64,000 bases of DNA from Candidatus Sumerlaea chitinivorans (GTDB lineage: Bacteria; Sumerlaeota; Sumerlaeia; Sumerlaeales; Sumerlaeaceae), in the NCBI GenBank assembly GCA_003290465.1, contig CP030759.1, forward strand, positions 970,672 through 1,034,671, written 5' to 3'. The notes under the pieces are model-generated. The model worked only from the letters and a program-made list of their open reading frames with translations, had not been told where the DNA came from and ran no database searches. This document shows, one piece after another, positions 1 to 64,000 of this stretch (within the stretch, counting starts at the first letter, position 1; every line of letters starts with the position of its first letter). A program made the position numbers and the translations under genes.

Positions 1-485
1 GAGTAATCAAGCTCTTGGTGTGCAATGCGCGCAAACCTTCGCGTGCGTTCTAACCCCTCCCCTGCTACCCGAGCTACCGCAGCATCCGCTGACTTTGACG
101 CTACTTCGTAATAACGTGCAGCCTCTTCATATGCGGTCAGCTTCTCGTAGGCTTGGGCTTTCGACAAAGCGACGATGTCACTCATTTTCCCGGGGTAAAG
201 CGTCTCGTAATTGGCCAAGCGCACAATCGCCGAGCGAAACACATTTTGGCCAGTCACGTCCGTAGGATAGGGGAAGCGATAAACGTCTTCGTTAAGGTGT
301 CGTTGGATGTCTGCAACAATGATCAACAGATTCTCAGCGGGTTTGGCGTAGGTGGCAGCATTTTGTTTCGGCTTCTTGATTGGGGCTGCGGTCAGGGCGA
401 AGCATGCAAGGAAGACGAACATCCATGCGAGCGCAACTTGGCTTATGCAGAAACCAGCGACTCTCGTGTGTTGCCGTGATCGCAC
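1..485 (-). CDS. Partial exported protein of unknown function (C-terminus beyond left edge)
   Basis: An open minus-strand frame runs from a GTG at 485 off the left end of the window, giving the first 161 residues. A GGGAGG ribosome-binding sequence lies five bases before the GTG. The start is basic (VRSRQHTR), followed by a hydrophobic stretch at about residues 9-34 ending in LTAAP, which looks like a signal peptide. The mature part is helical and rich in Ala, Tyr and Glu, with text such as YEKLTAYEEAARYYEVA that resembles a TPR-like helical repeat. I do not recognise the family. It lies downstream of suhB on the same strand but is separated by a terminator-like hairpin. Confidence 0.6.
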   Translation of the reverse strand, partial: MRSRQHTRVAGFCISQVALAWMFVFLACFALTAAPIKKPKQNAATYAKPAENLLIIVADIQRHLNEDVYRFPYPTDVTGQNVFRSAIVRLANYETLYPGKMSDIVALSKAQAYEKLTAYEEAARYYEVASKSADAAVARVAGEGLERTRRFARIAHQELDY

Positions 486-498
486 CTCAGCCTCCCTC

Positions 499-520
499 AA
501 AAATCACCCCGAAAAGGGGT
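499..520 (-). terminator. Rho-independent terminator candidate after suhB
   Basis: On the minus strand ACCCC, a five-base loop and GGGGT form a hairpin (520-506), followed by GA and a run of five T (503-499). It sits 25 bases after the suhB stop. It also falls just before the ribosome-binding site of the next gene, so that gene would need its own promoter or read-through. The stem is only 5 bp. Confidence 0.45.
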
Positions 521-544
521 CGAGCCCGTTGGTAGTAAACACTC

Positions 545-1339
545 CTAACGTAAAGCGTTTCCAAAGCTCTGAATAAATTCTTCGTGAACGAGTCCATTCG
601 TGGCAAGCACCTCGTTGCCAAATGGTGAGAATTGGCCTCCGGTAAAATCCGTGACTTTCCCACCCGCCTCTTCTACAATCAGCCAGCCAGCTGCAGTGTC
701 CCACGGATAAAGGTTTCGCTGCCAGAAGACGTCCAACCGACCGCACGCCACGTAGCATAGATCTAACGCCGCCGCTCCCAGTCGCAGTACCCCGTGAACA
801 TGGCTCAATACTTTCCCGATTTCCGATAAACATCGCTGAAGCACTTCGGGCGTGTCATAAGGAAATCCTGTTACTACAAGACACTGCGACAGAGTCGCAT
901 TCCGGGAGGGGCGAATTGGAGTTCCATTGAGAGCGGCCCCACTGCCCCGCTCTGCGAGAAACAGTTCCTTGTAGTAGGGGTTGAAGACGCCACCGGCTAC
1001 AACTTCGCCCTTAAATTCAACGCCAATGGAAACGGCAAAAAGCGGCATGGTATGCGCGTAATTTGTCGTACCGTCCAGAGGGTCAATGATCCACCGGAAG
1101 TCGGAACTCCCCCGCAATGCCTGCGCGCCTGTTTCCTCACCAAGAATGCTGTGACTGGGAAAGTGTGACCAGATAACGTCTTTGATTGCTTCTTCGCTCT
1201 GTTTGTCGGCAATGGTCACAAGATTCTTGGCAGACCCTTTTGTTTCAATCGAATCGAGGGCAGCATAATGGCGCATCAAAACCTCGCCCCCTGCCTCCAA
1301 CGCTTTGATCAGGACGTCAGTGATTTCACTCATGGACAC
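545..1339 (-). CDS. suhB: Inositol-1-monophosphatase family protein
   Basis: 264 residues, the usual size for the inositol monophosphatase/SuhB family, Mg2+-dependent cytoplasmic sugar-phosphate phosphatases. The metal-binding signatures are present: GEE at 67-69, DPLDGTTN at 86-93 (Asp86 and Asp89) and WDTAAG with Asp214. Substrate cannot be told from sequence; inositol phosphate and related polyol phosphates are possible, and some relatives also act in rRNA transcription. The longest frame starts with GTG at 1339, while an ATG two codons later (1333) is equally plausible because neither has a clear ribosome-binding sequence. It is transcribed away from tatA. Confidence 0.9.
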   Translation of the reverse strand: MSMSEITDVLIKALEAGGEVLMRHYAALDSIETKGSAKNLVTIADKQSEEAIKDVIWSHFPSHSILGEETGAQALRGSSDFRWIIDPLDGTTNYAHTMPLFAVSIGVEFKGEVVAGGVFNPYYKELFLAERGSGAALNGTPIRPSRNATLSQCLVVTGFPYDTPEVLQRCLSEIGKVLSHVHGVLRLGAAALDLCYVACGRLDVFWQRNLYPWDTAAGWLIVEEAGGKVTDFTGGQFSPFGNEVLATNGLVHEEFIQSFGNALR

Positions 1340-1484
1340 TATGCCGGTTTGCGGCAGGGCTGGCTTGCAAGACTAAGTTTCACGATTCGGATACGAAGAA
1401 TCTCGTTGTCATTCTGCACGCTGCTGAGCTTGAATAGGAACGACTCAGTTCGCTATTGTTTTATGAAAGGACGGCCACGAGGAT

Positions 1485-1748
1485 ATGCCTTCCATCGGAC
1501 TTGGAGAATGGATTTTCATCTTTCTGATTGTGCTGGTCATTTTTGGCCCGTCGAGTTTGCCGAAAATCGGCCGCGGTCTTGGAAAAGGTATCCGTGAATT
1601 CAAGGATGCGCTAAGCGGCATCGGATCGGCCATTGAACGGGAAGAAGCGGATAAGGAGAAAGCGAAACCGTCCCAATCGGCGGCTGCTGACATCCCAAGT
1701 GTGCCCCAAGAGGACACGTCAGAACCTTCGAAAAAAGCCGATGCCTGA
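1485..1748 (+). CDS. tatA: Sec-independent translocase protein TatA
   Basis: 87 residues with the standard TatA/E layout: a short N-terminus, one membrane helix at about 7-20, the hinge FGPSSLP, the amphipathic helix (IGRGLGKGIREFKDAL) and a disordered charged tail. TatA oligomers form the pore or membrane-thinning element that passes folded twin-arginine proteins across the inner membrane. tatC follows after a 60-base gap. No separate tatB is visible, so this protein may serve both TatA and TatB roles as in minimal Tat systems. GAGG lies just before the ATG. Confidence 0.93.
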   Translation: MPSIGLGEWIFIFLIVLVIFGPSSLPKIGRGLGKGIREFKDALSGIGSAIEREEADKEKAKPSQSAAADIPSVPQEDTSEPSKKADA

Positions 1749-1808
1749 GTTCCCGTCCGAGCCGGGCTCGGCCGTCCGCCGGCCTTCCCATTTTTGCTGG
1801 TTGGAGCA

Positions 1809-2756
1809 ATGATCAAACCCGGACGCGCCCAGACTTTTACGGAGCACCTTGAGGAGCTCCGCGTTCGGATTATCATTTGTGTCGTTTTCTTCATATTTGC
1901 CTTTGTTTTGTCCTTTGCTGTCGCCCCCAAGGTTTTGGGGTGGCTTATCAAACCTCTAACACGCGTTACGCCCTCAGGTCCGACGCCTGTTCTGACTCTT
2001 GCTGTGAGTTCAGATGGGGCTCTCCGACTTTCGCCGCAGAATGGAGCCGTAAGCGCGTCCTTGCGAGAATTAGAGTCGTTGGCCGCAAACCAGAAAGAGC
2101 TCTCCGGCTTCGAGCTGCGTTTACCAAGTGGCCAAACCTTACGTTTCGGAGGAGGACGCCATCAGACGAATTTGTTCTTTCTGTCCCCCCTTGAGCCGTT
2201 TATGCTCTTGCTGAAAGGGGCTCTCTTGGTCAGCGCGCTCATTGCTATTCCGATGGCAATCTATCAACTGTGGCTGTTCATTGCCCCGGGGTTGCTGCCG
2301 CGCGAACGACAAGTGGTTAAACCAGTCTTAGTGGCCTCGTTGTTTCTTTTTCCGATGGGGGCAATCTTTGCGTATTTTCTCTCTCACGTGATGCTGCGAG
2401 TCCTTCTCGGCTTCAGCGATTATATCCCGGGCTTGGAACCCAACATTGTCGCCTCCAAGTATCTTGGATTCATGCTGACATTGATGCTTGCGTTTGGCCT
2501 GGTGTTTGAGTTTCCCCTTGTACTGCTGCTGTTTGCCCGCCTTGGGCTCATCAACGCGTCTTTTCTCGTCGAACGTCGCAAATTCGCGATTTTACTCGTT
2601 GCCATTGCTGCTGCCGCGATCACTCCCACCCCAGACCCTCTCAACATGCTTCTGGTGATGACTCCTCTGATCATTCTCTACGAGGTATCCATCTGGGTGA
2701 TCCGTGCGGTTGAACGGGCCAGCGACAAATCGCTCGTGTCTGCAAAATCAAGTTGA
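1809..2756 (+). CDS. tatC: Sec-independent translocase protein TatC with enlarged first periplasmic loop
   Basis: 315 residues from the ATG at 1809; an in-frame TTG at 1794 would add five. TatC is the membrane receptor for twin-arginine signal peptides. The N-terminal signature TFTEHLEELRVRI is intact, as are the first helix, the SPLEPF segment before helix 2, and later segments such as KYLGFMLTLMLAFGLVFEFP and ITPTPDPLN. TatC is normally near 250 residues. The excess lies between helix 1 and SPLEPF, roughly residues 50-125, where the P1 loop carries an extra segment of about 60 polar residues. The stop overlaps an alternative upstream start of the next regulator gene. Confidence 0.93.
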   Translation: MIKPGRAQTFTEHLEELRVRIIICVVFFIFAFVLSFAVAPKVLGWLIKPLTRVTPSGPTPVLTLAVSSDGALRLSPQNGAVSASLRELESLAANQKELSGFELRLPSGQTLRFGGGRHQTNLFFLSPLEPFMLLLKGALLVSALIAIPMAIYQLWLFIAPGLLPRERQVVKPVLVASLFLFPMGAIFAYFLSHVMLRVLLGFSDYIPGLEPNIVASKYLGFMLTLMLAFGLVFEFPLVLLLFARLGLINASFLVERRKFAILLVAIAAAAITPTPDPLNMLLVMTPLIILYEVSIWVIRAVERASDKSLVSAKSS

Positions 2757-2803
2757 CCGATTTACGGAATCCTTGGAGTACAGTAACTTCAAGATCACGA
2801 GCG

Positions 2804-3736
2804 ATGGAAAGCACAGAGAATAAGAACTCAGAGCGCATTCTGATCGCAGATGGCGATCCGCTTTCCCGTCGCGTGCTTGCCAACTATCTTGGCAGATTCT
2901 ACCATGTAGACGTTGCAGAGAATGCCAGCCAAGCGTTAGATCTGGTCGAGAGGTCCTATGAAGACTACTCGGTCGTGTTGGTGACCAATGAGCTTCCCCC
3001 TTCCGGACTTCAATGCATCGCGCGGGTTCGAAAGGACAATCCGCACCTAAAGATTGCATTCCTGACTGGTTCCGACTACGACTCCGAGTTTCCCCTTTTG
3101 CGTCGCTACGACATCTTCACCGTTCTCGTGCGTTCGGTGCCATTTGATTATGACGAACTTCTCATCACCATCGAAAACATGATCTCTCCCCACAAAGCGA
3201 TGGGGTTGCGCCGCTACTTAAAACTGCAAAACCAGTGCCACGAGAGAGTCATACGCTCGTTGGCCGATAAGCAGGCGATGATGGAAGAGGCTCTGAGTTT
3301 CTTTCGCAGGTACCGTCCGCATGATACGGACGTCAGCCAAATCCGTCTCGCTTTTGAAGAATTGATCAATAACGCCTTTTACCATGCATTCAAACGCACC
3401 ACCGGCGAAGAGAAGTATGAAATGGGTGCGTTTACTGAGTTGGAGCGTGGAGAGCAGGTGGTTGTGGAGTTCGGATGGGACAAAAATTTTCTCGGTTGCT
3501 CCGTCACAGATAACCAAGGGACGCTTGATGTGGACACGGTTATGCGCAAGCTCGAGCGTCAGATCACTCGCGAGGGGCTCCTCGATGAGCGAGGACGGGG
3601 CCTCTATCTCACCCGCACACTGTCGGACAAGATGGTGATCAACATCCACCCACGAGTTGCGACTCAGGTGATTCTCCTCTTTGCCCACAAAGGCCATGCT
3701 AAAGTGAAGCCACTCTTTATCAATGCGTTGGGCTAA
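2804..3736 (+). CDS. Receiver-like domain fused to RsbW-type anti-sigma/histidine-kinase-like ATPase
   Basis: 310 residues from ATG 2804; a TTG at 2753 overlapping the tatC stop would add 17. The N-terminal 120 residues fold like a response-regulator receiver: the acidic pair DGD and the LTGS segment are present. The phosphoacceptor region reads VTNELPPSG, with Thr or Asn where Asp is expected, and the usual Lys-Pro reads VPF, so it is probably not phosphorylated in the normal way. The C-terminal half has an N box (FEELINNA, about 184-191) and a GRGL loop (about 264-267), as in GHKL ATPases of the RsbW/SpoIIAB type. It has no membrane segment. It probably controls a sigma or anti-sigma partner; the target is unknown. 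Confidence 0.7.
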   Translation: MESTENKNSERILIADGDPLSRRVLANYLGRFYHVDVAENASQALDLVERSYEDYSVVLVTNELPPSGLQCIARVRKDNPHLKIAFLTGSDYDSEFPLLRRYDIFTVLVRSVPFDYDELLITIENMISPHKAMGLRRYLKLQNQCHERVIRSLADKQAMMEEALSFFRRYRPHDTDVSQIRLAFEELINNAFYHAFKRTTGEEKYEMGAFTELERGEQVVVEFGWDKNFLGCSVTDNQGTLDVDTVMRKLERQITREGLLDERGRGLYLTRTLSDKMVINIHPRVATQVILLFAHKGHAKVKPLFINALG

Positions 3737-3776
3737 TTTGGTGTGAGGAATTGACCTGAAGGAGGGGCTCGACAGG

Positions 3777-4730
3777 TTATTTTATAGACCGCTTACTGGA
3801 ATCGCTGCGAAATCCGTACTGGGAAGCAATTGGATCGTTGGTTGGAGGCGCAGCTCCGGGTGCGTATGGAGAAGCCGCTGGCGGAACGCGCCACAACGGC
3901 TGAATCTTGGAACCTTCGATGACCACAGGAGTCGCTTCCGAACGGGGCTTCGCTGAGTCGCTCGTGGGTGTGCGACTCGCCCGAACTGCCGCGCTGTTCT
4001 CTTCGCCGGCTGCGCGGGAATAGCTAACCGATGCTTTTCCTTGCGTCAGAGGCGATGACTTTGGAGCACCCTCAGCGTTGAAAGAACTCGATTCTGGGGC
4101 CCAGCTTCCTTTGCCTGAAGTTTGGAGGGCTCGCTCAGCGGCGACTGTCTGAGCCCGTGCAGCCGAGATGCGCGAGGGGGACTCTCCGCTTTGGGATTGA
4201 CGTTTTTCGACCCACCCCCGAACCAACCGGATATGCTGGGGGTCGCGGAGCGTTTTGAGCAGTTGAGCAGCACTCTCACTGATAAGCCACTTCCGCGGGT
4301 ACCGGGCTTGCACAACTTCCTCAGCCGCTGCGATCGCAGCTTGCCGATTCTTTTCCATAAGCTCGAGCGACGGACTGGCCTCCATCCTCATGGCGTATAT
4401 TTGGGCAATCAGAAAGTGGTGAACGGCCCTTCGCTCGGGGTTTATGCCCTGGGTATTATAGATCTCCTGCGCTATGAGCAAAGCTGTGTCGTAATCTTCG
4501 GTTTGAATCAGTTTCTTACAGAGTTCTTCCTGAAGCTGAGTCCGAGTATTTGGGTCTTTAGCCAGTGAAATTTCCCGCACGCACTGCGCAATCGCACGCT
4601 CAAGTTCGCGGCGGTGCTGGGGCGTAAGCGAGCGGCTACGGTACAGCTCCGTCGCTACCGTAAGGCATGGCCAACAGCAGAGAGCCAAAAGCAACATGCT
4701 GCGCGCTAAATTTCGGTGCAACCCGTTCAT
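3777..4730 (-). CDS. Secreted protein of unknown function with helical repeats
   Basis: 317 residues with an N-terminal signal peptide (about 1-27, leucine-rich core ending TVATE). The region to about residue 170 is helical and TPR-like (for example DYDTALLIAQEIYNTQG). The C-terminal third is low-complexity, rich in Ser, Ala and Pro, and likely disordered. No catalytic motif is recognisable. Its start overlaps the stop of the upstream receiver-kinase gene by four bases (ATGA), so the two are cotranscribed and probably translationally coupled. This suggests a functional link, for example an envelope output or sensor partner. Confidence 0.65.
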   Translation of the reverse strand: MNGLHRNLARSMLLLALCCWPCLTVATELYRSRSLTPQHRRELERAIAQCVREISLAKDPNTRTQLQEELCKKLIQTEDYDTALLIAQEIYNTQGINPERRAVHHFLIAQIYAMRMEASPSLELMEKNRQAAIAAAEEVVQARYPRKWLISESAAQLLKTLRDPQHIRLVRGWVEKRQSQSGESPSRISAARAQTVAAERALQTSGKGSWAPESSSFNAEGAPKSSPLTQGKASVSYSRAAGEENSAAVRASRTPTSDSAKPRSEATPVVIEGSKIQPLWRVPPAASPYAPGAAPPTNDPIASQYGFRSDSSKRSIK

Positions 4731-5869
4731 CGGTTTCCTGAAGCTTCTTGTATAGGCTCTCCTGCAGTCTCCAAAGGCAAGTACACGGTGAAGGTTGTCA
4801 ATTCATTTTGTCGGCTTGTCACTTCCACTTTGCCACGGTGAGCCTCGATCACATAGCGCGTGACGTACAGGCCGAGCCCACTGCCCTCGATCGTCCCATG
4901 CGCACGACTTCGGCGATATTTATCAAAAACCTTTGGCAGCTCATCGGGTGAAATGCCTGGGCCACTGTTCGAGATTTGCACGCAGGCTGAATCTCGCTGA
5001 AGTGGGGACGCAGGAGCACCGACTCGCATTGTGCGAGCTGTGATTTGCCCACCGACGGGGGTGTATTTGCATGCGTTCGCGAAAATATTACTGATTGCGC
5101 GAAACAACATGTTCTCGTCGCCCATCACAGGGGGCAAATCTGGATCCAGCTCCACCGTCACATTGAGCTTCTTTCGCTCAATCTCGGCTTGAAGAACACA
5201 GGATAGGTCTTCAAGAATGAAATTGAGATTCACCTGCCTCGGGTAAATGCTTAGGTGTCCAGCTTCGATTTTACATGAAGTGAGGAAATTATCAATCAGG
5301 GCGAGAATCTTCAGGCTGTTAGCATTGATCGTCTGCACAAACTCCCGCGCACGAGGATTGAGCTCGCCTGTCGTTCGGTCGAAAATCAGTGAACTGTAAC
5401 CGATGATGGAGGACAAAGGGATTTTGATATCATGGGTGATCATTGAGATCATGTCCTCACGAAAACGCACAGCATTCACGTGTGCGTAGGCCCGATCGAC
5501 AGCTTCCCTTAGTTCCTGAAAATCGAAGGGTTTCGTGATATAGTCGAAAACCTTGTGGTGGACCGCCTCGATTGCAGATTCGGTGGAGGCGTGGGCAGTA
5601 ATGACAATCACTGCAATTCGCGGGTTATCACCGATGGACCGAATGACTTCAAATCCGTCGACATCGTGCATTCGCACGTCGGTAATGACGACCGGATAGT
5701 CCTTTTCCGCTAACTTCTGAATTGCCTCTCGACCGCCATAAGCCGTATCAGCCTGATAGCCACATGTCCGTAGGAGAGAAGCCACGCTGTCAGCCATTCG
5801 CTTCTCATCGTCCACTACGAGCACACAGCGCTCCGGGCTACCGACTTCCAGATTTGGCTCCTCGCTCAT
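4727..5869 (-). CDS. Cytoplasmic receiver-histidine kinase hybrid
   Basis: 380 residues from ATG 5869, chosen because GAGG lies six bases upstream; the frame continues 62 codons further without a convincing start. An N-terminal receiver has phosphoacceptor Asp64 ([10 protein letters not shown]) and Lys113 (TKPF). It is followed by a HisKA domain with His146 ([11 protein letters not shown]) and a HATPase domain with the N box NIFANACKY and the GSGLGLYV G box. There are no membrane segments, so it must receive its signal from another kinase or from the cytoplasm. The receiver-first order is typical of relay proteins. The downstream gene, overlapping by four bases, encodes a secreted protein. 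Confidence 0.87.
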
Positions 5870-5969
5870 GAATTCCTCAAGTTCCCCACCGCAAATCTGC
5901 GCTTCACACCCGAAGTTTTCTTTTTGTTCCTTGCATCCGTCTGTAGTCGTATTGAAAAAGCCTAACTCG

Positions 5970-6488
5970 ATGGCAAGGGAAATAGAGGGCAAGTTGACGC
6001 ATCTGGATGAGAAGGGGCAGGAGCGGATGGTGGACGTTTCTGGGAAATCACCCACCCACCGAGAGGCCGTGGCGGAGGGAATTCTCCGGTTGCCCGAGCC
6101 CGTCAGCGAAGCGATTCGAACTGGAGCTCTTCCTAAAGGGGACTTTTATGCCACCGCGCGAATCGCCGGAATTCTTGCGGCCAAACAGACATCTACCCTA
6201 ATCCCTCTATCTCACCCACTTCCGCTTGAGCACGTCCAAGTTGAGGTGTGGTTTGATCAAAAACAAAAAATTTGTGCTCGCGCGAAAGTCGTGACGGACG
6301 CAAAAACTGGCGTGGAAATGGAGGCGCTTACGGCAGTGACCGTGGCTCTCCTTACCGTCTACGATATGCTGAAGGCTCTCGGAAAAGGCATGGAACTTGG
6401 ACCAATTCGCCTACAGTCGAAGACCGGGGGGAAGTCGGGCGAGTATGCGGTGCCCAGCCTGTTTGAAGAGGATAACTCCTCAAGCTAA
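5970..6488 (+). CDS. moaC: Cyclic pyranopterin monophosphate synthase MoaC
   Basis: 172 residues from ATG 5970, which matches the family start ([18 protein letters not shown]). MoaC converts the MoaA product into cyclic pyranopterin monophosphate, the first step of molybdenum cofactor synthesis. Conserved catalytic features are visible: LPKGD with Lys56, IPLSHPL with His82, and YDMLK with Asp122 and Lys125. No other moa gene is in the window, so the pathway is completed elsewhere. It is divergent from the receiver-kinase gene; the 100 bases between hold both promoters. Upstream in-frame codons in the overlapping region look non-coding. Confidence 0.92.
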
Positions 6489-6715
6489 CCTTCGAGGCCG
6501 TGGGCGAAACAGTCCATGACTTGTTTTTGAAACAGTCGTCATCGAGCGGTTTAGATCGATTTAGAGGGGTAAACATCTGCCACAGTTTTTAAAAAGTCCC
6601 CCGAAAAATTTCGTCTTGACCTCGAACGATTTTGCCTTCGCCGTGTATCACGATTTTGAAAGTGAAAGTTGGTTAGAGCGCCGGGTTCTTCCGGCTAAAT
6701 TCAACGGAGGTCTAG

Positions 6716-7738
<1,023 letters not shown>

Positions 7739-7770
7739 GTCACGCGGCGACGCATTGCTGGACTGGGCGG

Positions 7771-7792
7771 GGTCGCCCTCTCGCGGGCGACC
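7771..7792 (+). other. Strong hairpin between gap and tpiA
   Basis: A perfect 8-bp inverted repeat (GGTCGCCC, six-base loop, GGGCGACC), extended by TGGG and CCCA across a small internal loop. There is no T run after it, so it is not a classic terminator. It may stabilise the gap transcript 3' end or tune tpiA expression. Confidence 0.5.
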
Positions 7793-7853
7793 TCACCCAA
7801 CCGGCGAATTTGTCCTTTTAGGTTTAAGAGAAAGGGTCCGTTGGGTTTTGATT

Positions 7854-8609
7854 ATGGCACGAAAACCGATCATTGCGGGAAACTGGAAGATGCATAAGAC
7901 TCGCAAGGAAGCAGCTGACCTTGCGAATGCTTTGGCAGCGGCATTAGGGACCATCACTTCTGTTGAGGTAGTGCTGTGTCCCCCATTTACCTCTCTGGAG
8001 GCCGTTGCAGCGGCAATTCGTAACACAAATATCAAGTTGGGTGCCCAGAACTGTCATTGGGCCGATCAGGGCGCTTTTACTGGCGAGGTCTCGCTCCCGA
8101 TGCTGAAGGAAGCGGGCTGTGAATACGTGATCATCGGCCACTCGGAGCGACGCCAATACTTTGCCGAGACTGACGCAACGATTAATCAGAAAGCCGCTGC
8201 ATGCTATCGGCACGGCATCACTCCCATCATCTGCGTAGGTGAAACGCTCGAAGAGCGCGAAGCGAACCGGACAGCAGAAGTAATCACCACTCAGGTGCAA
8301 GGGTGTTTGAAAGGACTCCCCGCCGACAAGGTTGCCCAAAGTGTGATCGCCTACGAACCAGTTTGGGCTATTGGCACCGGGAAGACAGCAACGAAAGAAC
8401 AGGCGCAGGAGGTACATGCCCTGATCCGCAAGCTTGTCGCTGACATGTTCTCTGCGGAAGTTGCTGAGGCCATTCGGATCCAATACGGCGGAAGCGTCAA
8501 GCCCCAGAATATTCGCGAACTTATGCAACAGCCTGACGTTGATGGGGCTTTGGTGGGAGGTGCAAGCCTCGAGGCAGACTCCTTCGCAGCGATTGTCAAG
8601 TTTGACTGA
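7854..8609 (+). CDS. tpiA: Triosephosphate isomerase
   Basis: 251 residues from ATG 7854, where the family sequence begins ([13 protein letters not shown]). It interconverts glyceraldehyde 3-phosphate and dihydroxyacetone phosphate. Active-site residues are all seen: Lys12, His96 in GHSERR and Glu168 in [11 protein letters not shown], plus the phosphate-binding YGGSVKP near the end. The frame is open for 33 codons upstream, but that stretch contains the intergenic hairpin and has no family similarity. It sits 115 bases after gap, and two inverted repeats follow its stop. Confidence 0.97.
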
Positions 8610-8686
8610 GAAGGAGATGCTGCCTTCCAGCGTGAGTCGCGCATCTGCCTTCTCACGTCATGTTGGTCAAAAAGCTAACATGTTTT
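8608..8686 (+). other. Two tandem hairpins after tpiA, the second terminator-like
   Basis: The first pairs GAGAAGG and GATGC (8608-8620) with GCATC and CCTTCTC (8641-8654) around a 20-base loop and overlaps the last base of the tpiA stop. The second pairs CATGTTGG (8659-8666) with CTAACATG (8675-8682), allowing one G-T pair, and is followed by four T. It is AT-rich and may be a weak terminator or attenuator before the phosphofructokinase genes. Confidence 0.4.
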
Positions 8687-8721
8687 AGGTAACGGACGGA
8701 AAGATAGAAGAGGGATTCAAA

Positions 8722-10371
8722 ATGAGCCAGGACGTATCACTTCTTCAAACCCATCGGCTAAAATATCAGCCCAAGATGCCTGCAGCTCTTGCAAGTGGGC
8801 GGGTTGGTATTCGCAAAGGCGAGTTTATTGAGCCGGCATCGCATGCCGAAGAAATTAAATCGCGTTTTCCAAAGTCCTATGGTTTACCGCTTGTGGAAAT
8901 CGTAGAAGGGGAAGGGGAACTCTCGAATGCACCGCTCAAAGTCGGCGTGGTGTTGAGCGGGGGGCCTGCACCGGGCGGACACAATGCGATTGCAGGGCTT
9001 TTCGACGCACTCAAAGCAGCAAATCCCTCCAGTCAGTTGTTCGGATTTCTAAACGGCCCAAAAGGGATTTTTACCTCTAAGTACGTCGAACTCGCAGCCG
9101 AGGACATTGATCGGTACCGCAACACTGGTGGTTTTGACATGATCGGGAGTGGCCGCGACAAGATCGAAACGGCTGAGCAATTGGCGGGCTGCGAGAAGAC
9201 GGCAAAAGAGTTGGGCCTGAATGCGCTTGTGGTTATTGGTGGGGACGACTCAAATACCAATGCGGCCATATTGGCTGAGCATTGTTTGGCCAATGGGATT
9301 CCGCTGCAAGTGATCGGCCTGCCGAAGACAATCGATGGCGACATGCGGAATCAGTTTATCGATGCCTCTTTCGGATTCGATAGCGCCGCAAAAACCTATG
9401 CCGAACTCGTCGGCAACATTTGCCGAGATGCCCGTTCTGGTCGAAAATACTATCATTTTATCAAGCTAATGGGCCGTGCCGCCAGCCACGTAGCCTTAGA
9501 AGTCGCTCTCCAGACACGACCGAACCTCACGATCATCTCTGAAGAGGTCAAAGCAAAGAAGCTCTCGCTAAAGGACGTGGTGGACACCATTGTGGACGTA
9601 GTTGTTCGGCGTGCAGAGGCTGGGAAAAACTACGGCGTGATTTTGATTCCCGAGGGACTTCTTGAGTTCTTGGCGGATTTTCAGGAATTCCTCAAGGAAC
9701 TGAGCTCGTTACTGAAACACGAAGAGCAAAAGCTTGAGAAGCTCTCGCGCGAAGAAAAGCGAAAATTCGTCGCAGAGAACCTGAAATCTGGGGCACTCTA
9801 CTCCACTCTGCCTCCAGCAATTCAAGATGCGGTGCTGATGCGCGATAGCCATGGGAATTTGACCGTTTCTCAGATCGAGACGGAGAAATTCCTCGCCGAG
9901 CTCGTGGCGAGCCGCTTAGAAGTGCTAAAGTCTAAAGGCAAGTACAGCGGGAAGTTTTCTGCGCTCACGCATTTCTTTGGTTACGAAGGCAGATGCATCT
10001 TCCCATCCAACTTTGATGCCGACTATACATACTGCCTTGGGTACGCAGCGGCTCAGCTAATCCGAGCGGGGCTGACAGGCTACACGGTCAGCGCGAAGAA
10101 TCTCGCCCACCCGGTAGATAAATGGGTCTTTGGTGGAGTCCCGGTAACTTCGATGCTCACCATGGAGCACCGCAAAGGCGAACTGAAACCGGTGATTGCA
10201 AAGAAACTGGTGGACCTCAACGAGGCGCCGTTCCAGTACTTTGCTAAACACCGAGACGAGTGGGTGGTTGAAGATGCGTATCTGGCGCCAGGCCCAATTC
10301 AGTACTTTGGTCCGTCTGAAATAGCTGACGCACGAACCAAGACACTTTTGCTTGAATCAGGTCTCATTTAG
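8722..10371 (+). CDS. pfp: Pyrophosphate-dependent phosphofructokinase (long form)
   Basis: 549 residues, matching the long PPi-dependent fructose-6-phosphate 1-phosphotransferase group. The donor-site signature GGDDSNTN (173-180) has Asp at the position that excludes ATP in PPi enzymes, and PKTIDGD (201-207) carries the Lys typical of them. Substrate-binding MGRAASHVALE is also present. The enzyme makes fructose 1,6-bisphosphate reversibly from pyrophosphate. GAGGG lies eight bases before the ATG. A second phosphofructokinase follows after only 17 bases, so the two are cotranscribed. Confidence 0.93.
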   Translation: MSQDVSLLQTHRLKYQPKMPAALASGRVGIRKGEFIEPASHAEEIKSRFPKSYGLPLVEIVEGEGELSNAPLKVGVVLSGGPAPGGHNAIAGLFDALKAANPSSQLFGFLNGPKGIFTSKYVELAAEDIDRYRNTGGFDMIGSGRDKIETAEQLAGCEKTAKELGLNALVVIGGDDSNTNAAILAEHCLANGIPLQVIGLPKTIDGDMRNQFIDASFGFDSAAKTYAELVGNICRDARSGRKYYHFIKLMGRAASHVALEVALQTRPNLTIISEEVKAKKLSLKDVVDTIVDVVVRRAEAGKNYGVILIPEGLLEFLADFQEFLKELSSLLKHEEQKLEKLSREEKRKFVAENLKSGALYSTLPPAIQDAVLMRDSHGNLTVSQIETEKFLAELVASRLEVLKSKGKYSGKFSALTHFFGYEGRCIFPSNFDADYTYCLGYAAAQLIRAGLTGYTVSAKNLAHPVDKWVFGGVPVTSMLTMEHRKGELKPVIAKKLVDLNEAPFQYFAKHRDEWVVEDAYLAPGPIQYFGPSEIADARTKTLLLESGLI

Positions 10372-10388
10372 GTGAAGCCTTCATCGCC

Positions 10389-11717
10389 ATGAGTGCGGAT
10401 GAGGCCGGTTTCCCAAGCGAAACGTTTGAAATCGACACATTAGGAGTCCCAACGATGCCCTCGCCGTTGCGGTTAGCACCTCGCTACGGCGAGGGCTTTC
10501 CATCATTTGTGACCGAGGACGTCCGTGTGCGCTTCAACATCGAGGTAAGCGCAAGGGACCCAGAATGTCGTGGCCCGCTATTTGAGAAGGCTGGACCGCG
10601 AGAACGTATCTTTTTCGACCCGCGAGAGACAAAAGCTGCGATCGTCACGTGTGGGGGGCTGTGTCCGGGGCTAAATAACGTGATCCGATCGATCTTTCTT
10701 GAGCTGTTTTTTAACTACGGGGTGAAAGAGATTTGGGGCATTCGTTACGGATATGCCGGCCTCAACCCGGCAAACGGTTTTGAGCCTCAACTTCTTACCG
10801 AAGAATGGGTTGAGTCCATCCTTAACGACGGGGGTACAAAACTCGGTAGCTCGCGGGGGCATCAGGATCCCGGAGTGATCGTGGATTTTCTTGTTAGCCG
10901 GGGCATGAATCTTCTGTTCTGTATCGGAGGGGACGGAACACAGCGGGGGGCTTGGGCGATTGCTCAGGAAGTGAAGCGACGGGGGTTGAAGATTGCTGTC
11001 GTCGGTATTCCAAAGACGATTGATAACGACATACCGTACGTCTCACCATCCTTCGGATACCACACAGCCATTGCGCGAGCACGAGATATTCTCGAAAGCG
11101 CTCACGCAGAAGCCAAAGGCGCGCCGTACGGCATTGGACTCGTAAAACTGATGGGGCGGGAAGCCGGATTCATCGCTGCTGGTGCTACCCTTGCAAGCCA
11201 ACAGGTGAACTTCTGTTTGGTACCCGAAGTGCCACTTATTCTGGACGGCGAACGGGGTTTTCTGAACGTGCTTCGTCAGAGGATGCTGGCGCGACAGCAC
11301 GCTGTAATCGCGCTCGCAGAAGGGGCTGGGCAAGACTTGTTTGGGACGGCTCACCGAGAATACGATGCTTCGGGAAATATCAAACTGCACGACATTGGGG
11401 GGTATCTACGCGAGCGGATTCTTTCCTACTTTGATTCGCATGGCCCAAAGGTGAATCTGAAATATTTTGAGCCCAGCTATTACATCCGAAGCGTCCCAGC
11501 GAACACCGTCGATATGTTGCTTTGTGACCAATACGCCCGCCACGCCGTCCATGCTGCCATGGCAGGCAAAACAGGGATGGTCATTGGATATTGGAACGAT
11601 AAATTCATTCACGTGCCAATGAGCGCAGTTGTTTCGAGCAAACGAAGATTGGATCTCGGATCAGAACTTTGGCGGGCAGTGTTAGCGGTAACGGGTCAGC
11701 CGGCAACATTTAGTTAA
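10389..11717 (+). CDS. Second 6-phosphofructokinase, ATP-type donor signature
   Basis: 442 residues. The catalytic set CGGLCPGLN (88-96), GGDGTQRGA (170-178) and PKTIDNDIP (198-206) is intact, with LMGREAGF later. GGDGT has Gly where PPi enzymes have Asp, which normally allows ATP. PKTIDND retains the Lys of the PPi group. This combination is known from the ATP-dependent plant/trypanosome-like branch of group III PFKs, so I infer ATP as donor, though activity cannot be settled from sequence. It is 17 bases downstream of the PPi-type paralogue. Confidence 0.85.
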   Translation: MSADEAGFPSETFEIDTLGVPTMPSPLRLAPRYGEGFPSFVTEDVRVRFNIEVSARDPECRGPLFEKAGPRERIFFDPRETKAAIVTCGGLCPGLNNVIRSIFLELFFNYGVKEIWGIRYGYAGLNPANGFEPQLLTEEWVESILNDGGTKLGSSRGHQDPGVIVDFLVSRGMNLLFCIGGDGTQRGAWAIAQEVKRRGLKIAVVGIPKTIDNDIPYVSPSFGYHTAIARARDILESAHAEAKGAPYGIGLVKLMGREAGFIAAGATLASQQVNFCLVPEVPLILDGERGFLNVLRQRMLARQHAVIALAEGAGQDLFGTAHREYDASGNIKLHDIGGYLRERILSYFDSHGPKVNLKYFEPSYYIRSVPANTVDMLLCDQYARHAVHAAMAGKTGMVIGYWNDKFIHVPMSAVVSSKRRLDLGSELWRAVLAVTGQPATFS

Positions 11718-11791
11718 GCTGATGGCGTGGCGCCAATGGTGCCGCAGTTCAAAAGGAGCTCTTCATGCCATTAAATCGTCGGCTTCTGCGC

Positions 11792-11811
11792 GAGTGCAGT
11801 CCGCGGCACTC
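11792..11811. other. Inverted repeat between convergent pfk and nuoC
   Basis: A perfect 6-bp repeat (GAGTGC, eight-base loop, GCACTC) lies in the 96-base gap between two convergent genes. No T run follows on either strand. It could be a weak bidirectional transcript end. Confidence 0.25.
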
Positions 11812-11813
11812 CC

Positions 11814-12425
11814 CTATTCGCCTGGTTTCGCTTGTGGTGATCCCTGAGTAGCCGCTGGATTTGGAGATTTCGAGGCCGGGGCTTTCAGAGGCACGATCGC
11901 TTTTGCGTCCTCGTCGGGTTTTGGGTACCAATCGTCGCCGCATTTCCTTACATTCGAGATCCCATGATACTCCAGAGGCTGCACATAGTCTTTTCGCAAA
12001 GGATGTCCCTCCCAATCCTCTGGACAAAGGATCCTCCGCAAGTCGGGATGCCCCTCGAAGATGATACCCATTAGATCGAACTGTTCACGCTCGTGCCAAT
12101 TGGCCGCAGGATACAAATCTGCGATCGACGCAATCACTGGATTGTCCCGCGGAATTTGCGCCTTTACTGCCAACGAGTGTTGGTAAGTGAGACTCGTCAG
12201 ATGATAGACGACTTCAAAGTGCATGGGATAGTCCACCCCAGTGATCAGCTGAAGGTAATCAAATGCCAAATCCCTGTTGTTCTTAAGTTCGTGAAGAACT
12301 TCCCGGACAGCAGAAGGATGGACGCAAATGGTTGGGGGAATGGTTCGATCCCTCAGTTCGACGACCTTTGTTGCGCCAAATTTGCTCTGCATGTGTTCAA
12401 AGATCAGAGTTGGCTCCATAGTCAT
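11814..12425 (-). CDS. nuoC: NADH-quinone oxidoreductase subunit C (stand-alone set)
   Basis: 203 residues. The NuoC/30-kDa signature WHEREQFDLMGIIFEGHPDLRRIL is followed by a Trp-Glu-Gly-His-Pro-Leu-Arg-Lys-Asp-Tyr segment. It sits in the peripheral arm of complex I beside the quinone site. The last 35 residues are a Pro/Ala/Lys-rich tail absent from most NuoC. GGAGA lies four bases before the ATG, and the start shares one base with the nuoB stop. No nuoD follows: transcription ends toward the convergent phosphofructokinase. A second, fused nuoCD exists at 42.5 kb. Confidence 0.92.
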   Translation of the reverse strand: MTMEPTLIFEHMQSKFGATKVVELRDRTIPPTICVHPSAVREVLHELKNNRDLAFDYLQLITGVDYPMHFEVVYHLTSLTYQHSLAVKAQIPRDNPVIASIADLYPAANWHEREQFDLMGIIFEGHPDLRRILCPEDWEGHPLRKDYVQPLEYHGISNVRKCGDDWYPKPDEDAKAIVPLKAPASKSPNPAATQGSPQAKPGE

Positions 12426-13072
12426 TAATTCTCCGTAGCTTGGGGGAAACGGGGATCCACGACAGAGCGCCCCAAGGGATCCGGATACAACCCGAGCTTC
12501 GCTGCGACTGGGTGCTCACTTCGGACTTTCTCTTGGAGTCGCATGAGTGCTTCTAAGAGAGTCTCGGGACGCGGCGGGCACCCTGGAACATAAACGTCGA
12601 CAGGGACGATTTTATCAACCCCTTTCACGACGTGGTAGCCATGAAGTGAATACGGGCCACCACCGAGGACACATGCGCCCATAGCAATCACATACTTGGG
12701 TTCGGGCATTTGATCGAAAAGCCGTTTAACGCGTGGAGCCATTTTGTAGGTCACAGTGCCGGCGACGATCATCACGTCGGCCTGCCGAGGGGTCGCCCGG
12801 AACGCGCCCGCCCCAAACCGGTCAATGTCATATCTCGAAGCGCCGGTCGCCATCATTTCTATTGCACAGCAGGCCAACCCAAACGTCATTGGCCAAAGGC
12901 TGCTGAGCCGTGCCCAATTGATGATTGAATCCAGGGGCGCTACGTACAAAGCTCGATCAAGGCCTTCCTTGCGAATGGCTTCATTGAGTTCTTTGCGGAT
13001 TCGCTCACGTTCTCGATCCGAATGATCTGCTGGGACCTCGTATCTAAGGCGTGGATCCAGAAGGCTCCCCAT
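12425..13072 (-). CDS. nuoB: NADH-quinone oxidoreductase subunit B (stand-alone set)
   Basis: 215 residues from ATG 13072, which has AGGAGA seven bases upstream; a longer open frame upstream is nuoA antisense. NuoB carries cluster N2, the electron donor to quinone. All four ligands are seen: Cys68, Cys69 ([10 protein letters not shown]), Cys134 ([11 protein letters not shown]) and Cys165 (VPGCPPRPE). The wording ([23 protein letters not shown]) is that of the 14-subunit bacterial/mitochondrial type. It differs from the NuoB at 42 kb, which reads like E. coli. It has a charged N-terminal extension of about 45 residues. Confidence 0.95.
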
Positions 13073-13073
13073 G

Positions 13074-13574
13074 TTACAGTCTCCTATTCGCGAGTTCTCG
13101 CAGTTCAAGTTCCCGTTCCAGATCAGCGTCTGTGGGCCCAATTGAAGTTGAGCGGGAAAATTCTGACGAGGGTTCTGAGTGGCTGCGAAGCCAATCCAAG
13201 TTTCCAAAGCGCCATGCGTAAGCAAGCGCAACCACCAGTACGGCAACAAAACCGAGTATCTCAAGAAGCGCGACCCAGCCGAGCCCGTGTTGAGTAAACC
13301 ACCGAAGCACCCGCGCAACAGGGAAGAGAAAAACAGTTTCTACATCGAAGACGAGAAATACGAGTGCGATCGTATAAAACCGGATGTTGTAACGAACCCA
13401 CGCGCTTCCGACCGTTGGCTCGCCGCACTCATAGATGCGGGCCTTATCCTTGGATGGCAAATGAGGGCGGAGTAGGGCACCAATCCCTAAGTTGACGTAA
13501 ACAAACGCGAGACCCACTGCGAAAAAGATCAAAGCTGCTAAGAAATCAAAATGAATACGTTCAATCTGGAGCAT
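13074..13574 (-). CDS. nuoA: NADH-quinone oxidoreductase subunit A (stand-alone set)
   Basis: 166 residues with three membrane helices and the NuoA signature [15 protein letters not shown]...[21 protein letters not shown], including the conserved Cys of the TM1-2 loop. It is a membrane-arm subunit near the quinone channel. A charged C-terminal extension of about 35 residues follows the last helix; most NuoA are about 120-130 residues. One base separates its stop from the nuoB start. It is the first gene of the isolated nuoABC. The 246 bases upstream hold no gene. Confidence 0.93.
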
Positions 13575-13820
13575 GGCAAAATACCTGTTGTCTCACCATA
13601 TCCGCTTTTCGGTAGCTCATTCAAATGTCTATCTCTGGCTTGAGTGCCGCAGGCCGCCTTGGAAGCAGAAGTCCGACCCGCTCTGGATCATCGCAGTGCG
13701 AACACCGAAACAGGGTAAAAAAAGTTTTGTCCGAATGGATTTTAGGCTTGCATGTCGCTGTGCTTGCCAATTAGCGTAAATTTACTGAGGTTAGAATAAA
13801 CTGCCCAAGGAGGCTGAATC
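13575..13820. promoter_or_regulatory. Divergent promoter region of nuoA and the small lipoprotein genes
   Basis: This 246-base gap holds no gene. On the plus side TAGAAT (13792-13797) is a fair -10 element, but the best -35 (TTGCCA, 13764-13769) is 22 bases away. A perfect 10-base palindrome GTAAATTTAC (13776-13785) lies just before TAGAAT and could be an operator. Confidence 0.3.
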
Positions 13821-13976
13821 ATGAAAGCCATCGCAATCGCCGTTCTTACGGTCTTTGCGGCTGTCACGCTTGCTGGCTGCTGCTACAAGACAAAGAAGTA
13901 CCCATACCCACATTATGATTTGTCGCCGGCAAAGGTCTGTGGAGCCGGGCCGTGTGCGCCTGCACCGTGTAAGTAA
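13821..13976 (+). CDS. Tiny Cys-rich lipoprotein 1
   Basis: 51 residues beginning MKAIAIAVLTVFAAVTLAGCC. A lipobox LAGC with Cys20 marks it for lipoprotein processing, leaving a mature peptide of only 32 residues. Cys21, Cys40, Cys45 and Cys50 occur in a Gly/Pro-rich tail (GAGPCAPAPC). AGGAGG lies seven bases before the ATG, an excellent ribosome-binding site. The next small lipoprotein starts two bases after its stop. I know no family for it; the Cys spacing could bind a metal or form disulphides. Confidence 0.75.
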   Translation: MKAIAIAVLTVFAAVTLAGCCYKTKKYPYPHYDLSPAKVCGAGPCAPAPCK

Positions 13977-13978
13977 CC

Positions 13979-14173
13979 ATGAAACTACTTGCTACGATCA
14001 TCTTGGCGCTGAGTCTGGGGGGATGCTGCATGAGTGGCGGGTACTATGTTTCCTGCCATCGAGAGGTGGGGCCTCACCGCATCAGTGGGCCATGTCGAGC
14101 CGCGACTTCGGTGAGTTGGAGTTGTAGTACTTGCCAAAATTGCAGCGTGCAGAAGCAACCATCCAGCCGTTGA
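13979..14173 (+). CDS. Tiny Cys-rich lipoprotein 2
   Basis: 64 residues beginning MKLLATIILALSLGGCC with lipobox LGGC, so Cys16 is the lipidated residue. The mature part has six more Cys (17, 26, 39, 49, 52, 55), including SCSTCQNC. It follows the similar lipoprotein after two bases and ends just before a strong terminator, so the pair forms its own small operon. The two share a GCC start to the mature peptide and Cys richness, suggesting related or paired function. The family is not recognised. Confidence 0.7.
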   Translation: MKLLATIILALSLGGCCMSGGYYVSCHREVGPHRISGPCRAATSVSWSCSTCQNCSVQKQPSSR

Positions 14174-14194
14174 TCGGTAGAGAGAGGAGAAGTT

Positions 14195-14224
14195 CCGCCC
14201 CGACTTTTTCGGGGCGGTTTTTTT
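14195..14224 (+). terminator. Strong Rho-independent terminator
   Basis: A perfect 9-bp GC-rich stem (CCGCCCCGA, five-base loop, TCGGGGCGG) is followed directly by seven T. It ends the two-lipoprotein operon and is the clearest intrinsic terminator in the window. Confidence 0.95.
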
Positions 14225-14409
14225 ATGCTATTGACTCAATGGTGTTGGCTTTGCGTCTTCGTTGCCGTAGATCCCCCGAATGTTGAGTCTCGGAAAAATT
14301 TGCGAACATGGTTCGGCGGGCTCTGCTGTGCTCTGGCGTTTGCGCTGTCCATGCGGTGCCGCTTCGCCACGGTCGATAGAAGGTAGATTCTTTAGAAAGG
14401 GATCAAAAT

Positions 14410-15378
14410 ATGCCTGTCGAGACAGCTACGGAAACAGTATTTCGTCACAAACATTTACTTGGGTTGGAAGAACTGTCCGCAGAGGAAATCACGCTAATCC
14501 TCGATACTGCTGCGGGCATGAAGGAGATCTTCACTCGGACAGTGAAAAAGGTCCCAACCCTACGCGGCAAAACGGTGTGCAATTTGTTTTTTGAGAATTC
14601 CACACGTACCCGCACCTCTTTTGAAATCGCTGCCAAACGTTTGTCGGCCGATGTGGTGAACTTCAATGTGGCTACCAGCAGTGTTGCTAAAGGGGAGTCG
14701 CTTTTGGACACGGCTCGCACGATTCAAGCGATGGGAGTCGATTTCGTGGTGATGCGGCACTCATGCCCCGGAACGCCTCACCTCCTATCACGTCGCCTTC
14801 AGATGAGCGTCATCAATGCTGGGGACGGCGCGCACGAGCATCCCACCCAAGGGCTGTTGGATGTTTTTACGATTCGCGAACGGAAAGGGCGCATTGAAGG
14901 CCTGAAGATCGCCATTGTTGGTGACATACTGCACTCGCGGGTCGCTCGGTCCAACATCTGGGCCCTAACCAAATTGGGGGCTCGTGTGGCATTAGTCGGA
15001 CCTTCTACGTTGGTCCCTCGGGAATTTGAAAAGCTTGGCTGCGAGATCCATTACGACCTTCAAAAAGGCATCGCGGACGCCGACGTCATTAACCTTTTGC
15101 GAATCCAGCTGGAACGCCAGCGCAAGAACCTTTTCCCCTCCATCCGCGAATATCGCTTGCTCTACGGGCTCACGCGTGAGCGACTCGCATGGGCAAAACC
15201 CGATGTGCTAATCATGCACCCCGGCCCAGTGAACCGTGGTGTCGAAATTTCTCAAGAAGTTGCGGATGGAGATCAGTCCGCCATTAATGAGCAGGTCACG
15301 AATGGCATTGCGGTGCGCATGGCTGTGCTATACTTGCTCAGCGGAGGGGCAGCGCGTCAGCTTAATGCTCGCGATTGA
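14410..15378 (+). CDS. pyrB: Aspartate carbamoyltransferase catalytic subunit
   Basis: 322 residues. The enzyme joins carbamoyl phosphate and aspartate in pyrimidine synthesis. Signatures seen are STRTRTSFE (64-72), HPTQ (144-147) and HPGPVNRG (270-277), the last typical of ATCase rather than ornithine carbamoyltransferase. AAAGGG lies before the ATG. No pyrC or pyrI is adjacent. The 185 bases between the upstream terminator and the start hold no gene; they may carry a leader, but I see no clear attenuator. Confidence 0.95.
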
Positions 15379-15508
15379 ACGTCGTTGCTTCAAAACTCTT
15401 CACTGATTGCGTAATGCAAGCCTCCGCCGAATGCTAAAGACGGAACGGCGCACTGCAAAGACCTGCACCCGAATGTAGCATGAAATGGCCAATCGAGCTG
15501 AGTGCACC

Positions 15509-16003
15509 TTATTGCGGCTTTGTCAGTGTCCGGAACTGATTTGCCATAGCAAGGGCAGCCAAAGCGGCCTCGTAGCCTTTATTGCAGGACTTCTCCCCCG
15601 CTCTTTCCAAAGCTTGCTCGACAGTTGCAACCGTGAGAATCGCATTACCGATGGCAATCTCCGCCTCCAATGCCAGATCTGCGACTCCCCTCATGGCTTG
15701 CTCAGCCACAAAATGATAGTGATCGGTCTCCCCGCGGATCACACACCCGCAACAAACCATCCCGTGGAATGCTTTTTCTCCCGAGCCATAGCGAGCGACG
15801 CGCGTCGCTAAAGCTGGGATTTCAAGTCCGCCGGGACACCAAAAGACCTCAATATCAGCAGGAGCTACGCCGTTTTCCAGCAATGCGTCGATTGCCCCCT
15901 GAACAAGTTTCTCAGTGATAAAATCATTGTAGCGCGAGGCAATGATGGCAAAACGCAGTCCTGTGCCGGCAGTCGTGAACTCATGATTCAGAATCTCTTG
16001 CAT
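15509..16003 (-). CDS. ribH: 6,7-dimethyl-8-ribityllumazine synthase
   Basis: 164 residues, the expected size. RibH condenses 5-amino-6-ribitylaminouracil with dihydroxybutanone phosphate in riboflavin synthesis and forms capsid-like shells. Seen: the substrate segment SRYNDFI near the start, PGGLEIP (57-63), and GCVIRGETDHYHFV, whose His95 matches the conserved catalytic His. GAGGA lies six bases before the ATG. It is isolated from other rib genes and divergent from trpF. Confidence 0.95.
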   Translation of the reverse strand: MQEILNHEFTTAGTGLRFAIIASRYNDFITEKLVQGAIDALLENGVAPADIEVFWCPGGLEIPALATRVARYGSGEKAFHGMVCCGCVIRGETDHYHFVAEQAMRGVADLALEAEIAIGNAILTVATVEQALERAGEKSCNKGYEAALAALAMANQFRTLTKPQ

Positions 16004-16106
16004 CGCATTTCCTCAAATGAACGGCTCACTTTGTTGTCATGCTATGCAGCAACCCTGTGGAACAAACTGCTGCGCGCATTCATCAAGACAACTTTATACG
16101 GAGCCA

Positions 16107-16748
16107 ATGGCAACTAAAGTCAAAATATGCGGTATAACCTCGGTTGCGGATGCGCTTCATGCTGCTGCATGCGGGGCGGATTTCTTGGGATTTGTGTTTT
16201 ATCCGAAGAGTCCTCGCTATGTAGTCCCTGAGCGCGCAAAGGAGATTGTTGAAGAGGTCTCTCACGAATTTCCCTCCATCATCCCTGTCGCTGTTGTAGT
16301 CAATGAACCCTTTGATCAGCTTTTGCGCCTCAGTGAGCATTCGGGTATCCGATGGTTTCAGCTCCATGGCGAAGAATCTCCGGCGCTTTGCGCACAGGTT
16401 CGTGGCTGCGGAATGACTGTGATTAAGGCTCTTAGATTTGGTGCCGGTGCACCTCCCGTAGCTTGGGAGGAGTATCGGGTAGATTATTTTCTCTGCGATA
16501 CGTTTGACTCAAAACAAGCCGGCGGAACTGGACGAGCGTGGGAGACGAATGCCTTGCCTGCTGGCTTCCCCCTGAAACATAGTTTTCTTGCTGGTGGGTT
16601 GCGCCCTGCTACCGTGAGTGCGCTCATTCGCGAGTTGCGTCCATGGGGTGTAGATGTGTCCAGCGGCGTGGAAATTCGTCCGGGAGTTAAAGATCGCAAA
16701 TTGGTGGAATCATTTATCAGCGCAGTTCGGCACGCTGAGAGTTCGTAA
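16107..16748 (+). CDS. trpF: Phosphoribosylanthranilate isomerase
   Basis: 213 residues from ATG 16107, which matches the family start KVKICGIT with the general base Cys8 and has CGGAG just upstream. The frame is open 30 codons further but unlike the family. TrpF makes the CdRP intermediate of tryptophan synthesis. The catalytic acid Asp131 (LCDTFD) and the phosphate-binding LAGGLRP and GVDVSSGVE are present. trpB follows after 37 bases on the same strand, so the two form an operon. Confidence 0.95.
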   Translation: MATKVKICGITSVADALHAAACGADFLGFVFYPKSPRYVVPERAKEIVEEVSHEFPSIIPVAVVVNEPFDQLLRLSEHSGIRWFQLHGEESPALCAQVRGCGMTVIKALRFGAGAPPVAWEEYRVDYFLCDTFDSKQAGGTGRAWETNALPAGFPLKHSFLAGGLRPATVSALIRELRPWGVDVSSGVEIRPGVKDRKLVESFISAVRHAESS

Positions 16749-16785
16749 GGGATGAAGGAAGAGTTGTTTTTATCTAAACAAGAAA

Positions 16786-18018
16786 GTGGGTACTAACGTG
16801 GGTAGCAAATCGACTTCAGCCATGATTGCGCTTCCCGATGAGCGCGGATACTTTGGAGAATTTGGGGGGCGTTACGTCCCGGAGACCTTAATGCCTGCCC
16901 TCATCCAGCTCGAAAGACAGTATCTTGAGCTCAGGAAAGATCCTGAATTTCGACGAGAGTTGGAAGCTTTGCTGCGCGATTACGTTGGGCGCCCCACCCC
17001 ACTCTACTTTGCCAAGCAACTCTCACAACGGCTGGGAAAAGGTTGTCGAGTCTACTTGAAGCGTGAGGATCTCTGCCACACAGGCGCCCACAAAATCAAC
17101 AATACCCTTGGCCAAGCCTTACTTGCCCAGCGGTTAGGAAAGCGTCGCATCATTGCGGAAACAGGTGCCGGGCAGCATGGTGTCGCAACTGCGACAGCTT
17201 GTGCGTTGCTCGGACTCGAATGCGACGTATACATGGGCGCAGAGGATATCGAGCGGCAAAAGCTAAACGTTTTTCGCATGGAATTGTTAGGGGCGCGTGT
17301 GATCGAGGTTCGCAGTGGCACGTGCACACTCAAAGATGCCACTAATGAGGCTATGCGCGATTGGATGGCAAACTGCGATCACACCCATTACATTATTGGT
17401 TCCGCAGTTGGGCCCCACCCCTTTCCGATGATGGTGAGAGATTTTCAAAGCGTCATCGGACACGAGACACGCGATCAGATTCTGGAAAAAGAAGGACGCC
17501 TTCCCGATGCGATTGTGGCGTGTGTTGGAGGGGGAAGTAATGCGATCGGTATTTTTTATCCCTTCATCGAGGATAAAGGTGTGCGTTTAATCGGTGTTGA
17601 AGCAGCCGGGCGGGGGCTTGCAACAGGTTTGCATGCAGCCAGTATTTGCAAAGGTGAAGTCGGTGTATTTCACGGGGCGCGCAGTTTTGTTTTGCAGACC
17701 GAGGACGGCCAAATTACCCCCGCGCACTCAATTTCTGCTGGGCTTGATTATCCCGGGACAGGTCCTGAGCACAGCTATTTAGCCGCTACCGGACGGGCCC
17801 AATACGTTGCGGTGACCGACACGGAGGCTTTGGACGGGGTGAAGCTCCTTTGTGAAACCGAGGGCATCATTCCAGCTCTTGAGAGCGCCCACGCTGTCGC
17901 CTACGTTCGTGAGCTCATTTCAACTTTGCCTGAGCAATCCGTGATCGTAATTAATATCTCAGGTCGTGGGGATAAAGACGTATTTTCGATTGCAAAAGCC
18001 TTGGGGCGCACGCTGTAG
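16786..18018 (+). CDS. trpB: Tryptophan synthase beta chain
   Basis: 410 residues from GTG 16786. TrpB joins indole and serine using PLP. The PLP lysine is Lys103 in HTGAHKINN, and the phosphate loop GGGSNAIG is at 248-255. The N-terminal [15 protein letters not shown] is that of the TrpB1 type that partners TrpA. trpA does not follow, so the alpha chain must be encoded elsewhere. The start is uncertain: GTG codons at 16786 and 16798 and an ATG at 16822 are all possible, and none has a strong ribosome-binding site. Confidence 0.95.
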
Positions 18019-18163
18019 GAACAAGACGAGAGTTGTCACGGGGGAGACTTGCTTTCGGGTAAAAGCCAAGAAGTGATTTGAACAGGGTGACCTGAGAGCC
18101 ATCTCGTCCTTAACCTGCTGTTGTGTCGGAGTTCATCTTGCGCTTCCAAGCGCGACAGTTGGA

Positions 18164-18931
18164 CTACTGTTTCGTCTGACCGACGTAAGCCTCGCGAATG
18201 CGCTTCCGTACCTCCCCTTCGAAAAAGCCGCTCAGTACATACGGGGCCAAATACTTGCCGGGGCAGAGAGTAGTCGGCACGTATTCTTGGTGGCAACGGA
18301 CAGTTTCGGGAGGGATATTGTAGTAGTCGCACAGCCACGCTACCAGCTCCGAGATCGCATTGAGCTGCTTTTCATTTGGAGCCTGAATTTCGTAGTTGCC
18401 CATCACCGAGATGAGCAGATGCCCCGTAGGATCGTAGTTTGTGTTCGTGTCCCCGACAAACTGCGGGTTTCTCCCCGCATAAATATTTCCATCAAGATCC
18501 ACGAGAAAATGGTAGGGCAAATCTGGCCAGCCCCGCTCTCTGCGTCCCCACTTTTGAAGGTTTTGTAGAAGCTTTTTGGGGTCCTGATCAGGGGTGAGTG
18601 GCTTTGGACTTCCCTCGTGGTGGATGGTGATCCTCGTCGGAGTGTGCGGCTTCATAGAAGCTGTGGTCTCTTCCCCACCCCATTCGGACTGACCAATAAT
18701 ACGCGGCTGCTTTACTTTTGGATGCGCATTTATGGTGCCGATGATTGTGGGGGAAAAGTCTCTTCCCAAGAGGAGTTGGCGCTGCCCCAAAGGACGGACT
18801 AAATCGCTTCCCGTTTGAGTTGATTCAGCACAAAGACTGCTTGGCCCACTACCGACTCCCGCGAACACACAGAGAGAGATCGCCGCGAGCGCGAAATTCA
18901 CTTTCCTTAGATTCTCCCAAAGTTTAAACAC
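18164..18931 (-). CDS. Exported N-acetylmuramoyl-L-alanine amidase (Amidase_2/PGRP)
   Basis: 255 residues with an N-terminal signal segment (about 11-34). The zinc-amidase fold is recognisable: TIHHEG with His104, YHFLVDLDGNIYAGR, and CHQEYVPTTLCPGKYL with His214 and Cys223, the three ligands of the T7-lysozyme/PGRP group. It should cleave the amide bond between MurNAc and L-Ala in the periplasm. A GTG start has GGGGAG eight bases upstream. It begins two bases after the upstream lipoprotein stop, so the two form an operon and probably share an envelope role. Confidence 0.88.
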   Translation of the reverse strand: MFKLWENLRKVNFALAAISLCVFAGVGSGPSSLCAESTQTGSDLVRPLGQRQLLLGRDFSPTIIGTINAHPKVKQPRIIGQSEWGGEETTASMKPHTPTRITIHHEGSPKPLTPDQDPKKLLQNLQKWGRRERGWPDLPYHFLVDLDGNIYAGRNPQFVGDTNTNYDPTGHLLISVMGNYEIQAPNEKQLNAISELVAWLCDYYNIPPETVRCHQEYVPTTLCPGKYLAPYVLSGFFEGEVRKRIREAYVGQTKQ

Positions 18932-18933
18932 GA

Positions 18934-19158
18934 TTATTGCTCCCCACCAACTTGTTTTCGTACGGGCAAAGCGGTGTTGGGAGGCAACGTTGTTCCCTCA
19001 GCAGAGGTTTTTTCTTTCCATCCACTCTCAGTGACGGTGGGCGCGACCTTTTCGGCCTTACGCATAGGGAATCGTTCCTTCAACTGCGTACAGCCTGCAA
19101 GTGCACAAAGAAGTGAGAGCGAGATTACCCAACTGATCAATACACGCGGCGACAACAT
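18934..19158 (-). CDS. Small lipoprotein of unknown function
   Basis: 74 residues from ATG 19158, which has a very strong AGGAGGT upstream. A hydrophobic signal with lipobox LAGC gives lipidated Cys23. The mature part is short, charged and Pro/Thr-rich, without a known domain. The amidase gene begins two bases after its stop, so it may help anchor or recruit the amidase. The open frame continues far upstream but there it is the antisense of the ABC transporter. Confidence 0.7.
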   Translation of the reverse strand: MLSPRVLISWVISLSLLCALAGCTQLKERFPMRKAEKVAPTVTESGWKEKTSAEGTTLPPNTALPVRKQVGGEQ

Positions 19159-19210
19159 TGCTGACCTCCTTTCTCCATTTTCACGCTCGTAAGCAACCCT
19201 GTTATTACAT

Positions 19211-21046
19211 CTAAATTGCAACAGTCGTGTTTGCAACCTGTTCTTTGGTTTTGAACTGGAGCTGATAGTAGCGGAAAAACTCACCTTTGCGAGCCATAAG
19301 CTCTTCGAAGTTACCAGCCTCGACCAAATGGCCTCGCTTGAGCACAAAGATGCGATTGGCTTCGATAATGGTCGAAAGCCTGTGCGCGATGATAAAACAA
19401 GTGCGATTGTGTCGTAAGTGTTTGAGTGCTTCCTGAACCACCGCTTCACTTTCACTGTCGAGGGCGCTTGTTGCCTCGTCGAGCACCAAAATCTTGGGGT
19501 TCTTGAGGATGGCGCGCGCGATTGCAATTCTTTGTTTCTGTCCACCGCTCAGCCGCACCCCCCGGTCGCCAATATCTGTGTCATACCCGTCCGGCAGACC
19601 CGTAATAAAGTCATGAGCATTCGCAAGCTTTGCCGCAGCGACTATTTCCTCAAAGGTGGCGTCCATTTTCCCATAACGAATGTTGTTTAGCACGCTGCCG
19701 CTAATAAGGATATTGTCTTGTGAAACCACGCCGATTTGTTCGCGCAAAGCCCGCAAGTTCACCTTAGTAATGTCATGTTCATCTATCAGGACCCTGCCTT
19801 CTGTGGGGAAGTAGAATCCAAGGATCATGTTTGCGACTGTAGTTTTGCCTGCGCCGCTTGCCCCAACGAGGGCGACCTGCTCTCCACTTTGAACCCGAAA
19901 ACTAACGTTATGTAAGACGGCCTCGCCTTTTCGGTATTCAAAGCAGACATTCTGGAATTCCACGGCCCCCTGCACATCAATACGCGGCAAATGGTCCGAC
20001 TTTTCTGTGTCGTAAATATCCAGTAAACCATAGACCGACTCGAGACCGGCTCTGCCCGCGTAGATGGTGTCTACGCAGCCAATCAAGGTATTAATTGGAT
20101 TCAAGAAGTAAGCGAGGAGCGAACTGAAAGCTACAATCTCTCCAAGAGTCATTCGGTCGTTTATGGTCATCCAAGCTCCAACGGTGAAAATCACGAGGAG
20201 CGCAAGGCCGCCCACAAATTGGAGCAGAATCTGAAAGGCAGCTGTCTCTGTGAACAAGCGCACGCCGCGATGGGTTACCCGGCGGATTCGCTCCTGCACC
20301 CGTTCCTGTTCGAACGGTTCTCGGGCAAAACTCTTTACGAGCCGAATGGAATGAAGAAGCTCGTGAACGATGGAGCTCATTTGCTCCATCTCTTTACGAA
20401 ATGAACGATGCCCTTCTTTCAGCTTCGTGGAGAAGGTGCGCTGAATGACATAGTAAAGTGGCACCATGACAAAAACCAGCAGGGCCAAACGTGCGTTAAT
20501 CATCAGAAGCAGAACAGCAGACGCAAGAGCCACCACAGCCGACACCAACACGGTCACAACAAGGGCATTCGCCATGACGTCAACGCGCTCGGTGTCCATG
20601 ACTACACGAGGATGGAGTTCGCTGATGCGCTCTTTATCGTAAAACCGCAGGCTCATCTGCTGGAGATGCATGACCAAACGTGCACGTAGGCGTTCAGTCA
20701 CGGTTTTTGTGCTGCTTAGCGTGAAGTAACGACTTGCGACGGTTGCGCCTATGTGCACGGCCCATAAACCCAGCCCGACCGCAATGACCCAGCCTATGGC
20801 CGAGGCGTCTTTTTGTGGGATGTACACATCAATGATGCGTTTGAAAAGAAGCGAGATCGGGATGAGGGAGACAGCCTGAACGATCGCAAAGATATTGCCG
20901 AGGAGGAGCCGGATTTTCAGGTCGTGGAACTCGAACAGGTAGCGGATAAAAACATTTTTCCGTAGTGCCTGTCGAAGCTCATGAGTCAGCCAGTGCCACG
21001 TGCGGCGGCGGAAAGGTTTGTCAGGGTCCAGAGAGTGCGAATCCAT
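19211..21046 (-). CDS. ABC exporter, MsbA-like (fused membrane and ATPase domains)
   Basis: 611 residues from ATG 21046; a TTG at 21103 could add 19. Six membrane helices in the first 330 residues form an exporter-type ABC domain, followed by an ATPase domain with Walker A GASGAGKTT (about 393-401), LSGGQKQR (about 497), Walker B ILVLDEATSALD and the H-loop IAHRLST. This layout is that of half-transporters acting as homodimers on lipids, lipopolysaccharide precursors or drugs. Substrate is not settled; the envelope genes around make lipid export plausible. Confidence 0.88.
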   Translation of the reverse strand: MDSHSLDPDKPFRRRTWHWLTHELRQALRKNVFIRYLFEFHDLKIRLLLGNIFAIVQAVSLIPISLLFKRIIDVYIPQKDASAIGWVIAVGLGLWAVHIGATVASRYFTLSSTKTVTERLRARLVMHLQQMSLRFYDKERISELHPRVVMDTERVDVMANALVVTVLVSAVVALASAVLLLMINARLALLVFVMVPLYYVIQRTFSTKLKEGHRSFRKEMEQMSSIVHELLHSIRLVKSFAREPFEQERVQERIRRVTHRGVRLFTETAAFQILLQFVGGLALLVIFTVGAWMTINDRMTLGEIVAFSSLLAYFLNPINTLIGCVDTIYAGRAGLESVYGLLDIYDTEKSDHLPRIDVQGAVEFQNVCFEYRKGEAVLHNVSFRVQSGEQVALVGASGAGKTTVANMILGFYFPTEGRVLIDEHDITKVNLRALREQIGVVSQDNILISGSVLNNIRYGKMDATFEEIVAAAKLANAHDFITGLPDGYDTDIGDRGVRLSGGQKQRIAIARAILKNPKILVLDEATSALDSESEAVVQEALKHLRHNRTCFIIAHRLSTIIEANRIFVLKRGHLVEAGNFEELMARKGEFFRYYQLQFKTKEQVANTTVAI

Positions 21047-21260
21047 AGAGCGTATTTTTCCCGATTTGGCTAAGCAATTAGTCAATGGGGTGTCACGATG
21101 CAAGAAAGATTCCGGGTGAGAGTGACAGCGCCAGCCCCATCAAACTGCTCAGGTAACGGCGGACAGTGTGCAGTCTCATGACATTTCGTTCGAGGTATCG
21201 TTCAGGAACCAGACAGACAAAGGCTCTTGCAGTACAGGCATGAAACCTGCCATGCTTGGG

Positions 21261-21273
21261 TTGGTCGGACCAA
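21261..21273. promoter_or_regulatory. Palindrome upstream of the sigma factor gene
   Basis: TTGGTC-G-GACCAA is a perfect 13-base palindrome in the divergent region between the ABC exporter and the sigma factor gene. Its size suits an operator half-site pair. It has no known owner. Confidence 0.3.
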
Positions 21274-21276
21274 ACC

Positions 21277-21325
21277 TTGGGCACGTTCTGCAGGTCAAGT
21301 GTTGCAGGAGGTTGACCGTGCCCAA
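21277..21325 (+). promoter_or_regulatory. Leader stem-loop directly before the sigma factor ribosome-binding site
   Basis: An outer 8-9 bp stem (TTGGGCACG, 21277-21285, with CGTGCCCAA, 21317-21325) encloses an inner 6-bp stem (GGTCAA, 21293-21298, with TTGACC, 21312-21317). The GAGG of the sigma gene begins two bases after the stem. It could control translation or mark a short leader. Confidence 0.4.
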
Positions 21326-21337
21326 CGAGGAAAAGGC

Positions 21338-21940
21338 ATGCGCTTTATTGGTGTCCCAAAAGAGCTTTTGCTGCGATGCCAGCAAGGAGACGAGGGAGCA
21401 TTCGAAGCGCTTTATCAAACCATTCAAGCTGATCTCTATGGGCTTCTCTGGGCAATTCTCCGCAATCACGACGACGTGACGGAAACCATGCAGGAATGCC
21501 TGATCCGAATATTTCGGCATATCAAGGGATTACGAGAACAGGAACACTTCCCGGCGTGGCTAACGCGACTTGCGGTCAACCAAGCCCGCACGCACTTAAA
21601 GCATCGCAGAAGCAATCCAGTGTCATTTTTCCAATTCGACGCAGGCGACGAACATACTGAGGAGGCAGCCGGCGCTACTATAGCGGCCGAAGGAACCAAT
21701 CCGGTGGCGAACGCGATCGCCCGCGAGCAAAGACGCGAACTTGAGAGGGCGATAGGCAAGCTTACGCCCCGGCAACGTGCTGCGATTGTACTTTATGAGA
21801 TCGAGGATATGTCTCTTGCCGAAGTTGCCAACGCATTAGGTTGTTCGGTCGGAGCAGTGAAGTTTCACCTGTTCTCAGCACGTCGGCGCCTTCGCGTTTT
21901 GCTTCGCGGACTCTCGTTGACGGAGGGCAAGAGGCCATGA
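21338..21940 (+). CDS. ECF-type RNA polymerase sigma factor
   Basis: 200 residues from ATG 21338, with GAGG and AAGG just upstream. A region 2 domain (GAFEALYQTIQADLYGLLW, with the -10 reading helix to about 95) is joined by a linker of about 40 residues to region 4 (LTPRQRAAIVLYEIEDMSLAEVANALG, helix-turn-helix near the C-terminus). There is no region 3, as in group 4 sigma factors. Its stop overlaps by four bases (ATGA) the start of a zinc-finger membrane protein that should be its anti-sigma factor. The pair probably responds to an envelope signal and autoregulates. Confidence 0.9.
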   Translation: MRFIGVPKELLLRCQQGDEGAFEALYQTIQADLYGLLWAILRNHDDVTETMQECLIRIFRHIKGLREQEHFPAWLTRLAVNQARTHLKHRRSNPVSFFQFDAGDEHTEEAAGATIAAEGTNPVANAIAREQRRELERAIGKLTPRQRAAIVLYEIEDMSLAEVANALGCSVGAVKFHLFSARRRLRVLLRGLSLTEGKRP

Positions 21941-23157
21941 GGTGCGCCGAAGTGCGTCTCAATCTCCAGGAGTACCGCCATGGCCGTTTGGACAGCGTTA
22001 TGGCCGAGGCAATTCGCAAACATCTGGAGCATTGCATCCGATGTCGTCGCCTCTATCTGGAAGAGCTCTCGCTCGCAGAACTGCTCAAAAAAGCCAGCGA
22101 AGTTCCGCTGCCGCCAACGAAGTATTTTGAGGACGTTTTCGTTGCTGCTCGGGTGCGCGCGACGCTGTCGTCCCCGCGTGAGTACGAAAGTAGTGCACGC
22201 GACAATCGACTTCCGAATCAAACGCGCCCCCACTCGTTATTACGGCAAGTTTTACCGCTCGCAGCATCCTTTATAGCTGGTGTGGTCCTTACGCTTTTCC
22301 TCACTCAGCTTGACCCACTCCTCTATCATGTTCAACGCGGCCACCCCTCTACTAAGGCCGTTATTGCTCACTCTCCGGCACTACAGACGGGTTCATCGAA
22401 GGGAGAAGACATAGGACAAGCAACCCATGTTGGGGAATCAATCTCGGGCTCACCCGAAGGTGCCGTTGCACCCGCGGCGCCCACACTGGCCTCTGATAGC
22501 CCCAAGCTTGCTGCGAGTGCTGAACCAACGCGCTTGTCCCAACCGGGTAGGGAGGCATCCTCATTGCGACGGCTAAGCAAGTCGCCCGAACCCTCTGGCA
22601 CTTCGCCTGATCAAGTCTCATCTCAGCACCGCTTGAAGGGTATCGCGACTTTTCCTGAGCGATTAGAATCGTTTGATTCGAAGATGCCTGAACGGCCCGA
22701 TGCCAACGTACTGCCAGGATCGGCTGCTGCTCCAAGCCTCATGCCCGCTACCAAGCAATCGCTATCGCGAAGAATCGAAGCCAGTGCTCTGGGGGGGACT
22801 GGGTCAAAGGACCAAAACGAAGGTACTTCACAGCTCATGGAGAACAAACTGCAGAGCGAGGAAGCGTCCGTTGGTTCAAGTAACGACTTGGCGGACTATC
22901 TCGCGGCAGGCGACCTCGTCCTGGCAGGCAAGTACGAAGACGCTTACCGGAAGTTTAGGGAAATTGGGGAACGCTTGCCGCCAACAGCGTTTCGGGTGCG
23001 GGCGTTACTACGGGCGGGGGAGATTGCATCGCAGTATCTAAGGGATCCGAATCGCGCTCGTGAAGTTCTAACGCGGTGCTTACAGCCAGAATACGCGGCT
23101 CTCATCGATGAGACTTTGCGAGAATCCATTCAGAGGTCTTTCCAAGCACTTGAGTGA
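21937..23157 (+). CDS. Membrane anti-sigma factor with zinc-finger and TPR-like periplasmic part
   Basis: 406 residues from ATG 21937, overlapping the sigma stop. The N-terminus has the zinc anti-sigma motif Cys3, His29-x3-Cys33-x2-Cys36. One membrane helix spans about 104-124. Then comes a long Ser/Pro/Ala-rich periplasmic linker (about 130-320), and finally a helical C-terminal region of about 90 residues (YLAAGDLVLAGKYEDAYRKF onward) that resembles TPR repeats. By family knowledge the cytoplasmic finger holds the sigma factor until the periplasmic part is triggered or cleaved. Confidence 0.82.
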   Translation: MRCAEVRLNLQEYRHGRLDSVMAEAIRKHLEHCIRCRRLYLEELSLAELLKKASEVPLPPTKYFEDVFVAARVRATLSSPREYESSARDNRLPNQTRPHSLLRQVLPLAASFIAGVVLTLFLTQLDPLLYHVQRGHPSTKAVIAHSPALQTGSSKGEDIGQATHVGESISGSPEGAVAPAAPTLASDSPKLAASAEPTRLSQPGREASSLRRLSKSPEPSGTSPDQVSSQHRLKGIATFPERLESFDSKMPERPDANVLPGSAAAPSLMPATKQSLSRRIEASALGGTGSKDQNEGTSQLMENKLQSEEASVGSSNDLADYLAAGDLVLAGKYEDAYRKFREIGERLPPTAFRVRALLRAGEIASQYLRDPNRAREVLTRCLQPEYAALIDETLRESIQRSFQALE

Positions 23158-23201
23158 TGCTGACGTAGGGTTATAGTTGCACCCCGCGGCTGCGTGAGGA
23201 C

Positions 23202-23219
23202 ATGATTGCTTCTCAATGA
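23202..23219 (+). other. Possible five-codon leader ORF coupled to the photolyase start
   Basis: ATG ATT GCT TCT CAA TGA has its own GAGG two bases upstream. Its stop overlaps the photolyase ATG (23216) as ATGA, while the photolyase start lacks a closer ribosome-binding site. Translational coupling through this mini-ORF would explain the arrangement. It may also be chance. Confidence 0.3.
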
Positions 23220-24574
23220 TAGCCGAGCGTGTGCAGCCCCTGAATTCGCAACCAGTGCGTCTTGGGGATTATGTGCTTTATTGGATGCAGCAGTCCCAAA
23301 GGGTTCACTGGAACCATGCTCTCGCGGTCGCAATTGAGCAGGCCAATGAACTAAAGCTGCCACTGCTGGTCGGTTTCGGCCTCACCCCAAGTTTTCCAGA
23401 GGCAAATTATCGCCACTATTATTTCATGATGGAAGGACTGGTAGAGGTTGCCGCAGAACTTCGGAAACTGGGCGCAGGGTGGGCTCTTCGTTTGGGGAGT
23501 CCTGATGAGGTGTGTCTGGAATTAGCCCAGTCAGCCGCTCTTGTGATATCGGATCGGGGATATCTGCGAATTCAAAGGGAATGGCGAAGACGAGTTGCGG
23601 AGAATGCTCCATGTGCGGTTTGGCAGGTCGAGAGCGATGTTGTCGTTCCCGTTGAGGTAGCCAGTTCGAAAGAAGAGTATGCCGCACGCACGCTCAGACC
23701 CAAAATTGCAAAATACATCCCCCGTTTCATAGAACCCGTGTCTCTGCCAGCCCTTCACGTTCGCTGGACTCACAGCGCAAATGCCGGAGAGTTCGCTGAC
23801 CCCGAGGCGATGGTAAATCTTGTCTCTAAATTCCCGATCGATTTTTCGGTCTCCCCTTCTCCCCTATTCAGAGGCGGTACGAGAGAAGCTCTTCGTCGTT
23901 TCGATGATTTCCTTGAAAAACGTTTTGAGCGGTACGCAACCGACCGTAGCAACCCCGGCGCTGATGTAACTTCCGGAATGAGTCCCTATCTACATTTCGG
24001 TCAGATCTCCGCAGCTTATCTTGCTTGGCGTGTGTGGCAGCAGCCACCTTCCCCTTCAAAAGAGGCGTTTCTCGAGGAACTCATTGTCCGGCGAGAGCTG
24101 AGTATGAACTTCGTTTTCTACAATCCGCGCTACGACTCCTACGATGCAATTCCTGAATGGGCGAAAGAGACCCTTGAGAAACATGCTAAGGACCCGCGAT
24201 CACAAGTCTATACCCTCGAAGAACTTGAGGCCGCCGCTACCCGCGATCCCTTTTGGAATGCGGCACAAAGCGAGTTGGTTGCTACGGGTTCGATGCACAA
24301 TTACATGCGCATGTACTGGGGAAAAAAGATTGTCGAGTGGACTCGGTCGCCTCAAGAGGCTTTCGCGATTGCTCTTTACCTAAACAACAAATACCAGTTG
24401 GACGGACGCGATCCAAACAGTTTTGCAGGTGTTGCTTGGTGTTTTGGTAAACACGACCGACCGTGGCCGGAGCGTCCCATTTATGGTACGGTGCGTACAA
24501 TGACTTCGTCTGGGCTTGAACGCAAATTTGACATGTCGGCCTATATAGCGCGAGTGAACTCACTAAACGGATAG
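23216..24574 (+). CDS. phr: Class II CPD photolyase
   Basis: 452 residues, the usual class II length. Light-dependent repair of cyclobutane pyrimidine dimers using FAD. Class II features are visible: YWMQQSQRVHWNHAL at the start, SPYLHFGQISA, ELIVRRELSMNFVFYN, YMRMYWGKKIVEW, and the C-terminal LDGRDPNSFAGVAWCFGKHDRPW. It suggests the organism meets sunlight. The start ATG overlaps the stop of a possible five-codon leader ORF. An aminopeptidase gene follows after 18 bases. Confidence 0.93.
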   Translation: MIAERVQPLNSQPVRLGDYVLYWMQQSQRVHWNHALAVAIEQANELKLPLLVGFGLTPSFPEANYRHYYFMMEGLVEVAAELRKLGAGWALRLGSPDEVCLELAQSAALVISDRGYLRIQREWRRRVAENAPCAVWQVESDVVVPVEVASSKEEYAARTLRPKIAKYIPRFIEPVSLPALHVRWTHSANAGEFADPEAMVNLVSKFPIDFSVSPSPLFRGGTREALRRFDDFLEKRFERYATDRSNPGADVTSGMSPYLHFGQISAAYLAWRVWQQPPSPSKEAFLEELIVRRELSMNFVFYNPRYDSYDAIPEWAKETLEKHAKDPRSQVYTLEELEAAATRDPFWNAAQSELVATGSMHNYMRMYWGKKIVEWTRSPQEAFAIALYLNNKYQLDGRDPNSFAGVAWCFGKHDRPWPERPIYGTVRTMTSSGLERKFDMSAYIARVNSLNG

Positions 24575-24592
24575 ACGGGGAGTCAGCGAACG

Positions 24593-25732
24593 GTGATGAT
24601 CTACCCAATTGATTCGCGGGATCGCGAGCTTGCAAAACTGCTCGTGCGTTACTCGACCAAAACGCGACCAGGCGATCTTGTGTTTATAGCATGCAGTGGG
24701 ATGGATGCCTTGCGGCTCGCAGCCGCATGTGCGGAGGAAGCTCTAGCTGTGGGGGCTGCGCCCTACGTTCAATTTGTTCCGCCCGAACTGCAGAGAGAAA
24801 CAATCACTCATGCTACCGAAGAAGTGTTTAAACTAATAGGGCGCTTCGAACTCAGGCAGATGAAGGCCGCGAACGTTTTCATCGGCATACGCGGGCCGGA
24901 GAACATTTTTGAACTCCGAGGGGTTCCGCCAAAGCAAATGGAACTATACTCACGCTATATTGTAAAACCAGTCCACCTTGAGCAACGTGTGAAGCACACG
25001 CGTTGGGTAGTCACTCGCTATCCCAATGCTGCAATGGCGCAGCTTGCTCAGATGAACACGGCGGAATTTGCAGACTTTTATTACCGGGTATGCTTGGCAG
25101 ACTACAGTCGGATGGCGCGCGCGGCGGCGCGGCTAAAAGCTTTGATGGAAGCAACTGATGAGGTCCGAATCAAAGGGCCAGACACGGACCTGACGTTCTC
25201 GATTCGGGGGATTCCAGCAGTTCCATGTTGCGGCGAAATGAACGTCCCAGATGGCGAATGCTTTACTGCGCCCGTGCGGACCAGCGTGAACGGTACGGTT
25301 CGATTCAATGCGCCCACGGTTTGGGAGGGCCAAGCGTTTGAAAACATCTGGCTGCGATTTAAAAACGGCAAAGTGCTGGATGCTCGAGCGGCGACCTCTG
25401 AGCAGACCAAGCTGCTCAATCGAATTCTCGACCGCGATGCTGGTGCGCGGTATGTGGGTGAGTTTTCTATAGCTTTTCATCCGGGCATTCGCGAGCCCAT
25501 GCGGGATATTCTTTTTGATGAGAAGATTTCGGGAAGTTTCCATATGGCGCTTGGGCAATGCTATGATGAAGCGCCCAACGGAAATCGTTCCGCTGTTCAC
25601 TGGGATTTAGTGTGCATTCAGCGCCCCGATTACGGTGGCGGTGAGATCTGGTTCGATGGCCAACTTGTGCGCAAGGATGGACTTTTCACCCACAAAGCCC
25701 TCAAAGCACTTAATCCGGAGAATCTCAGATGA
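24593..25732 (+). CDS. M29-family metallo-aminopeptidase
   Basis: 379 residues. The family removes N-terminal residues from peptides using two divalent metals. Recognisable metal-site segments are GEMNVPDGE (214-222), GEFSIAFHPGI, GSFHMALGQCYDE and VHWDLV near the end. The N-terminal domain matches M29 (LLVRYSTKTRPGDLV). The frame starts GTG ATG; GGGGAG stands about ten bases upstream and either codon may be used. No signal peptide is seen, so it is cytoplasmic. It is 18 bases from the photolyase gene and probably cotranscribed with it. Confidence 0.88.
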   Translation: MMIYPIDSRDRELAKLLVRYSTKTRPGDLVFIACSGMDALRLAAACAEEALAVGAAPYVQFVPPELQRETITHATEEVFKLIGRFELRQMKAANVFIGIRGPENIFELRGVPPKQMELYSRYIVKPVHLEQRVKHTRWVVTRYPNAAMAQLAQMNTAEFADFYYRVCLADYSRMARAAARLKALMEATDEVRIKGPDTDLTFSIRGIPAVPCCGEMNVPDGECFTAPVRTSVNGTVRFNAPTVWEGQAFENIWLRFKNGKVLDARAATSEQTKLLNRILDRDAGARYVGEFSIAFHPGIREPMRDILFDEKISGSFHMALGQCYDEAPNGNRSAVHWDLVCIQRPDYGGGEIWFDGQLVRKDGLFTHKALKALNPENLR

Positions 25733-25786
25733 AGGGTAGGTCTTGGTTCAGACGGCTTCCATGGTTAGTCGTGTGGGGGTGAACGT

Positions 25787-27136
25787 GTGAGAAATATCCT
25801 GTTGAGAGCAGCCGTGCCGTTTGGGCTCGTCGTGGTAGCCGTTGGAGTCTACCTCTTCTCTGAGTTCTATGCTCGTCACAGCGGTCGTACTCGGCAGGAA
25901 ACGGTGATTTCGTTTTGGGCGTTCGCTTTTCCCGCTCAGACGATGAAGATTCTCAAAACAGAATTTGAGGACGCGCATCCGGGGATTCGGGTGGAGGTGC
26001 AAACAGTCGCATGGGAACATTTACAGCAAAAAGCACTTTGGGCCATTGCTGCGAACTCGAATGTCCCCGACGTGATTGTTGCGAGCTCAGAGTGGGTTGG
26101 AGGGTTGGTGAGCGCCGGAGCTTTGGAGCCATTGGACGGTCCTGAATTCCCTGCAGAGTTCTTCCAACGGTATTTTCCCGCTGCGTTGGGGGTATACCAG
26201 TTTCCGGAAGTTCGTCGAGATCAGCCCGGAGAATATGGAAGAATTCGCCAATACGGGATCCCCTTGGATCTTGATCTCATGATGATCTTCTACCGTGCCG
26301 ATCTGGTCGACCCGATCCTTGAACGCTTGGGGTTCAAGGCGTTTCCTGAGGATTGGGAGAACTTTCAGAAGCTTGGTCGTGCGGTTTTTCAAGAATATGG
26401 TACCAGCACCCCCGCCGCCCATCTCCTCTATTTAGATCCTGAAGATCCTGTGCCGATGACCATGGCTTTTCTTCCAGCATCTGGAGCTCGAGTGCTGAGT
26501 GAAGACTATCAACGTGCAGTTTTTAACAGTCCCGAGGCTGTGGAGGCTTTTCGACTTTTTGCTCAGCTTTTAAAAGATGAGTGTGCGATTCGGTGGGAGC
26601 GAGGGACCATGGAAGATCCCATGGTGCTCTATAAGACGCACCGAGTTCTGGCGAATATTTCTGGTCCATGGTTCAGCAAACATCTCGAACGAAGAGCGCC
26701 GGAACTCTCAGGGAAATGGAAAGTTGCATTGTTTCCTCGGAGAAAGCCTGAGTACCCCTCATGCGGCTTGGGAGGGGCGTGCTTAGCAATTCCATATAAT
26801 GCTCCCCACAAACGAGAAGCCGCGGAGCTCCTCCGATTCATGGCTACGGAAAGATTTGCGTTGGCGTATTTTCAGCGAGTTGGAAGTCCTCCCCCCCAGG
26901 TGACTGCATGGAGTGATCCAACATTTGATCAGCCGGTTGCGTATTTTGGGGGACAAAAGATTTATCATGTTGTCCGGCGCGCGATCGAAACAGCTCAACC
27001 CATTCAAATTGTTCCCAAAACGCAGGTGACGCGCGATGTGCTGAGAAAATCGTTGCGTGCCATTTGCGATGGTAGAGATTTGCACGAAACCCTTGACGCG
27101 GCCGTGCAGGAAGCCAATGCGATTCTTGCGGAATAA
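25787..27136 (+). CDS. Orphan ABC-type extracellular solute-binding protein
   Basis: 449 residues with an uncleaved-looking N-terminal membrane helix (about 5-29) and no lipobox. The rest matches family 1 solute-binding proteins: ISFWAFAFPAQTMKILKTEFEDAHPGIRVEVQTVAW, a hinge region with YGIPLDLDLMMIFYR, and CGLGGACLAIPYNAP. These proteins usually bind sugars or oligosaccharides for ABC importers. No permease or ATPase gene is next to it, so it pairs with a distant transporter or acts as a sensor. The start is GTG with a GGGGGT sequence upstream. Confidence 0.82.
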   Translation: MRNILLRAAVPFGLVVVAVGVYLFSEFYARHSGRTRQETVISFWAFAFPAQTMKILKTEFEDAHPGIRVEVQTVAWEHLQQKALWAIAANSNVPDVIVASSEWVGGLVSAGALEPLDGPEFPAEFFQRYFPAALGVYQFPEVRRDQPGEYGRIRQYGIPLDLDLMMIFYRADLVDPILERLGFKAFPEDWENFQKLGRAVFQEYGTSTPAAHLLYLDPEDPVPMTMAFLPASGARVLSEDYQRAVFNSPEAVEAFRLFAQLLKDECAIRWERGTMEDPMVLYKTHRVLANISGPWFSKHLERRAPELSGKWKVALFPRRKPEYPSCGLGGACLAIPYNAPHKREAAELLRFMATERFALAYFQRVGSPPPQVTAWSDPTFDQPVAYFGGQKIYHVVRRAIETAQPIQIVPKTQVTRDVLRKSLRAICDGRDLHETLDAAVQEANAILAE

Positions 27137-27229
27137 AGTGAGGTTGACCTGACTGCAGATTGAAGTTGAACTTGCCAAGATTCCCGAGTTTTGCACGCTG
27201 CCTTGGTGGTGTGCGCAGAGGCGGAAACA

Positions 27230-27235
27230 TATAAT
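27230..27235 (+). promoter_or_regulatory. Consensus -10 element before the DUF1015 gene
   Basis: A perfect TATAAT lies 38 bases before the ATG at 27274. The hexamer at the right distance for a -35 (TGGTGT, 27207-27212, 17-base spacing) is a poor match. An AGGAGAGGT ribosome-binding sequence stands between this promoter and the ATG. Confidence 0.5.
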
Positions 27236-27273
27236 TAATACACAATCGATTAGGAGAGGTCGGCAAAACTGAA

Positions 27274-28647
27274 ATGGCAGAAATACTCCCATTCATCGGA
27301 ACACGCTACAACTCGCAACTCATAGGAGATCTGAGCAAGGTTATCGCTCCGCCCTATGATGTGATCACCCCGGAGATGCAGGAGGCACTTTATGAGCGCC
27401 ATCCGAACAACATTGTTCGAGTCGAGCTGACGAAAAATGAGGAGGATGACAGTTTCGCCGACAAATACGCGCGAGCAGCAAACTATCTCCGAACATGGCG
27501 GAGCGACGGCGTTCTGATTGAGGATAACCAACCCTCCATCTACCTTTACGAACAAGAGTTTGCTCTCCCGACCGGCGAGGTGAAAAAGCGGCGTGGCTTT
27601 TATGCCTTGGTGAAATTAGAGGACTATGCGTCCGGCGGCATCAAGGCGCACGAGCAAACGTTTGCTGGACCCAAGGCGGACCGCCTCAAGCTTCTTCGTG
27701 CGACCCGCACAAATGTTAGCCCGATTTTTGTGATTTACAATGACCCGGATGGGGCAACCGCAGCGCTGCTGAACGAGAGGTTTGATAATTCAAAGCCGTG
27801 GGAAGAAGTGGTGGACGATGACGGCGTCACCCATCGGTTGTGGGTCGTCTCTAAGAAAGAGTTCATTTTGCAACTGCGCGAACTCATGAAGTCGCGGAAT
27901 CTTTTCATTGCAGACGGACATCATCGGTATGAGACGGCGTTGGCTTATCGCAACGAGATGCGTCAGGAGACTGGGAAGTGTGATGGTAAGCAGCCTTTTG
28001 ACTACATGATGATGTACCTCACCCACGCGGAGCAGGACGGGCTGGTGATTCTGCCTACGCACAGGGTGCTGACAAAGGCGATCATGGCAGAAGTTGACCT
28101 GAAAGAAGCACTCGATGAGCTGAAGGAGTCGTTCGAAATCACCGAAGACCGCGTAAATCTGAAAAAGTCGGCCGAGGAAGGAAAACGTCTCACAGAAAAA
28201 GTCGAGAAGTTGGGAAAGAGTCGCCCCAGTTTCGGGATGGTGGATGCGAATGGCAAGGTTCGCTATTTGCGCCTGAAAAAGAATGTCGATCCTGCGGATC
28301 TCATTGAGAGTGATGACGTCCCTGCCCCAGTCCGGAAATTAGATGTCGTGCTGCTTCACAACTACATCATCAATCGCGTAATGATTGGGAACCCAGAATT
28401 TGAATTAGCTGACGATGAATGCCTGTACGTTCGTGATGCAAAGCGCGTTCTCGATCTCCTTGCTGATAAAAAGGGATTGCTTGCGTTTATCATGAACGCC
28501 ACTCCAATGGAACAAGTTCTGGAAATCGTGAGTGCTGGGTACAAGATGCCCCACAAAAGCACTTACTTCCATCCAAAGCTGGCAAGTGGTTTGGTGCTTC
28601 GAAATATGGAAATCGAGTTCCAGAAGAAAAAACGCACTTCTTGCTGA
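27274..28647 (+). CDS. DUF1015 family protein
   Basis: 457 residues matching DUF1015 from the N-terminus (FIGTRYNSQLIGDLSKVIAPPYDVI). Other conserved stretches are KAHEQTFAGPKADRLKLLRAT, SPIFVIYNDPD, FIADGHHRYETALAYRNEM and LPTHRVLT. The His-rich ADGHHRYETA suggests a metal or phosphate site. The function of the family is not established and I do not assign one. It is soluble and has its own promoter and ribosome-binding site. An ArgRS-like gene follows after 85 bases on the same strand. Confidence 0.85.
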   Translation: MAEILPFIGTRYNSQLIGDLSKVIAPPYDVITPEMQEALYERHPNNIVRVELTKNEEDDSFADKYARAANYLRTWRSDGVLIEDNQPSIYLYEQEFALPTGEVKKRRGFYALVKLEDYASGGIKAHEQTFAGPKADRLKLLRATRTNVSPIFVIYNDPDGATAALLNERFDNSKPWEEVVDDDGVTHRLWVVSKKEFILQLRELMKSRNLFIADGHHRYETALAYRNEMRQETGKCDGKQPFDYMMMYLTHAEQDGLVILPTHRVLTKAIMAEVDLKEALDELKESFEITEDRVNLKKSAEEGKRLTEKVEKLGKSRPSFGMVDANGKVRYLRLKKNVDPADLIESDDVPAPVRKLDVVLLHNYIINRVMIGNPEFELADDECLYVRDAKRVLDLLADKKGLLAFIMNATPMEQVLEIVSAGYKMPHKSTYFHPKLASGLVLRNMEIEFQKKKRTSC

Positions 28648-28732
28648 TGGCCCACGTTATTCTCGTGTCCCATCAAACCCACAAAGATTATGGCGCTCGT
28701 GTGTTTTTATTGGGATTAGGTGAGGCCACAAA

Positions 28733-29503
28733 ATGCAGGAATGGGGCCTACGGGGCCGGTTGAAATCATTTCTACTCGATGCGTTCTCTCAGGGTTTAGG
28801 TGTGGCCATTGAAGATGTCGTTTTGGAAAGAAGCCACTCCCCTGATTTTGGCGATTATTTTACCACCGGTGCGATAACCATCGCCCCTCGGCTCGAGCGT
28901 TCTGCCGCAGAAGTCGCGTGCATGGTTGCCGAAAAGCTTAGTGCGAAGGCTGCTGACTGGATTAGTCGTGCGGAAGCATGTGAGAATGGATTTGTAAATA
29001 TGTTTATTCGCTACGCTCCTGCCGCGACCGCTTTGCTTGAGCTGGAGGGAAAACTTCACGCCTTGCTCCTCGCTGAACCAATCGTCCCCGAGAAAGCTCT
29101 GACTTATGTGGCAAACTCAACCGATAAGCGACTCGCGGTAGTTGGCGATGTGCTGCGTGCAATCACTCCGTTTATTCGTCATAGTTCGTCCCAGCCACCC
29201 TCCCGTGACGCGCTGACGTTGCTACGCGAGTCTGAAGAAATGGATTTAATACTTCAGCTCCACGAGTTCTCGAGAATTATCACGCAGAAGCCGAGATCTC
29301 GGCACAGCATGGTCGGCTATCTTTACGTTACGAGTGTGAAGTTTCGAGATGGTTTTATGTGGGGAAAACGTGTTGCCCCATTTTGGTTGAGCAATAGTGC
29401 CTCAACCCCGCTACATGAGGCACGAGAATTCCTGGTCACGCTAACTTGCAAAATTTTGCTTCTTGGAATTTCACTTGTCGGGAGAAGTGATGAAACCGCG
29501 TAA
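28733..29503 (+). CDS. Arginyl-tRNA synthetase-like protein without catalytic domain (N-domain plus DALR domain)
   Basis: 256 residues. Residues 1-112 resemble the N-terminal tRNA-binding domain of ArgRS (SPDFGDYFTTGAI at 36-48, GFVNMFI at 86-92). Residues 122-142 (ALTYVANST then GDVLRAI) look like the edges of the catalytic domain's opening segment, but the intervening HIGH motif is absent. Residues about 161-250 resemble the C-terminal DALR anticodon-binding domain (EEMDLILQLHEF, HSMVGYLYVTSVKFRDGF, PLHEAREFLVTLTCKILLLGISLVG). No KMSKS is present, so it cannot aminoacylate. AGGTGAGG stands seven bases before the ATG. Its 3' end overlaps aguA by 14 bases. It may bind or modify tRNA-Arg, or be a decaying paralogue. 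Confidence 0.75.
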   Translation: MQEWGLRGRLKSFLLDAFSQGLGVAIEDVVLERSHSPDFGDYFTTGAITIAPRLERSAAEVACMVAEKLSAKAADWISRAEACENGFVNMFIRYAPAATALLELEGKLHALLLAEPIVPEKALTYVANSTDKRLAVVGDVLRAITPFIRHSSSQPPSRDALTLLRESEEMDLILQLHEFSRIITQKPRSRHSMVGYLYVTSVKFRDGFMWGKRVAPFWLSNSASTPLHEAREFLVTLTCKILLLGISLVGRSDETA

Positions 29504-30611
29504 ATCCCACCTGCGTCACAAGCCTACAAGAGATGGAAAAAAATCCGCCCCAATGGCTGCTGGGTATCGCATGCCCGCGGAATGGGAACCCCATGCAGCC
29601 ACTTGGATTGCATGGCCGCACAACCGAAGTGATTGGCCGGGCAAATTCTCTCCGATCCCTTGGGTCTACGCTGAAATTGTCCGCCATCTGTCGAGCTCCG
29701 AGACGGTTTGTGTCATTGTGCGAGACAAAGAGATGCAAGAGTCCGCTCAGCGAGTCTTGGCAAAAGCAGAGGCGGTGAGAGGCCCCGTACGTTTTTTCAT
29801 TGCCCCCACCAATCGTACTTGGACTCGCGACTATGGTCCCACTTTTGTGGTGCGCGAAAGCGACGGAAATGTGGCTGCTGTGAAGTGGGGATTCAATGGT
29901 TGGGCGAAATATGACAATTATTTGCTCGACGAAAAAGCCGGGCAGCAAATCGTGCGATGGGCCAAAGTTCCCTGCTTGCGTCCGAAACGCTCCGACGGAA
30001 CACCGATCATTTTAGAGGGCGGAAGTATTGACGTAAATGGAGCAGGTTGCCTTCTGACAACGCGCGAGTGTCTTTTGAGCTCAGTGCAAGAGCGAAACCC
30101 CGGTTTTTCTCAGGAGGATTATGAAAACGTCTTTCGCGACTATCTCGGCGTAAGAAAAACCATTTGGCTGAATCGGGGCATTCTTGGAGATGATACCCAT
30201 GGGCACGTGGATGACCTTGCACGCTTTGTTCGTCCCGACACAATTGTGACCGTAGTCGAAGAGGATTCGACAGACCCGAATTTCGAGCCCTTGCGCGAGA
30301 ACCTCCGCATTCTCAGAGCTGCAACCGACGAATCCGGAAAGAAAGTCCGCGTTGTGCCCCTCCCTCTTCCCCAGCCAGTCATCTTCGACGGACAACGACT
30401 ACCAGCCAGCTATGCGAATTTCTACATCGCGAATCGCGTCGTGTTGGTTCCAACGTTCAACGACCCAAACGACCGCATTGCGTTAGATCGGCTCCAACGG
30501 TTGTTTCCCGACCGAAAAGTTGTGGGGATCTGCTGTGTTGATTTGGTGCTTGGACTCGGTACACTCCATTGTTTGACGCAGCAGCAGCCGGCGGCCACGT
30601 CAGCTAAGTGA
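29490..30611 (+). CDS. aguA: Agmatine deiminase (PPADF family)
   Basis: 373 residues from ATG 29490, preceded by GGGAG; a TTG at 29463 would add nine. It should convert agmatine to N-carbamoylputrescine, a step in arginine-to-polyamine metabolism. Family features: MPAEWEPHAATWIAWPH, TWTRDYGPTF, EGGSIDVNG (about 174), GDDTHGHVDD (about 232) and a C-terminal Cys near 361 in GTLHCLTQQQ as nucleophile. The start lies inside the end of the ArgRS-like gene, so the two are coupled. The arginine-linked pairing is suggestive. Confidence 0.9.
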   Translation: MKPRKSHLRHKPTRDGKKSAPMAAGYRMPAEWEPHAATWIAWPHNRSDWPGKFSPIPWVYAEIVRHLSSSETVCVIVRDKEMQESAQRVLAKAEAVRGPVRFFIAPTNRTWTRDYGPTFVVRESDGNVAAVKWGFNGWAKYDNYLLDEKAGQQIVRWAKVPCLRPKRSDGTPIILEGGSIDVNGAGCLLTTRECLLSSVQERNPGFSQEDYENVFRDYLGVRKTIWLNRGILGDDTHGHVDDLARFVRPDTIVTVVEEDSTDPNFEPLRENLRILRAATDESGKKVRVVPLPLPQPVIFDGQRLPASYANFYIANRVVLVPTFNDPNDRIALDRLQRLFPDRKVVGICCVDLVLGLGTLHCLTQQQPAATSAK

Positions 30612-30955
30612 ATTGTAACACTCCCGCAGCGTTGGTAAAGGGAGCTGTCCAGACCTGTTGAGGTGGTTAGACCGATGGATTCCCTGTCAACGAACCGGCG
30701 GGCGTGAACGTGTGCGTGTACCTTAAAGCCACACAGCGCCAGCCGTGCTCGAGTCTGCCACAAATAGGTTATCGGACAAGAAAGCGTAAGTGATTTCTTC
30801 ATTCTGCATGCGAATGAGGAACTCGCGTTGTGGTGCTAAAGTTCATTGAAATACGGATCATGGGGCTGCGGCGAATTCTGGGGGAGGTCCAGCGTCAGTG
30901 TTTGTCCTAATTCAATCGCAGAGCCCGTCCAAGATTCAAAGCAGAGGAAATTCCT
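30612..30955. other. Intergenic stretch without recognisable gene
   Basis: 344 bases between aguA and the small lipoprotein gene. No credible ORF, tRNA, strong hairpin or repeat is seen. The promoter of the lipoprotein gene must be here, but I cannot point to it. A GAGGAA ribosome-binding sequence marks its right end. Confidence 0.5.
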
Positions 30956-31354
30956 ATGGGATCACGATCACTGCGCGGTTTGAAAGGCATGGCGCCGATT
31001 CTTTTTGCTGTGGTTTGTGCTAGTGCGGGGTGCCGGATATTTGATCAGAAAGTTCGCACCCTCTCAAGCTCTTCACCAAACCTTGTCTTGATTGTGTGTC
31101 CGAATCCCCAGAATCCGCAGGGGCAGGTGACTCTTGCACTTGATGGGGTGACGATACTTCGGGGTGCGTTAAATCAGGAGCGCCGTTTTGCCCTGTCCAC
31201 GTCACCGGGGTGGCATCGACTTGATACCTACCTTGGCGAGGGATACCACCATACTACTGTCGTAAACACTGCCGCACCGAAATGGGTGAGAATCGCAAGA
31301 GAGCCGAGCAAGGCCGAAGGCGTTGGGGTGCATGTCACGGAGTTCCCGCAATGA
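30956..31354 (+). CDS. Putative lipoprotein of unknown function
   Basis: 132 residues with a signal peptide and lipobox-like SAGC, so Cys26 is probably lipidated. The mature part contains beta-rich text (LVLIVCPNPQNPQGQVTLALDGVTILRG) that could form an Ig-like or beta-sandwich fold; no family is recognised. GAGGAA six bases before the ATG supports the start. Its last 153 bases overlap, on the opposite strand, the tail of the LysE-type gene. Confidence 0.6.
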   Translation: MGSRSLRGLKGMAPILFAVVCASAGCRIFDQKVRTLSSSSPNLVLIVCPNPQNPQGQVTLALDGVTILRGALNQERRFALSTSPGWHRLDTYLGEGYHHTTVVNTAAPKWVRIAREPSKAEGVGVHVTEFPQ

Positions 31355-32056
31355 TGCTCGTGAGGTTGGTTTTATGATCTCAGCACGGTAGATTTCGAAG
31401 GCTTTGCCCACCGAATAGATGGAGAGCAGAATCAGCAAAACTCCAATGACTCGCTCCACAAGCAGGATAAATCGTGGGTTCAAGTGTTTGTGGAAGCTAC
31501 CAATGGCAAGTGATGCTGTAAGAACCCATCCCGTGCAAGCAACAAATACTCCCGTCGCGAGTACCGTCGAAAAAAGGATTCCATTTCCGAAATGCTGGGC
31601 AGCTTGCACGCTAATCAAAAGCCAGTACAGAATCGTTGGCGGGCTGCCGAGAGTTAAAGCTAGCCCTAACAGGTAACTTCGCACCAGCGGTGCAATACGC
31701 TGTCCTGTATACTCGGGGCAGACATCCTCCCCCACCGATTCCTCGTTTTCTTCTTGTATGGGGGCGCACTTGGCCCGCAGTGCTTTCACGCCAATGATGA
31801 ATAACAGTACTCCTCCGAGCACGTAGAGACAGGCTTGTGCCCAATTTGGTAGGGCCTGAAGGACTGCAGCCGCTCCCGCTGAGATAGCGAACACATAAGA
31901 AACATCCGCTGTCACTGCCCCCATTCCAAAAGCAATCGCCACGTTTGGGCCGCGTGAAATGGCGCGGCGAACCACTTCCAGATTGATGGGGCCCGGGAAA
32001 ACGGCCGCCCCAAACCCGACCACAAAACCGTATATAAATAGGTGCCACATAAGCAT
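31202..32056 (-). CDS. LysE/RhtB-type amino acid exporter with extra C-terminal tail
   Basis: 284 residues from ATG 32056, with AGGTGA seven bases upstream; an upstream start would add 13. Six membrane helices and the family signature FPGPINLEVVRRAISRG near the N-terminus place it with the LysE/RhtB exporters, which export amino acids or similar small compounds. The core ends near residue 227 (VGKAFEIYRAE), giving the normal length. The remaining 57 residues are unlike the family and read across the end of the convergent lipoprotein gene. The tail may be a read-through after loss of the original stop. Confidence 0.82.
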   Translation of the reverse strand: MLMWHLFIYGFVVGFGAAVFPGPINLEVVRRAISRGPNVAIAFGMGAVTADVSYVFAISAGAAAVLQALPNWAQACLYVLGGVLLFIIGVKALRAKCAPIQEENEESVGEDVCPEYTGQRIAPLVRSYLLGLALTLGSPPTILYWLLISVQAAQHFGNGILFSTVLATGVFVACTGWVLTASLAIGSFHKHLNPRFILLVERVIGVLLILLSIYSVGKAFEIYRAEIIKPTSRASLRELRDMHPNAFGLARLSCDSHPFRCGSVYDSSMVVSLAKVGIKSMPPR

Positions 32057-32206
32057 TTGCGAATCACCTGCACCTGCAGGGTTCATTGCAAGCATTCTTT
32101 GTGTGATGGATGCGATTCACCGCTTGGACTAGTTGCGGATCTCCCGACGTTGTCTTCGAGAAAAACTTTGATTTTAGCCCGACTATCAGGTCAGAAGTCC
32201 CGGACG

Positions 32207-33358
32207 ATGACTTTTACTGAATTCACACGCATGTATCCCGAGTATTTTTGGCTTTTTGCGTTTGTACTGGGTGCTGTTTGGGGAAGCTTTCTCAACGTAT
32301 GCATCTATCGGTTGCCTCTTCGAAAATCCGTAGTGTACCCGGGATCGCATTGCTATCAGTGTGGATCAGCCATTCGATGGTACGATAACATCCCCCTCCT
32401 CAGTTACTGGATTTTGCGGGGGAACTGTCGGTTTTGTGGCAGCCATTTTAGTGCGCGCTATTTCTACATTGAGCTTTTGACCGCCTTATTATTTTGGGCG
32501 TTATGCTATCGCTTTGGTTTTCAGGCCGTGACGATTGCGCATTGGATTCTTGTTGCTCTCCTAATCGTCGCGACATTCACAGACCTCGATCATTACGTGA
32601 TCCCGGATAGCGTTACAAACTGGGGTTTAGCGTTCGCGATTGTTGCGAACGGCCTCTTGGGGTCTTCATCGCTCGTGGTCCGAGAATTGCATTTCATCCA
32701 CGACTTCTGGTTCAGTTTTTCGTTTGCCCCAGATCGACCTGAGTGGTGGTGGGCCAGCGGACATGTGGGTGGGGTTGTTGGAGCGATCGTGGGGGCATTG
32801 GTAGGATGGAGCCTTCTTACAGGCATAGCTATTTTCGGTCGACTATTATTCAGAAAAGAGGCGATGGGGGGCGGCGACATTAAGCTCTTTGCCTTCTTAG
32901 GAGCCTACTTCGGACCACTGAGCTGCTTCTGGATCCTGTTCTTGTCTGCTTTCTTAGGAAGCATTGGAGGCTCAATTCTCCTACTTGCCCACCGGCTGTG
33001 GGGGCAGGATGAGTACGATGAATTCGCTTTAGATCCAGCGAGAGCAAGACGCCCGCCCTTGCCATCCAACGCCGAACGCCGCAACTCTGAGGGGCCTGTG
33101 ACGGCAAGTTCAGGTACTGAAGTGCAAGAATCTCTCACGTGTGACGGCGAACAGCAAACAAAGCCGCGGACAGTGCGAATTGCTCGCCGTACGGGGCGGC
33201 AATTGCACCATTTCCCGTTTGGCCCGTACATTGCTCTCGCAGCGGTGATAGTTCTCTTTTTTCACGATACGTTGGATCTGGCTTTGCGAGACTACTTGTT
33301 GTTGCCGAGCGTTGTAGAAGAACCCGTGGAAAAAGCGTTCAAGTCAGTTACGAAATGA
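32207..33358 (+). CDS. Prepilin peptidase (A24) with inserted cytoplasmic segment
   Basis: 383 residues from ATG 32207. It cleaves and often N-methylates type IV prepilins or type II pseudopilins at the inner membrane. The N-terminal domain has the zinc pairs CYQCG and CRFCG; the aspartate catalytic sites are TDLDHYVIPD and GGGDIKLFAFLGAYFG. An additional 85 polar residues precede the final membrane helix (around residue 345), and a Trp/Phe-rich loop (FWFSFSFAPDRPEWWW) is inserted between the two Asp sites. No pilin or secretion ATPase genes are nearby. The start lacks a good ribosome-binding site. Confidence 0.88.
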   Translation: MTFTEFTRMYPEYFWLFAFVLGAVWGSFLNVCIYRLPLRKSVVYPGSHCYQCGSAIRWYDNIPLLSYWILRGNCRFCGSHFSARYFYIELLTALLFWALCYRFGFQAVTIAHWILVALLIVATFTDLDHYVIPDSVTNWGLAFAIVANGLLGSSSLVVRELHFIHDFWFSFSFAPDRPEWWWASGHVGGVVGAIVGALVGWSLLTGIAIFGRLLFRKEAMGGGDIKLFAFLGAYFGPLSCFWILFLSAFLGSIGGSILLLAHRLWGQDEYDEFALDPARARRPPLPSNAERRNSEGPVTASSGTEVQESLTCDGEQQTKPRTVRIARRTGRQLHHFPFGPYIALAAVIVLFFHDTLDLALRDYLLLPSVVEEPVEKAFKSVTK

Positions 33359-33429
33359 TGAACGTAAATTCATTATTTCCCCATTACGGCGTCTGCCCTC
33401 AGCATTTGCTGAGAGCGGGAGGGTTTAGT

Positions 33430-34578
33430 ATGGCAAAACCATGGTTTATGTGCTTACTTGTGTCACTCTGGTTATCGTTTCCAGCGACATTTTGGGCGCA
33501 ACCCGCGGAACCAACCAACACTCCTCCCCCAACCAATGCTCCTGAATTGCAACGTCTCCGCATGTTTGGTGTAGACCCCACCCCTAAGTCCCTCATTGAG
33601 TTTCTCCAGAAGGGGTTTCCGCAGAACACGGATTTAGCGCGCTTGCCCAACGATCCACCCGAGCGTTCACAGCTTGCTGTGGACGCAATGGCTTTGCTTG
33701 CCACTGCTCGTTCAACCGCGGCTGTAGATACACTTGTTGAGGTGGCACGGATGACGCCGCCGCGAGGCGTCATGCAGCTTGTCGAAATGGATTTGCAACG
33801 CACAGATCCCCAAAATCGCGCCGAATTTCGCGAAAAGGCGCTTCGCTTGCTTCAATTTAATGCAGTGAATGCTTTGGGACTCATCGGGGATCCCCGGGGC
33901 TTACCAGCAGTGCAACAGGTTTTCGCGCAGGAAAATCATGTTGCAGCGCGGATCCAATATGCTTTATCTTTAGCCTGTTTGGGCGATGCAAGCGGCGTGC
34001 CATTTTTGGTCGAAGTGATTCAACAAGCGAACCGACGTGAGAGTGCCGCAGCAGCGAAAGTGTTTTACTTCATCACTGGCGAGGACTTCGGATACACGGA
34101 TCAGACCCCTGTAAAAGCGCGTCGAACCAAAGCACGCCTTTACAAAGAATGGCTCAGGACCCAATACTCGACATTCCGCGTTGACCCTCGCGCCGTCCTG
34201 CAGCGCCGACTTGCACCCGACCCCCTCCAACCGATCACTCCACACACCACAAGAGATTTGGTGAAGTTGTCCAGTTTCTATTTTGATTTTGAGAACAAGC
34301 TGCGCTCGCGTGAGGCACGCGAACAATTGGCTCGGGCTGGTAAGACGATCAACCCTGACCTCGAGAAGATCATGTTTGACGAAATGGAAGATCTCAATGT
34401 GCGGATGGAGGCCATGAATTGGTATTACGAGATTAACCGCGAAGCCGCAAAAGGAGTTCTTAAAAAGTTGCGTCGGGACGAGAACCCGGAAATTGTAGAA
34501 AAGGCGGAGTCACTGTTGGAGAAAATCGAGAGCCCGGACCAACAATCTTCCTCGTATGCGCCCTTTGCAGTTAGGTAG
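33430..34578 (+). CDS. Exported HEAT-repeat-like protein
   Basis: 382 residues from ATG 33430, supported by GGGAGGG six bases upstream. A signal peptide (about 1-24, ending FWAQP) precedes an alpha-helical repeat domain with HEAT-like text such as NAVNALGLIGDPRGLPAVQQVF and YALSLACLGDASGVPFLVEVI (about residues 145-200). The rest is helical without recognised motifs. It likely acts as a periplasmic scaffold; partners are unknown. It starts 71 bases after the prepilin peptidase and ends six bases before the O-antigen-ligase-like gene, so all three may be one operon. Confidence 0.75.
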   Translation: MAKPWFMCLLVSLWLSFPATFWAQPAEPTNTPPPTNAPELQRLRMFGVDPTPKSLIEFLQKGFPQNTDLARLPNDPPERSQLAVDAMALLATARSTAAVDTLVEVARMTPPRGVMQLVEMDLQRTDPQNRAEFREKALRLLQFNAVNALGLIGDPRGLPAVQQVFAQENHVAARIQYALSLACLGDASGVPFLVEVIQQANRRESAAAAKVFYFITGEDFGYTDQTPVKARRTKARLYKEWLRTQYSTFRVDPRAVLQRRLAPDPLQPITPHTTRDLVKLSSFYFDFENKLRSREAREQLARAGKTINPDLEKIMFDEMEDLNVRMEAMNWYYEINREAAKGVLKKLRRDENPEIVEKAESLLEKIESPDQQSSSYAPFAVR

Positions 34579-34584
34579 AAAATT

Positions 34585-36117
34585 ATGAGTTCGTCACCTA
34601 TCAGCAAGCCATCTATGCTGTCTTCATTGAATCCTGTCGCGACGCTCTGGGGGACCATCGTCATCAGCATGGGGTTAGTCGGCTTGCTGATGGGGGCCGC
34701 AGCTGCCGCGTTGGTCCCGCCCCGACTGGCGGTATGGACCAATGTTTTGCCCTTTGCTGGTCTGATCGCTGCTGAGCTTGTCCTTGTTCTTGCACTCCGC
34801 CCGCGTTTGCTTTATCTTCTTCTGCTCTTTGCAACGATTGTCGAGTTCGAAACGGTCGAGGATATTCACGTTCCGCTTGGTTTTATGAAGCTCTATCTCT
34901 ACGACGTTGTGTTCCTGTTCAACGTTGTCTTGATTTTGGGCCGTACATTCCTTCGCAAAACACAATTTAGGCAGATACCGTACAATTGGATCGTTGTCGC
35001 GTATTTCGCGTTGGGGCTTTTTTCCTTATTCTACGGTTGGTTGATAGAGAAGAATCCGTACGATCGGGCCTTCGGCGATTTTCGCCGCTCTTTCTTCTAC
35101 TTCATGAACTATTTTGTGACCCTCTATCTCATCGACTCATTTGAGGATGCGAAAACATTCTTCAGAACCCTGTTAATCGGGGCAATAGCGCTAATCGGAA
35201 AGGGGCTTTATCAGACTGCGACGGGTCAATTTTATTTCCGACGGGCGGGAGACGCCGCGCATATTCTGTCGCACATCGAACTCACTTTCCTATCCTTGGC
35301 TGTTTTTTACGGAGCTGCGCGGTTAATTTTTGATCCCCACGCGCGCCGGTGGCTCTGGATACTTGTTGTTGCGGTGGGCGGTCTGGTCACGGTCATCGGC
35401 AACTACCGAGCAGCTTGGCTCGGTTTGGCAGCGGGTTTGCTGCTCATCTTTCTATTTCTGCCCGCGAAGCGGCGACTTCAAGTCACGTTAGTTATGGCCG
35501 GGACATTAGTAGTTGCTGCACTGACTGTTTATGCGTTGTGGGATACGGACATCGGCTATCATTCTACCCTTGGTGAGCAGATTGCGGCAAAGGCAAACGT
35601 TGGCCAAACCACCCTTGATGTGAATGTGATTTGGCGATTTCAGTCCTATGAGGCGGCAATTCAAGAGTGGCGCTCAAATCCATGGTTCGGGACTGGCTTG
35701 GGTAAGTCGCTCGAATTCTACACGGTCACAACCATGGGACAGTCCATCTTGGCATTCGACCACCGCGTCCACAATTCGTTTCTTTATCTTTTTATGAGTT
35801 TGGGGCTCCTTGGCTTCCCCGTGGCGCTAGGTGTACACGTACTGTATTTCGTAATTTCCCTGCGGTTTCTGCGGCGTACCAACTGGCTGGAGGGCAAAAT
35901 TCTGGTGCTTAGCCTTGCTTCATTCTATGCTTCGATGATGGTCGCGACGCTCTTTGAACATTTCCTTGAGACCACGTCAACGGTCACGGTCCTTGCCACC
36001 TCGATGGGGATAACAATGGTCATCATCTATTACGGCTTACACAAACACCATGAAACGCCATCAACTGCCCCCTCAGCCTCATCTCCCCCATCACATGTGA
36101 TCATCCGCGGGAACTAA
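34585..36117 (+). CDS. O-antigen ligase/polymerase-like membrane protein
   Basis: 510 residues with about 12 membrane helices. The central signature of the O-antigen ligase family is visible: WRFQSYEAAIQEWRSNPWFGTGLG, followed by HRVHNSFLYLFMSLGLLG, in the large periplasmic loop. Such proteins attach or polymerise polysaccharide on lipid carriers or lipid A core. Together with LptA/LptC-like genes at the right end it supports an LPS outer membrane. The C-terminus is Ser/Pro-rich. Its last 17 bases overlap convergent hisC. Confidence 0.82.
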   Translation: MSSSPISKPSMLSSLNPVATLWGTIVISMGLVGLLMGAAAAALVPPRLAVWTNVLPFAGLIAAELVLVLALRPRLLYLLLLFATIVEFETVEDIHVPLGFMKLYLYDVVFLFNVVLILGRTFLRKTQFRQIPYNWIVVAYFALGLFSLFYGWLIEKNPYDRAFGDFRRSFFYFMNYFVTLYLIDSFEDAKTFFRTLLIGAIALIGKGLYQTATGQFYFRRAGDAAHILSHIELTFLSLAVFYGAARLIFDPHARRWLWILVVAVGGLVTVIGNYRAAWLGLAAGLLLIFLFLPAKRRLQVTLVMAGTLVVAALTVYALWDTDIGYHSTLGEQIAAKANVGQTTLDVNVIWRFQSYEAAIQEWRSNPWFGTGLGKSLEFYTVTTMGQSILAFDHRVHNSFLYLFMSLGLLGFPVALGVHVLYFVISLRFLRRTNWLEGKILVLSLASFYASMMVATLFEHFLETTSTVTVLATSMGITMVIIYYGLHKHHETPSTAPSASSPPSHVIIRGN

Positions 36118-37177
36118 GGATCTCGTCGATCGCCACCAGCAGAGCTTGGATTTCATCAGGGGTTCCGATTGTGATCCGAATGCCGTCCTGTAAGCCGGGG
36201 AGATCGAAGTAGCGCACCAGAATGTGGCGTTGCTTAAGCTCAGCGTACAACTCTCTGGCCCCGCTGTGCCGTGCAAAAACAAAATTGCCGAAGGATCGAG
36301 GAACCTCGAAGCCGCGAGCTAAGAGTGCCGCACGTAGCGATTCCCGTGTGGCACAGATCTGATTCGTGCGCTCCTCGTAATAATGCTGCGCCTCCCAAGC
36401 CGCTTGTGCTGCGATCTGACTCAATCTGTTGACGTTGTAGCTATCTTTGATCTTCTCAAGCTGACTTATGACATCGCTGGATGCGACAATAAACCCGACG
36501 CGCATTCCGGCCAGCGCATAACTCTTGGAAAAGGTACGTGTGACCGCGAGGTTGGGGTACTTTTTCACCAAAGGCACCGCGGTGGTCCCCGCAAAATCCA
36601 CATAGGCTTCGTCCACTACCAGCAGTCGCTCCGGTCGGGCTTCCGCTAATCGCGCGATCACCTCGATGTCGTATTGAGTACCGATGGGAGGATTCGGATT
36701 TGCCAAAAAGAAAACCCGAGCTTCACTTGCGTAAGCGGCTTCAGGAAATCGGTAGTCCGGTCCTTCGACTTGATACTCCTCACACGCACCATTAAACATT
36801 GCCGCCAACGTCCGATAAAGGACGTAGGTCGGGTAGAGCATCGCGATACTGTCATTCGCCTTGGGATCGAGATAGGCGTGGCAAACAAGTCGGAGAACCT
36901 CGTCCGACCCATTGCCGACAAGAATGTTTTCAGGGGAAACATCAAGCCGCTCCGCAAGACTCTGGCGTAAGCGCGAGCAAGCAGGATCTGGGTACTTCTG
37001 CAAACTACGTTCCTGAAGGGCTTCTGCGATTGCACGCTCAACCTCAGGCGCCGCGGGGTATGGATTCTCGTTGGTGTTTAGTTTAATAAAACCGCTTTCA
37101 CGCGGCTGCTCACCAGGAACATAGGCAGCAAGGGCTTCTACAGCTGGATTCACACGCAGACTCATTAGCTTCTCCAT
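36101..37177 (-). CDS. hisC: Histidinol-phosphate aminotransferase
   Basis: 358 residues from ATG 37177, with AAGGA six bases upstream; an ATG at 37165 with GGAG is also possible. A PLP class I/II aminotransferase of histidine synthesis. Signatures: KLNTNENPYP near the N-terminus, GNGSDEVL, YPTYVLYR, DEAYVDF, and the PLP lysine about residue 218 in FSKSYALAGMRVGF. It stands alone, without other his genes, and may also serve aromatic amino acid transamination. It is divergent from the fused spermidine-synthase-like gene. Confidence 0.92.
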   Translation of the reverse strand: MEKLMSLRVNPAVEALAAYVPGEQPRESGFIKLNTNENPYPAAPEVERAIAEALQERSLQKYPDPACSRLRQSLAERLDVSPENILVGNGSDEVLRLVCHAYLDPKANDSIAMLYPTYVLYRTLAAMFNGACEEYQVEGPDYRFPEAAYASEARVFFLANPNPPIGTQYDIEVIARLAEARPERLLVVDEAYVDFAGTTAVPLVKKYPNLAVTRTFSKSYALAGMRVGFIVASSDVISQLEKIKDSYNVNRLSQIAAQAAWEAQHYYEERTNQICATRESLRAALLARGFEVPRSFGNFVFARHSGARELYAELKQRHILVRYFDLPGLQDGIRITIGTPDEIQALLVAIDEILSSRG

Positions 37178-37313
37178 CCTACTTCCTTGTCTGTTACTCT
37201 CTTCCCAATGCTTTTCGCGATTCGGCATTCACTCATTTCAGATGACGGCTGCGGCAATTTGCGCCAAATTCTGTTGCGCACCACTTCTCGACCTGCCAAA
37301 CGTCTCGTCGCAC

Positions 37314-40256
37314 ATGACTATGAAAAGTCCAATGTTTTCAAAAGCGATTTTTGTTCTCATAGCGCTTCTGTTTTTTCTCACTGGCGCGACAGGATTGGTC
37401 TATCAGGTCGTCTGGCAACGCTACCTACTGAGCCTTTTCGGTGCCACCATCTACTCAATAAGTACCGTCCTTGCCGCCTTCATGGGTGGGCTTGCGCTGG
37501 GGAGCTTTTTGTTTGGTCGAGTTGCCGACCGTTCGCGGTGGCCACTTGGGCTTTACGGTGTCCTTGAAATTGGGGTAGGGCTGGCTGCCCTTGCGGTTCC
37601 TTGGATGCTCCGTATCCTTGATCCGGTTTTTGTGGCAGTCTATCAAAACTACGGTTCGAATTTTTTCCTGTATTCACTTCTTCGCTTTGTATTTGTCTTT
37701 CTTGTCCTATTGGTTCCCACCACCCTCATGGGCGGCACCCTTCCGTTATTAGCCAAGTTTGCGGCGCCGGACGGTTCCCATGCAGGGTTTCGCGTTGGGT
37801 TTCTCTATGCCCTCAATACGTGTGGCGCCGTTGTTGGAACAATTGCCTCCGGGTTCTTTTTCATTCGCTGGTGGGGAATCAGCGCCTCGGTTCTGCTTGC
37901 TGTTGCAATCAATGTGGGTGTTGGGATCGTAGCCCTGCTCTTGTCTCGTATTGCGTTGCACCGTTCAAGCGAGGGGGCACCTAATACGAACGTCACACCT
38001 GTGCGAACGGTCGATGTTCCTCCTGCATCAAGAGCGTGGATTCTTGCTGCCTATATGCTTTCAGGATTCTGCGCTCTTGGACTTGAAGTCGTGTGGAGCC
38101 GCTCTCTCGTTTTCACGTTCGAACTGCTGAAGAATACCACATACAGCTTCACCGCAATGTTAGCGGTCTTCCTAATTGGAATTGCGACGGGAAGCGCTGT
38201 GGCAGCGCCGTGGGCAGAGCGGGAGCGTGAGCCTTATCGGGCTTTTTCTGCTCTTCAAATTCTCGTCGGATTCACAGCAGTCATTTCCTTTTTTGTCCTC
38301 TACTACATCGCCCCAAATCTTGGTGCGACGTGGACAGCACTCGTTGACCCAGAAAAAGGCAGTGTTCGCTGGACTCAGACGTTAGCTCTCGTCTTCCTAC
38401 GTTCGTTTGTGGTCGTTTTCCCACCCACTTTTGTCATGGGCCTCGCCTTTCCTTTTGCCGTGCGATGCATTATGAGCCTGAGTGCCCCAGAGGAAATTGG
38501 TGCCTCGATTGGCAAGCTCTACGCTCTGAACACCGTCGGCGCAATTGTGGGGGCCTTTGTCACAGGATTTTTTGTTCTTCCCGGCATTGGCATCGCTCAT
38601 ACGATTTGGGTTTATGGGGCCGCTCAGCTGCTTATGGGCTTGGTATTGTTATGGCGTATGCCAGTGCAACAAGATGTTCGGCGGATTGCTTGGACAATCG
38701 TGAGCTTGGCAGCTGTTGCGCTTACCCTACTGCGAATTCCGCGGCCCACAGTTTTTCAACCTTTGGAACCTCGTGAGCAGCTTTTGTTTTACAAAGAAGG
38801 TCCCCTCGCGACCGTTGCAGTCACCGAAAACAGCCTTGGCTATCGCAGTATTTTCGTCGACAATGTGAACGTGGCTGGGACCGAACCCATCATGCTTACC
38901 GATCAGAAGAGCCTAGCCCACGTCCCAATGCTCATAGTGGATGAACCGCGCTCTGCACTTACCGTTGGCTTTGGCAGCGGCGGTGCAAGCTATTCATACA
39001 CTCTTCACCCTGAGCTTGAGCGAATCGACTGTGTGGAAATTACAAAAACGGTTACAGAAGCGGCACCTTTTCTCGTGGCCTCTAACCACGATGTGATCAT
39101 GTATGAGCCAGAATATGTGGCACGTGTCGGGCGCAAACCGTCAGGTCACCCCTTGTGGGACGATGAAGGGCGCAGCGGATGGTACAAAGCAGATCCTCGC
39201 TATCGGATTATTTTAGATGATGTGCGCAGTTATCTCCACTTCACCGGGACGAAATACGACATTATCGCAACGGATTGCACGGACCTGCGCTACAAGTCGA
39301 ACGCCAATCTTTATGACCTCGAGTATTTTGAGCTTACGCGTGACCACTTGACTGAAAATGGCATGGTCGTGGTTTGGATGCCATTGGCCGGTCTGAGCAC
39401 GGAAGCGTTCAAAGTGGCTCTGCGCACCTTCTACAAGGTTTTCCCCAATATGGAAGTGTTTTACATGAACAATGAGCCCACGCATTACGTGCTGCTCATT
39501 GGTACTCGGGAACCCCTGAAAGTGGATCTCCAGCGTATGAGAAAACGTCTCGCCAATCCGCGTGTGGCCGCTGACCTCCGCGAGATTCATCTGGATAGCG
39601 CAGAAAAAATCCTCTCGTGCTTTGTCTGCGGTCGCGAAGCACTTCGGAATTATCTGGCTGGCGAAACACTTAACACTCAAGACTTCCCCTACCTTGAATT
39701 CGAATCGCCACGTTTTGGCTATGGGGATGCCCCGATTTTGATGAATATCGAATCGTTGATGGCATTCCGTGAGTCGCCGCGTCGGATTCTGCGCGAAGGT
39801 ACCTACAGCAACGAGGACCTTGAGAATCTACAACGATACGTGGATGCGGTACCTGACATCATTGCGGGTCATGTGCATTACCGAAAACTGGAATTAGAAC
39901 AGGCTCTCCGTTGCTGGCAGCGTGCGCGTGAACGCAACCCAGCCGACAGCGCTGTGGCGAACCTGCTAAACTTTGAGGAACTACGACGCAAAGTTCTGGG
40001 CCAACCTGACAACTTGTGGGCTCGCTATATGTATGGGCGCCTTCTTGCTTTGCAAAGGCGCGATTCCGAAGCTGTTTCGGTGCTAAACGATTTGGTCAAA
40101 GATTGCCGAAATAACCCGCCTGCTGGTCCAGCTGTCACTTTCTATCAGAAAGCCCTTGAAGAATTGGCGTCGCTTTATGAGCGGCACGGTCGGCAGGATC
40201 GGGCCGAATCGCTGCGGCAGGAAGCAAAGCAACTGACTGTAAGAGCCCCTCAATGA
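37314..40256 (+). CDS. MFS-like membrane domain fused to spermidine-synthase-like domain and C-terminal TPR
   Basis: 980 residues from ATG 37314; other in-frame starts at 37242, 37320 and 37332 are possible and none has a clear ribosome-binding site. Residues to about 465 hold some 13-14 membrane helices with the repeated pattern GLVYQVVWQR and GLEVVWSR. A spermidine-synthase-like domain follows (about 485-760): GFGSGGASYSYTL (about 551) and TDCTDLRYKSNANLYDLEYF (about 652), with a roughly 30-residue insertion between. From about 840 the protein has TPR-like helices (LEQALRCWQRARERNPAD). It is probably an aminopropyltransferase-like or related methyltransferase-fold enzyme; substrate unknown. 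Confidence 0.82.
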   Translation: MTMKSPMFSKAIFVLIALLFFLTGATGLVYQVVWQRYLLSLFGATIYSISTVLAAFMGGLALGSFLFGRVADRSRWPLGLYGVLEIGVGLAALAVPWMLRILDPVFVAVYQNYGSNFFLYSLLRFVFVFLVLLVPTTLMGGTLPLLAKFAAPDGSHAGFRVGFLYALNTCGAVVGTIASGFFFIRWWGISASVLLAVAINVGVGIVALLLSRIALHRSSEGAPNTNVTPVRTVDVPPASRAWILAAYMLSGFCALGLEVVWSRSLVFTFELLKNTTYSFTAMLAVFLIGIATGSAVAAPWAEREREPYRAFSALQILVGFTAVISFFVLYYIAPNLGATWTALVDPEKGSVRWTQTLALVFLRSFVVVFPPTFVMGLAFPFAVRCIMSLSAPEEIGASIGKLYALNTVGAIVGAFVTGFFVLPGIGIAHTIWVYGAAQLLMGLVLLWRMPVQQDVRRIAWTIVSLAAVALTLLRIPRPTVFQPLEPREQLLFYKEGPLATVAVTENSLGYRSIFVDNVNVAGTEPIMLTDQKSLAHVPMLIVDEPRSALTVGFGSGGASYSYTLHPELERIDCVEITKTVTEAAPFLVASNHDVIMYEPEYVARVGRKPSGHPLWDDEGRSGWYKADPRYRIILDDVRSYLHFTGTKYDIIATDCTDLRYKSNANLYDLEYFELTRDHLTENGMVVVWMPLAGLSTEAFKVALRTFYKVFPNMEVFYMNNEPTHYVLLIGTREPLKVDLQRMRKRLANPRVAADLREIHLDSAEKILSCFVCGREALRNYLAGETLNTQDFPYLEFESPRFGYGDAPILMNIESLMAFRESPRRILREGTYSNEDLENLQRYVDAVPDIIAGHVHYRKLELEQALRCWQRARERNPADSAVANLLNFEELRRKVLGQPDNLWARYMYGRLLALQRRDSEAVSVLNDLVKDCRNNPPAGPAVTFYQKALEELASLYERHGRQDRAESLRQEAKQLTVRAPQ

Positions 40257-41389
40257 CGCTTGAACCCCATCGTGCACTTATCTGCCTTATTGTCCTTTTC
40301 TTATTGGGAGTAAGTGTTCTTGGTAGTCCTACTTCTAACCAGCGGGTCGATTCCTCGTCGGCCCTTCCGCCCTTAGTTTTAGATGCGCACATCGATTGTG
40401 CCCGCAGAATCCTTGAGCGCGGCGACGACCTCGCTGACGAGTCCGTGGGAGCTCAGGCAGATATTTCCAAATGGCGAGCGGGCGGCGTAAACATTGTTTG
40501 GGTTTCGGCATGGGTCGATCCGCGACGCTATACGGGCGAGCAGGCTTACATGCGCGCGATCGAGCTCATTGACGCCGTTCGCGATCAAATTCACAAGCAT
40601 TCGGATGAACTCGAACTTTGCCAAACGGCTAAGGACTGCCGTCGTGCGGCTGCACGGGGAAAGATAGCGGTTCTCTTAGGAGTCGAAGGGGGCGTGGTGC
40701 TCAACAACAATCCTGCATACGTGCGAGAACTGCGAAATCGCGGGGTTCGGCGCCTCACCCTTGTCTGGCGCGGCAACCTAGATTGGGTCGGTTCCTCTCA
40801 GGAATGGGATGAATCGCCAGTCGAGCGTCCACGTGGCCTCAACTCGCTCGGCAGATCTATCGTGGCGGAATTGTTGCGACATGGAATTGTGCCAGACTTG
40901 TCGCATGCGAGCGAGCGCACCGCACTTGACGTGCTAAACATGAGCTCAAAACCCGTGATATTTTCACACTCCAACGCACGTGTTCTCATGAACCATCCGC
41001 GCAATGTTTCCGATGAAGTTTTGCGAAGGCTTCGAGCAAACGGCGGAGTGATCGGCGTCAATTTCTATGATAAGTTCTTAGCTCCACGTCGCCCCCGAAC
41101 CCTCTTAAGCGGAGCTCGGGCCTCCATAAGCGACGTGGTTGCACACATTGATCACATTCGGTCGGTCGCGGGGATCGATCACATTGGCATTGGGAGCGAT
41201 TGGGACGGTGATATCCGGCCGGCAAAAGGTCTGGAAAATGCTTCAAAGCTACCAGCTCTTTTTGAGGCTTTGAGACGTCACGGTTACAGCGACGAAGACA
41301 TTCGGAAAATTGCCGGAGAAAACTTTCTACGAGTCCTTGAGCAGTATGATCGAATCGAGCTTTCTCCTACCGTTCCGGCAAAACCGTAA
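40253..41389 (+). CDS. M19 membrane dipeptidase-like metallohydrolase
   Basis: 378 residues with an N-terminal signal segment (about 8-25). Renal-dipeptidase fold with a binuclear zinc site: DAHID (His46, Asp48), LLGVEGG, DLSHAS, FSHSNAR and GIGSDWDG are all present. It should hydrolyse dipeptides, possibly with D-amino acids, in the periplasm. Its ATG overlaps the stop of the MFS/spermidine-synthase-like gene (ATGA), so the two are translationally coupled. Confidence 0.88.
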   Translation: MTLEPHRALICLIVLFLLGVSVLGSPTSNQRVDSSSALPPLVLDAHIDCARRILERGDDLADESVGAQADISKWRAGGVNIVWVSAWVDPRRYTGEQAYMRAIELIDAVRDQIHKHSDELELCQTAKDCRRAAARGKIAVLLGVEGGVVLNNNPAYVRELRNRGVRRLTLVWRGNLDWVGSSQEWDESPVERPRGLNSLGRSIVAELLRHGIVPDLSHASERTALDVLNMSSKPVIFSHSNARVLMNHPRNVSDEVLRRLRANGGVIGVNFYDKFLAPRRPRTLLSGARASISDVVAHIDHIRSVAGIDHIGIGSDWDGDIRPAKGLENASKLPALFEALRRHGYSDEDIRKIAGENFLRVLEQYDRIELSPTVPAKP

Positions 41390-41412
41390 AAAACACACGT
41401 GGGAGAAGTTAG

Positions 41413-41431
41413 TTGTGATTTTTGTCACGAA
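41413..41431. promoter_or_regulatory. CRP/FNR-like palindrome upstream of the nuo operon
   Basis: TTGTGA-N5-GTCACGAA contains TGTGA and TCACG arms separated by six bases, close to the CRP-family consensus. It lies about 180 bases before nuoA. A hairpin (GGTGCG, four-base loop, CGCACC, 41530-41545) lies between. No convincing -35/-10 pair was found in the 217-base gap. Confidence 0.35.
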
Positions 41432-41606
41432 TAAATGGTGGCGTAGTGAAATATGCCGCAAGCGAAAGCGGACTCAAACAGTACGAGTTTGCGAAGAGCG
41501 TGTGAGCTAAGAAAATCTTTTTGCTTGCCGGTGCGCTCCCGCACCACACGATAGCGAAATGCACCGTTCAAATTGCACGTGATGGAATGGAAAGGTCGGG
41601 CAGAGA

Positions 41607-41996
41607 GTGTTAGCTCTATTCGTCTACAGTATCATGGTTCTGGGTGTTGCGGTTGGGGCGATCGTATTTAGTACTCTTCTCGGTCGCCCCACCCACAATC
41701 CGCACAAAGACATGCCATACGAATCCGGCATCACGCCTACGGGCGAAGCTCGGATTCGGACCACAATTCCCTACTACGTGGTTGCTCTCTTTTTTATCCT
41801 GTTTGATGTGGAAGCGGTATTTTTGTACGCGTGGGCGATACGTGCCCACGAGCTCTCTTGGGCAGGATTTTTCAAGGCGTTTGTCTTTCTTACGTTCCTA
41901 TTCGCTGGTTTGGTCTATGTGTGGTTACGCGGAGGTTTAGCATGGCGCCGTCTTTCGAGCAAAGTCTCGGGCGAAGCTTCGTCTTCGCACGACTAA
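41607..41996 (+). CDS. nuoA: NADH-quinone oxidoreductase subunit A (main operon)
   Basis: 129 residues, normal NuoA length, from GTG 41607. Three membrane helices and the conserved loop [14 protein letters not shown]...[23 protein letters not shown] identify it. The loop reads ESG instead of the Cys-containing ECG of the other copy at 13 kb, as in E. coli NuoA. It is the first gene of a 13-gene operon in which all genes overlap or nearly touch. nuoB begins 55 bases before its end. An internal ATG at 41634 would truncate helix 1, so GTG is favoured. Confidence 0.9.
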
Positions 41997-42487
41997 ACGA
42001 TTTGGTGAACTGGGGCCGCAAGTACTCTGTCTGGCCTTTTAACTTTGGTTTGAGCTGCTGTTACGTCGAAATGATGACAGCGTTCACATCGAAGTACGAT
42101 GTGTCACGTTTTGGCGCGGAAGTCTTACGCGGAACTCCCCGAGAGGCGGATCTCATGGTGATCGCGGGGACGGTGTTCAAAAAGATGGCGCCTTCCATTG
42201 TTCGCCTGTACCAACAGCTCATGGAACCGAAATGGGTTATTTCGATGGGTGCTTGCGCAAACTCGGGTGGCATGTACGACATATATAGCGTGGTGCAGGG
42301 AATCGATACGCTCTTGCCCGTTGATGTGTACATTCCCGGCTGTCCTCCGCGCCCGGAAGCTTTCTTAGAGGGTTTGCTCATCCTTCAGGAGACCATTCAG
42401 AAGTCCCACAAGCGCCCGCTCGGGCTCGTGATTGAGGACCAGCCCTTTTATCCTCGGGCGGCGGCGTTAAGGGGGGAACGCGTATGA
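41942..42487 (+). CDS. nuoB: NADH-quinone oxidoreductase subunit B (main operon)
   Basis: 181 residues from ATG 41942, which has an excellent GGAGG six bases upstream, inside the nuoA end. N2 cluster ligands: Cys39, Cys40 ([10 protein letters not shown]), Cys104 ([13 protein letters not shown]) and Cys134 (IPGCPPRPE). The text ([38 protein letters not shown]) is strikingly E. coli-like, unlike the NuoB at 12.4-13.1 kb. It overlaps nuoCD by four bases. Confidence 0.95.
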
Positions 42488-44241
42488 AGTTCGCCAAGAC
42501 AGTTGAGCGCCCCGTCTGGGAATCAGGAACAGACAATGTTCTGAAAGGTTCGCGTGGTGTACTTGGCGTCAATGAGACCCGCACGGTGCCACCGCATGCG
42601 ATTCTGGACGAGCTAAAAAAGCTTAAGTCGGATCCTACACGCCCCTTCCCGGTTCTTTATGACCTCACGGCGGTAGACGAAAGTGAACGTGCTGACCGTG
42701 CGTCAGGGGAAAACTGGCGATTTACCGTTCATTATCTCCTTTGGAATCCGGAAAAGAACGATCGCCTGATGCTGAAAGTCCCAGTGCACGATGACAGCAT
42801 CGTTCTCCCCTCGGCAACATCGGTTTTCAAGAACGCGAACTGGTACGAGCGCGAGGTGTTCGACATGTTTGGCCTTCGCTTTGAGGGCCACCCGAACCTC
42901 CGCCGTATTCTCATGCCCGATTGGTGGACTGGGCACCCACTCCGGAAAGATCACCCCAACCGGGCGACGGAAATGCCTCCCCTCGTGATAAGTGAGGAAG
43001 ACCTCCATGAGTTTGATGGGTACGAGGTCTTCCACAATGGAGACTCCTACATCCGAATGCGCGGGGAAAACGGTGAGGACCTGATGATTTTGAATCTGGG
43101 TCCCAATCATCCCGGAACACACGGAGTGCTCCGAGTCGTTCTGTCGCTCAATGGCGAGTATCTTGAAGACGTGTATCCCGTGATTGGCTATCACCATCGC
43201 GGGGCCGAAAAAATGGCAGAGCGCCAAACATTTCACTCCTACATTCCATACTGTGACCGGGTCGACTACCTTGCCGGTACCTACAATGAGCTTCCCTATG
43301 TTTTAGCATGTGAGCAACTGGGGGGCGTCGAAGTGCCTGAGCGGGCACAGATGATCCGTGTGCTCCTCGGAGAAATCTATCGCCTCTGCAACCACCTTGT
43401 CTGGTTCGGCACCTATGGCCACGATGTGGGCGCGATGACGCCGGTCTTCTACACATTCCGAGAGCGCGAGATGCTCTTCAAAATAATCGAAATGATTACG
43501 GGCGGCCGCATGCATCCAAACTACTTACGGATTGGCGGCGTGTCCATGGATCTCCCCCCAAACTGGCAAGATCCTATTCGGTTGTTTCTCAAGGATTTCG
43601 ACAAAAACCTCATCGAATACGAAAACCTGCTGCTGAAAAACCCAATTTTTAAGTCGCGTACGCAGGGCGTGGGCAAGATGACAGCCGAGGAGTGCTGGGA
43701 GTGGGGCGTCACAGGGCCGAACCTGCGGGCAAGCGGGGTAGCCTTCGACCTGCGTAAAGCCGCCCCATACTGCGGCTACGAACGTTTTGAGTTCGAGATC
43801 CCAACTCACACGGACGGCGACTGCTACGCACGCGGCATCGTGCGACATGCGGAGATGTATCAAAGCGCTCGGATTATCGCGCAATGCCTTGAGCAAATGC
43901 CGGAGGGGGACTATATCTCCCGCGATAATCGCTTTGCCTTCCCGCCGCGCAAAGCGGAAACGATGATGAATATCGAAACCCTCATCAATCACTTCCTGGC
44001 GGTAGGATGGGGATTGGATATGCCTTCTGGCGAGAGTTTCGCGATGGTCGAACAGCCCAAAGGGATTAGCGGATACTATGTGGTCAGCGACGGGCGCACT
44101 TCCCCCTATCGGCTTCGTATCCGTACACCCAGTTTTGCTCATATGCAGACCTTGCCCGTCCTCTGTCGGGGGCACTTGTTGAGCGATTTGTTGGCAGTCA
44201 TTGGAGCTATGGATTTCGTGCTGGCGGATATCGACAGATGA
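42484..44241 (+). CDS. nuoCD: NADH-quinone oxidoreductase fused subunit C/D
   Basis: 585 residues. Residues 1-165 are NuoC ([24 protein letters not shown] at 120-143); from about 199 NuoD begins ([15 protein letters not shown]), with the quinone-site region near its N-terminus. The fused arrangement is the known E. coli-type 13-subunit complex I. The start overlaps the nuoB stop (ATGA). The end overlaps nuoE by four bases. Residues 71-76 hold a short insertion in an otherwise standard NuoC part. Confidence 0.96.
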
Positions 44242-44735
44242 CGATGATACCTGAAACACTGCGAAATGAATTGAGTGAGCACTGTGCGCACTACCCTTCG
44301 CGCCAGGTTGGCTTAATCTATGTCTTGCAGAAACTCCAAGAGCACTACGGAGGGTGGCTACCTGACGAAGCGATTCGGGAGGCGGCTGAAATCGTTGGAG
44401 TGCCAGAGCCGGAGGTCGAAGGGGTAGCAACCTTTTATAACTGGTTCTTTCGTGAGCCAGTGGGAAAGACGATCATCGCGTGTTGCGACTCTATCTCCTG
44501 TTACCTTTGTGGCTGCGAAGGTGTCATAGACCGACTCAAGAACCGGTTAGGGATCGAAATGGGTCAAACAACTCCCGATGGTCAGTTCACACTACTGCCC
44601 GTAGTCTGCTTGGGCAATTGCGACCGTGCTCCGAGTATTTTGGTGGGAGATACGCTTTACGAACGGGTCACCCCGGAAATGGTGGATGAAATCCTTGCTC
44701 GACATTCTGGTAAAGCTGAGGAGGGTCGCCCGTGA
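44238..44735 (+). CDS. nuoE: NADH-quinone oxidoreductase subunit E
   Basis: 165 residues with a thioredoxin-like [2Fe-2S] domain. Cluster N1a ligands are Cys83-x4-Cys88 (CDSISC) and Cys124-x3-Cys128 (CLGNC). The N-terminal helical part includes [16 protein letters not shown] and [11 protein letters not shown], typical of the family. It forms the NADH-input module with NuoF and NuoG. It overlaps both neighbours by four bases. Confidence 0.95.
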
Positions 44736-46003
44736 CGGAGCGTGTGTTACTCAAGAATTTTGACCCCATGCGCCCCTCTCCACCTGTTTCGTATGAGGCG
44801 TACGTACTCAACGGTGGGTATGAAGGGGCACGAATTGCCCTAAGCAAGACTCCCCTCGAAGTTCAGCAAATCGTAAAAGATAGTGGTCTCCGCGGACGAG
44901 GTGGTGCGGGTTTCCCGACGGGGCTGAAATGGTCCTTCGTCCCAATGGATTTCGAGGGGCAAAAATACCTCGTCTGCAACTGCGATGAGATGGAGCCGGG
45001 CACATTCAAGGATCGAGCCCTTATCTACAACGATCCCCATCAACTGATCGAGGGTATGCTGATCGCAGCGTATGCAATGCAGATGACAAAAGGCTTCATC
45101 TTCATCCGCTACGAGTACCGTCGCGGAGCCGAGATTGTCGATGCAGCAATCGCAGAGGCAACTCGCCATGGATGGCTCGGCAAGAACATCCAAGGAACGG
45201 GCTTTGATTTCCATTTGGAAACGCATCTCAGCGCAGGGCGCTACATTTGTGGCGAGGAAACAGCATTATTGAACTCGCTCGAGGGCAAACGAGCGAACCC
45301 ACGTGCAAAGCCTCCGTTCCCTCAAATCCGCGGATTCCTTGGACAGCCGACAATTGTGAATAACGTGGAAACATTCTGCAATGTTCCCCACATTTTGGCC
45401 CATGGCCCCGAGTGGTACAAGAAACTGGGTCTGAACGGGAACGCGGGAACCAAGTTGATGGGAGCAAGCGGCCGAGTGAAAAACCCCGGCCTTTGGGAAC
45501 TGCCGATGGGCACTCCGCTTGACGTGCTGTTGAACGAGTATGCCGGTGGCCCAGCGCGTGGGAAACCGTTCAAGGCGGTAATACCAGGTGCATTGTCTAC
45601 CCCAATTTTTACACCCGAACAGTTTTCCACGCCAATGGACTTTGATTCTGTGGCAAAAGCGGGGTCGCGCCTTGGCACCGCCTGCGTGATTGTGTTTGAC
45701 GAGGGGGACTGCATGGTTGCGGCGCTGGCGAATATCATGAACTTTTACGCGCGGGAGTCATGCGGTTTCTGTACCCCCTGTCGCGAAGGAATGCGGTGGG
45801 CTTATGAAACAGTGTGCGCGATTCGAGATGGCAATGGTATCGTTACGGACCTCCAAGTTTTAGACGACCTTGGACGGCACTTTGGGCACACGTTCTGTGC
45901 CTTTGCGCCTGGTGCGCAAGGCCCTATGCAAAGCATCTTAACAAAGTTCCGCAGCGAATTTGAGGACCACATCGCCAAACGTTCGTGTAAGGCAAAAGCG
46001 TGA
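44732..46003 (+). CDS. nuoF: NADH-quinone oxidoreductase subunit F
   Basis: 423 residues, from GTG 44732 with GGAGGG upstream. NADH oxidation site: the Gly-rich RGRGGAGFPTG (54-64) binds FMN/NADH, and CDEMEPGTFKDR and the ICGEETAL segment are also conserved. The [4Fe-4S] N3 ligands are Cys344, Cys347, Cys350 (SCGFCTPC) and a fourth Cys near 390 in HTFCAF. It receives hydride from NADH and passes electrons to NuoG. Confidence 0.96.
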   Translation: MTERVLLKNFDPMRPSPPVSYEAYVLNGGYEGARIALSKTPLEVQQIVKDSGLRGRGGAGFPTGLKWSFVPMDFEGQKYLVCNCDEMEPGTFKDRALIYNDPHQLIEGMLIAAYAMQMTKGFIFIRYEYRRGAEIVDAAIAEATRHGWLGKNIQGTGFDFHLETHLSAGRYICGEETALLNSLEGKRANPRAKPPFPQIRGFLGQPTIVNNVETFCNVPHILAHGPEWYKKLGLNGNAGTKLMGASGRVKNPGLWELPMGTPLDVLLNEYAGGPARGKPFKAVIPGALSTPIFTPEQFSTPMDFDSVAKAGSRLGTACVIVFDEGDCMVAALANIMNFYARESCGFCTPCREGMRWAYETVCAIRDGNGIVTDLQVLDDLGRHFGHTFCAFAPGAQGPMQSILTKFRSEFEDHIAKRSCKAKA

Positions 46004-46009
46004 GCACCC

Positions 46010-48367
46010 ATGGCTGATAAGGTACGCATTACAATCGAAGGTGTTGAGTACGAGGTTCCGGCGGGAGCCAACCTGTTGCAGGTCTGTCTCGATCTCGGAA
46101 TTCTCATTCCCCACTTTTGCTATCATGAGGCACTCGGACCGGCGGGCGCCTGCCGTCTCTGTGCTGTGATGATCGCCCCAGCGGCAGACAAGCCGGCTCG
46201 CTTAGAGATGGCGTGTATGGCCCGGACGGCCGAAGGAATGGTTGTGCAGGTCAACGCACCCTATGCCAAAGACTTCCGTCGTGGGGTGATCGAATACCTT
46301 ATGCTGAACCATCCCCACGATTGTCCAGTGTGTGATGAGGGCGGCGAGTGCATGTTGCAGGACATGACGGTCCTCAGCGAGCATATCCACCGTCGTACGC
46401 GATTCCCCAAACGGACATGGGAGAACCAGTATTTAGGGCCGCTGATTCATCACGAAATGAACCGATGTATCACGTGTTATCGGTGTGTCCGGTACTATCG
46501 CGACTACGCTCTGGGTACAGACTTTGGCGTTTTTGGTTCGCGCGACCGCGTGTATTTTGGGCGCGTGCGTGATGGAGTCCTTGAAAGCGAGTTTTCAGGG
46601 AATCTGGTCGACGTCTGCCCGACAGGGGTTTTTACCAACAAGCGTTTTAGGGAAGTTTATTCACGCCCGTGGGATTTACGCACCGCACGTAGCGTGTGTA
46701 TTCATTGCGCTGTCGGCTGCAATGTGCTGCCCGGAGGGCGACACGACACTTTGCGGCGTATCAAACCTGCGCCCAATCGAAACGTGAACCCCCACTTCAT
46801 TTGCGATCTTGGCCGCTACGGTGGTGAGTTTGTCAACTCGCCCGGGCGGATTCTAGGAGCAAGAATCGAAAGTGCTGCTGTGGATTCGGAGAAAGCGCTC
46901 AGGACTGCCATTGAACGCCTCAAAACAATCGGCGAACGTTACGGCAAGAATGCGATTGCAGCAATTGGATCCGGCCGCGCCTCGCTTGAGGCCAACGCTG
47001 CCCTTGCGCTACTCGTTGAGGCACTGGGTTCTAACCAGATAACCTTTCACGCCTCGGACGCAGAACATGCGGCTGTGCGTGAAGCCGTGGCCACGATTGC
47101 CTCGCGGGAGTTTGCGACTCCTACTTTGTCCGAAATCGAGCAAGCAGACGTAGTGCTGATCGTCGGCGGCGACCTCACCGCAGAAGCACCAATGATTGAT
47201 CTCGCCGTTCGCCAAGCGATCCGTGCGAATGCGCGAGTCTATGTGGTATCTCCACGAGCTGGGAAGCTGGATGCCTACGCAACCCAAGTGATTAGGTGCA
47301 AACCGTCATCGCTTGCTGGGATTATTGAAAAACTGTCGAGCTTGGTGAGCGCTGATGGGCAGACCGCAGAGGCGGCGGAAATTGCCACGATTGGAACTGC
47401 TCTACGAAATGCCAAGAGACCACTGCTCATCTGCAGTGCGATCCATCGCGACTGCAAGCTTGTCCGCGCTACTGCCCAACTTGCGAGAATGGTTGGGAAA
47501 AGCGGCAGTTCGACGCCGGGTCTAGTCTTCTTGCTCCCAAGCGCAAACAGTTTTGCCGTGGGACTGATGCGGAAATCGCAGAGTCCGGAGAAAATTCTTA
47601 ACGGCATTCGCAGCGGTCAGATTAAGGGACTGGTTGCGCTCGAGTCTGATATCCTTTCGGACGATGTTCTCGGGACGGAGTGGAGTGAAGCACTCAAATC
47701 GTGTGAGCTCGTCGTGGCTTTAGACAGCCTCGAGACCCCTCTGACCCAGCTTGCGCATATTGTGATTCCTGTGCTGCCCCACTACTTGGCAACCGGAACA
47801 CTTTTGAACTATGAGGGACGGGCACAGCGTTTTGAAGGACTCTCACTCCCCTCCCCTGTGTCGCAGACAGCTTCTGAGGTGCTTCTCGATGCACTCGAGA
47901 CTTTGGGATGTGCGGATGCAATTGCTCAAGCGCAATACTCGGACCTCATGTACGTTGATGCGCAGTTGAACCAAGCACTCGAGTCTCTAACCGCCGGCTC
48001 GGACGGTGTCTTGGTGAGAGTGCCCTCTGCCGCTTTTGCTGCGGAGGAAGCAAAGCCAATGCTCGTACAGGAATTCGCACCCGGGATCGAGATTTGGAAT
48101 CGCGTTTCGTTTTATGGTTCCGAGCCTCTCAGCATGTACGCGCCACCGGTGCTAGAGCTCGCTGGTGAGCCGACGGTTGAGGTTCACCCCACGACGGCCT
48201 CTAAGTTGGGGTGGCTGGAGGGACAACGGGTCCCATTGCGTCCCCACGCTGCAGAGGTGAGGGTGATCTTTAACGCCGAGGTGGCGCCTGACACGATCAG
48301 CGTCACACGCTTTGTCCAGCCGGTTCTCAGCGCAATGGAAGCGGAAGTTGCGGAGGTGACACGGTGA
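46010..48367 (+). CDS. nuoG: NADH-quinone oxidoreductase subunit G
   Basis: 785 residues, shorter than E. coli NuoG (about 908). An N-terminal ferredoxin domain holds a [2Fe-2S] site (Cys37, Cys48, Cys51, Cys69). Then come HDCPVCDEGGEC and CITCYRC for two [4Fe-4S] sites, and CIHCAVGC with a later Cys in FICDLGRYGG for the off-pathway N7 cluster. The remainder is the molybdopterin-oxidoreductase-like domain without a cofactor site. The C-terminal part is less conserved. nuoH starts four bases before its end. Confidence 0.95.
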   Translation: MADKVRITIEGVEYEVPAGANLLQVCLDLGILIPHFCYHEALGPAGACRLCAVMIAPAADKPARLEMACMARTAEGMVVQVNAPYAKDFRRGVIEYLMLNHPHDCPVCDEGGECMLQDMTVLSEHIHRRTRFPKRTWENQYLGPLIHHEMNRCITCYRCVRYYRDYALGTDFGVFGSRDRVYFGRVRDGVLESEFSGNLVDVCPTGVFTNKRFREVYSRPWDLRTARSVCIHCAVGCNVLPGGRHDTLRRIKPAPNRNVNPHFICDLGRYGGEFVNSPGRILGARIESAAVDSEKALRTAIERLKTIGERYGKNAIAAIGSGRASLEANAALALLVEALGSNQITFHASDAEHAAVREAVATIASREFATPTLSEIEQADVVLIVGGDLTAEAPMIDLAVRQAIRANARVYVVSPRAGKLDAYATQVIRCKPSSLAGIIEKLSSLVSADGQTAEAAEIATIGTALRNAKRPLLICSAIHRDCKLVRATAQLARMVGKSGSSTPGLVFLLPSANSFAVGLMRKSQSPEKILNGIRSGQIKGLVALESDILSDDVLGTEWSEALKSCELVVALDSLETPLTQLAHIVIPVLPHYLATGTLLNYEGRAQRFEGLSLPSPVSQTASEVLLDALETLGCADAIAQAQYSDLMYVDAQLNQALESLTAGSDGVLVRVPSAAFAAEEAKPMLVQEFAPGIEIWNRVSFYGSEPLSMYAPPVLELAGEPTVEVHPTTASKLGWLEGQRVPLRPHAAEVRVIFNAEVAPDTISVTRFVQPVLSAMEAEVAEVTR

Positions 48368-49377
48368 CTTTCTTTCAAAACCTCAATCCCACAATGCTAA
48401 TCATCATCACCACCATACTCAAAGGCGCCGTGTTGCTTTTCGTTTTGCTGACTCTTGCTGGCTATGCGGTTTACGTCGAGCGCAAGGTGATCGCGCGCCT
48501 TCAGCACCGGGTTGGCCCAAACAGAGCGGGGCCATTCGGCTTGTTGCAGCCTTTGGCCGACGTTCTCAAATTGCTGACCAAAGAAGAGAGCTTTCCTCCA
48601 TTTGTGGATAAGGTGCTTTTCATTTTGGCACCAGCCATTATCACCATCACCGGGCTTTTGGCGTTCGCGATTGTTCCGATTGGCGACAGTCCATGGCTCG
48701 TGATCGCTGACTTAAATTTGGGAATCCTCTTCTTTCTCGCGCTTAGTTCACTGGGCGTCTATAGCATCGTTCTCGCAGGGTGGGCTTCGAACAGCAAATA
48801 CGCCATCATCGGTGGGCTACGTGCGGCAGCGCAAATGATCAGCTATGAGCTATCCATGGCGTTGTCCTTGCTGGCAGTGGTACTCATGGCGGGGAGCTTC
48901 AACCTCCGTGATATTGTTCAAGCCCAACAACCGCTTTGGTTCATCGTGTTGCAGCCAATTGGCTTCATTGTCTTTTTAGTTTCAATTGTGGCAGAGTCGC
49001 GACGGACCCCGTTTGATTTGCCGGAAGCAGAAAACGAGATCGTCGCGGGCTTTCACACGGAGTATAGCAGCATGAAGTTCGCGCTCTTCTTTCTTGGCGA
49101 ATACGTAGGGATCATGCTTTTGAGCTTTATTCTCGCGATCTGCTATCTTGGCGGCTGGGCGGGACCCGTGCAAGCCGGACCGTGGTGGCTCTTTTTGAAG
49201 GTAGCATTTCTGGTATTTTTCTTCATCTGGATTCGCGCTACCTATCCACGCCTGCGCTACGACCATCTTATGGAGCTTGGTTGGCGCTACCTCATTCCAT
49301 TGGCTATGTTGAACCTGATTATCACGGCTATATTGACGCTCGCTTTTCCGTCATTAGTTCCGAACGCAATTCGGTGA
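48364..49377 (+). CDS. nuoH: NADH-quinone oxidoreductase subunit H
   Basis: 337 residues with eight or nine membrane helices, from GTG 48364 preceded by GGAGG. The quinone-channel signatures are seen: ERKVIARLQHRVGPNRAGP near the N-terminus, AAAQMISYEL, and AESRRTPFDLPEAENEIVAGFHTEYSS, rich in conserved acids. It joins the peripheral arm to the membrane arm. nuoI follows after ten bases. Confidence 0.96.
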   Translation: MTFFQNLNPTMLIIITTILKGAVLLFVLLTLAGYAVYVERKVIARLQHRVGPNRAGPFGLLQPLADVLKLLTKEESFPPFVDKVLFILAPAIITITGLLAFAIVPIGDSPWLVIADLNLGILFFLALSSLGVYSIVLAGWASNSKYAIIGGLRAAAQMISYELSMALSLLAVVLMAGSFNLRDIVQAQQPLWFIVLQPIGFIVFLVSIVAESRRTPFDLPEAENEIVAGFHTEYSSMKFALFFLGEYVGIMLLSFILAICYLGGWAGPVQAGPWWLFLKVAFLVFFFIWIRATYPRLRYDHLMELGWRYLIPLAMLNLIITAILTLAFPSLVPNAIR

Positions 49378-49387
49378 GGACTGAAGG

Positions 49388-49906
49388 ATGATTCGTGATT
49401 TACTGAGTGGACTTCAAATAACCGCAAAGTATCTGTTTCGTCGGCCGATTACGCTGCAATATCCAGAAGAGAAGCCGATCATCCCTCCCCGATGGCGGGG
49501 AAGAATCGTGCTCACCAGTGACCCGAATGGCGAGGAACGCTGTGTGGCGTGCTACCTGTGCCAAGCGGTTTGCCCAGTGCAATGCATTGATTTGCAGGCA
49601 ACGCACCGACCCGATGGACGACGCGTTGCCGCGAAGTTCGACATTAATTTTGCGCGCTGCATCTTCTGCGGGTTGTGCGAAGAGGCCTGCCCGACCTACG
49701 CAATTCAACTTACGCCCGACTTTGAAATGTCGACCACTGAACGAAGCAATCTTCTTTACCACAAAGAGGACTTGCAGATCTCTGGAACCGGCAAGCACCC
49801 CGGTTACTCATTTTGGCAAGTGTCGGGCGTCAACATTGCCGGCAAACAAAAGGGTGAAGGGATTAACGAGCGCCCACCAACAAATTTCCGGAGCAACATG
49901 CCATGA
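49388..49906 (+). CDS. nuoI: NADH-quinone oxidoreductase subunit I
   Basis: 172 residues with two [4Fe-4S] ferredoxin motifs ([16 protein letters not shown] and [16 protein letters not shown]) for clusters N6a and N6b, which relay electrons to N2 in NuoB. The N-terminal amphipathic segment [18 protein letters not shown] attaches it to the membrane arm. It overlaps nuoJ by four bases. The wording is again E. coli-like. Confidence 0.96.
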
Positions 49907-50439
49907 CTGCGCAGATTGTTTTCTATGTTGCAGCTGCACTCTCTGTAATTTGCACTGCATTGGTCGTGATGGCACGTTACGCGGTCAATGCCGTCCTGTA
50001 TTTGCTGCTATCACTGTTTGGGGTTGCCCTCATGTTTCATACGCTCGGCGGTCCCTTTGTGGCATTGCTCGAAATCATTGTGTACGCCGGCGCAATTGTC
50101 GTTCTGTTCTTGTTCGTCATCATGATTTTGAACGTCACCGCCAAGCCGCCCACCCCTGACTTGGTGCCACCAAGTCGTCCCCATCTTTTAGTGCCGCTCG
50201 CATTTGCACTCATTCTCTTCATTGATACGGCGGTTTGTATTTACGCCGGCACAGCGGCCTCCGTCTCCAATCGAGTGATTACACCGGCAGACATCGGCCG
50301 AGCGCTTTACCAACAGCACTACTTGGGAGTCGAATTGGCATCTTTGGTGCTGCTTATCGGACTTATCGGCGGAATGCACCTCGCACAGGCGATTTCCATT
50401 CCCGACCCAAAAGAGAGGAAACTACATGATCGGCGCTAA
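49903..50439 (+). CDS. nuoJ: NADH-quinone oxidoreductase subunit J
   Basis: 178 residues with five membrane helices. The conserved [17 protein letters not shown] (helix 3, with the pi-bulge) identifies NuoJ. It is part of the membrane proton-pumping arm. It overlaps nuoI at the start and nuoK by 14 bases at the end, consistent with coupled translation. Confidence 0.94.
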
Positions 50440-50737
50440 TGTTGCATTGATTGTGGCAGCGATACTTTTCTGCCTCGGTGCTGTGGGGGTCATCGCTCGA
50501 CGCAACCTTATCTTTGTTTTGATGGCGGTCGAAATCATGCTCAATGCGGCTGGCCTTGCGTTTGTGGCAGCGTCAGCAATCCATGGTCAGCCAGATGGTC
50601 AGGTTTTCTTTATCTTCATTCTGCCGGTAGCGGCTGCGGAAGTAGCGATCGGCCTCGCATTGGCTGTGGTCATCCGCCAACGTTACGGGACACTTGACCT
50701 GTGGAAAATTGCGACGATGAGCGAGGAGCAGAAATAG
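50426..50737 (+). CDS. nuoK: NADH-quinone oxidoreductase subunit K
   Basis: 103 residues with three membrane helices, an Mrp-like subunit. The conserved Glu in MAVEIMLNAAGLAF (helix 2) and the one in AAAEVAIGLAL (helix 3) are present; both are proton-path residues. It begins within the end of nuoJ and ends three bases before nuoL. Confidence 0.95.
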   Translation: MIGANVALIVAAILFCLGAVGVIARRNLIFVLMAVEIMLNAAGLAFVAASAIHGQPDGQVFFIFILPVAAAEVAIGLALAVVIRQRYGTLDLWKIATMSEEQK

Positions 50738-50740
50738 GGA

Positions 50741-52732
50741 ATGTTTCATTCAAGCGGACAACCAGTGCTTGCGCTAATTCCGACCTTCGCACTGATCGGT
50801 GCACTGCTTATTTTCATTTTCGCCAAGCGACTCTCTCCGAAGGCGGCTGGGAAGATAGCGTGTATTGCCTCAGGATTGAGCTTCCTCTGGGTGATCATTT
50901 CGGGCGCCTCCCTTCTAAATAATAAGACCCCAGATTCCACCTATCATGAGGTTCTATGGCACTGGGTGAATGCGGGTTTTGTGCAAGGGAACGTCGGCTT
51001 CTATCTCGACCGCCTCTCGCTTGTTTTTGCACTCATCGTCAGTGGCGTCGGGTGGCTAATCCACCTCTATTCCTATGCGTATATGGACGGCGACGAAGGA
51101 GAAAAGCGTTTCTTTGCCTACCTAAACTTGTTTGTCTTTTCGATGCTCGTGTTGGTGCTGGCGGACAACGCTTTCTTTATGTTCTTGGGTTGGGAAGGCG
51201 TCGGTGCGTGCAGCTTCCTGCTCATTGGCCATTGGTACCAGAAATCAGAGAATGTGGTAGCCGCTCAGAAAGCCTTTCTTGTCACGCGTTTTGGCGACAT
51301 CTTCCTGATCCTTGGCATTTTGGTTTGTGCTCGTCTTGCGGGGGTCGCGTTTCCGTCCTTGGGTGGGTTTGAAAATGTGCTCAAGATGGAGTCGGTGCCT
51401 GAGTTTTGGGGGATGTCGGGACGTGCAGTTCTGCTACTGGGTGGATTGCTGCTCCTTGCGGGGGCTACTGGCAAAAGCGCCCAGCTCCCCTTGCAAGTGT
51501 GGTTGCCAGACGCGATGGCTGGTCCCACGCCGGTAAGTGCTCTCATCCATGCCGCCACGATGGTCACCGCTGGGGTCTATCTTATCGCGCGCTTCCATTC
51601 ACTTTTCGTGCTCGTTCCAGAATTGATGACCGCGGTGGCGTTGGTTGGTCTTCTCACCGCGTTTTACGGAGCCACTTGCGCGATCGTTCAGGCGGATATC
51701 AAGCGCGTCCTTGCCTACTCAACGATTAGTCAGATCGGATATATGGTTTTGGGACTGGGCGTTGGCGCCTTCTCTTTGGGAGTTTTTCATTTCTTCACGC
51801 ACGCATTCTACAAGGCGCTTCTCTTTTTAGCTGCAGGAACCGTCATCCATAGCCTTCACGGGGAACAGAACATCTTCAACATGGGAGGACTACGCCGCGA
51901 GCTTCCGGGTGTCTTTTGGGCATTTCTTGCGGGCGCAGCATCACTTGCAGGAATTCCGCTAATTACTGCGGGGTTCTTCAGTAAGGATGCTATTTTGTGG
52001 AGCTCGCTGACCACCCAATTTGGAAGTGCGCCGATCTATGCGCTCGGGCTCTTTACTGCTCTGCTGACCGCCATCTATTCTTTCCGTCTGATCCTGCTCG
52101 TATTCTATGGCACGCCTCGCCACTCGCATCACGTGCACAAACCTACCCCCCTGCTAGTCTGGCCGCTTTACGTCCTGGCTATTTTTGCTGTGTTGACGGG
52201 ATATCTGAATGTGCCGGTAGCGCTGGGCGGGAACGCATGGTGGGAACATTTCCTTGAGCCAGTCTTTGGCGAGCGTGAGGCACGTCCGCTCGTCCACGAG
52301 CATAGCAAAGAACTCATCGCCACTGCAATTGGTGGCGTGGTTGCCCTTATCGGTGCTGGATTTGCTTGGCTGCTTTACGGGCCACAGGCAACGCGGATTA
52401 TTCTTGCTCCAGCGATTCCAGCTGGAGAAATCCAAAACGATACGCCAGCGCCGTACCATTCTCGAATTGCAAATTTTCTTTTCCGCGGCTGGGGGATGGA
52501 TGCGCTCTACATGGGGGTATTCGTGCGCGGCTTCAAGGTGACCGCGCGTTTAGCCAATTTCGTCGACAACTACCTTGTTGATGGGTGCATTTACGAGCTT
52601 TTGGCGCTCATCGTCCGTGCACTTCATAGTCTTGTGATTTTCTTCCAGAACAGTCGAGTTAGCCGATATGCGTTGGTCATGCTCTTTGGAGCTGCCGCAA
52701 TCGCCACCATTCTGATTACGAGGTTACACTGA
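50741..52732 (+). CDS. nuoL: NADH-quinone oxidoreductase subunit L
   Basis: 663 residues with about 16 membrane helices and a C-terminal lateral helix. Antiporter-like core features: FMFLGWEGVGACSFLLIGHWY with the key Glu, LQVWLPDAMAGPTPVSALIHAATMVTAG, and DIKRVLAYSTISQIGYM. It forms the distal proton pump. It starts three bases after the nuoK stop. Confidence 0.96.
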   Translation: MFHSSGQPVLALIPTFALIGALLIFIFAKRLSPKAAGKIACIASGLSFLWVIISGASLLNNKTPDSTYHEVLWHWVNAGFVQGNVGFYLDRLSLVFALIVSGVGWLIHLYSYAYMDGDEGEKRFFAYLNLFVFSMLVLVLADNAFFMFLGWEGVGACSFLLIGHWYQKSENVVAAQKAFLVTRFGDIFLILGILVCARLAGVAFPSLGGFENVLKMESVPEFWGMSGRAVLLLGGLLLLAGATGKSAQLPLQVWLPDAMAGPTPVSALIHAATMVTAGVYLIARFHSLFVLVPELMTAVALVGLLTAFYGATCAIVQADIKRVLAYSTISQIGYMVLGLGVGAFSLGVFHFFTHAFYKALLFLAAGTVIHSLHGEQNIFNMGGLRRELPGVFWAFLAGAASLAGIPLITAGFFSKDAILWSSLTTQFGSAPIYALGLFTALLTAIYSFRLILLVFYGTPRHSHHVHKPTPLLVWPLYVLAIFAVLTGYLNVPVALGGNAWWEHFLEPVFGEREARPLVHEHSKELIATAIGGVVALIGAGFAWLLYGPQATRIILAPAIPAGEIQNDTPAPYHSRIANFLFRGWGMDALYMGVFVRGFKVTARLANFVDNYLVDGCIYELLALIVRALHSLVIFFQNSRVSRYALVMLFGAAAIATILITRLH

Positions 52733-52735
52733 ACG

Positions 52736-54298
52736 ATGCTGCTGAGTTTGCTGCTGTTCATTCCCTTACTCACTGCGATCATATGCGCGATGGGAGCAAA
52801 AGTGGGGGCCCCGATCGTGCGCTGGACAGCGCTTGTGGGCACTTTACTCGACCTGGCTTTGGCTGCGGTTCTGCTTGCCCGTGTTCAAGAAGGTCCAATC
52901 ACACTGCGCCACGAGTGGGTTCCTCAGTTCGGCCTTAGTTTTTATCTCTACGCAGATAGCCTTGCTGCTCTTCTTGTTCTTCTGACTGCTCTCCTTGGAG
53001 TGGTGGCAGTACTGATCTCTTGGGCTGAAATCTCGGAACGCGTGAGTTCCTTCCACGTTTGGCTCATGCTGCTTCAGCTCGGGATTCTAATCGTATTTCT
53101 CGCCCGAGATGCCCTGCTGTTTTATCTCGGCTGGGAGCTCATGCTGATCCCACTGTTTTTCATTATCGGAGTCTGGGGGCACGAGGATAAGCTGCGTGCT
53201 GCGTATAAGTTCTTCCTTTTCACGTTTACCGGAAGCATTTTCATGCTCGTAGCTTTACTCTATGTATACTTTCGTCACGCAGCTCTTACAGGCACGTACA
53301 CTTTTGGACTCGATGAGCTGTTAGCAACCAAGCTAAGTGTCGCCGAGCAGTGGTGGGTGTTCTTGGGTCTCGCGATAGGCTTTGCAGTGAAAGTTCCGCT
53401 CTTCCCTCTCCACACGTGGCTACCAGATGCCCACACGCAGGCCCCGACTGCAGGAAGTTTGATCCTCGCCGGCGTCTTGCTGAAAACGGGAGTGTATGGA
53501 CTTATTCGGATTGCGATGCCTTTGGCCCCCCAAGCTGTGGAAGTGTTCACACCCGTCGCGATCGCACTGAGTTTCATCGGTATCTTTTACGGGGCAATTG
53601 TTGCTTTCGCGCAGCGTGATTTTAAACGGTTGGTGGCCTATTCGAGTATCAGCCACTTGGGATTTGTTGTGCTGGGGCTCTTTGTTGCGAATGCTGCGGG
53701 TTACCAAGGGGCCGTTCTTCAAATGATCAATCACGGACTTGCTACAGGCGGCCTGTTCCTCTTGGCAGGGATCATTCAGCATCGTGCCCACACACGCAAT
53801 CTTGATATGTTTGGGGGCCTTTGGAAGTTGGCCCCTGTGATGGGGGCATTTCTACTCTTCTTTGCGTTTGCGTCGCTGGGAATTCCCGGGACTGGAAATT
53901 TTATCGGCGAGCTTTACGTGATTGGTGGAACTTTCCAGTATTCAAAATGGCTCGGTGCCGTCTGTGCCACGGGAGTCCTGTTCGCAGCCGCGTATTCGCT
54001 CCGCCTCTTTGTAATCACTATGCACGGTCCCGCAAATCGCCCGTGGAGGTCGTTTTCTGATTTGCACGGACAAGAGGTGCTGTCGCTGGCGATTCTGACG
54101 ATTTGCTTGGTGCTCATCGGGCTCTTTCCATCGCTCGTCACAAGTCCACTTTACGCCCCGCCGGACAACATTGTGCCACGGACTGGACGAGAGCCGGAAA
54201 CCATCGTCTGGCAAGCACCTCGCCCTACTTCTAACCTCGCCCCCAAATATGCAGCACAATTTAAACCGAAAACCTCGCAGTCGGAGGCAATTGAGTGA
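52736..54298 (+). CDS. nuoM: NADH-quinone oxidoreductase subunit M
   Basis: 520 residues with about 14 membrane helices. Proton-pump signatures include FYLGWELMLIPLFFIIGVWG with the conserved Glu, FPLHTWLPDAHTQAPTAGSLILAGVLLKTGVYG, and DFKRLVAYSSISHLGFV. It starts three bases after nuoL and overlaps nuoN by four. A Pro-rich hydrophilic C-terminal tail of about 45 residues follows the last helix. Confidence 0.96.
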   Translation: MLLSLLLFIPLLTAIICAMGAKVGAPIVRWTALVGTLLDLALAAVLLARVQEGPITLRHEWVPQFGLSFYLYADSLAALLVLLTALLGVVAVLISWAEISERVSSFHVWLMLLQLGILIVFLARDALLFYLGWELMLIPLFFIIGVWGHEDKLRAAYKFFLFTFTGSIFMLVALLYVYFRHAALTGTYTFGLDELLATKLSVAEQWWVFLGLAIGFAVKVPLFPLHTWLPDAHTQAPTAGSLILAGVLLKTGVYGLIRIAMPLAPQAVEVFTPVAIALSFIGIFYGAIVAFAQRDFKRLVAYSSISHLGFVVLGLFVANAAGYQGAVLQMINHGLATGGLFLLAGIIQHRAHTRNLDMFGGLWKLAPVMGAFLLFFAFASLGIPGTGNFIGELYVIGGTFQYSKWLGAVCATGVLFAAAYSLRLFVITMHGPANRPWRSFSDLHGQEVLSLAILTICLVLIGLFPSLVTSPLYAPPDNIVPRTGREPETIVWQAPRPTSNLAPKYAAQFKPKTSQSEAIE

Positions 54299-55719
54299 AC
54301 GAGTATTTACGGTATCTTCCTGAAGCAATTTTAGGCGTTGGCGGCACCATTGTCCTTTTGGTGGGTGCGGTACGCGACGAAAAGAATGTGCGAGATTTTC
54401 TTCGCTGGCTGTCGCTTATCGTCTTGGCACTGTGCGGGGGGGCACTTGCCTTCTTATCGGCCCATGCTGAACTTGGCTTGGACGCCACAGGCTGGACCCG
54501 CTGGAGTCCGATCACCTTTGCGTTTTCCATCACGTTTTTAGTTATCTCAGGATGGACATTGTTCGCGGCTGCTGTGCCGGAAAAAGGTGCAGGCGAATGG
54601 TATAGCCTTTTGATGTTCGCCGCACTCGGAATGATAGTCTTGACGCGGAGCAACAATCTGCCAGCAATTTTCCTTGGCATCGAGATACTCGCACTCAGCC
54701 TTTACATCCTCATCGCGTTTCGATACGAAGTGGCCGGCTCCATTCGAGGGGCTGCAATGTACTTGATCCTTGCTGGGTTTGCGAGCGCATTCATCGCGTT
54801 TGGTCTCGCGCTCGTTTATGCGTCCTTTGGTACGCTAAAAATAGACGAGATTGAAAAGAGCTTATGGGCCGCGACCACGTTTCCACCTCTTGCTTACATT
54901 GGGTTTGGACTATTCCTGTCGGGTGTAGCGTTCAAGCTTGCGCTGGTGCCTTTCCATATGTGGGCCCCGGACGTTTATGAATCTGCGCCCAGCCCTGTGA
55001 GCGGTATTATTGCTTCTGCATCAAAAGGCGCTGTCTTGGCTGCTCTGATTTCGCTCTCGTTCCTTGTTCGTCCGTACGAGGAGATTTTCTATCTTCTCGC
55101 CCTGACCAGTATGATTGGTGGAAACCTTTTGGGCTTGATGGAGCGACGGGTGAAGCGCATCCTCGCCTACTCCTCCATTGGTCATGTTGGTTACGTGGTG
55201 ATGGCTTATTTGGGTGTTTCGCGCCCACCAGTGACTGGCTCTTCTTGGCTACCTATCGTTGATGCACCTGCAGCGATTTTCTTTTACGTCGTGACGTACT
55301 CAATCGCCGTCTTGGGTGCCTTTGGTGTGCTTCACTTGTTGGATCACACAAACGAAATAACGCTACGTGACCTGCGTGGTCTCGCGAAAAAGAAGCCAGC
55401 CATGGCTTGGGCAATGCTCGTTTTTATTGTGAGCCTTGCTGGCATTCCGCCGTCCTTAGGGTTCTTTGGAAAGTTTTACCTTTTTGCGGTGACGGTGAAC
55501 GCAGGATACCTCAAACTTGCTCTGCTCGGCCTTCTCGGAAGCGCAATTGGAATTTACTATTACCTACGCATCGTGGTCCATCTTTTCATGATGCCAACAG
55601 AGGGCGTGACTGCCTCGGTCAAGAGTTCCACATTGCAAGAGGTCGTTTTCGTGGCGACCGCACTCCTTGTCGTGGCGTTGGGGCTCTATCCATCGCTGGT
55701 TTTCTCGCTTTTGCGGTAG
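54295..55719 (+). CDS. nuoN: NADH-quinone oxidoreductase subunit N
   Basis: 474 residues with about 14 membrane helices, from GTG 54295, preceded by GGAGG seven bases upstream within the nuoM end. Third antiporter-like subunit: FLGIEILALSLYILIAF with the conserved Glu, FKLALVPFHMWAPDVYESAPSPVSG, and RVKRILAYSSIGHVGYV. It closes the 13-gene operon; no terminator with a T run follows in the next 127 bases. Confidence 0.95.
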   Translation: MNEYLRYLPEAILGVGGTIVLLVGAVRDEKNVRDFLRWLSLIVLALCGGALAFLSAHAELGLDATGWTRWSPITFAFSITFLVISGWTLFAAAVPEKGAGEWYSLLMFAALGMIVLTRSNNLPAIFLGIEILALSLYILIAFRYEVAGSIRGAAMYLILAGFASAFIAFGLALVYASFGTLKIDEIEKSLWAATTFPPLAYIGFGLFLSGVAFKLALVPFHMWAPDVYESAPSPVSGIIASASKGAVLAALISLSFLVRPYEEIFYLLALTSMIGGNLLGLMERRVKRILAYSSIGHVGYVVMAYLGVSRPPVTGSSWLPIVDAPAAIFFYVVTYSIAVLGAFGVLHLLDHTNEITLRDLRGLAKKKPAMAWAMLVFIVSLAGIPPSLGFFGKFYLFAVTVNAGYLKLALLGLLGSAIGIYYYLRIVVHLFMMPTEGVTASVKSSTLQEVVFVATALLVVALGLYPSLVFSLLR

Positions 55720-55846
55720 TGCACGCCCCACAATTTTCTGACCATGGCTCCGGATGGCACAAGTGTAGACCAAGCAATCTAAGCCCAGCACTGTGTTGCT
55801 TGCATTCTCATCTCTTGGCTAATGCAATGTCCGTTGGCGGCACCCC

Positions 55847-57439
55847 ATGCGATCGCGTGTGAGACATATGCGCTTATGTGCAGGGTTTAGTGGGGTGGTG
55901 CTCGTCGCGTTGCTTTGGGCCTTAGGAGTCGGAAATGCCTCGTTGTGGGCGGATACTGTTACGCTTCGATCTGGGCGCTTAATTACAGGCACCGTAAATA
56001 GACAGAGCCCGACCCATCTTCACGTCGCGACTCCTGCAGGAACAATTGGCATTCCCCTGAATCAGGTGGCATCAGTTGAAATTCAAACTCCCACTACTTA
56101 TTCCGCGGAATTGGCACTTGCGTACTTATCTCGTGGTCAAATTCAGGCTGCTCTTCAGGTTCTTGCTGAACTGGAAAGAACTGCCGACCGAAACATCTTG
56201 GATTCGGCGTTGGAGAAGTGGTTTCGCACCCCCCAATATTCTACCGTGCTGTCGGACAAAGAATGGGCTACACTCGAAGACTATTTGTGGACTCGCACCG
56301 AAGCTCCCCCACCGTCGCTTGTTGCAGCTTGTGTGGCTTTTTGTCTCCAATCCAACGATCTTGATAGGGCTTACCGTGTTTTCACAAAGCGGCAACCCCA
56401 AGTAGCGAATCAAGGTACAGAGTACAATACGCTTAGGACTGTTTCCGAGACCTTGCTGACCCGATTGCTAGAGAACGATCGTGTCACCTCTGCCATTACC
56501 GTTGCCAAAATACTGGGTCGGCTCCAAGGGCCAGAGGCGGAAGAGCAACGTGTGACCTTTGCAGTGATTGAAGAAGCAATCCGGCAGGCTGAGCAAGCAG
56601 ACCACGCAGCGGCTCTTCGCTATCTATTTGCCCATAAGGATGCCATACCGCTCTCCTTCGCTTATCGTACCACCAAGCAAATCCTGGTTTCAGCTCTCTC
56701 GTCAGCCGCTACGTCCGCACCATTGGAAGCGTTTCAAAATGCTGTAGCCTATTTTGCCGATCCGACTTTTCACCAAGACCTTGAGCCCCTTTATCGGTCC
56801 TATGCTGAATTTCTGCTGGAGCGCAATGCTTTCGACAGCGCAACGAGTTTAGCCAAGATCGTTGAACCCTTGCTGCCCGACTTAGCTGCAGAACTGCTTC
56901 TCGAAACTGAGTACGCTCATCGAAGAAACCAGTTAGCTCCGACCGATTCCGTCGGAAGATACAAATTAGCATGCTGGGCCCTCGAGATGGGATTAACGGG
57001 CCGAGGTGAACGCGAATTAGAAGTGCTAACGCGCGATCCATTTGTGGGAGAGAACGCGCGCCTTCGGCTCAAAAGCATTTGGCTTGAGCGGGATCGGCAA
57101 GCCCTCCAGCGTGCTCAAGAGGCTTTCGAAAGTGGCAATTTCCGTTTAGCATACGAGCTCGCCAACAAGTTTGCTGTCACACGAAGCGATAGCGAGCTTA
57201 CGTCCTCTGCATGTGCCTTAGCCGAGTTGGCCCGTTTTTACGCTGAACAGCAGCCACAACGTCAGACCGCCGAAGCCATGGCACGCTATCAGGAGGCCGA
57301 ACGCTTGTTTTTCCGACAACAGTACTCTGAGGCGTTGGATCTTGTGGTCTCCATTCAAGTCGAATTCCCCAATAGTGAGGTGGGACGCAGGGCAGCCCGC
57401 TTGCGGCAGGAGATTGAAAGGAAGCTCAAGGTCAAATGA
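55847..57439 (+). CDS. Exported TPR-like protein with N-terminal SH3/LSm-like segment
   Basis: 530 residues. An N-terminal signal peptide (about 8-35) is followed by a short beta-rich segment, VTLRSGRLITGTVNRQSPTHLHVATPAGTIGIPLNQVASVEI (quoted here in outline only by its ends VTLRSG and VASVEI, residues about 38-78), of the type that precedes repeat regions in secreted proteins of planctomycete-like bacteria. The rest is helical with TPR-like units (LALAYLSRGQIQAALQVL, and RYQEAERLFFRQQYSEAL near the end). Function is unknown; a scaffold is likely. The start could be the ATG at 55847 or the one at 55868. Confidence 0.65.
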   Translation: MRSRVRHMRLCAGFSGVVLVALLWALGVGNASLWADTVTLRSGRLITGTVNRQSPTHLHVATPAGTIGIPLNQVASVEIQTPTTYSAELALAYLSRGQIQAALQVLAELERTADRNILDSALEKWFRTPQYSTVLSDKEWATLEDYLWTRTEAPPPSLVAACVAFCLQSNDLDRAYRVFTKRQPQVANQGTEYNTLRTVSETLLTRLLENDRVTSAITVAKILGRLQGPEAEEQRVTFAVIEEAIRQAEQADHAAALRYLFAHKDAIPLSFAYRTTKQILVSALSSAATSAPLEAFQNAVAYFADPTFHQDLEPLYRSYAEFLLERNAFDSATSLAKIVEPLLPDLAAELLLETEYAHRRNQLAPTDSVGRYKLACWALEMGLTGRGERELEVLTRDPFVGENARLRLKSIWLERDRQALQRAQEAFESGNFRLAYELANKFAVTRSDSELTSSACALAELARFYAEQQPQRQTAEAMARYQEAERLFFRQQYSEALDLVVSIQVEFPNSEVGRRAARLRQEIERKLKVK

Positions 57440-57524
57440 TTGCAGCAGCTTCAAGGTTTTCCTGCCACGAGGAACTCAGCGAGGCCTGAGGGTGGGGTTG
57501 AACAGAGTTCAGACCAAAAGACGA

Positions 57525-58910
57525 CTAACCTTCCAATCCTAATTCCTTGATTTTTCGAAGAAGCGTGCGGCGGGAGATCCCAAGCAATTCGGCAGCGCGA
57601 CTTCGATTGCCGCCGGTCGCAATAAGAGTCCTTTCAATTGCTTTCCGTTCGAGAAGATCAAGGGGCATGCCGAGATCCAGCGTGATTGGGTCTTTGGGGG
57701 GCGCCAAAAACTCAGAGGGGAGATCTTGGACATCGATCGTCTCCCCCCGCGCAAACAGAACAAGATTCTCGATCACGTTGCGCAGTTGCCGAACATTGCC
57801 GGGCCACGGATACTCCACCAATTTCTGCAATGCTTGCGGACTAAGCTGTAATCGGGGACGTCCATGCTCTTTTTCAAATACACGCAAAAAGTGCTCGATT
57901 AGCAGCGGGATATCCTCTTGGCGCATCCGCAAAGGTGGAAGCTCGATGCGCACCACATTCAGGCGATAAAAAAGATCTTCGCGAAAGCGACCTTCTTCAA
58001 CCTCTTCCGCAAGGCTGCGGTTTGTAGCTGCCACCACGCGCACATCTACTTGAACTGGCTCGACACCCCCCACTCGTAAGAATTCGCGTGTCTCGAGCAC
58101 ACGCAGCAGTTTAACTTGGGTTGCGAGGGGGATCTCAGAGACTTCGTCCAAGAGCACGGTGCCTCCGTCGGCTAATTCAAAGAGCCCTTGCTTGCGAGTG
58201 GCCGCCCCAGTGAAAGCGCCTTTTTCGTAACCAAAGAGCTCGCTTTCGATCAGATTCTCAGACAATGCCGCACAATGAATGGGAATGAACGGCTTGTCGC
58301 GTCGGCTTGATGCCTTATGAATCGCCCGCGCCACGAGCTCCTTACCGGTCCCACTCTCCCCTTCGATGAGGACAGTTGCACGGGTGTCGGCAATGGTCCG
58401 AATCTTTTCGAAGACCTCTTTCATTTCTTTTGAAGCGCCAAGAAGTCCCTCGAAGCAGGACTGTCCATCTAAGGCGCGACGAAGCGCCCGATTTTCGCGC
58501 TGTAGCGCGACAACCTCTATCGCCTTGGCCACTTTGACTCTGAGCTCATGGATGTTCACTGGTTTGGTTAGATAGTCATATGCCCCATCTCGCATGGCCT
58601 CGACTGCCGACTCGATCGTTCCGAATGCGGTTATGATTATCACACGTGGGGGCAACTCCTGCATTTGTGCAGCCCGCAAGATATCGAGAGCAGTGCCATC
58701 AGGCAGACGCAAATCCGATACAACCACGTCCAGCTCCGTCCGCTCAATGACCTCAACCGCTTGCTTGCTCGATGAGGCAGTTAGAATTTCGTATTTCTCA
58801 CGAGAAAATGCAGCCTCAAGGCCTCGCAGACTTTCTTCGTGATCTTCCACCAGAAGCAGTTTTTTCGCGGACACTGCGCTTGCATCCTCCTGTAGATTGC
58901 CACGCTTCAT
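57525..58910 (-). CDS. Sigma-54-dependent response regulator, NtrC family
   Basis: 461 residues. Receiver domain with phosphoacceptor Asp66 (SDLRLPDG) and Lys116 (TKPV). A AAA+ domain follows with Walker A GESGTGKE (184-191), the sigma-54 contact loop GAFTGA (231-236) and a GGVEPV-containing segment. The C-terminal Fis-type helix-turn-helix is NRSRAAELLGISRRTLLRKI. It activates sigma-54 promoters after phosphorylation. Its start lies five bases after the stop of the histidine kinase gene, so the two are a cognate pair. Targets are not identifiable here. Confidence 0.94.
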   Translation of the reverse strand: MKRGNLQEDASAVSAKKLLLVEDHEESLRGLEAAFSREKYEILTASSSKQAVEVIERTELDVVVSDLRLPDGTALDILRAAQMQELPPRVIIITAFGTIESAVEAMRDGAYDYLTKPVNIHELRVKVAKAIEVVALQRENRALRRALDGQSCFEGLLGASKEMKEVFEKIRTIADTRATVLIEGESGTGKELVARAIHKASSRRDKPFIPIHCAALSENLIESELFGYEKGAFTGAATRKQGLFELADGGTVLLDEVSEIPLATQVKLLRVLETREFLRVGGVEPVQVDVRVVAATNRSLAEEVEEGRFREDLFYRLNVVRIELPPLRMRQEDIPLLIEHFLRVFEKEHGRPRLQLSPQALQKLVEYPWPGNVRQLRNVIENLVLFARGETIDVQDLPSEFLAPPKDPITLDLGMPLDLLERKAIERTLIATGGNRSRAAELLGISRRTLLRKIKELGLEG

Positions 58911-58915
58911 GAGGC

Positions 58916-60340
58916 TTAGAGTGAACCGTTTTGAGATAAAACTCGTAGGGTGTCGCGCGGTAGTTCGATCATGATTTGAGCCCCACCGCCGTTCGCTTCC
59001 TGAGCACGAATGCTTCCGCCATGTTCTTCAACAATCTTCTTTGTGATTGCTAATCCCAAGCCAGTACCCCCTTTACGGGTCGAAAAGAATACGTCGAAAA
59101 TCCTTTCACGGTTTTCGGGTGAAATACCGGGGCCAGTATCGGAAACTTTGATTCGGATGAACTCACTGCCTTCGGACTCAATTTCGATCATGATGTGGCG
59201 CTGAATCCTGTCTTTTACAGCTTCGATGGCATTTACTAATACATTTCGCAGAGCCTGATAGACGAGCCGTCGATCAGCTTCAATCCACGTATCAGAAGGT
59301 GCGTCGAGCTCGCACCGAATCTCGTGCTGCGCGAGCTCAGAAGAGTGCACCTCCAGCAGTTCTTCCACCAGACCGCGCAAGGAAAAGCGTGTGATACTTT
59401 CTCGAGTAGGAAGCGCAAAATCGAGGAAGTTGGTGAGAATGCGATTGAGGTGTGAGACCTCTTTTTGTATGCGCTCCAAAAGCATGAGCGGACGCGACAC
59501 ATCCCCCCTTACCGACTCGCTTAGTTCCTCTCGAATCACTTCCAGATTTAAACTCATCGCATTGAGAGGGTTTCGTATTTCATGGGCCAAGCCAGAGGCC
59601 AAAGTTCCGACGTACGCCATTCGGTCAAGCGCGGCGTGACGCTCTACCAGCGCTACATGACGGGACACGAGACGCCAGACAACCCAAAACACCGCACCAA
59701 GGAAGACAAGCAAGAACAGGCATTCTGCGAGTAATGCTCGGGAAATTTGGGAGCTTGTCGCTTCGATTTTCTGAAATCCAGGAGAGTCGGCAATCCGCAA
59801 ATGAATCTCACCAACACGTTTTCCGTTGTGTTCGATCACTTGCCGAACTTCTTGGCCCTCACTAGCGCGAGGGGTCGTTCGTACAGAGACCTCAATAGGG
59901 GCTCGCCCTCCTTGCGTTGCCAGCTCTGCGCGGTAGGCATTGTCACCCACAGATTTGGTCACAAAGGTCTGACTGTCCTCACTCGTTTGCTCGACCACAT
60001 AATTCCCCGTCTCTGGATCAAAAATCCCGGCCCAAAGAATGTGACGGTTTTGGCGAAGAACGATTTGCGTAAGTGGCCGAAGCTTCTCCTTGACCTCTTG
60101 CGCTCCCAGACTGTTGGCTCGCTCGCTACTCAAGAGCTCCAAGATATCTCGCGAGAGTTTCCTCGCTTGTTCTTGGGCGAGTTCCACAGCGAGTTGGACA
60201 TTGCGCTTTTGAAGCAAGTCAATGTAGTAGTTTCCTCCGGCAAAAATCAGGAAAACGGCTACCAAAATGCATGCACCAAAAGTCAGCAGAAGCTTTGCTC
60301 TCAGACTTAGATGACGCTGTTTAGCTGGCCCGTTTTTCAT
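58916..60340 (-). CDS. Membrane sensor histidine kinase (NtrB/ZraS-like)
   Basis: 474 residues. Two membrane helices (about 14-36 and 203-224) enclose a periplasmic sensor domain of about 165 residues. The cytoplasmic part has the HisKA box with His253 (GLAHEIRNPLNAM), N box ALRNVLVNAIEA, and G boxes DTGPGISPEN and KGGTGLGLAI. It phosphorylates the downstream NtrC-type regulator. The start overlaps by 20 bases the end of a small membrane protein gene upstream, so all three are one operon. Confidence 0.92.
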   Translation of the reverse strand: MKNGPAKQRHLSLRAKLLLTFGACILVAVFLIFAGGNYYIDLLQKRNVQLAVELAQEQARKLSRDILELLSSERANSLGAQEVKEKLRPLTQIVLRQNRHILWAGIFDPETGNYVVEQTSEDSQTFVTKSVGDNAYRAELATQGGRAPIEVSVRTTPRASEGQEVRQVIEHNGKRVGEIHLRIADSPGFQKIEATSSQISRALLAECLFLLVFLGAVFWVVWRLVSRHVALVERHAALDRMAYVGTLASGLAHEIRNPLNAMSLNLEVIREELSESVRGDVSRPLMLLERIQKEVSHLNRILTNFLDFALPTRESITRFSLRGLVEELLEVHSSELAQHEIRCELDAPSDTWIEADRRLVYQALRNVLVNAIEAVKDRIQRHIMIEIESEGSEFIRIKVSDTGPGISPENRERIFDVFFSTRKGGTGLGLAITKKIVEEHGGSIRAQEANGGGAQIMIELPRDTLRVLSQNGSL

Positions 60341-60800
60341 CCGAACTCTGTGGAGTCGTTTTGGTAGAAGTAATGGCGCTTTTTAGGTCGTTCTGGACTT
60401 CTCGGAGGGAATGCTTCACTGCAATGTCCACTGTCCGGACAATATCAACTAAAGCAAGAATCAACAGCAGCACGGCAAGTAGCCCAAGCAAGGCAGCAAA
60501 ACGCAAGATTCCGCCTGGCGTTTGAGTGGGAAGAAGCTGACGAGCCTCCAAAGAAAGTAGCACACCAACAGATCCAAGCAGGCCTGCGATCAATAAGCGC
60601 CGCCATAGACGCGACCGCGGATGCAGCCACCGATCCGCCGAAAACCGATGGGTGATGATCTCCCACACCGCCAGTCCAATCGCTGTGCCGATGAGGACCA
60701 TACCAAACACGTCAGAAACAAAGCTACGGCTGTCCACAATTCTAAAATAGAAGAAACGTGGTGAGTTATTTTGCGTTGGCCCATCAAATCTGCCGGACAA
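60321..60800 (-). CDS. Small membrane protein of unknown function
   Basis: Up to 159 residues, with three predicted membrane helices (near residues 33-50, 68-86 and 96-120 of the longest form) and a charged C-terminal tail. No family is recognised. The longest frame starts with TTG at 60800, while an ATG at 60701 (126 residues) is perhaps more likely; neither has a clear ribosome-binding site. Overlap with the kinase gene by 20 bases suggests an accessory role to the two-component system. Confidence 0.55.
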   Translation of the reverse strand: MSGRFDGPTQNNSPRFFYFRIVDSRSFVSDVFGMVLIGTAIGLAVWEIITHRFSADRWLHPRSRLWRRLLIAGLLGSVGVLLSLEARQLLPTQTPGGILRFAALLGLLAVLLLILALVDIVRTVDIAVKHSLREVQNDLKSAITSTKTTPQSSDEKRAS

Positions 60801-60924
60801 GGCGTTTTTCTGAGGTACAAAACTGCAATCCGAACTCCGCGGGTCGACAAGATCGATTCAACCTGACTTCTGACGAAGTAACTTAGAATCAAATAAGCAT
60901 TCCCCCCTTACCGAGACAGAATCG

Positions 60925-60951
60925 CTCAGCGCACCCAACGTCAGCGCTGAG
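60925..60951. other. Inverted repeat downstream of the epimerase gene
   Basis: A perfect 8-bp repeat (CTCAGCGC, eleven-base loop, GCGCTGAG) lies 37 bases after the epimerase stop on its strand. No proper T run follows, so it may be a weak or Rho-assisted transcript end. Confidence 0.35.
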
Positions 60952-60987
60952 GCTTATATCTAATGGTTGGTACCAGATCCCCCTAAT

Positions 60988-61959
60988 CTAAACTCCCAAC
61001 GGCAGGACCACATCGCGAATGTAACAAACTTCGGTTTCCAGACCCTCCCTGAGCGAGACTTTTGGGCTAAAGTTTAAATCCCTGCGCGCACGTTCCACCG
61101 AAGCCCCAGTATGGGTAACATCGCCACGTTCTCGGGAAGCCCTGCGGACATTCAGCTTTCGTTGGGTGATTTCTTCAATCAGCGAGATCACTTGATTCAT
61201 TGAGACTTGGGAGCCACCACCCAAATTGTAAACCCCGCCGGGCTGGCCGTTCTGGGCCGCAGCGATATTCGCCGCCACAATATCGGAAATGTAGGTAAAA
61301 TCACGGGTTTGCTCGCCTGTCCCAAAAAGCACAAATTCGGATCCAGTCAGGGCTGCGCGAATGATTCGATGAAATGCCATGTCAGGACGTTGGCGCGGAC
61401 CGTATACGGTAAAATAACGCAAGCTTACGGTGTGCAATCCATAGTTTGCTGTATAAAGACGCACTAGGTGTTCCGCCGCCAACTTCGTGACGCCGTAGGG
61501 CGAAACTGGAACCGGGAGGTCATCCTCTTCCATGGGAAACTTTCCCGTTTCTCCATAAACAGAGGAAGACGAAGCATACACAAACTTTAGTCCCTCACGT
61601 CCCTTGCACGCCTCGAGCAGTTTTTGGGTCGCTAGAACATTGTTGTGGCAATAGCTTTCAAAGTACGTTCCCCAACTTGCGCGGACCCCAGCTTGGGCGG
61701 CTTGGTGAAAGACCACGTCAACCCCTTCGAGGAGCTTGAATCCCTCAGCGCTCTCATCTGCAAAAAGGGTCACAATGTCGTTTTCGATCAGCCGGAAAGC
61801 ACGCTGGGTGCGCAGCCAATGCAGATTCGCTTCTTTTATCGCCCGCGGGTAGTAAGGAACAAAACTGTCAACACCAACAACTTCGTGTCCCTGCCGAATC
61901 AGCTCTTCGGCTAAGGAGGATCCAATAAATCCGGCAACGCCGGTCACTAAGCAGCGCAC
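60988..61959 (-). CDS. NAD-dependent epimerase/dehydratase (UDP-glucuronate epimerase-like)
   Basis: 323 residues of the extended SDR family. NAD-binding TGVAGFIGSS (6-15), the catalytic SSSSVYG and the YxxxK pair in SPYGVTKLAAE are present, with RYFTVYGPRQRPDMA typical of sugar-nucleotide epimerases such as UDP-glucuronate 4-epimerase. It provides nucleotide sugars, probably for LPS or capsule. The exact substrate cannot be fixed from sequence. It lies 53 bases downstream of the LptA-like gene on the same strand. Confidence 0.87.
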   Translation of the reverse strand: MRCLVTGVAGFIGSSLAEELIRQGHEVVGVDSFVPYYPRAIKEANLHWLRTQRAFRLIENDIVTLFADESAEGFKLLEGVDVVFHQAAQAGVRASWGTYFESYCHNNVLATQKLLEACKGREGLKFVYASSSSVYGETGKFPMEEDDLPVPVSPYGVTKLAAEHLVRLYTANYGLHTVSLRYFTVYGPRQRPDMAFHRIIRAALTGSEFVLFGTGEQTRDFTYISDIVAANIAAAQNGQPGGVYNLGGGSQVSMNQVISLIEEITQRKLNVRRASRERGDVTHTGASVERARRDLNFSPKVSLREGLETEVCYIRDVVLPLGV

Positions 61960-62012
61960 AGCCTACCTTCGCTTCCTTTCCACAAGCACAAAATGCGTCA
62001 ACGAGATTACTT

Positions 62013-62888
62013 TTATTCCCCAGCCAAAGCTTTCATTTGGGATGGGTCTCCCGGTCGGATCGCTTTCCCAGCGGGGGCCGCGGATTTCGTGTTCGCTGAA
62101 CCTTTTGACGTACCAGAGGGGACGGCCCCTTCGACTGAGGGGACTAATTTGACTCGAGGTTCAGCAGTACCTGTTGTTTTTGGCTCAACGGGCTGGGAAG
62201 CTCCACGATCCACGACTCCAGCAGTCCCTTGATTACCGGCCTGCTGTGGTTCCATAATCATGGCTCGTGCCCCACCGGAACCAGGGGTGGAAACGGCGGT
62301 GGGAGCGGTGGCGGCTTGACTCATTTGAGGCCGTACCCTGCCGCCTCCCTGAACTTTCATTTGGGCCTTTCCGTCCACGATATCCACGACAATCTTATCG
62401 GCTGCAGTCGTTTGTACTTTTCCGTCTTTTGTCCGGTTGTAAACCACCGCGTTACCTAAAAACTCGCTGTGTTGGCGATCTGGATAGTACTTGAACAGCT
62501 GGCACGTGATGATCAGTTCGCCTTGCCGTACGATAACTTTCTTGCCGGTTGCGGTCAGTTCTCCCTTCGCCGCCTTATAGTCGAGACGATCCGCATTGAG
62601 CGTCATATCCTCGCTTGTGAAAATCACGCCCTTCTTCGCCTCAAGCGTCTCTAACTCGTTGTTTTCATTGAACTTGTATACAAATTCTCCATCAGGGTCG
62701 GTCGTCAGGGAAAACGGTTTATTGCCTGCCATCAGCCCCGTCTGCTCTTCTGGGGACGGTTTGCGAGGGGCTTGAATCTCTGGCATTTGTGGCTCGTTTT
62801 GCTCGGTTGGAGACGGCTGGGCAACACCACCACTACACACGAGAAAGCATCCGACTACTGCCACACACATCCAGCTTCGCCAAATCAT
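62013..62888 (-). CDS. LptA/OstA-like LPS transport protein
   Basis: 291 residues with a signal peptide (about 1-23). The central part, about residues 60-185, has the beta-jelly-roll text of OstA-like proteins: LEAKKGVIFTSEDMTLNADRLDYKAAKGELTATG and VVYNRTKDGKVQTTAADKIVVDIVDGKAQMKV. LptA bridges the inner- and outer-membrane LPS transport complexes in the periplasm. The last 100 residues are Ala/Pro/Gly/Ser-rich and probably disordered, longer than usual. An LptC-like lipoprotein gene lies 98 bases upstream. Confidence 0.78.
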   Translation of the reverse strand: MIWRSWMCVAVVGCFLVCSGGVAQPSPTEQNEPQMPEIQAPRKPSPEEQTGLMAGNKPFSLTTDPDGEFVYKFNENNELETLEAKKGVIFTSEDMTLNADRLDYKAAKGELTATGKKVIVRQGELIITCQLFKYYPDRQHSEFLGNAVVYNRTKDGKVQTTAADKIVVDIVDGKAQMKVQGGGRVRPQMSQAATAPTAVSTPGSGGARAMIMEPQQAGNQGTAGVVDRGASQPVEPKTTGTAEPRVKLVPSVEGAVPSGTSKGSANTKSAAPAGKAIRPGDPSQMKALAGE

Positions 62889-62986
62889 TACCCAGTCTCC
62901 TTCATAGAAACTTCGAATTTAGTCTTTTCGGCCGTATGATAATGTCAAACGCATAATCAGAAAAGGCGAGCCCACGGCCAGACGCT

Positions 62987-63817
62987 CTACCTCGTAGTTG
63001 GTAATCTCAATAGTCGACGGCCAGCCGTGGTCGTCTGCGTATTAGGTGCTGTCTGCAACCCCGTAGATTCTCCTTGGCGTAAAGCGGCTTCAGCTTGTAA
63101 CATTTCGGACGGCAGCTCAACGGGTTGGGCGGGCTCAGCAGAATCGGTTTGCACAGGGGCACTGAGAGCCTCAAGTTCGGCACGCAATTTTGCGTGGTGT
63201 TCGGCTACATTCGTGGGTAAAGCTGTGCCCAAAGCTCCGTGTTTGACGTTCCACACCCTGAGATCGCGGGTTGCTACAAATTGATCGCCTGCCGCAACCA
63301 GGGGCGCACGGTTGGGAACAAACATTATCATTTCGTAGGGAGCGTCACAAACAAACAACTCCTTATCGTTTATCCACCCTAAGGAGCTCGTGTAGAGAAT
63401 GAGTGAGTCCGTTGTCGGATCGGATTTGGAGGGAGCACGATACTGGACCCTCCCTATAAGCTGAAAGTCTCCCTTCCGGCGCTTGAGTTGGGGGGCATGG
63501 GCAAGAAACATCGTTGCCGTCGTTGCGTTCGTCACTCCCTCGATCGTGCCCTCTGCAGTGAAACTTTCAATGGTCGGTGCCGCAAGCAGCAGCATCCCAC
63601 GCGTTTCCTGATAAACTGCAGCGTCGCTCTTCACGCGCCGCTGCATGAGGCTCCCTGAGGTAAACTCGGCACGCACATTACGCAGCACAATGTCCGCACG
63701 CGGGTCATCTGACCGATCGGTGAACTTCTGGTTTACAAACTTGAACTCGCTGCAACCAGTGATCCAGCCACTCAAAAATAGCAGGAGCAGTATTTCATAC
63801 GCCGAGGAACGCTTCAT
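62987..63817 (-). CDS. LptC-like lipoprotein
   Basis: 276 residues. Signal peptide with lipobox ITGC (Cys22). The next 170 residues resemble LptC/YrbK: ADIVLRNVRAEFTSGSLMQRRVKSDAAVYQETRGMLLLAAPTIE fits the beta-strand register of the family, with RVWN...KHGALGTALPTNV later. LptC is usually a membrane-anchored protein; a lipoprotein form occurs in some phyla. The C-terminus is helical and low-complexity. It is upstream of the LptA-like gene on the same strand; the 183 bases to the right window edge hold no clear gene. Confidence 0.68.
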   Translation of the reverse strand: MKRSSAYEILLLLFLSGWITGCSEFKFVNQKFTDRSDDPRADIVLRNVRAEFTSGSLMQRRVKSDAAVYQETRGMLLLAAPTIESFTAEGTIEGVTNATTATMFLAHAPQLKRRKGDFQLIGRVQYRAPSKSDPTTDSLILYTSSLGWINDKELFVCDAPYEMIMFVPNRAPLVAAGDQFVATRDLRVWNVKHGALGTALPTNVAEHHAKLRAELEALSAPVQTDSAEPAQPVELPSEMLQAEAALRQGESTGLQTAPNTQTTTAGRRLLRLPTTR

Positions 63818-64000
63818 CTCACCTGAACCTATACATGCGGCAATAATAACTCATGCGTGGGATGTTGGACGATCGCTGCTGGAACAGCCTTCTCAGTAAG
63901 CCTTGAGTGGTTAAGTTCGCGTCGGAATCGACTTGAACACCTGCTCCGACCGTGGGTAGTTTATGACGTGAGCAAAGCGTGAAGGAAGGTCGGCTATGCC

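Follow-up and report, generated by a model that had tools for sequence, protein, structure and literature searches.

Introduction

HisZ, GluQ-RS/YadB and PoxA are paralogues of aminoacyl-tRNA synthetases that have been reused for other work (PMC9437257), and all of them keep the catalytic fold. Derivatives of arginyl-tRNA synthetase (ArgRS) that have no catalytic core are also known. The vertebrate-specific protein DALRD3 binds arginine tRNAs together with METTL2 and is needed for m3C modification (PMC7237682); it has a C-terminal DALR domain and an N-terminal part without a recognisable domain. In bacteria, NrtL (NCBIfam NF045898, 327 aa) has been named an 'ArgS-related anticodon-binding protein'. 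Its profile covers both ends of ArgRS and skips the core, and our literature search found no paper on it. The origin of proteins built from the tRNA-binding ends of synthetases has so far mostly been guessed.

Here we describe a short gene in a window of 64,000 nucleotides, the whole stretch of DNA analysed, from Candidatus Sumerlaea chitinivorans (Candidatus Sumerlaeota, family Sumerlaeaceae), which is genome G000 of the 39 genomes of its class that we compared. Unlike HisZ, GluQ-RS/YadB and PoxA, the encoded protein keeps only the tRNA-binding ends of its parent enzyme. It resembles NrtL in holding both ArgRS ends without the core, but NrtL is longer, its profile spans more of both core edges, and the short protein and its two orthologues reach 29.5, 30.6 and 15.8 bits against a curated cut-off of 340. 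With DALRD3 it shares a C-terminal DALR domain detached from a synthetase core. The parallel with DALRD3 drawn in the initial annotation is fair as an analogy; the short protein differs, however, in keeping the ArgRS N-domain where DALRD3 has no recognisable domain, and bacteria already have a named parallel in NrtL. Core-less ArgRS derivatives are therefore not new in themselves. The present variant has an unusually readable history.

Results

The short gene begins with ATG, and its coordinates and length are exactly those first reported (Table 1). The initial annotation described an intact frame with a good ribosome-binding site and coupling to aguA, which our analysis bears out: an SD-like sequence lies 7 nt from the ATG, and aguA, which starts at 29490, shares 14 nt with the end of the short gene. 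The two genes are likely co-transcribed. The window genome consists of one contig of 3.29 Mb and has one full-length argS, of the E. coli type (type "A" below), located elsewhere, about 12 kb before the window; it gives the sole match to the catalytic domain PF00750 in the genome.

Table 1. Features of the short gene and its neighbours (positions within the window)
Feature	Position	Strand	Basis
DUF1015 protein, conserved upstream neighbour	27274..28647	+	Pfam PF06245; synteny
SD-like AGGTGAGG	28718..28725	+	7 nt before ATG of the short gene; from sequence
ArgRS-derived protein without catalytic core, 256 aa	28733..29503	+	ORF, Pfam, orthologue comparison
ArgRS N-terminal (Add1, D-loop-binding) domain, residues 16-92	28778..29008	+	Pfam PF03485, 41.5 bits
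Phe39, equivalent to E. coli ArgRS Phe36, A20 pocket	28847..28849	+	Alignment; contacts from PMC8975779
Phe87 and Asn89, equivalent to E. coli Phe82 and Asn84, A20 pocket	28991..28999	+	Alignment; PMC8975779
Fast-evolving linker replacing the catalytic domain, residues 103-158	29039..29206	+	10-29% identity among orthologues; no significant ArgRS-core match
DALR anticodon-binding domain, residues 159-250	29207..29482	+	PF05746, 18.5 bits; type-B profile; loop length; PDB fold matches
Short-family motif R-D-G...A-P-x-W, residues 205-218	29345..29386	+	No counterpart in full-length ArgRS
aguA-like agmatine deiminase (PAD_porph)	29490..30611	+	Pfam PF04371; synteny

The domain content also agrees with the initial annotation, which saw an ArgRS derivative stripped of its core but still carrying the two tRNA-binding domains. 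The Arg_tRNA_synt_N match (PF03485) lies well above its Pfam cut-off of 21.5 bits. The DALR_1 match (PF05746) is weaker but real: it falls under the cut-off of 22.3 bits, and the Pfam DALR match is absent in the orthologues from G001 and G007, yet the domain is backed by an ArgRS profile, by a loop of 36 residues and by fold matches to ArgRS. A Pfam search of the short protein found no PF00750 catalytic domain, and the HIGH and KMSKS-like motifs are missing, so that of the features of a functional arginyl-tRNA synthetase only Add1 and DALR are present. A phmmer search of the PDB placed the same two regions on E. coli ArgRS in matching order, at residues 30-92 and 482-571, and under a type-B ArgRS profile (see below) they are likewise collinear with the ends of the enzyme. 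Structure prediction from the single sequence was of no use (pLDDT 36.5). A model built from three sequences reached a modest mean pLDDT of 66; its best PDB matches were eight ArgRS chains at probability 1.00, with E-values of only 0.03-0.2.

Two stretches of the linker, TYVANST and GDVLRAI, had been read as the remaining edges of the catalytic domain. Against ArgRS profiles the linker does no better than shuffled versions of itself (43 of 300 and 28 of 300 shuffles score as well) and neither stretch is conserved in the two orthologues, and we reject this reading. The distance to the LxEFP-like helix would also suit the first DALR helix.

Orthologues of the short form occur in two further genomes of the class, G001 and G007, which belong to one sister genus. 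Their proteins (262 and 263 aa) are 32% identical to that of the window and are encoded by intact frames, and the order DUF1015, short gene, aguA is the same in all three genomes. A search of 84,980 species genomes returned these two orthologues as the only matches to both ends, other hits being confined to the N-domain region, and a plasmid search found no relatives; the known orthologues number only three. In a tree of DUF1015 and AguA the three short-bearing genomes form a clade (92/96), and in the type-A argS tree they are grouped with support 99. One origin of the short gene therefore suffices.

We then compared the same slot across the rest of the family. G004 holds a full-length type-B ArgRS there (555 aa, HIGH present), ending 3 nt before aguA. 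It has no second argS, but the genome is about 92% complete, so a type-A copy may have been missed. In G002 and G005 the DUF1015 gene and aguA are adjacent without the short gene, their matched regions lying about 70 and 130 bp apart, and in G006 aguA was located and DUF1015 was not found. A recent deletion, considered in the initial annotation, is not what these genomes indicate: the orthologues in the sister genus are already short, even though the same slot of G004 retains a full-length argS.

Several further observations concern this neighbourhood. Of the 39 genomes of the class, 35 have the DUF1015 protein; within Sumerlaeaceae its identity is 65-69%, and its gene adjoins aguA in most members. 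In G003 the two genes are separated by an insert of 1.8 kb, which was considered as an ArgRS relative and rejected, since it holds an unrelated 610-aa gene (L114:1417-3249, minus strand); judging by this filling, genes seem to enter and leave the gap readily. A weak match in G005 was likewise rejected as an argS relic, lying within a gene that adjoins a DNA-modification methylase.

The position beside aguA had been taken as suggestive of a role tied to agmatine. We find this link weak, because G004 has a full-length argS in the slot, whereas G002 and G005 have no gene there. The neighbourhood is inherited and says little about function, and we reject an agmatine-specific function read from it.

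Two sets of full-length ArgRS, A and B, can be told apart in the class, and they are only about 25% identical to each other. Type A, which is E. coli-like, is found in the window genome, in G001, G002, G003, G006 and G007 and in a few other families; G005 has one type-A copy, split across contigs. Type B occurs in most of the class and in G004, and its nearest solved core is that of Campylobacter jejuni ArgRS (3fnr). Within Sumerlaeaceae, G004 has type B only and the other members type A only. The two types are patchy in the class even inside one family (in f2, G008 has type B and G027 type A), a pattern suggesting that replacement occurred repeatedly. The G004 enzyme (L008:136-1803, minus strand) has the KMSKS-like motif VKFGKRAG where the inspected class members have serine (KxSxR), and its end branch is the longest among the type-B enzymes (0.91); it is possibly also drifting, or at an early stage.

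The short gene is very probably an in-situ relic of an ancestral type-B argS that was displaced by type A. This rests on three observations. The three short proteins score 56, 49 and 41 bits with the type-B profile against 32, 13 and 30 bits with the type-A profile. The DALR loop, measured from YL to AR, spans 36 residues in 23/23 type-B enzymes and 3/3 short proteins, compared with 27-30 residues in 12/12 type-A enzymes. Finally, the short gene occupies the slot of the G004 type-B argS. N-domain, DALR domain, DALR loop and slot are accordingly common to the short protein and type B, and the difference lies in the missing catalytic domain, HIGH and KMSKS-like motif. In a tree of N-domain plus DALR, however, the short proteins are placed not inside B but on a long branch that lies between the two types, and trees from either domain alone fail to place them. 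That position would suit descent from a duplicated type-A argS, or from a third ancient ArgRS-like lineage that landed in the slot by chance. We regard both origins as improbable, given the profile scores favouring B, the B-specific loop length and the identity of the slot with that of G004.

Is the short gene under selection? Among the three orthologues differences at third codon positions (about 0.64-0.72) are close to saturation, and second positions are the slowest (0.38-0.45 different overall and 0.27-0.36 in DALR). At the protein level identity is 41-54% in DALR, the most conserved part, 34-39% in the N-domain and 10-29% in the linker, and fifty-odd columns are invariant, including the DALR motif RDG...APxW. 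On this sequence evidence the gene is under constraint, part of which is new.

The initial annotation also raised early-stage decay, and a decaying pseudogene could be open by chance, perhaps through translational coupling to aguA. The short gene does change much more quickly than the genes beside it (32% identity, compared with 60-65% for these and 73% for type-A argS), and several relatives hold nothing related in the slot. Yet coupling to aguA alone would not preserve amino acids, second codon positions are the slowest, whole motifs are invariant, and three frames in two genera stay open despite near-saturated third positions, the chance of one unconstrained frame of such length remaining open being about 5e-6 to 8e-6. 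The gene shows neither the disrupted frame nor the lost protein-level constraint of an argS pseudogene. This explanation is largely refuted and very improbable; the short gene is neither a recent deletion nor plain decay.

The residues of the N-domain give an indication of what has been preserved. In E. coli ArgRS, F36, Q40, A78 and N84 hold A20 of tRNA-Arg, which stacks on F82 (PMC8975779). The equivalents of F36, F82 and N84 are kept in 3/3 short proteins. The A78 site has small residues (C, T or A), and the Q40 site has Phe where type B has A, S or T. The E. coli ArgRS N-terminal sequence used for the pocket alignment agrees with the PDB alignment over the pocket. On the side of the tRNA, A20 is present in 5/5 tRNA-Arg genes examined in the window genome, and the tRNA-Lys and tRNA-Asp genes examined there are without it. 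The short protein would likely bind tRNA-Arg without charging it. In its DALR domain the RVL part has been swapped for the new motif; given this replacement, anticodon recognition may be changed.

Alternatively, tRNA binding may have been lost and the protein may act in a HisZ-like manner as a protein-protein regulator, for example of type-A ArgRS or of AguA, through a new RDG..W..APxW surface. The invariant DALR motif without ArgRS counterpart, the strong conservation of DALR relative to the rest of the protein and the likely co-transcription with aguA are in line with such a role. The invariant A20-pocket residues Phe39, Phe87 and Asn89 are nevertheless hard to explain without tRNA, the link to aguA is older than the truncation, as G004 shows, and G002 and G005 have the DUF1015-aguA adjacency without the short gene. 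We consider this alternative unlikely, although less so than a type-A or third-lineage origin.

Discussion

Our preferred account, which we think has a good though by no means assured chance of being right as a whole, is that the short gene is a type-B argS relic kept as a non-catalytic protein that grips tRNA-Arg at both ends. We infer both the displacement history and the tRNA binding. The ancestral Sumerlaeaceae would have carried a type-B argS in the DUF1015-aguA slot. A type-A argS would then have arrived and taken over tRNA-Arg charging, the direction of replacement being our reconstruction. In the common ancestor of the window genus and its sister genus, about 335 residues of the old type-B gene product, comprising the Rossmann core and the KMSKS region, would have been lost in a single event, leaving a linker of 45-55 residues instead, and in other Sumerlaeaceae lineages the old gene would have been lost entirely. 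Both ends would have been retained under selection as a non-catalytic protein, in which the N-domain pocket would recognise A20 in the D-loop while the DALR bundle would sit on the anticodon arm, with no charging. Such a protein could serve as a tRNA-Arg adaptor, chaperone or sensor, presenting tRNA-Arg to a partner. A more specific proposal is that an ArgRS displaced by another type became, without leaving its slot, a regulator or adaptor dedicated to binding tRNA-Arg and unable to charge it, and that a sister genus still has the full-length ancestor at this place. It seems to us evenly poised between true and false.

The steps are visible within one family: a full-length enzyme, a core-less protein or an empty slot, and a replacement enzyme elsewhere. 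The account makes a clear prediction, namely A20-dependent binding of tRNA-Arg without charging, and the short gene provides a case with which the uncharacterised NrtL group can be compared. If true, this would be the traceable birth of a synthetase-like protein.
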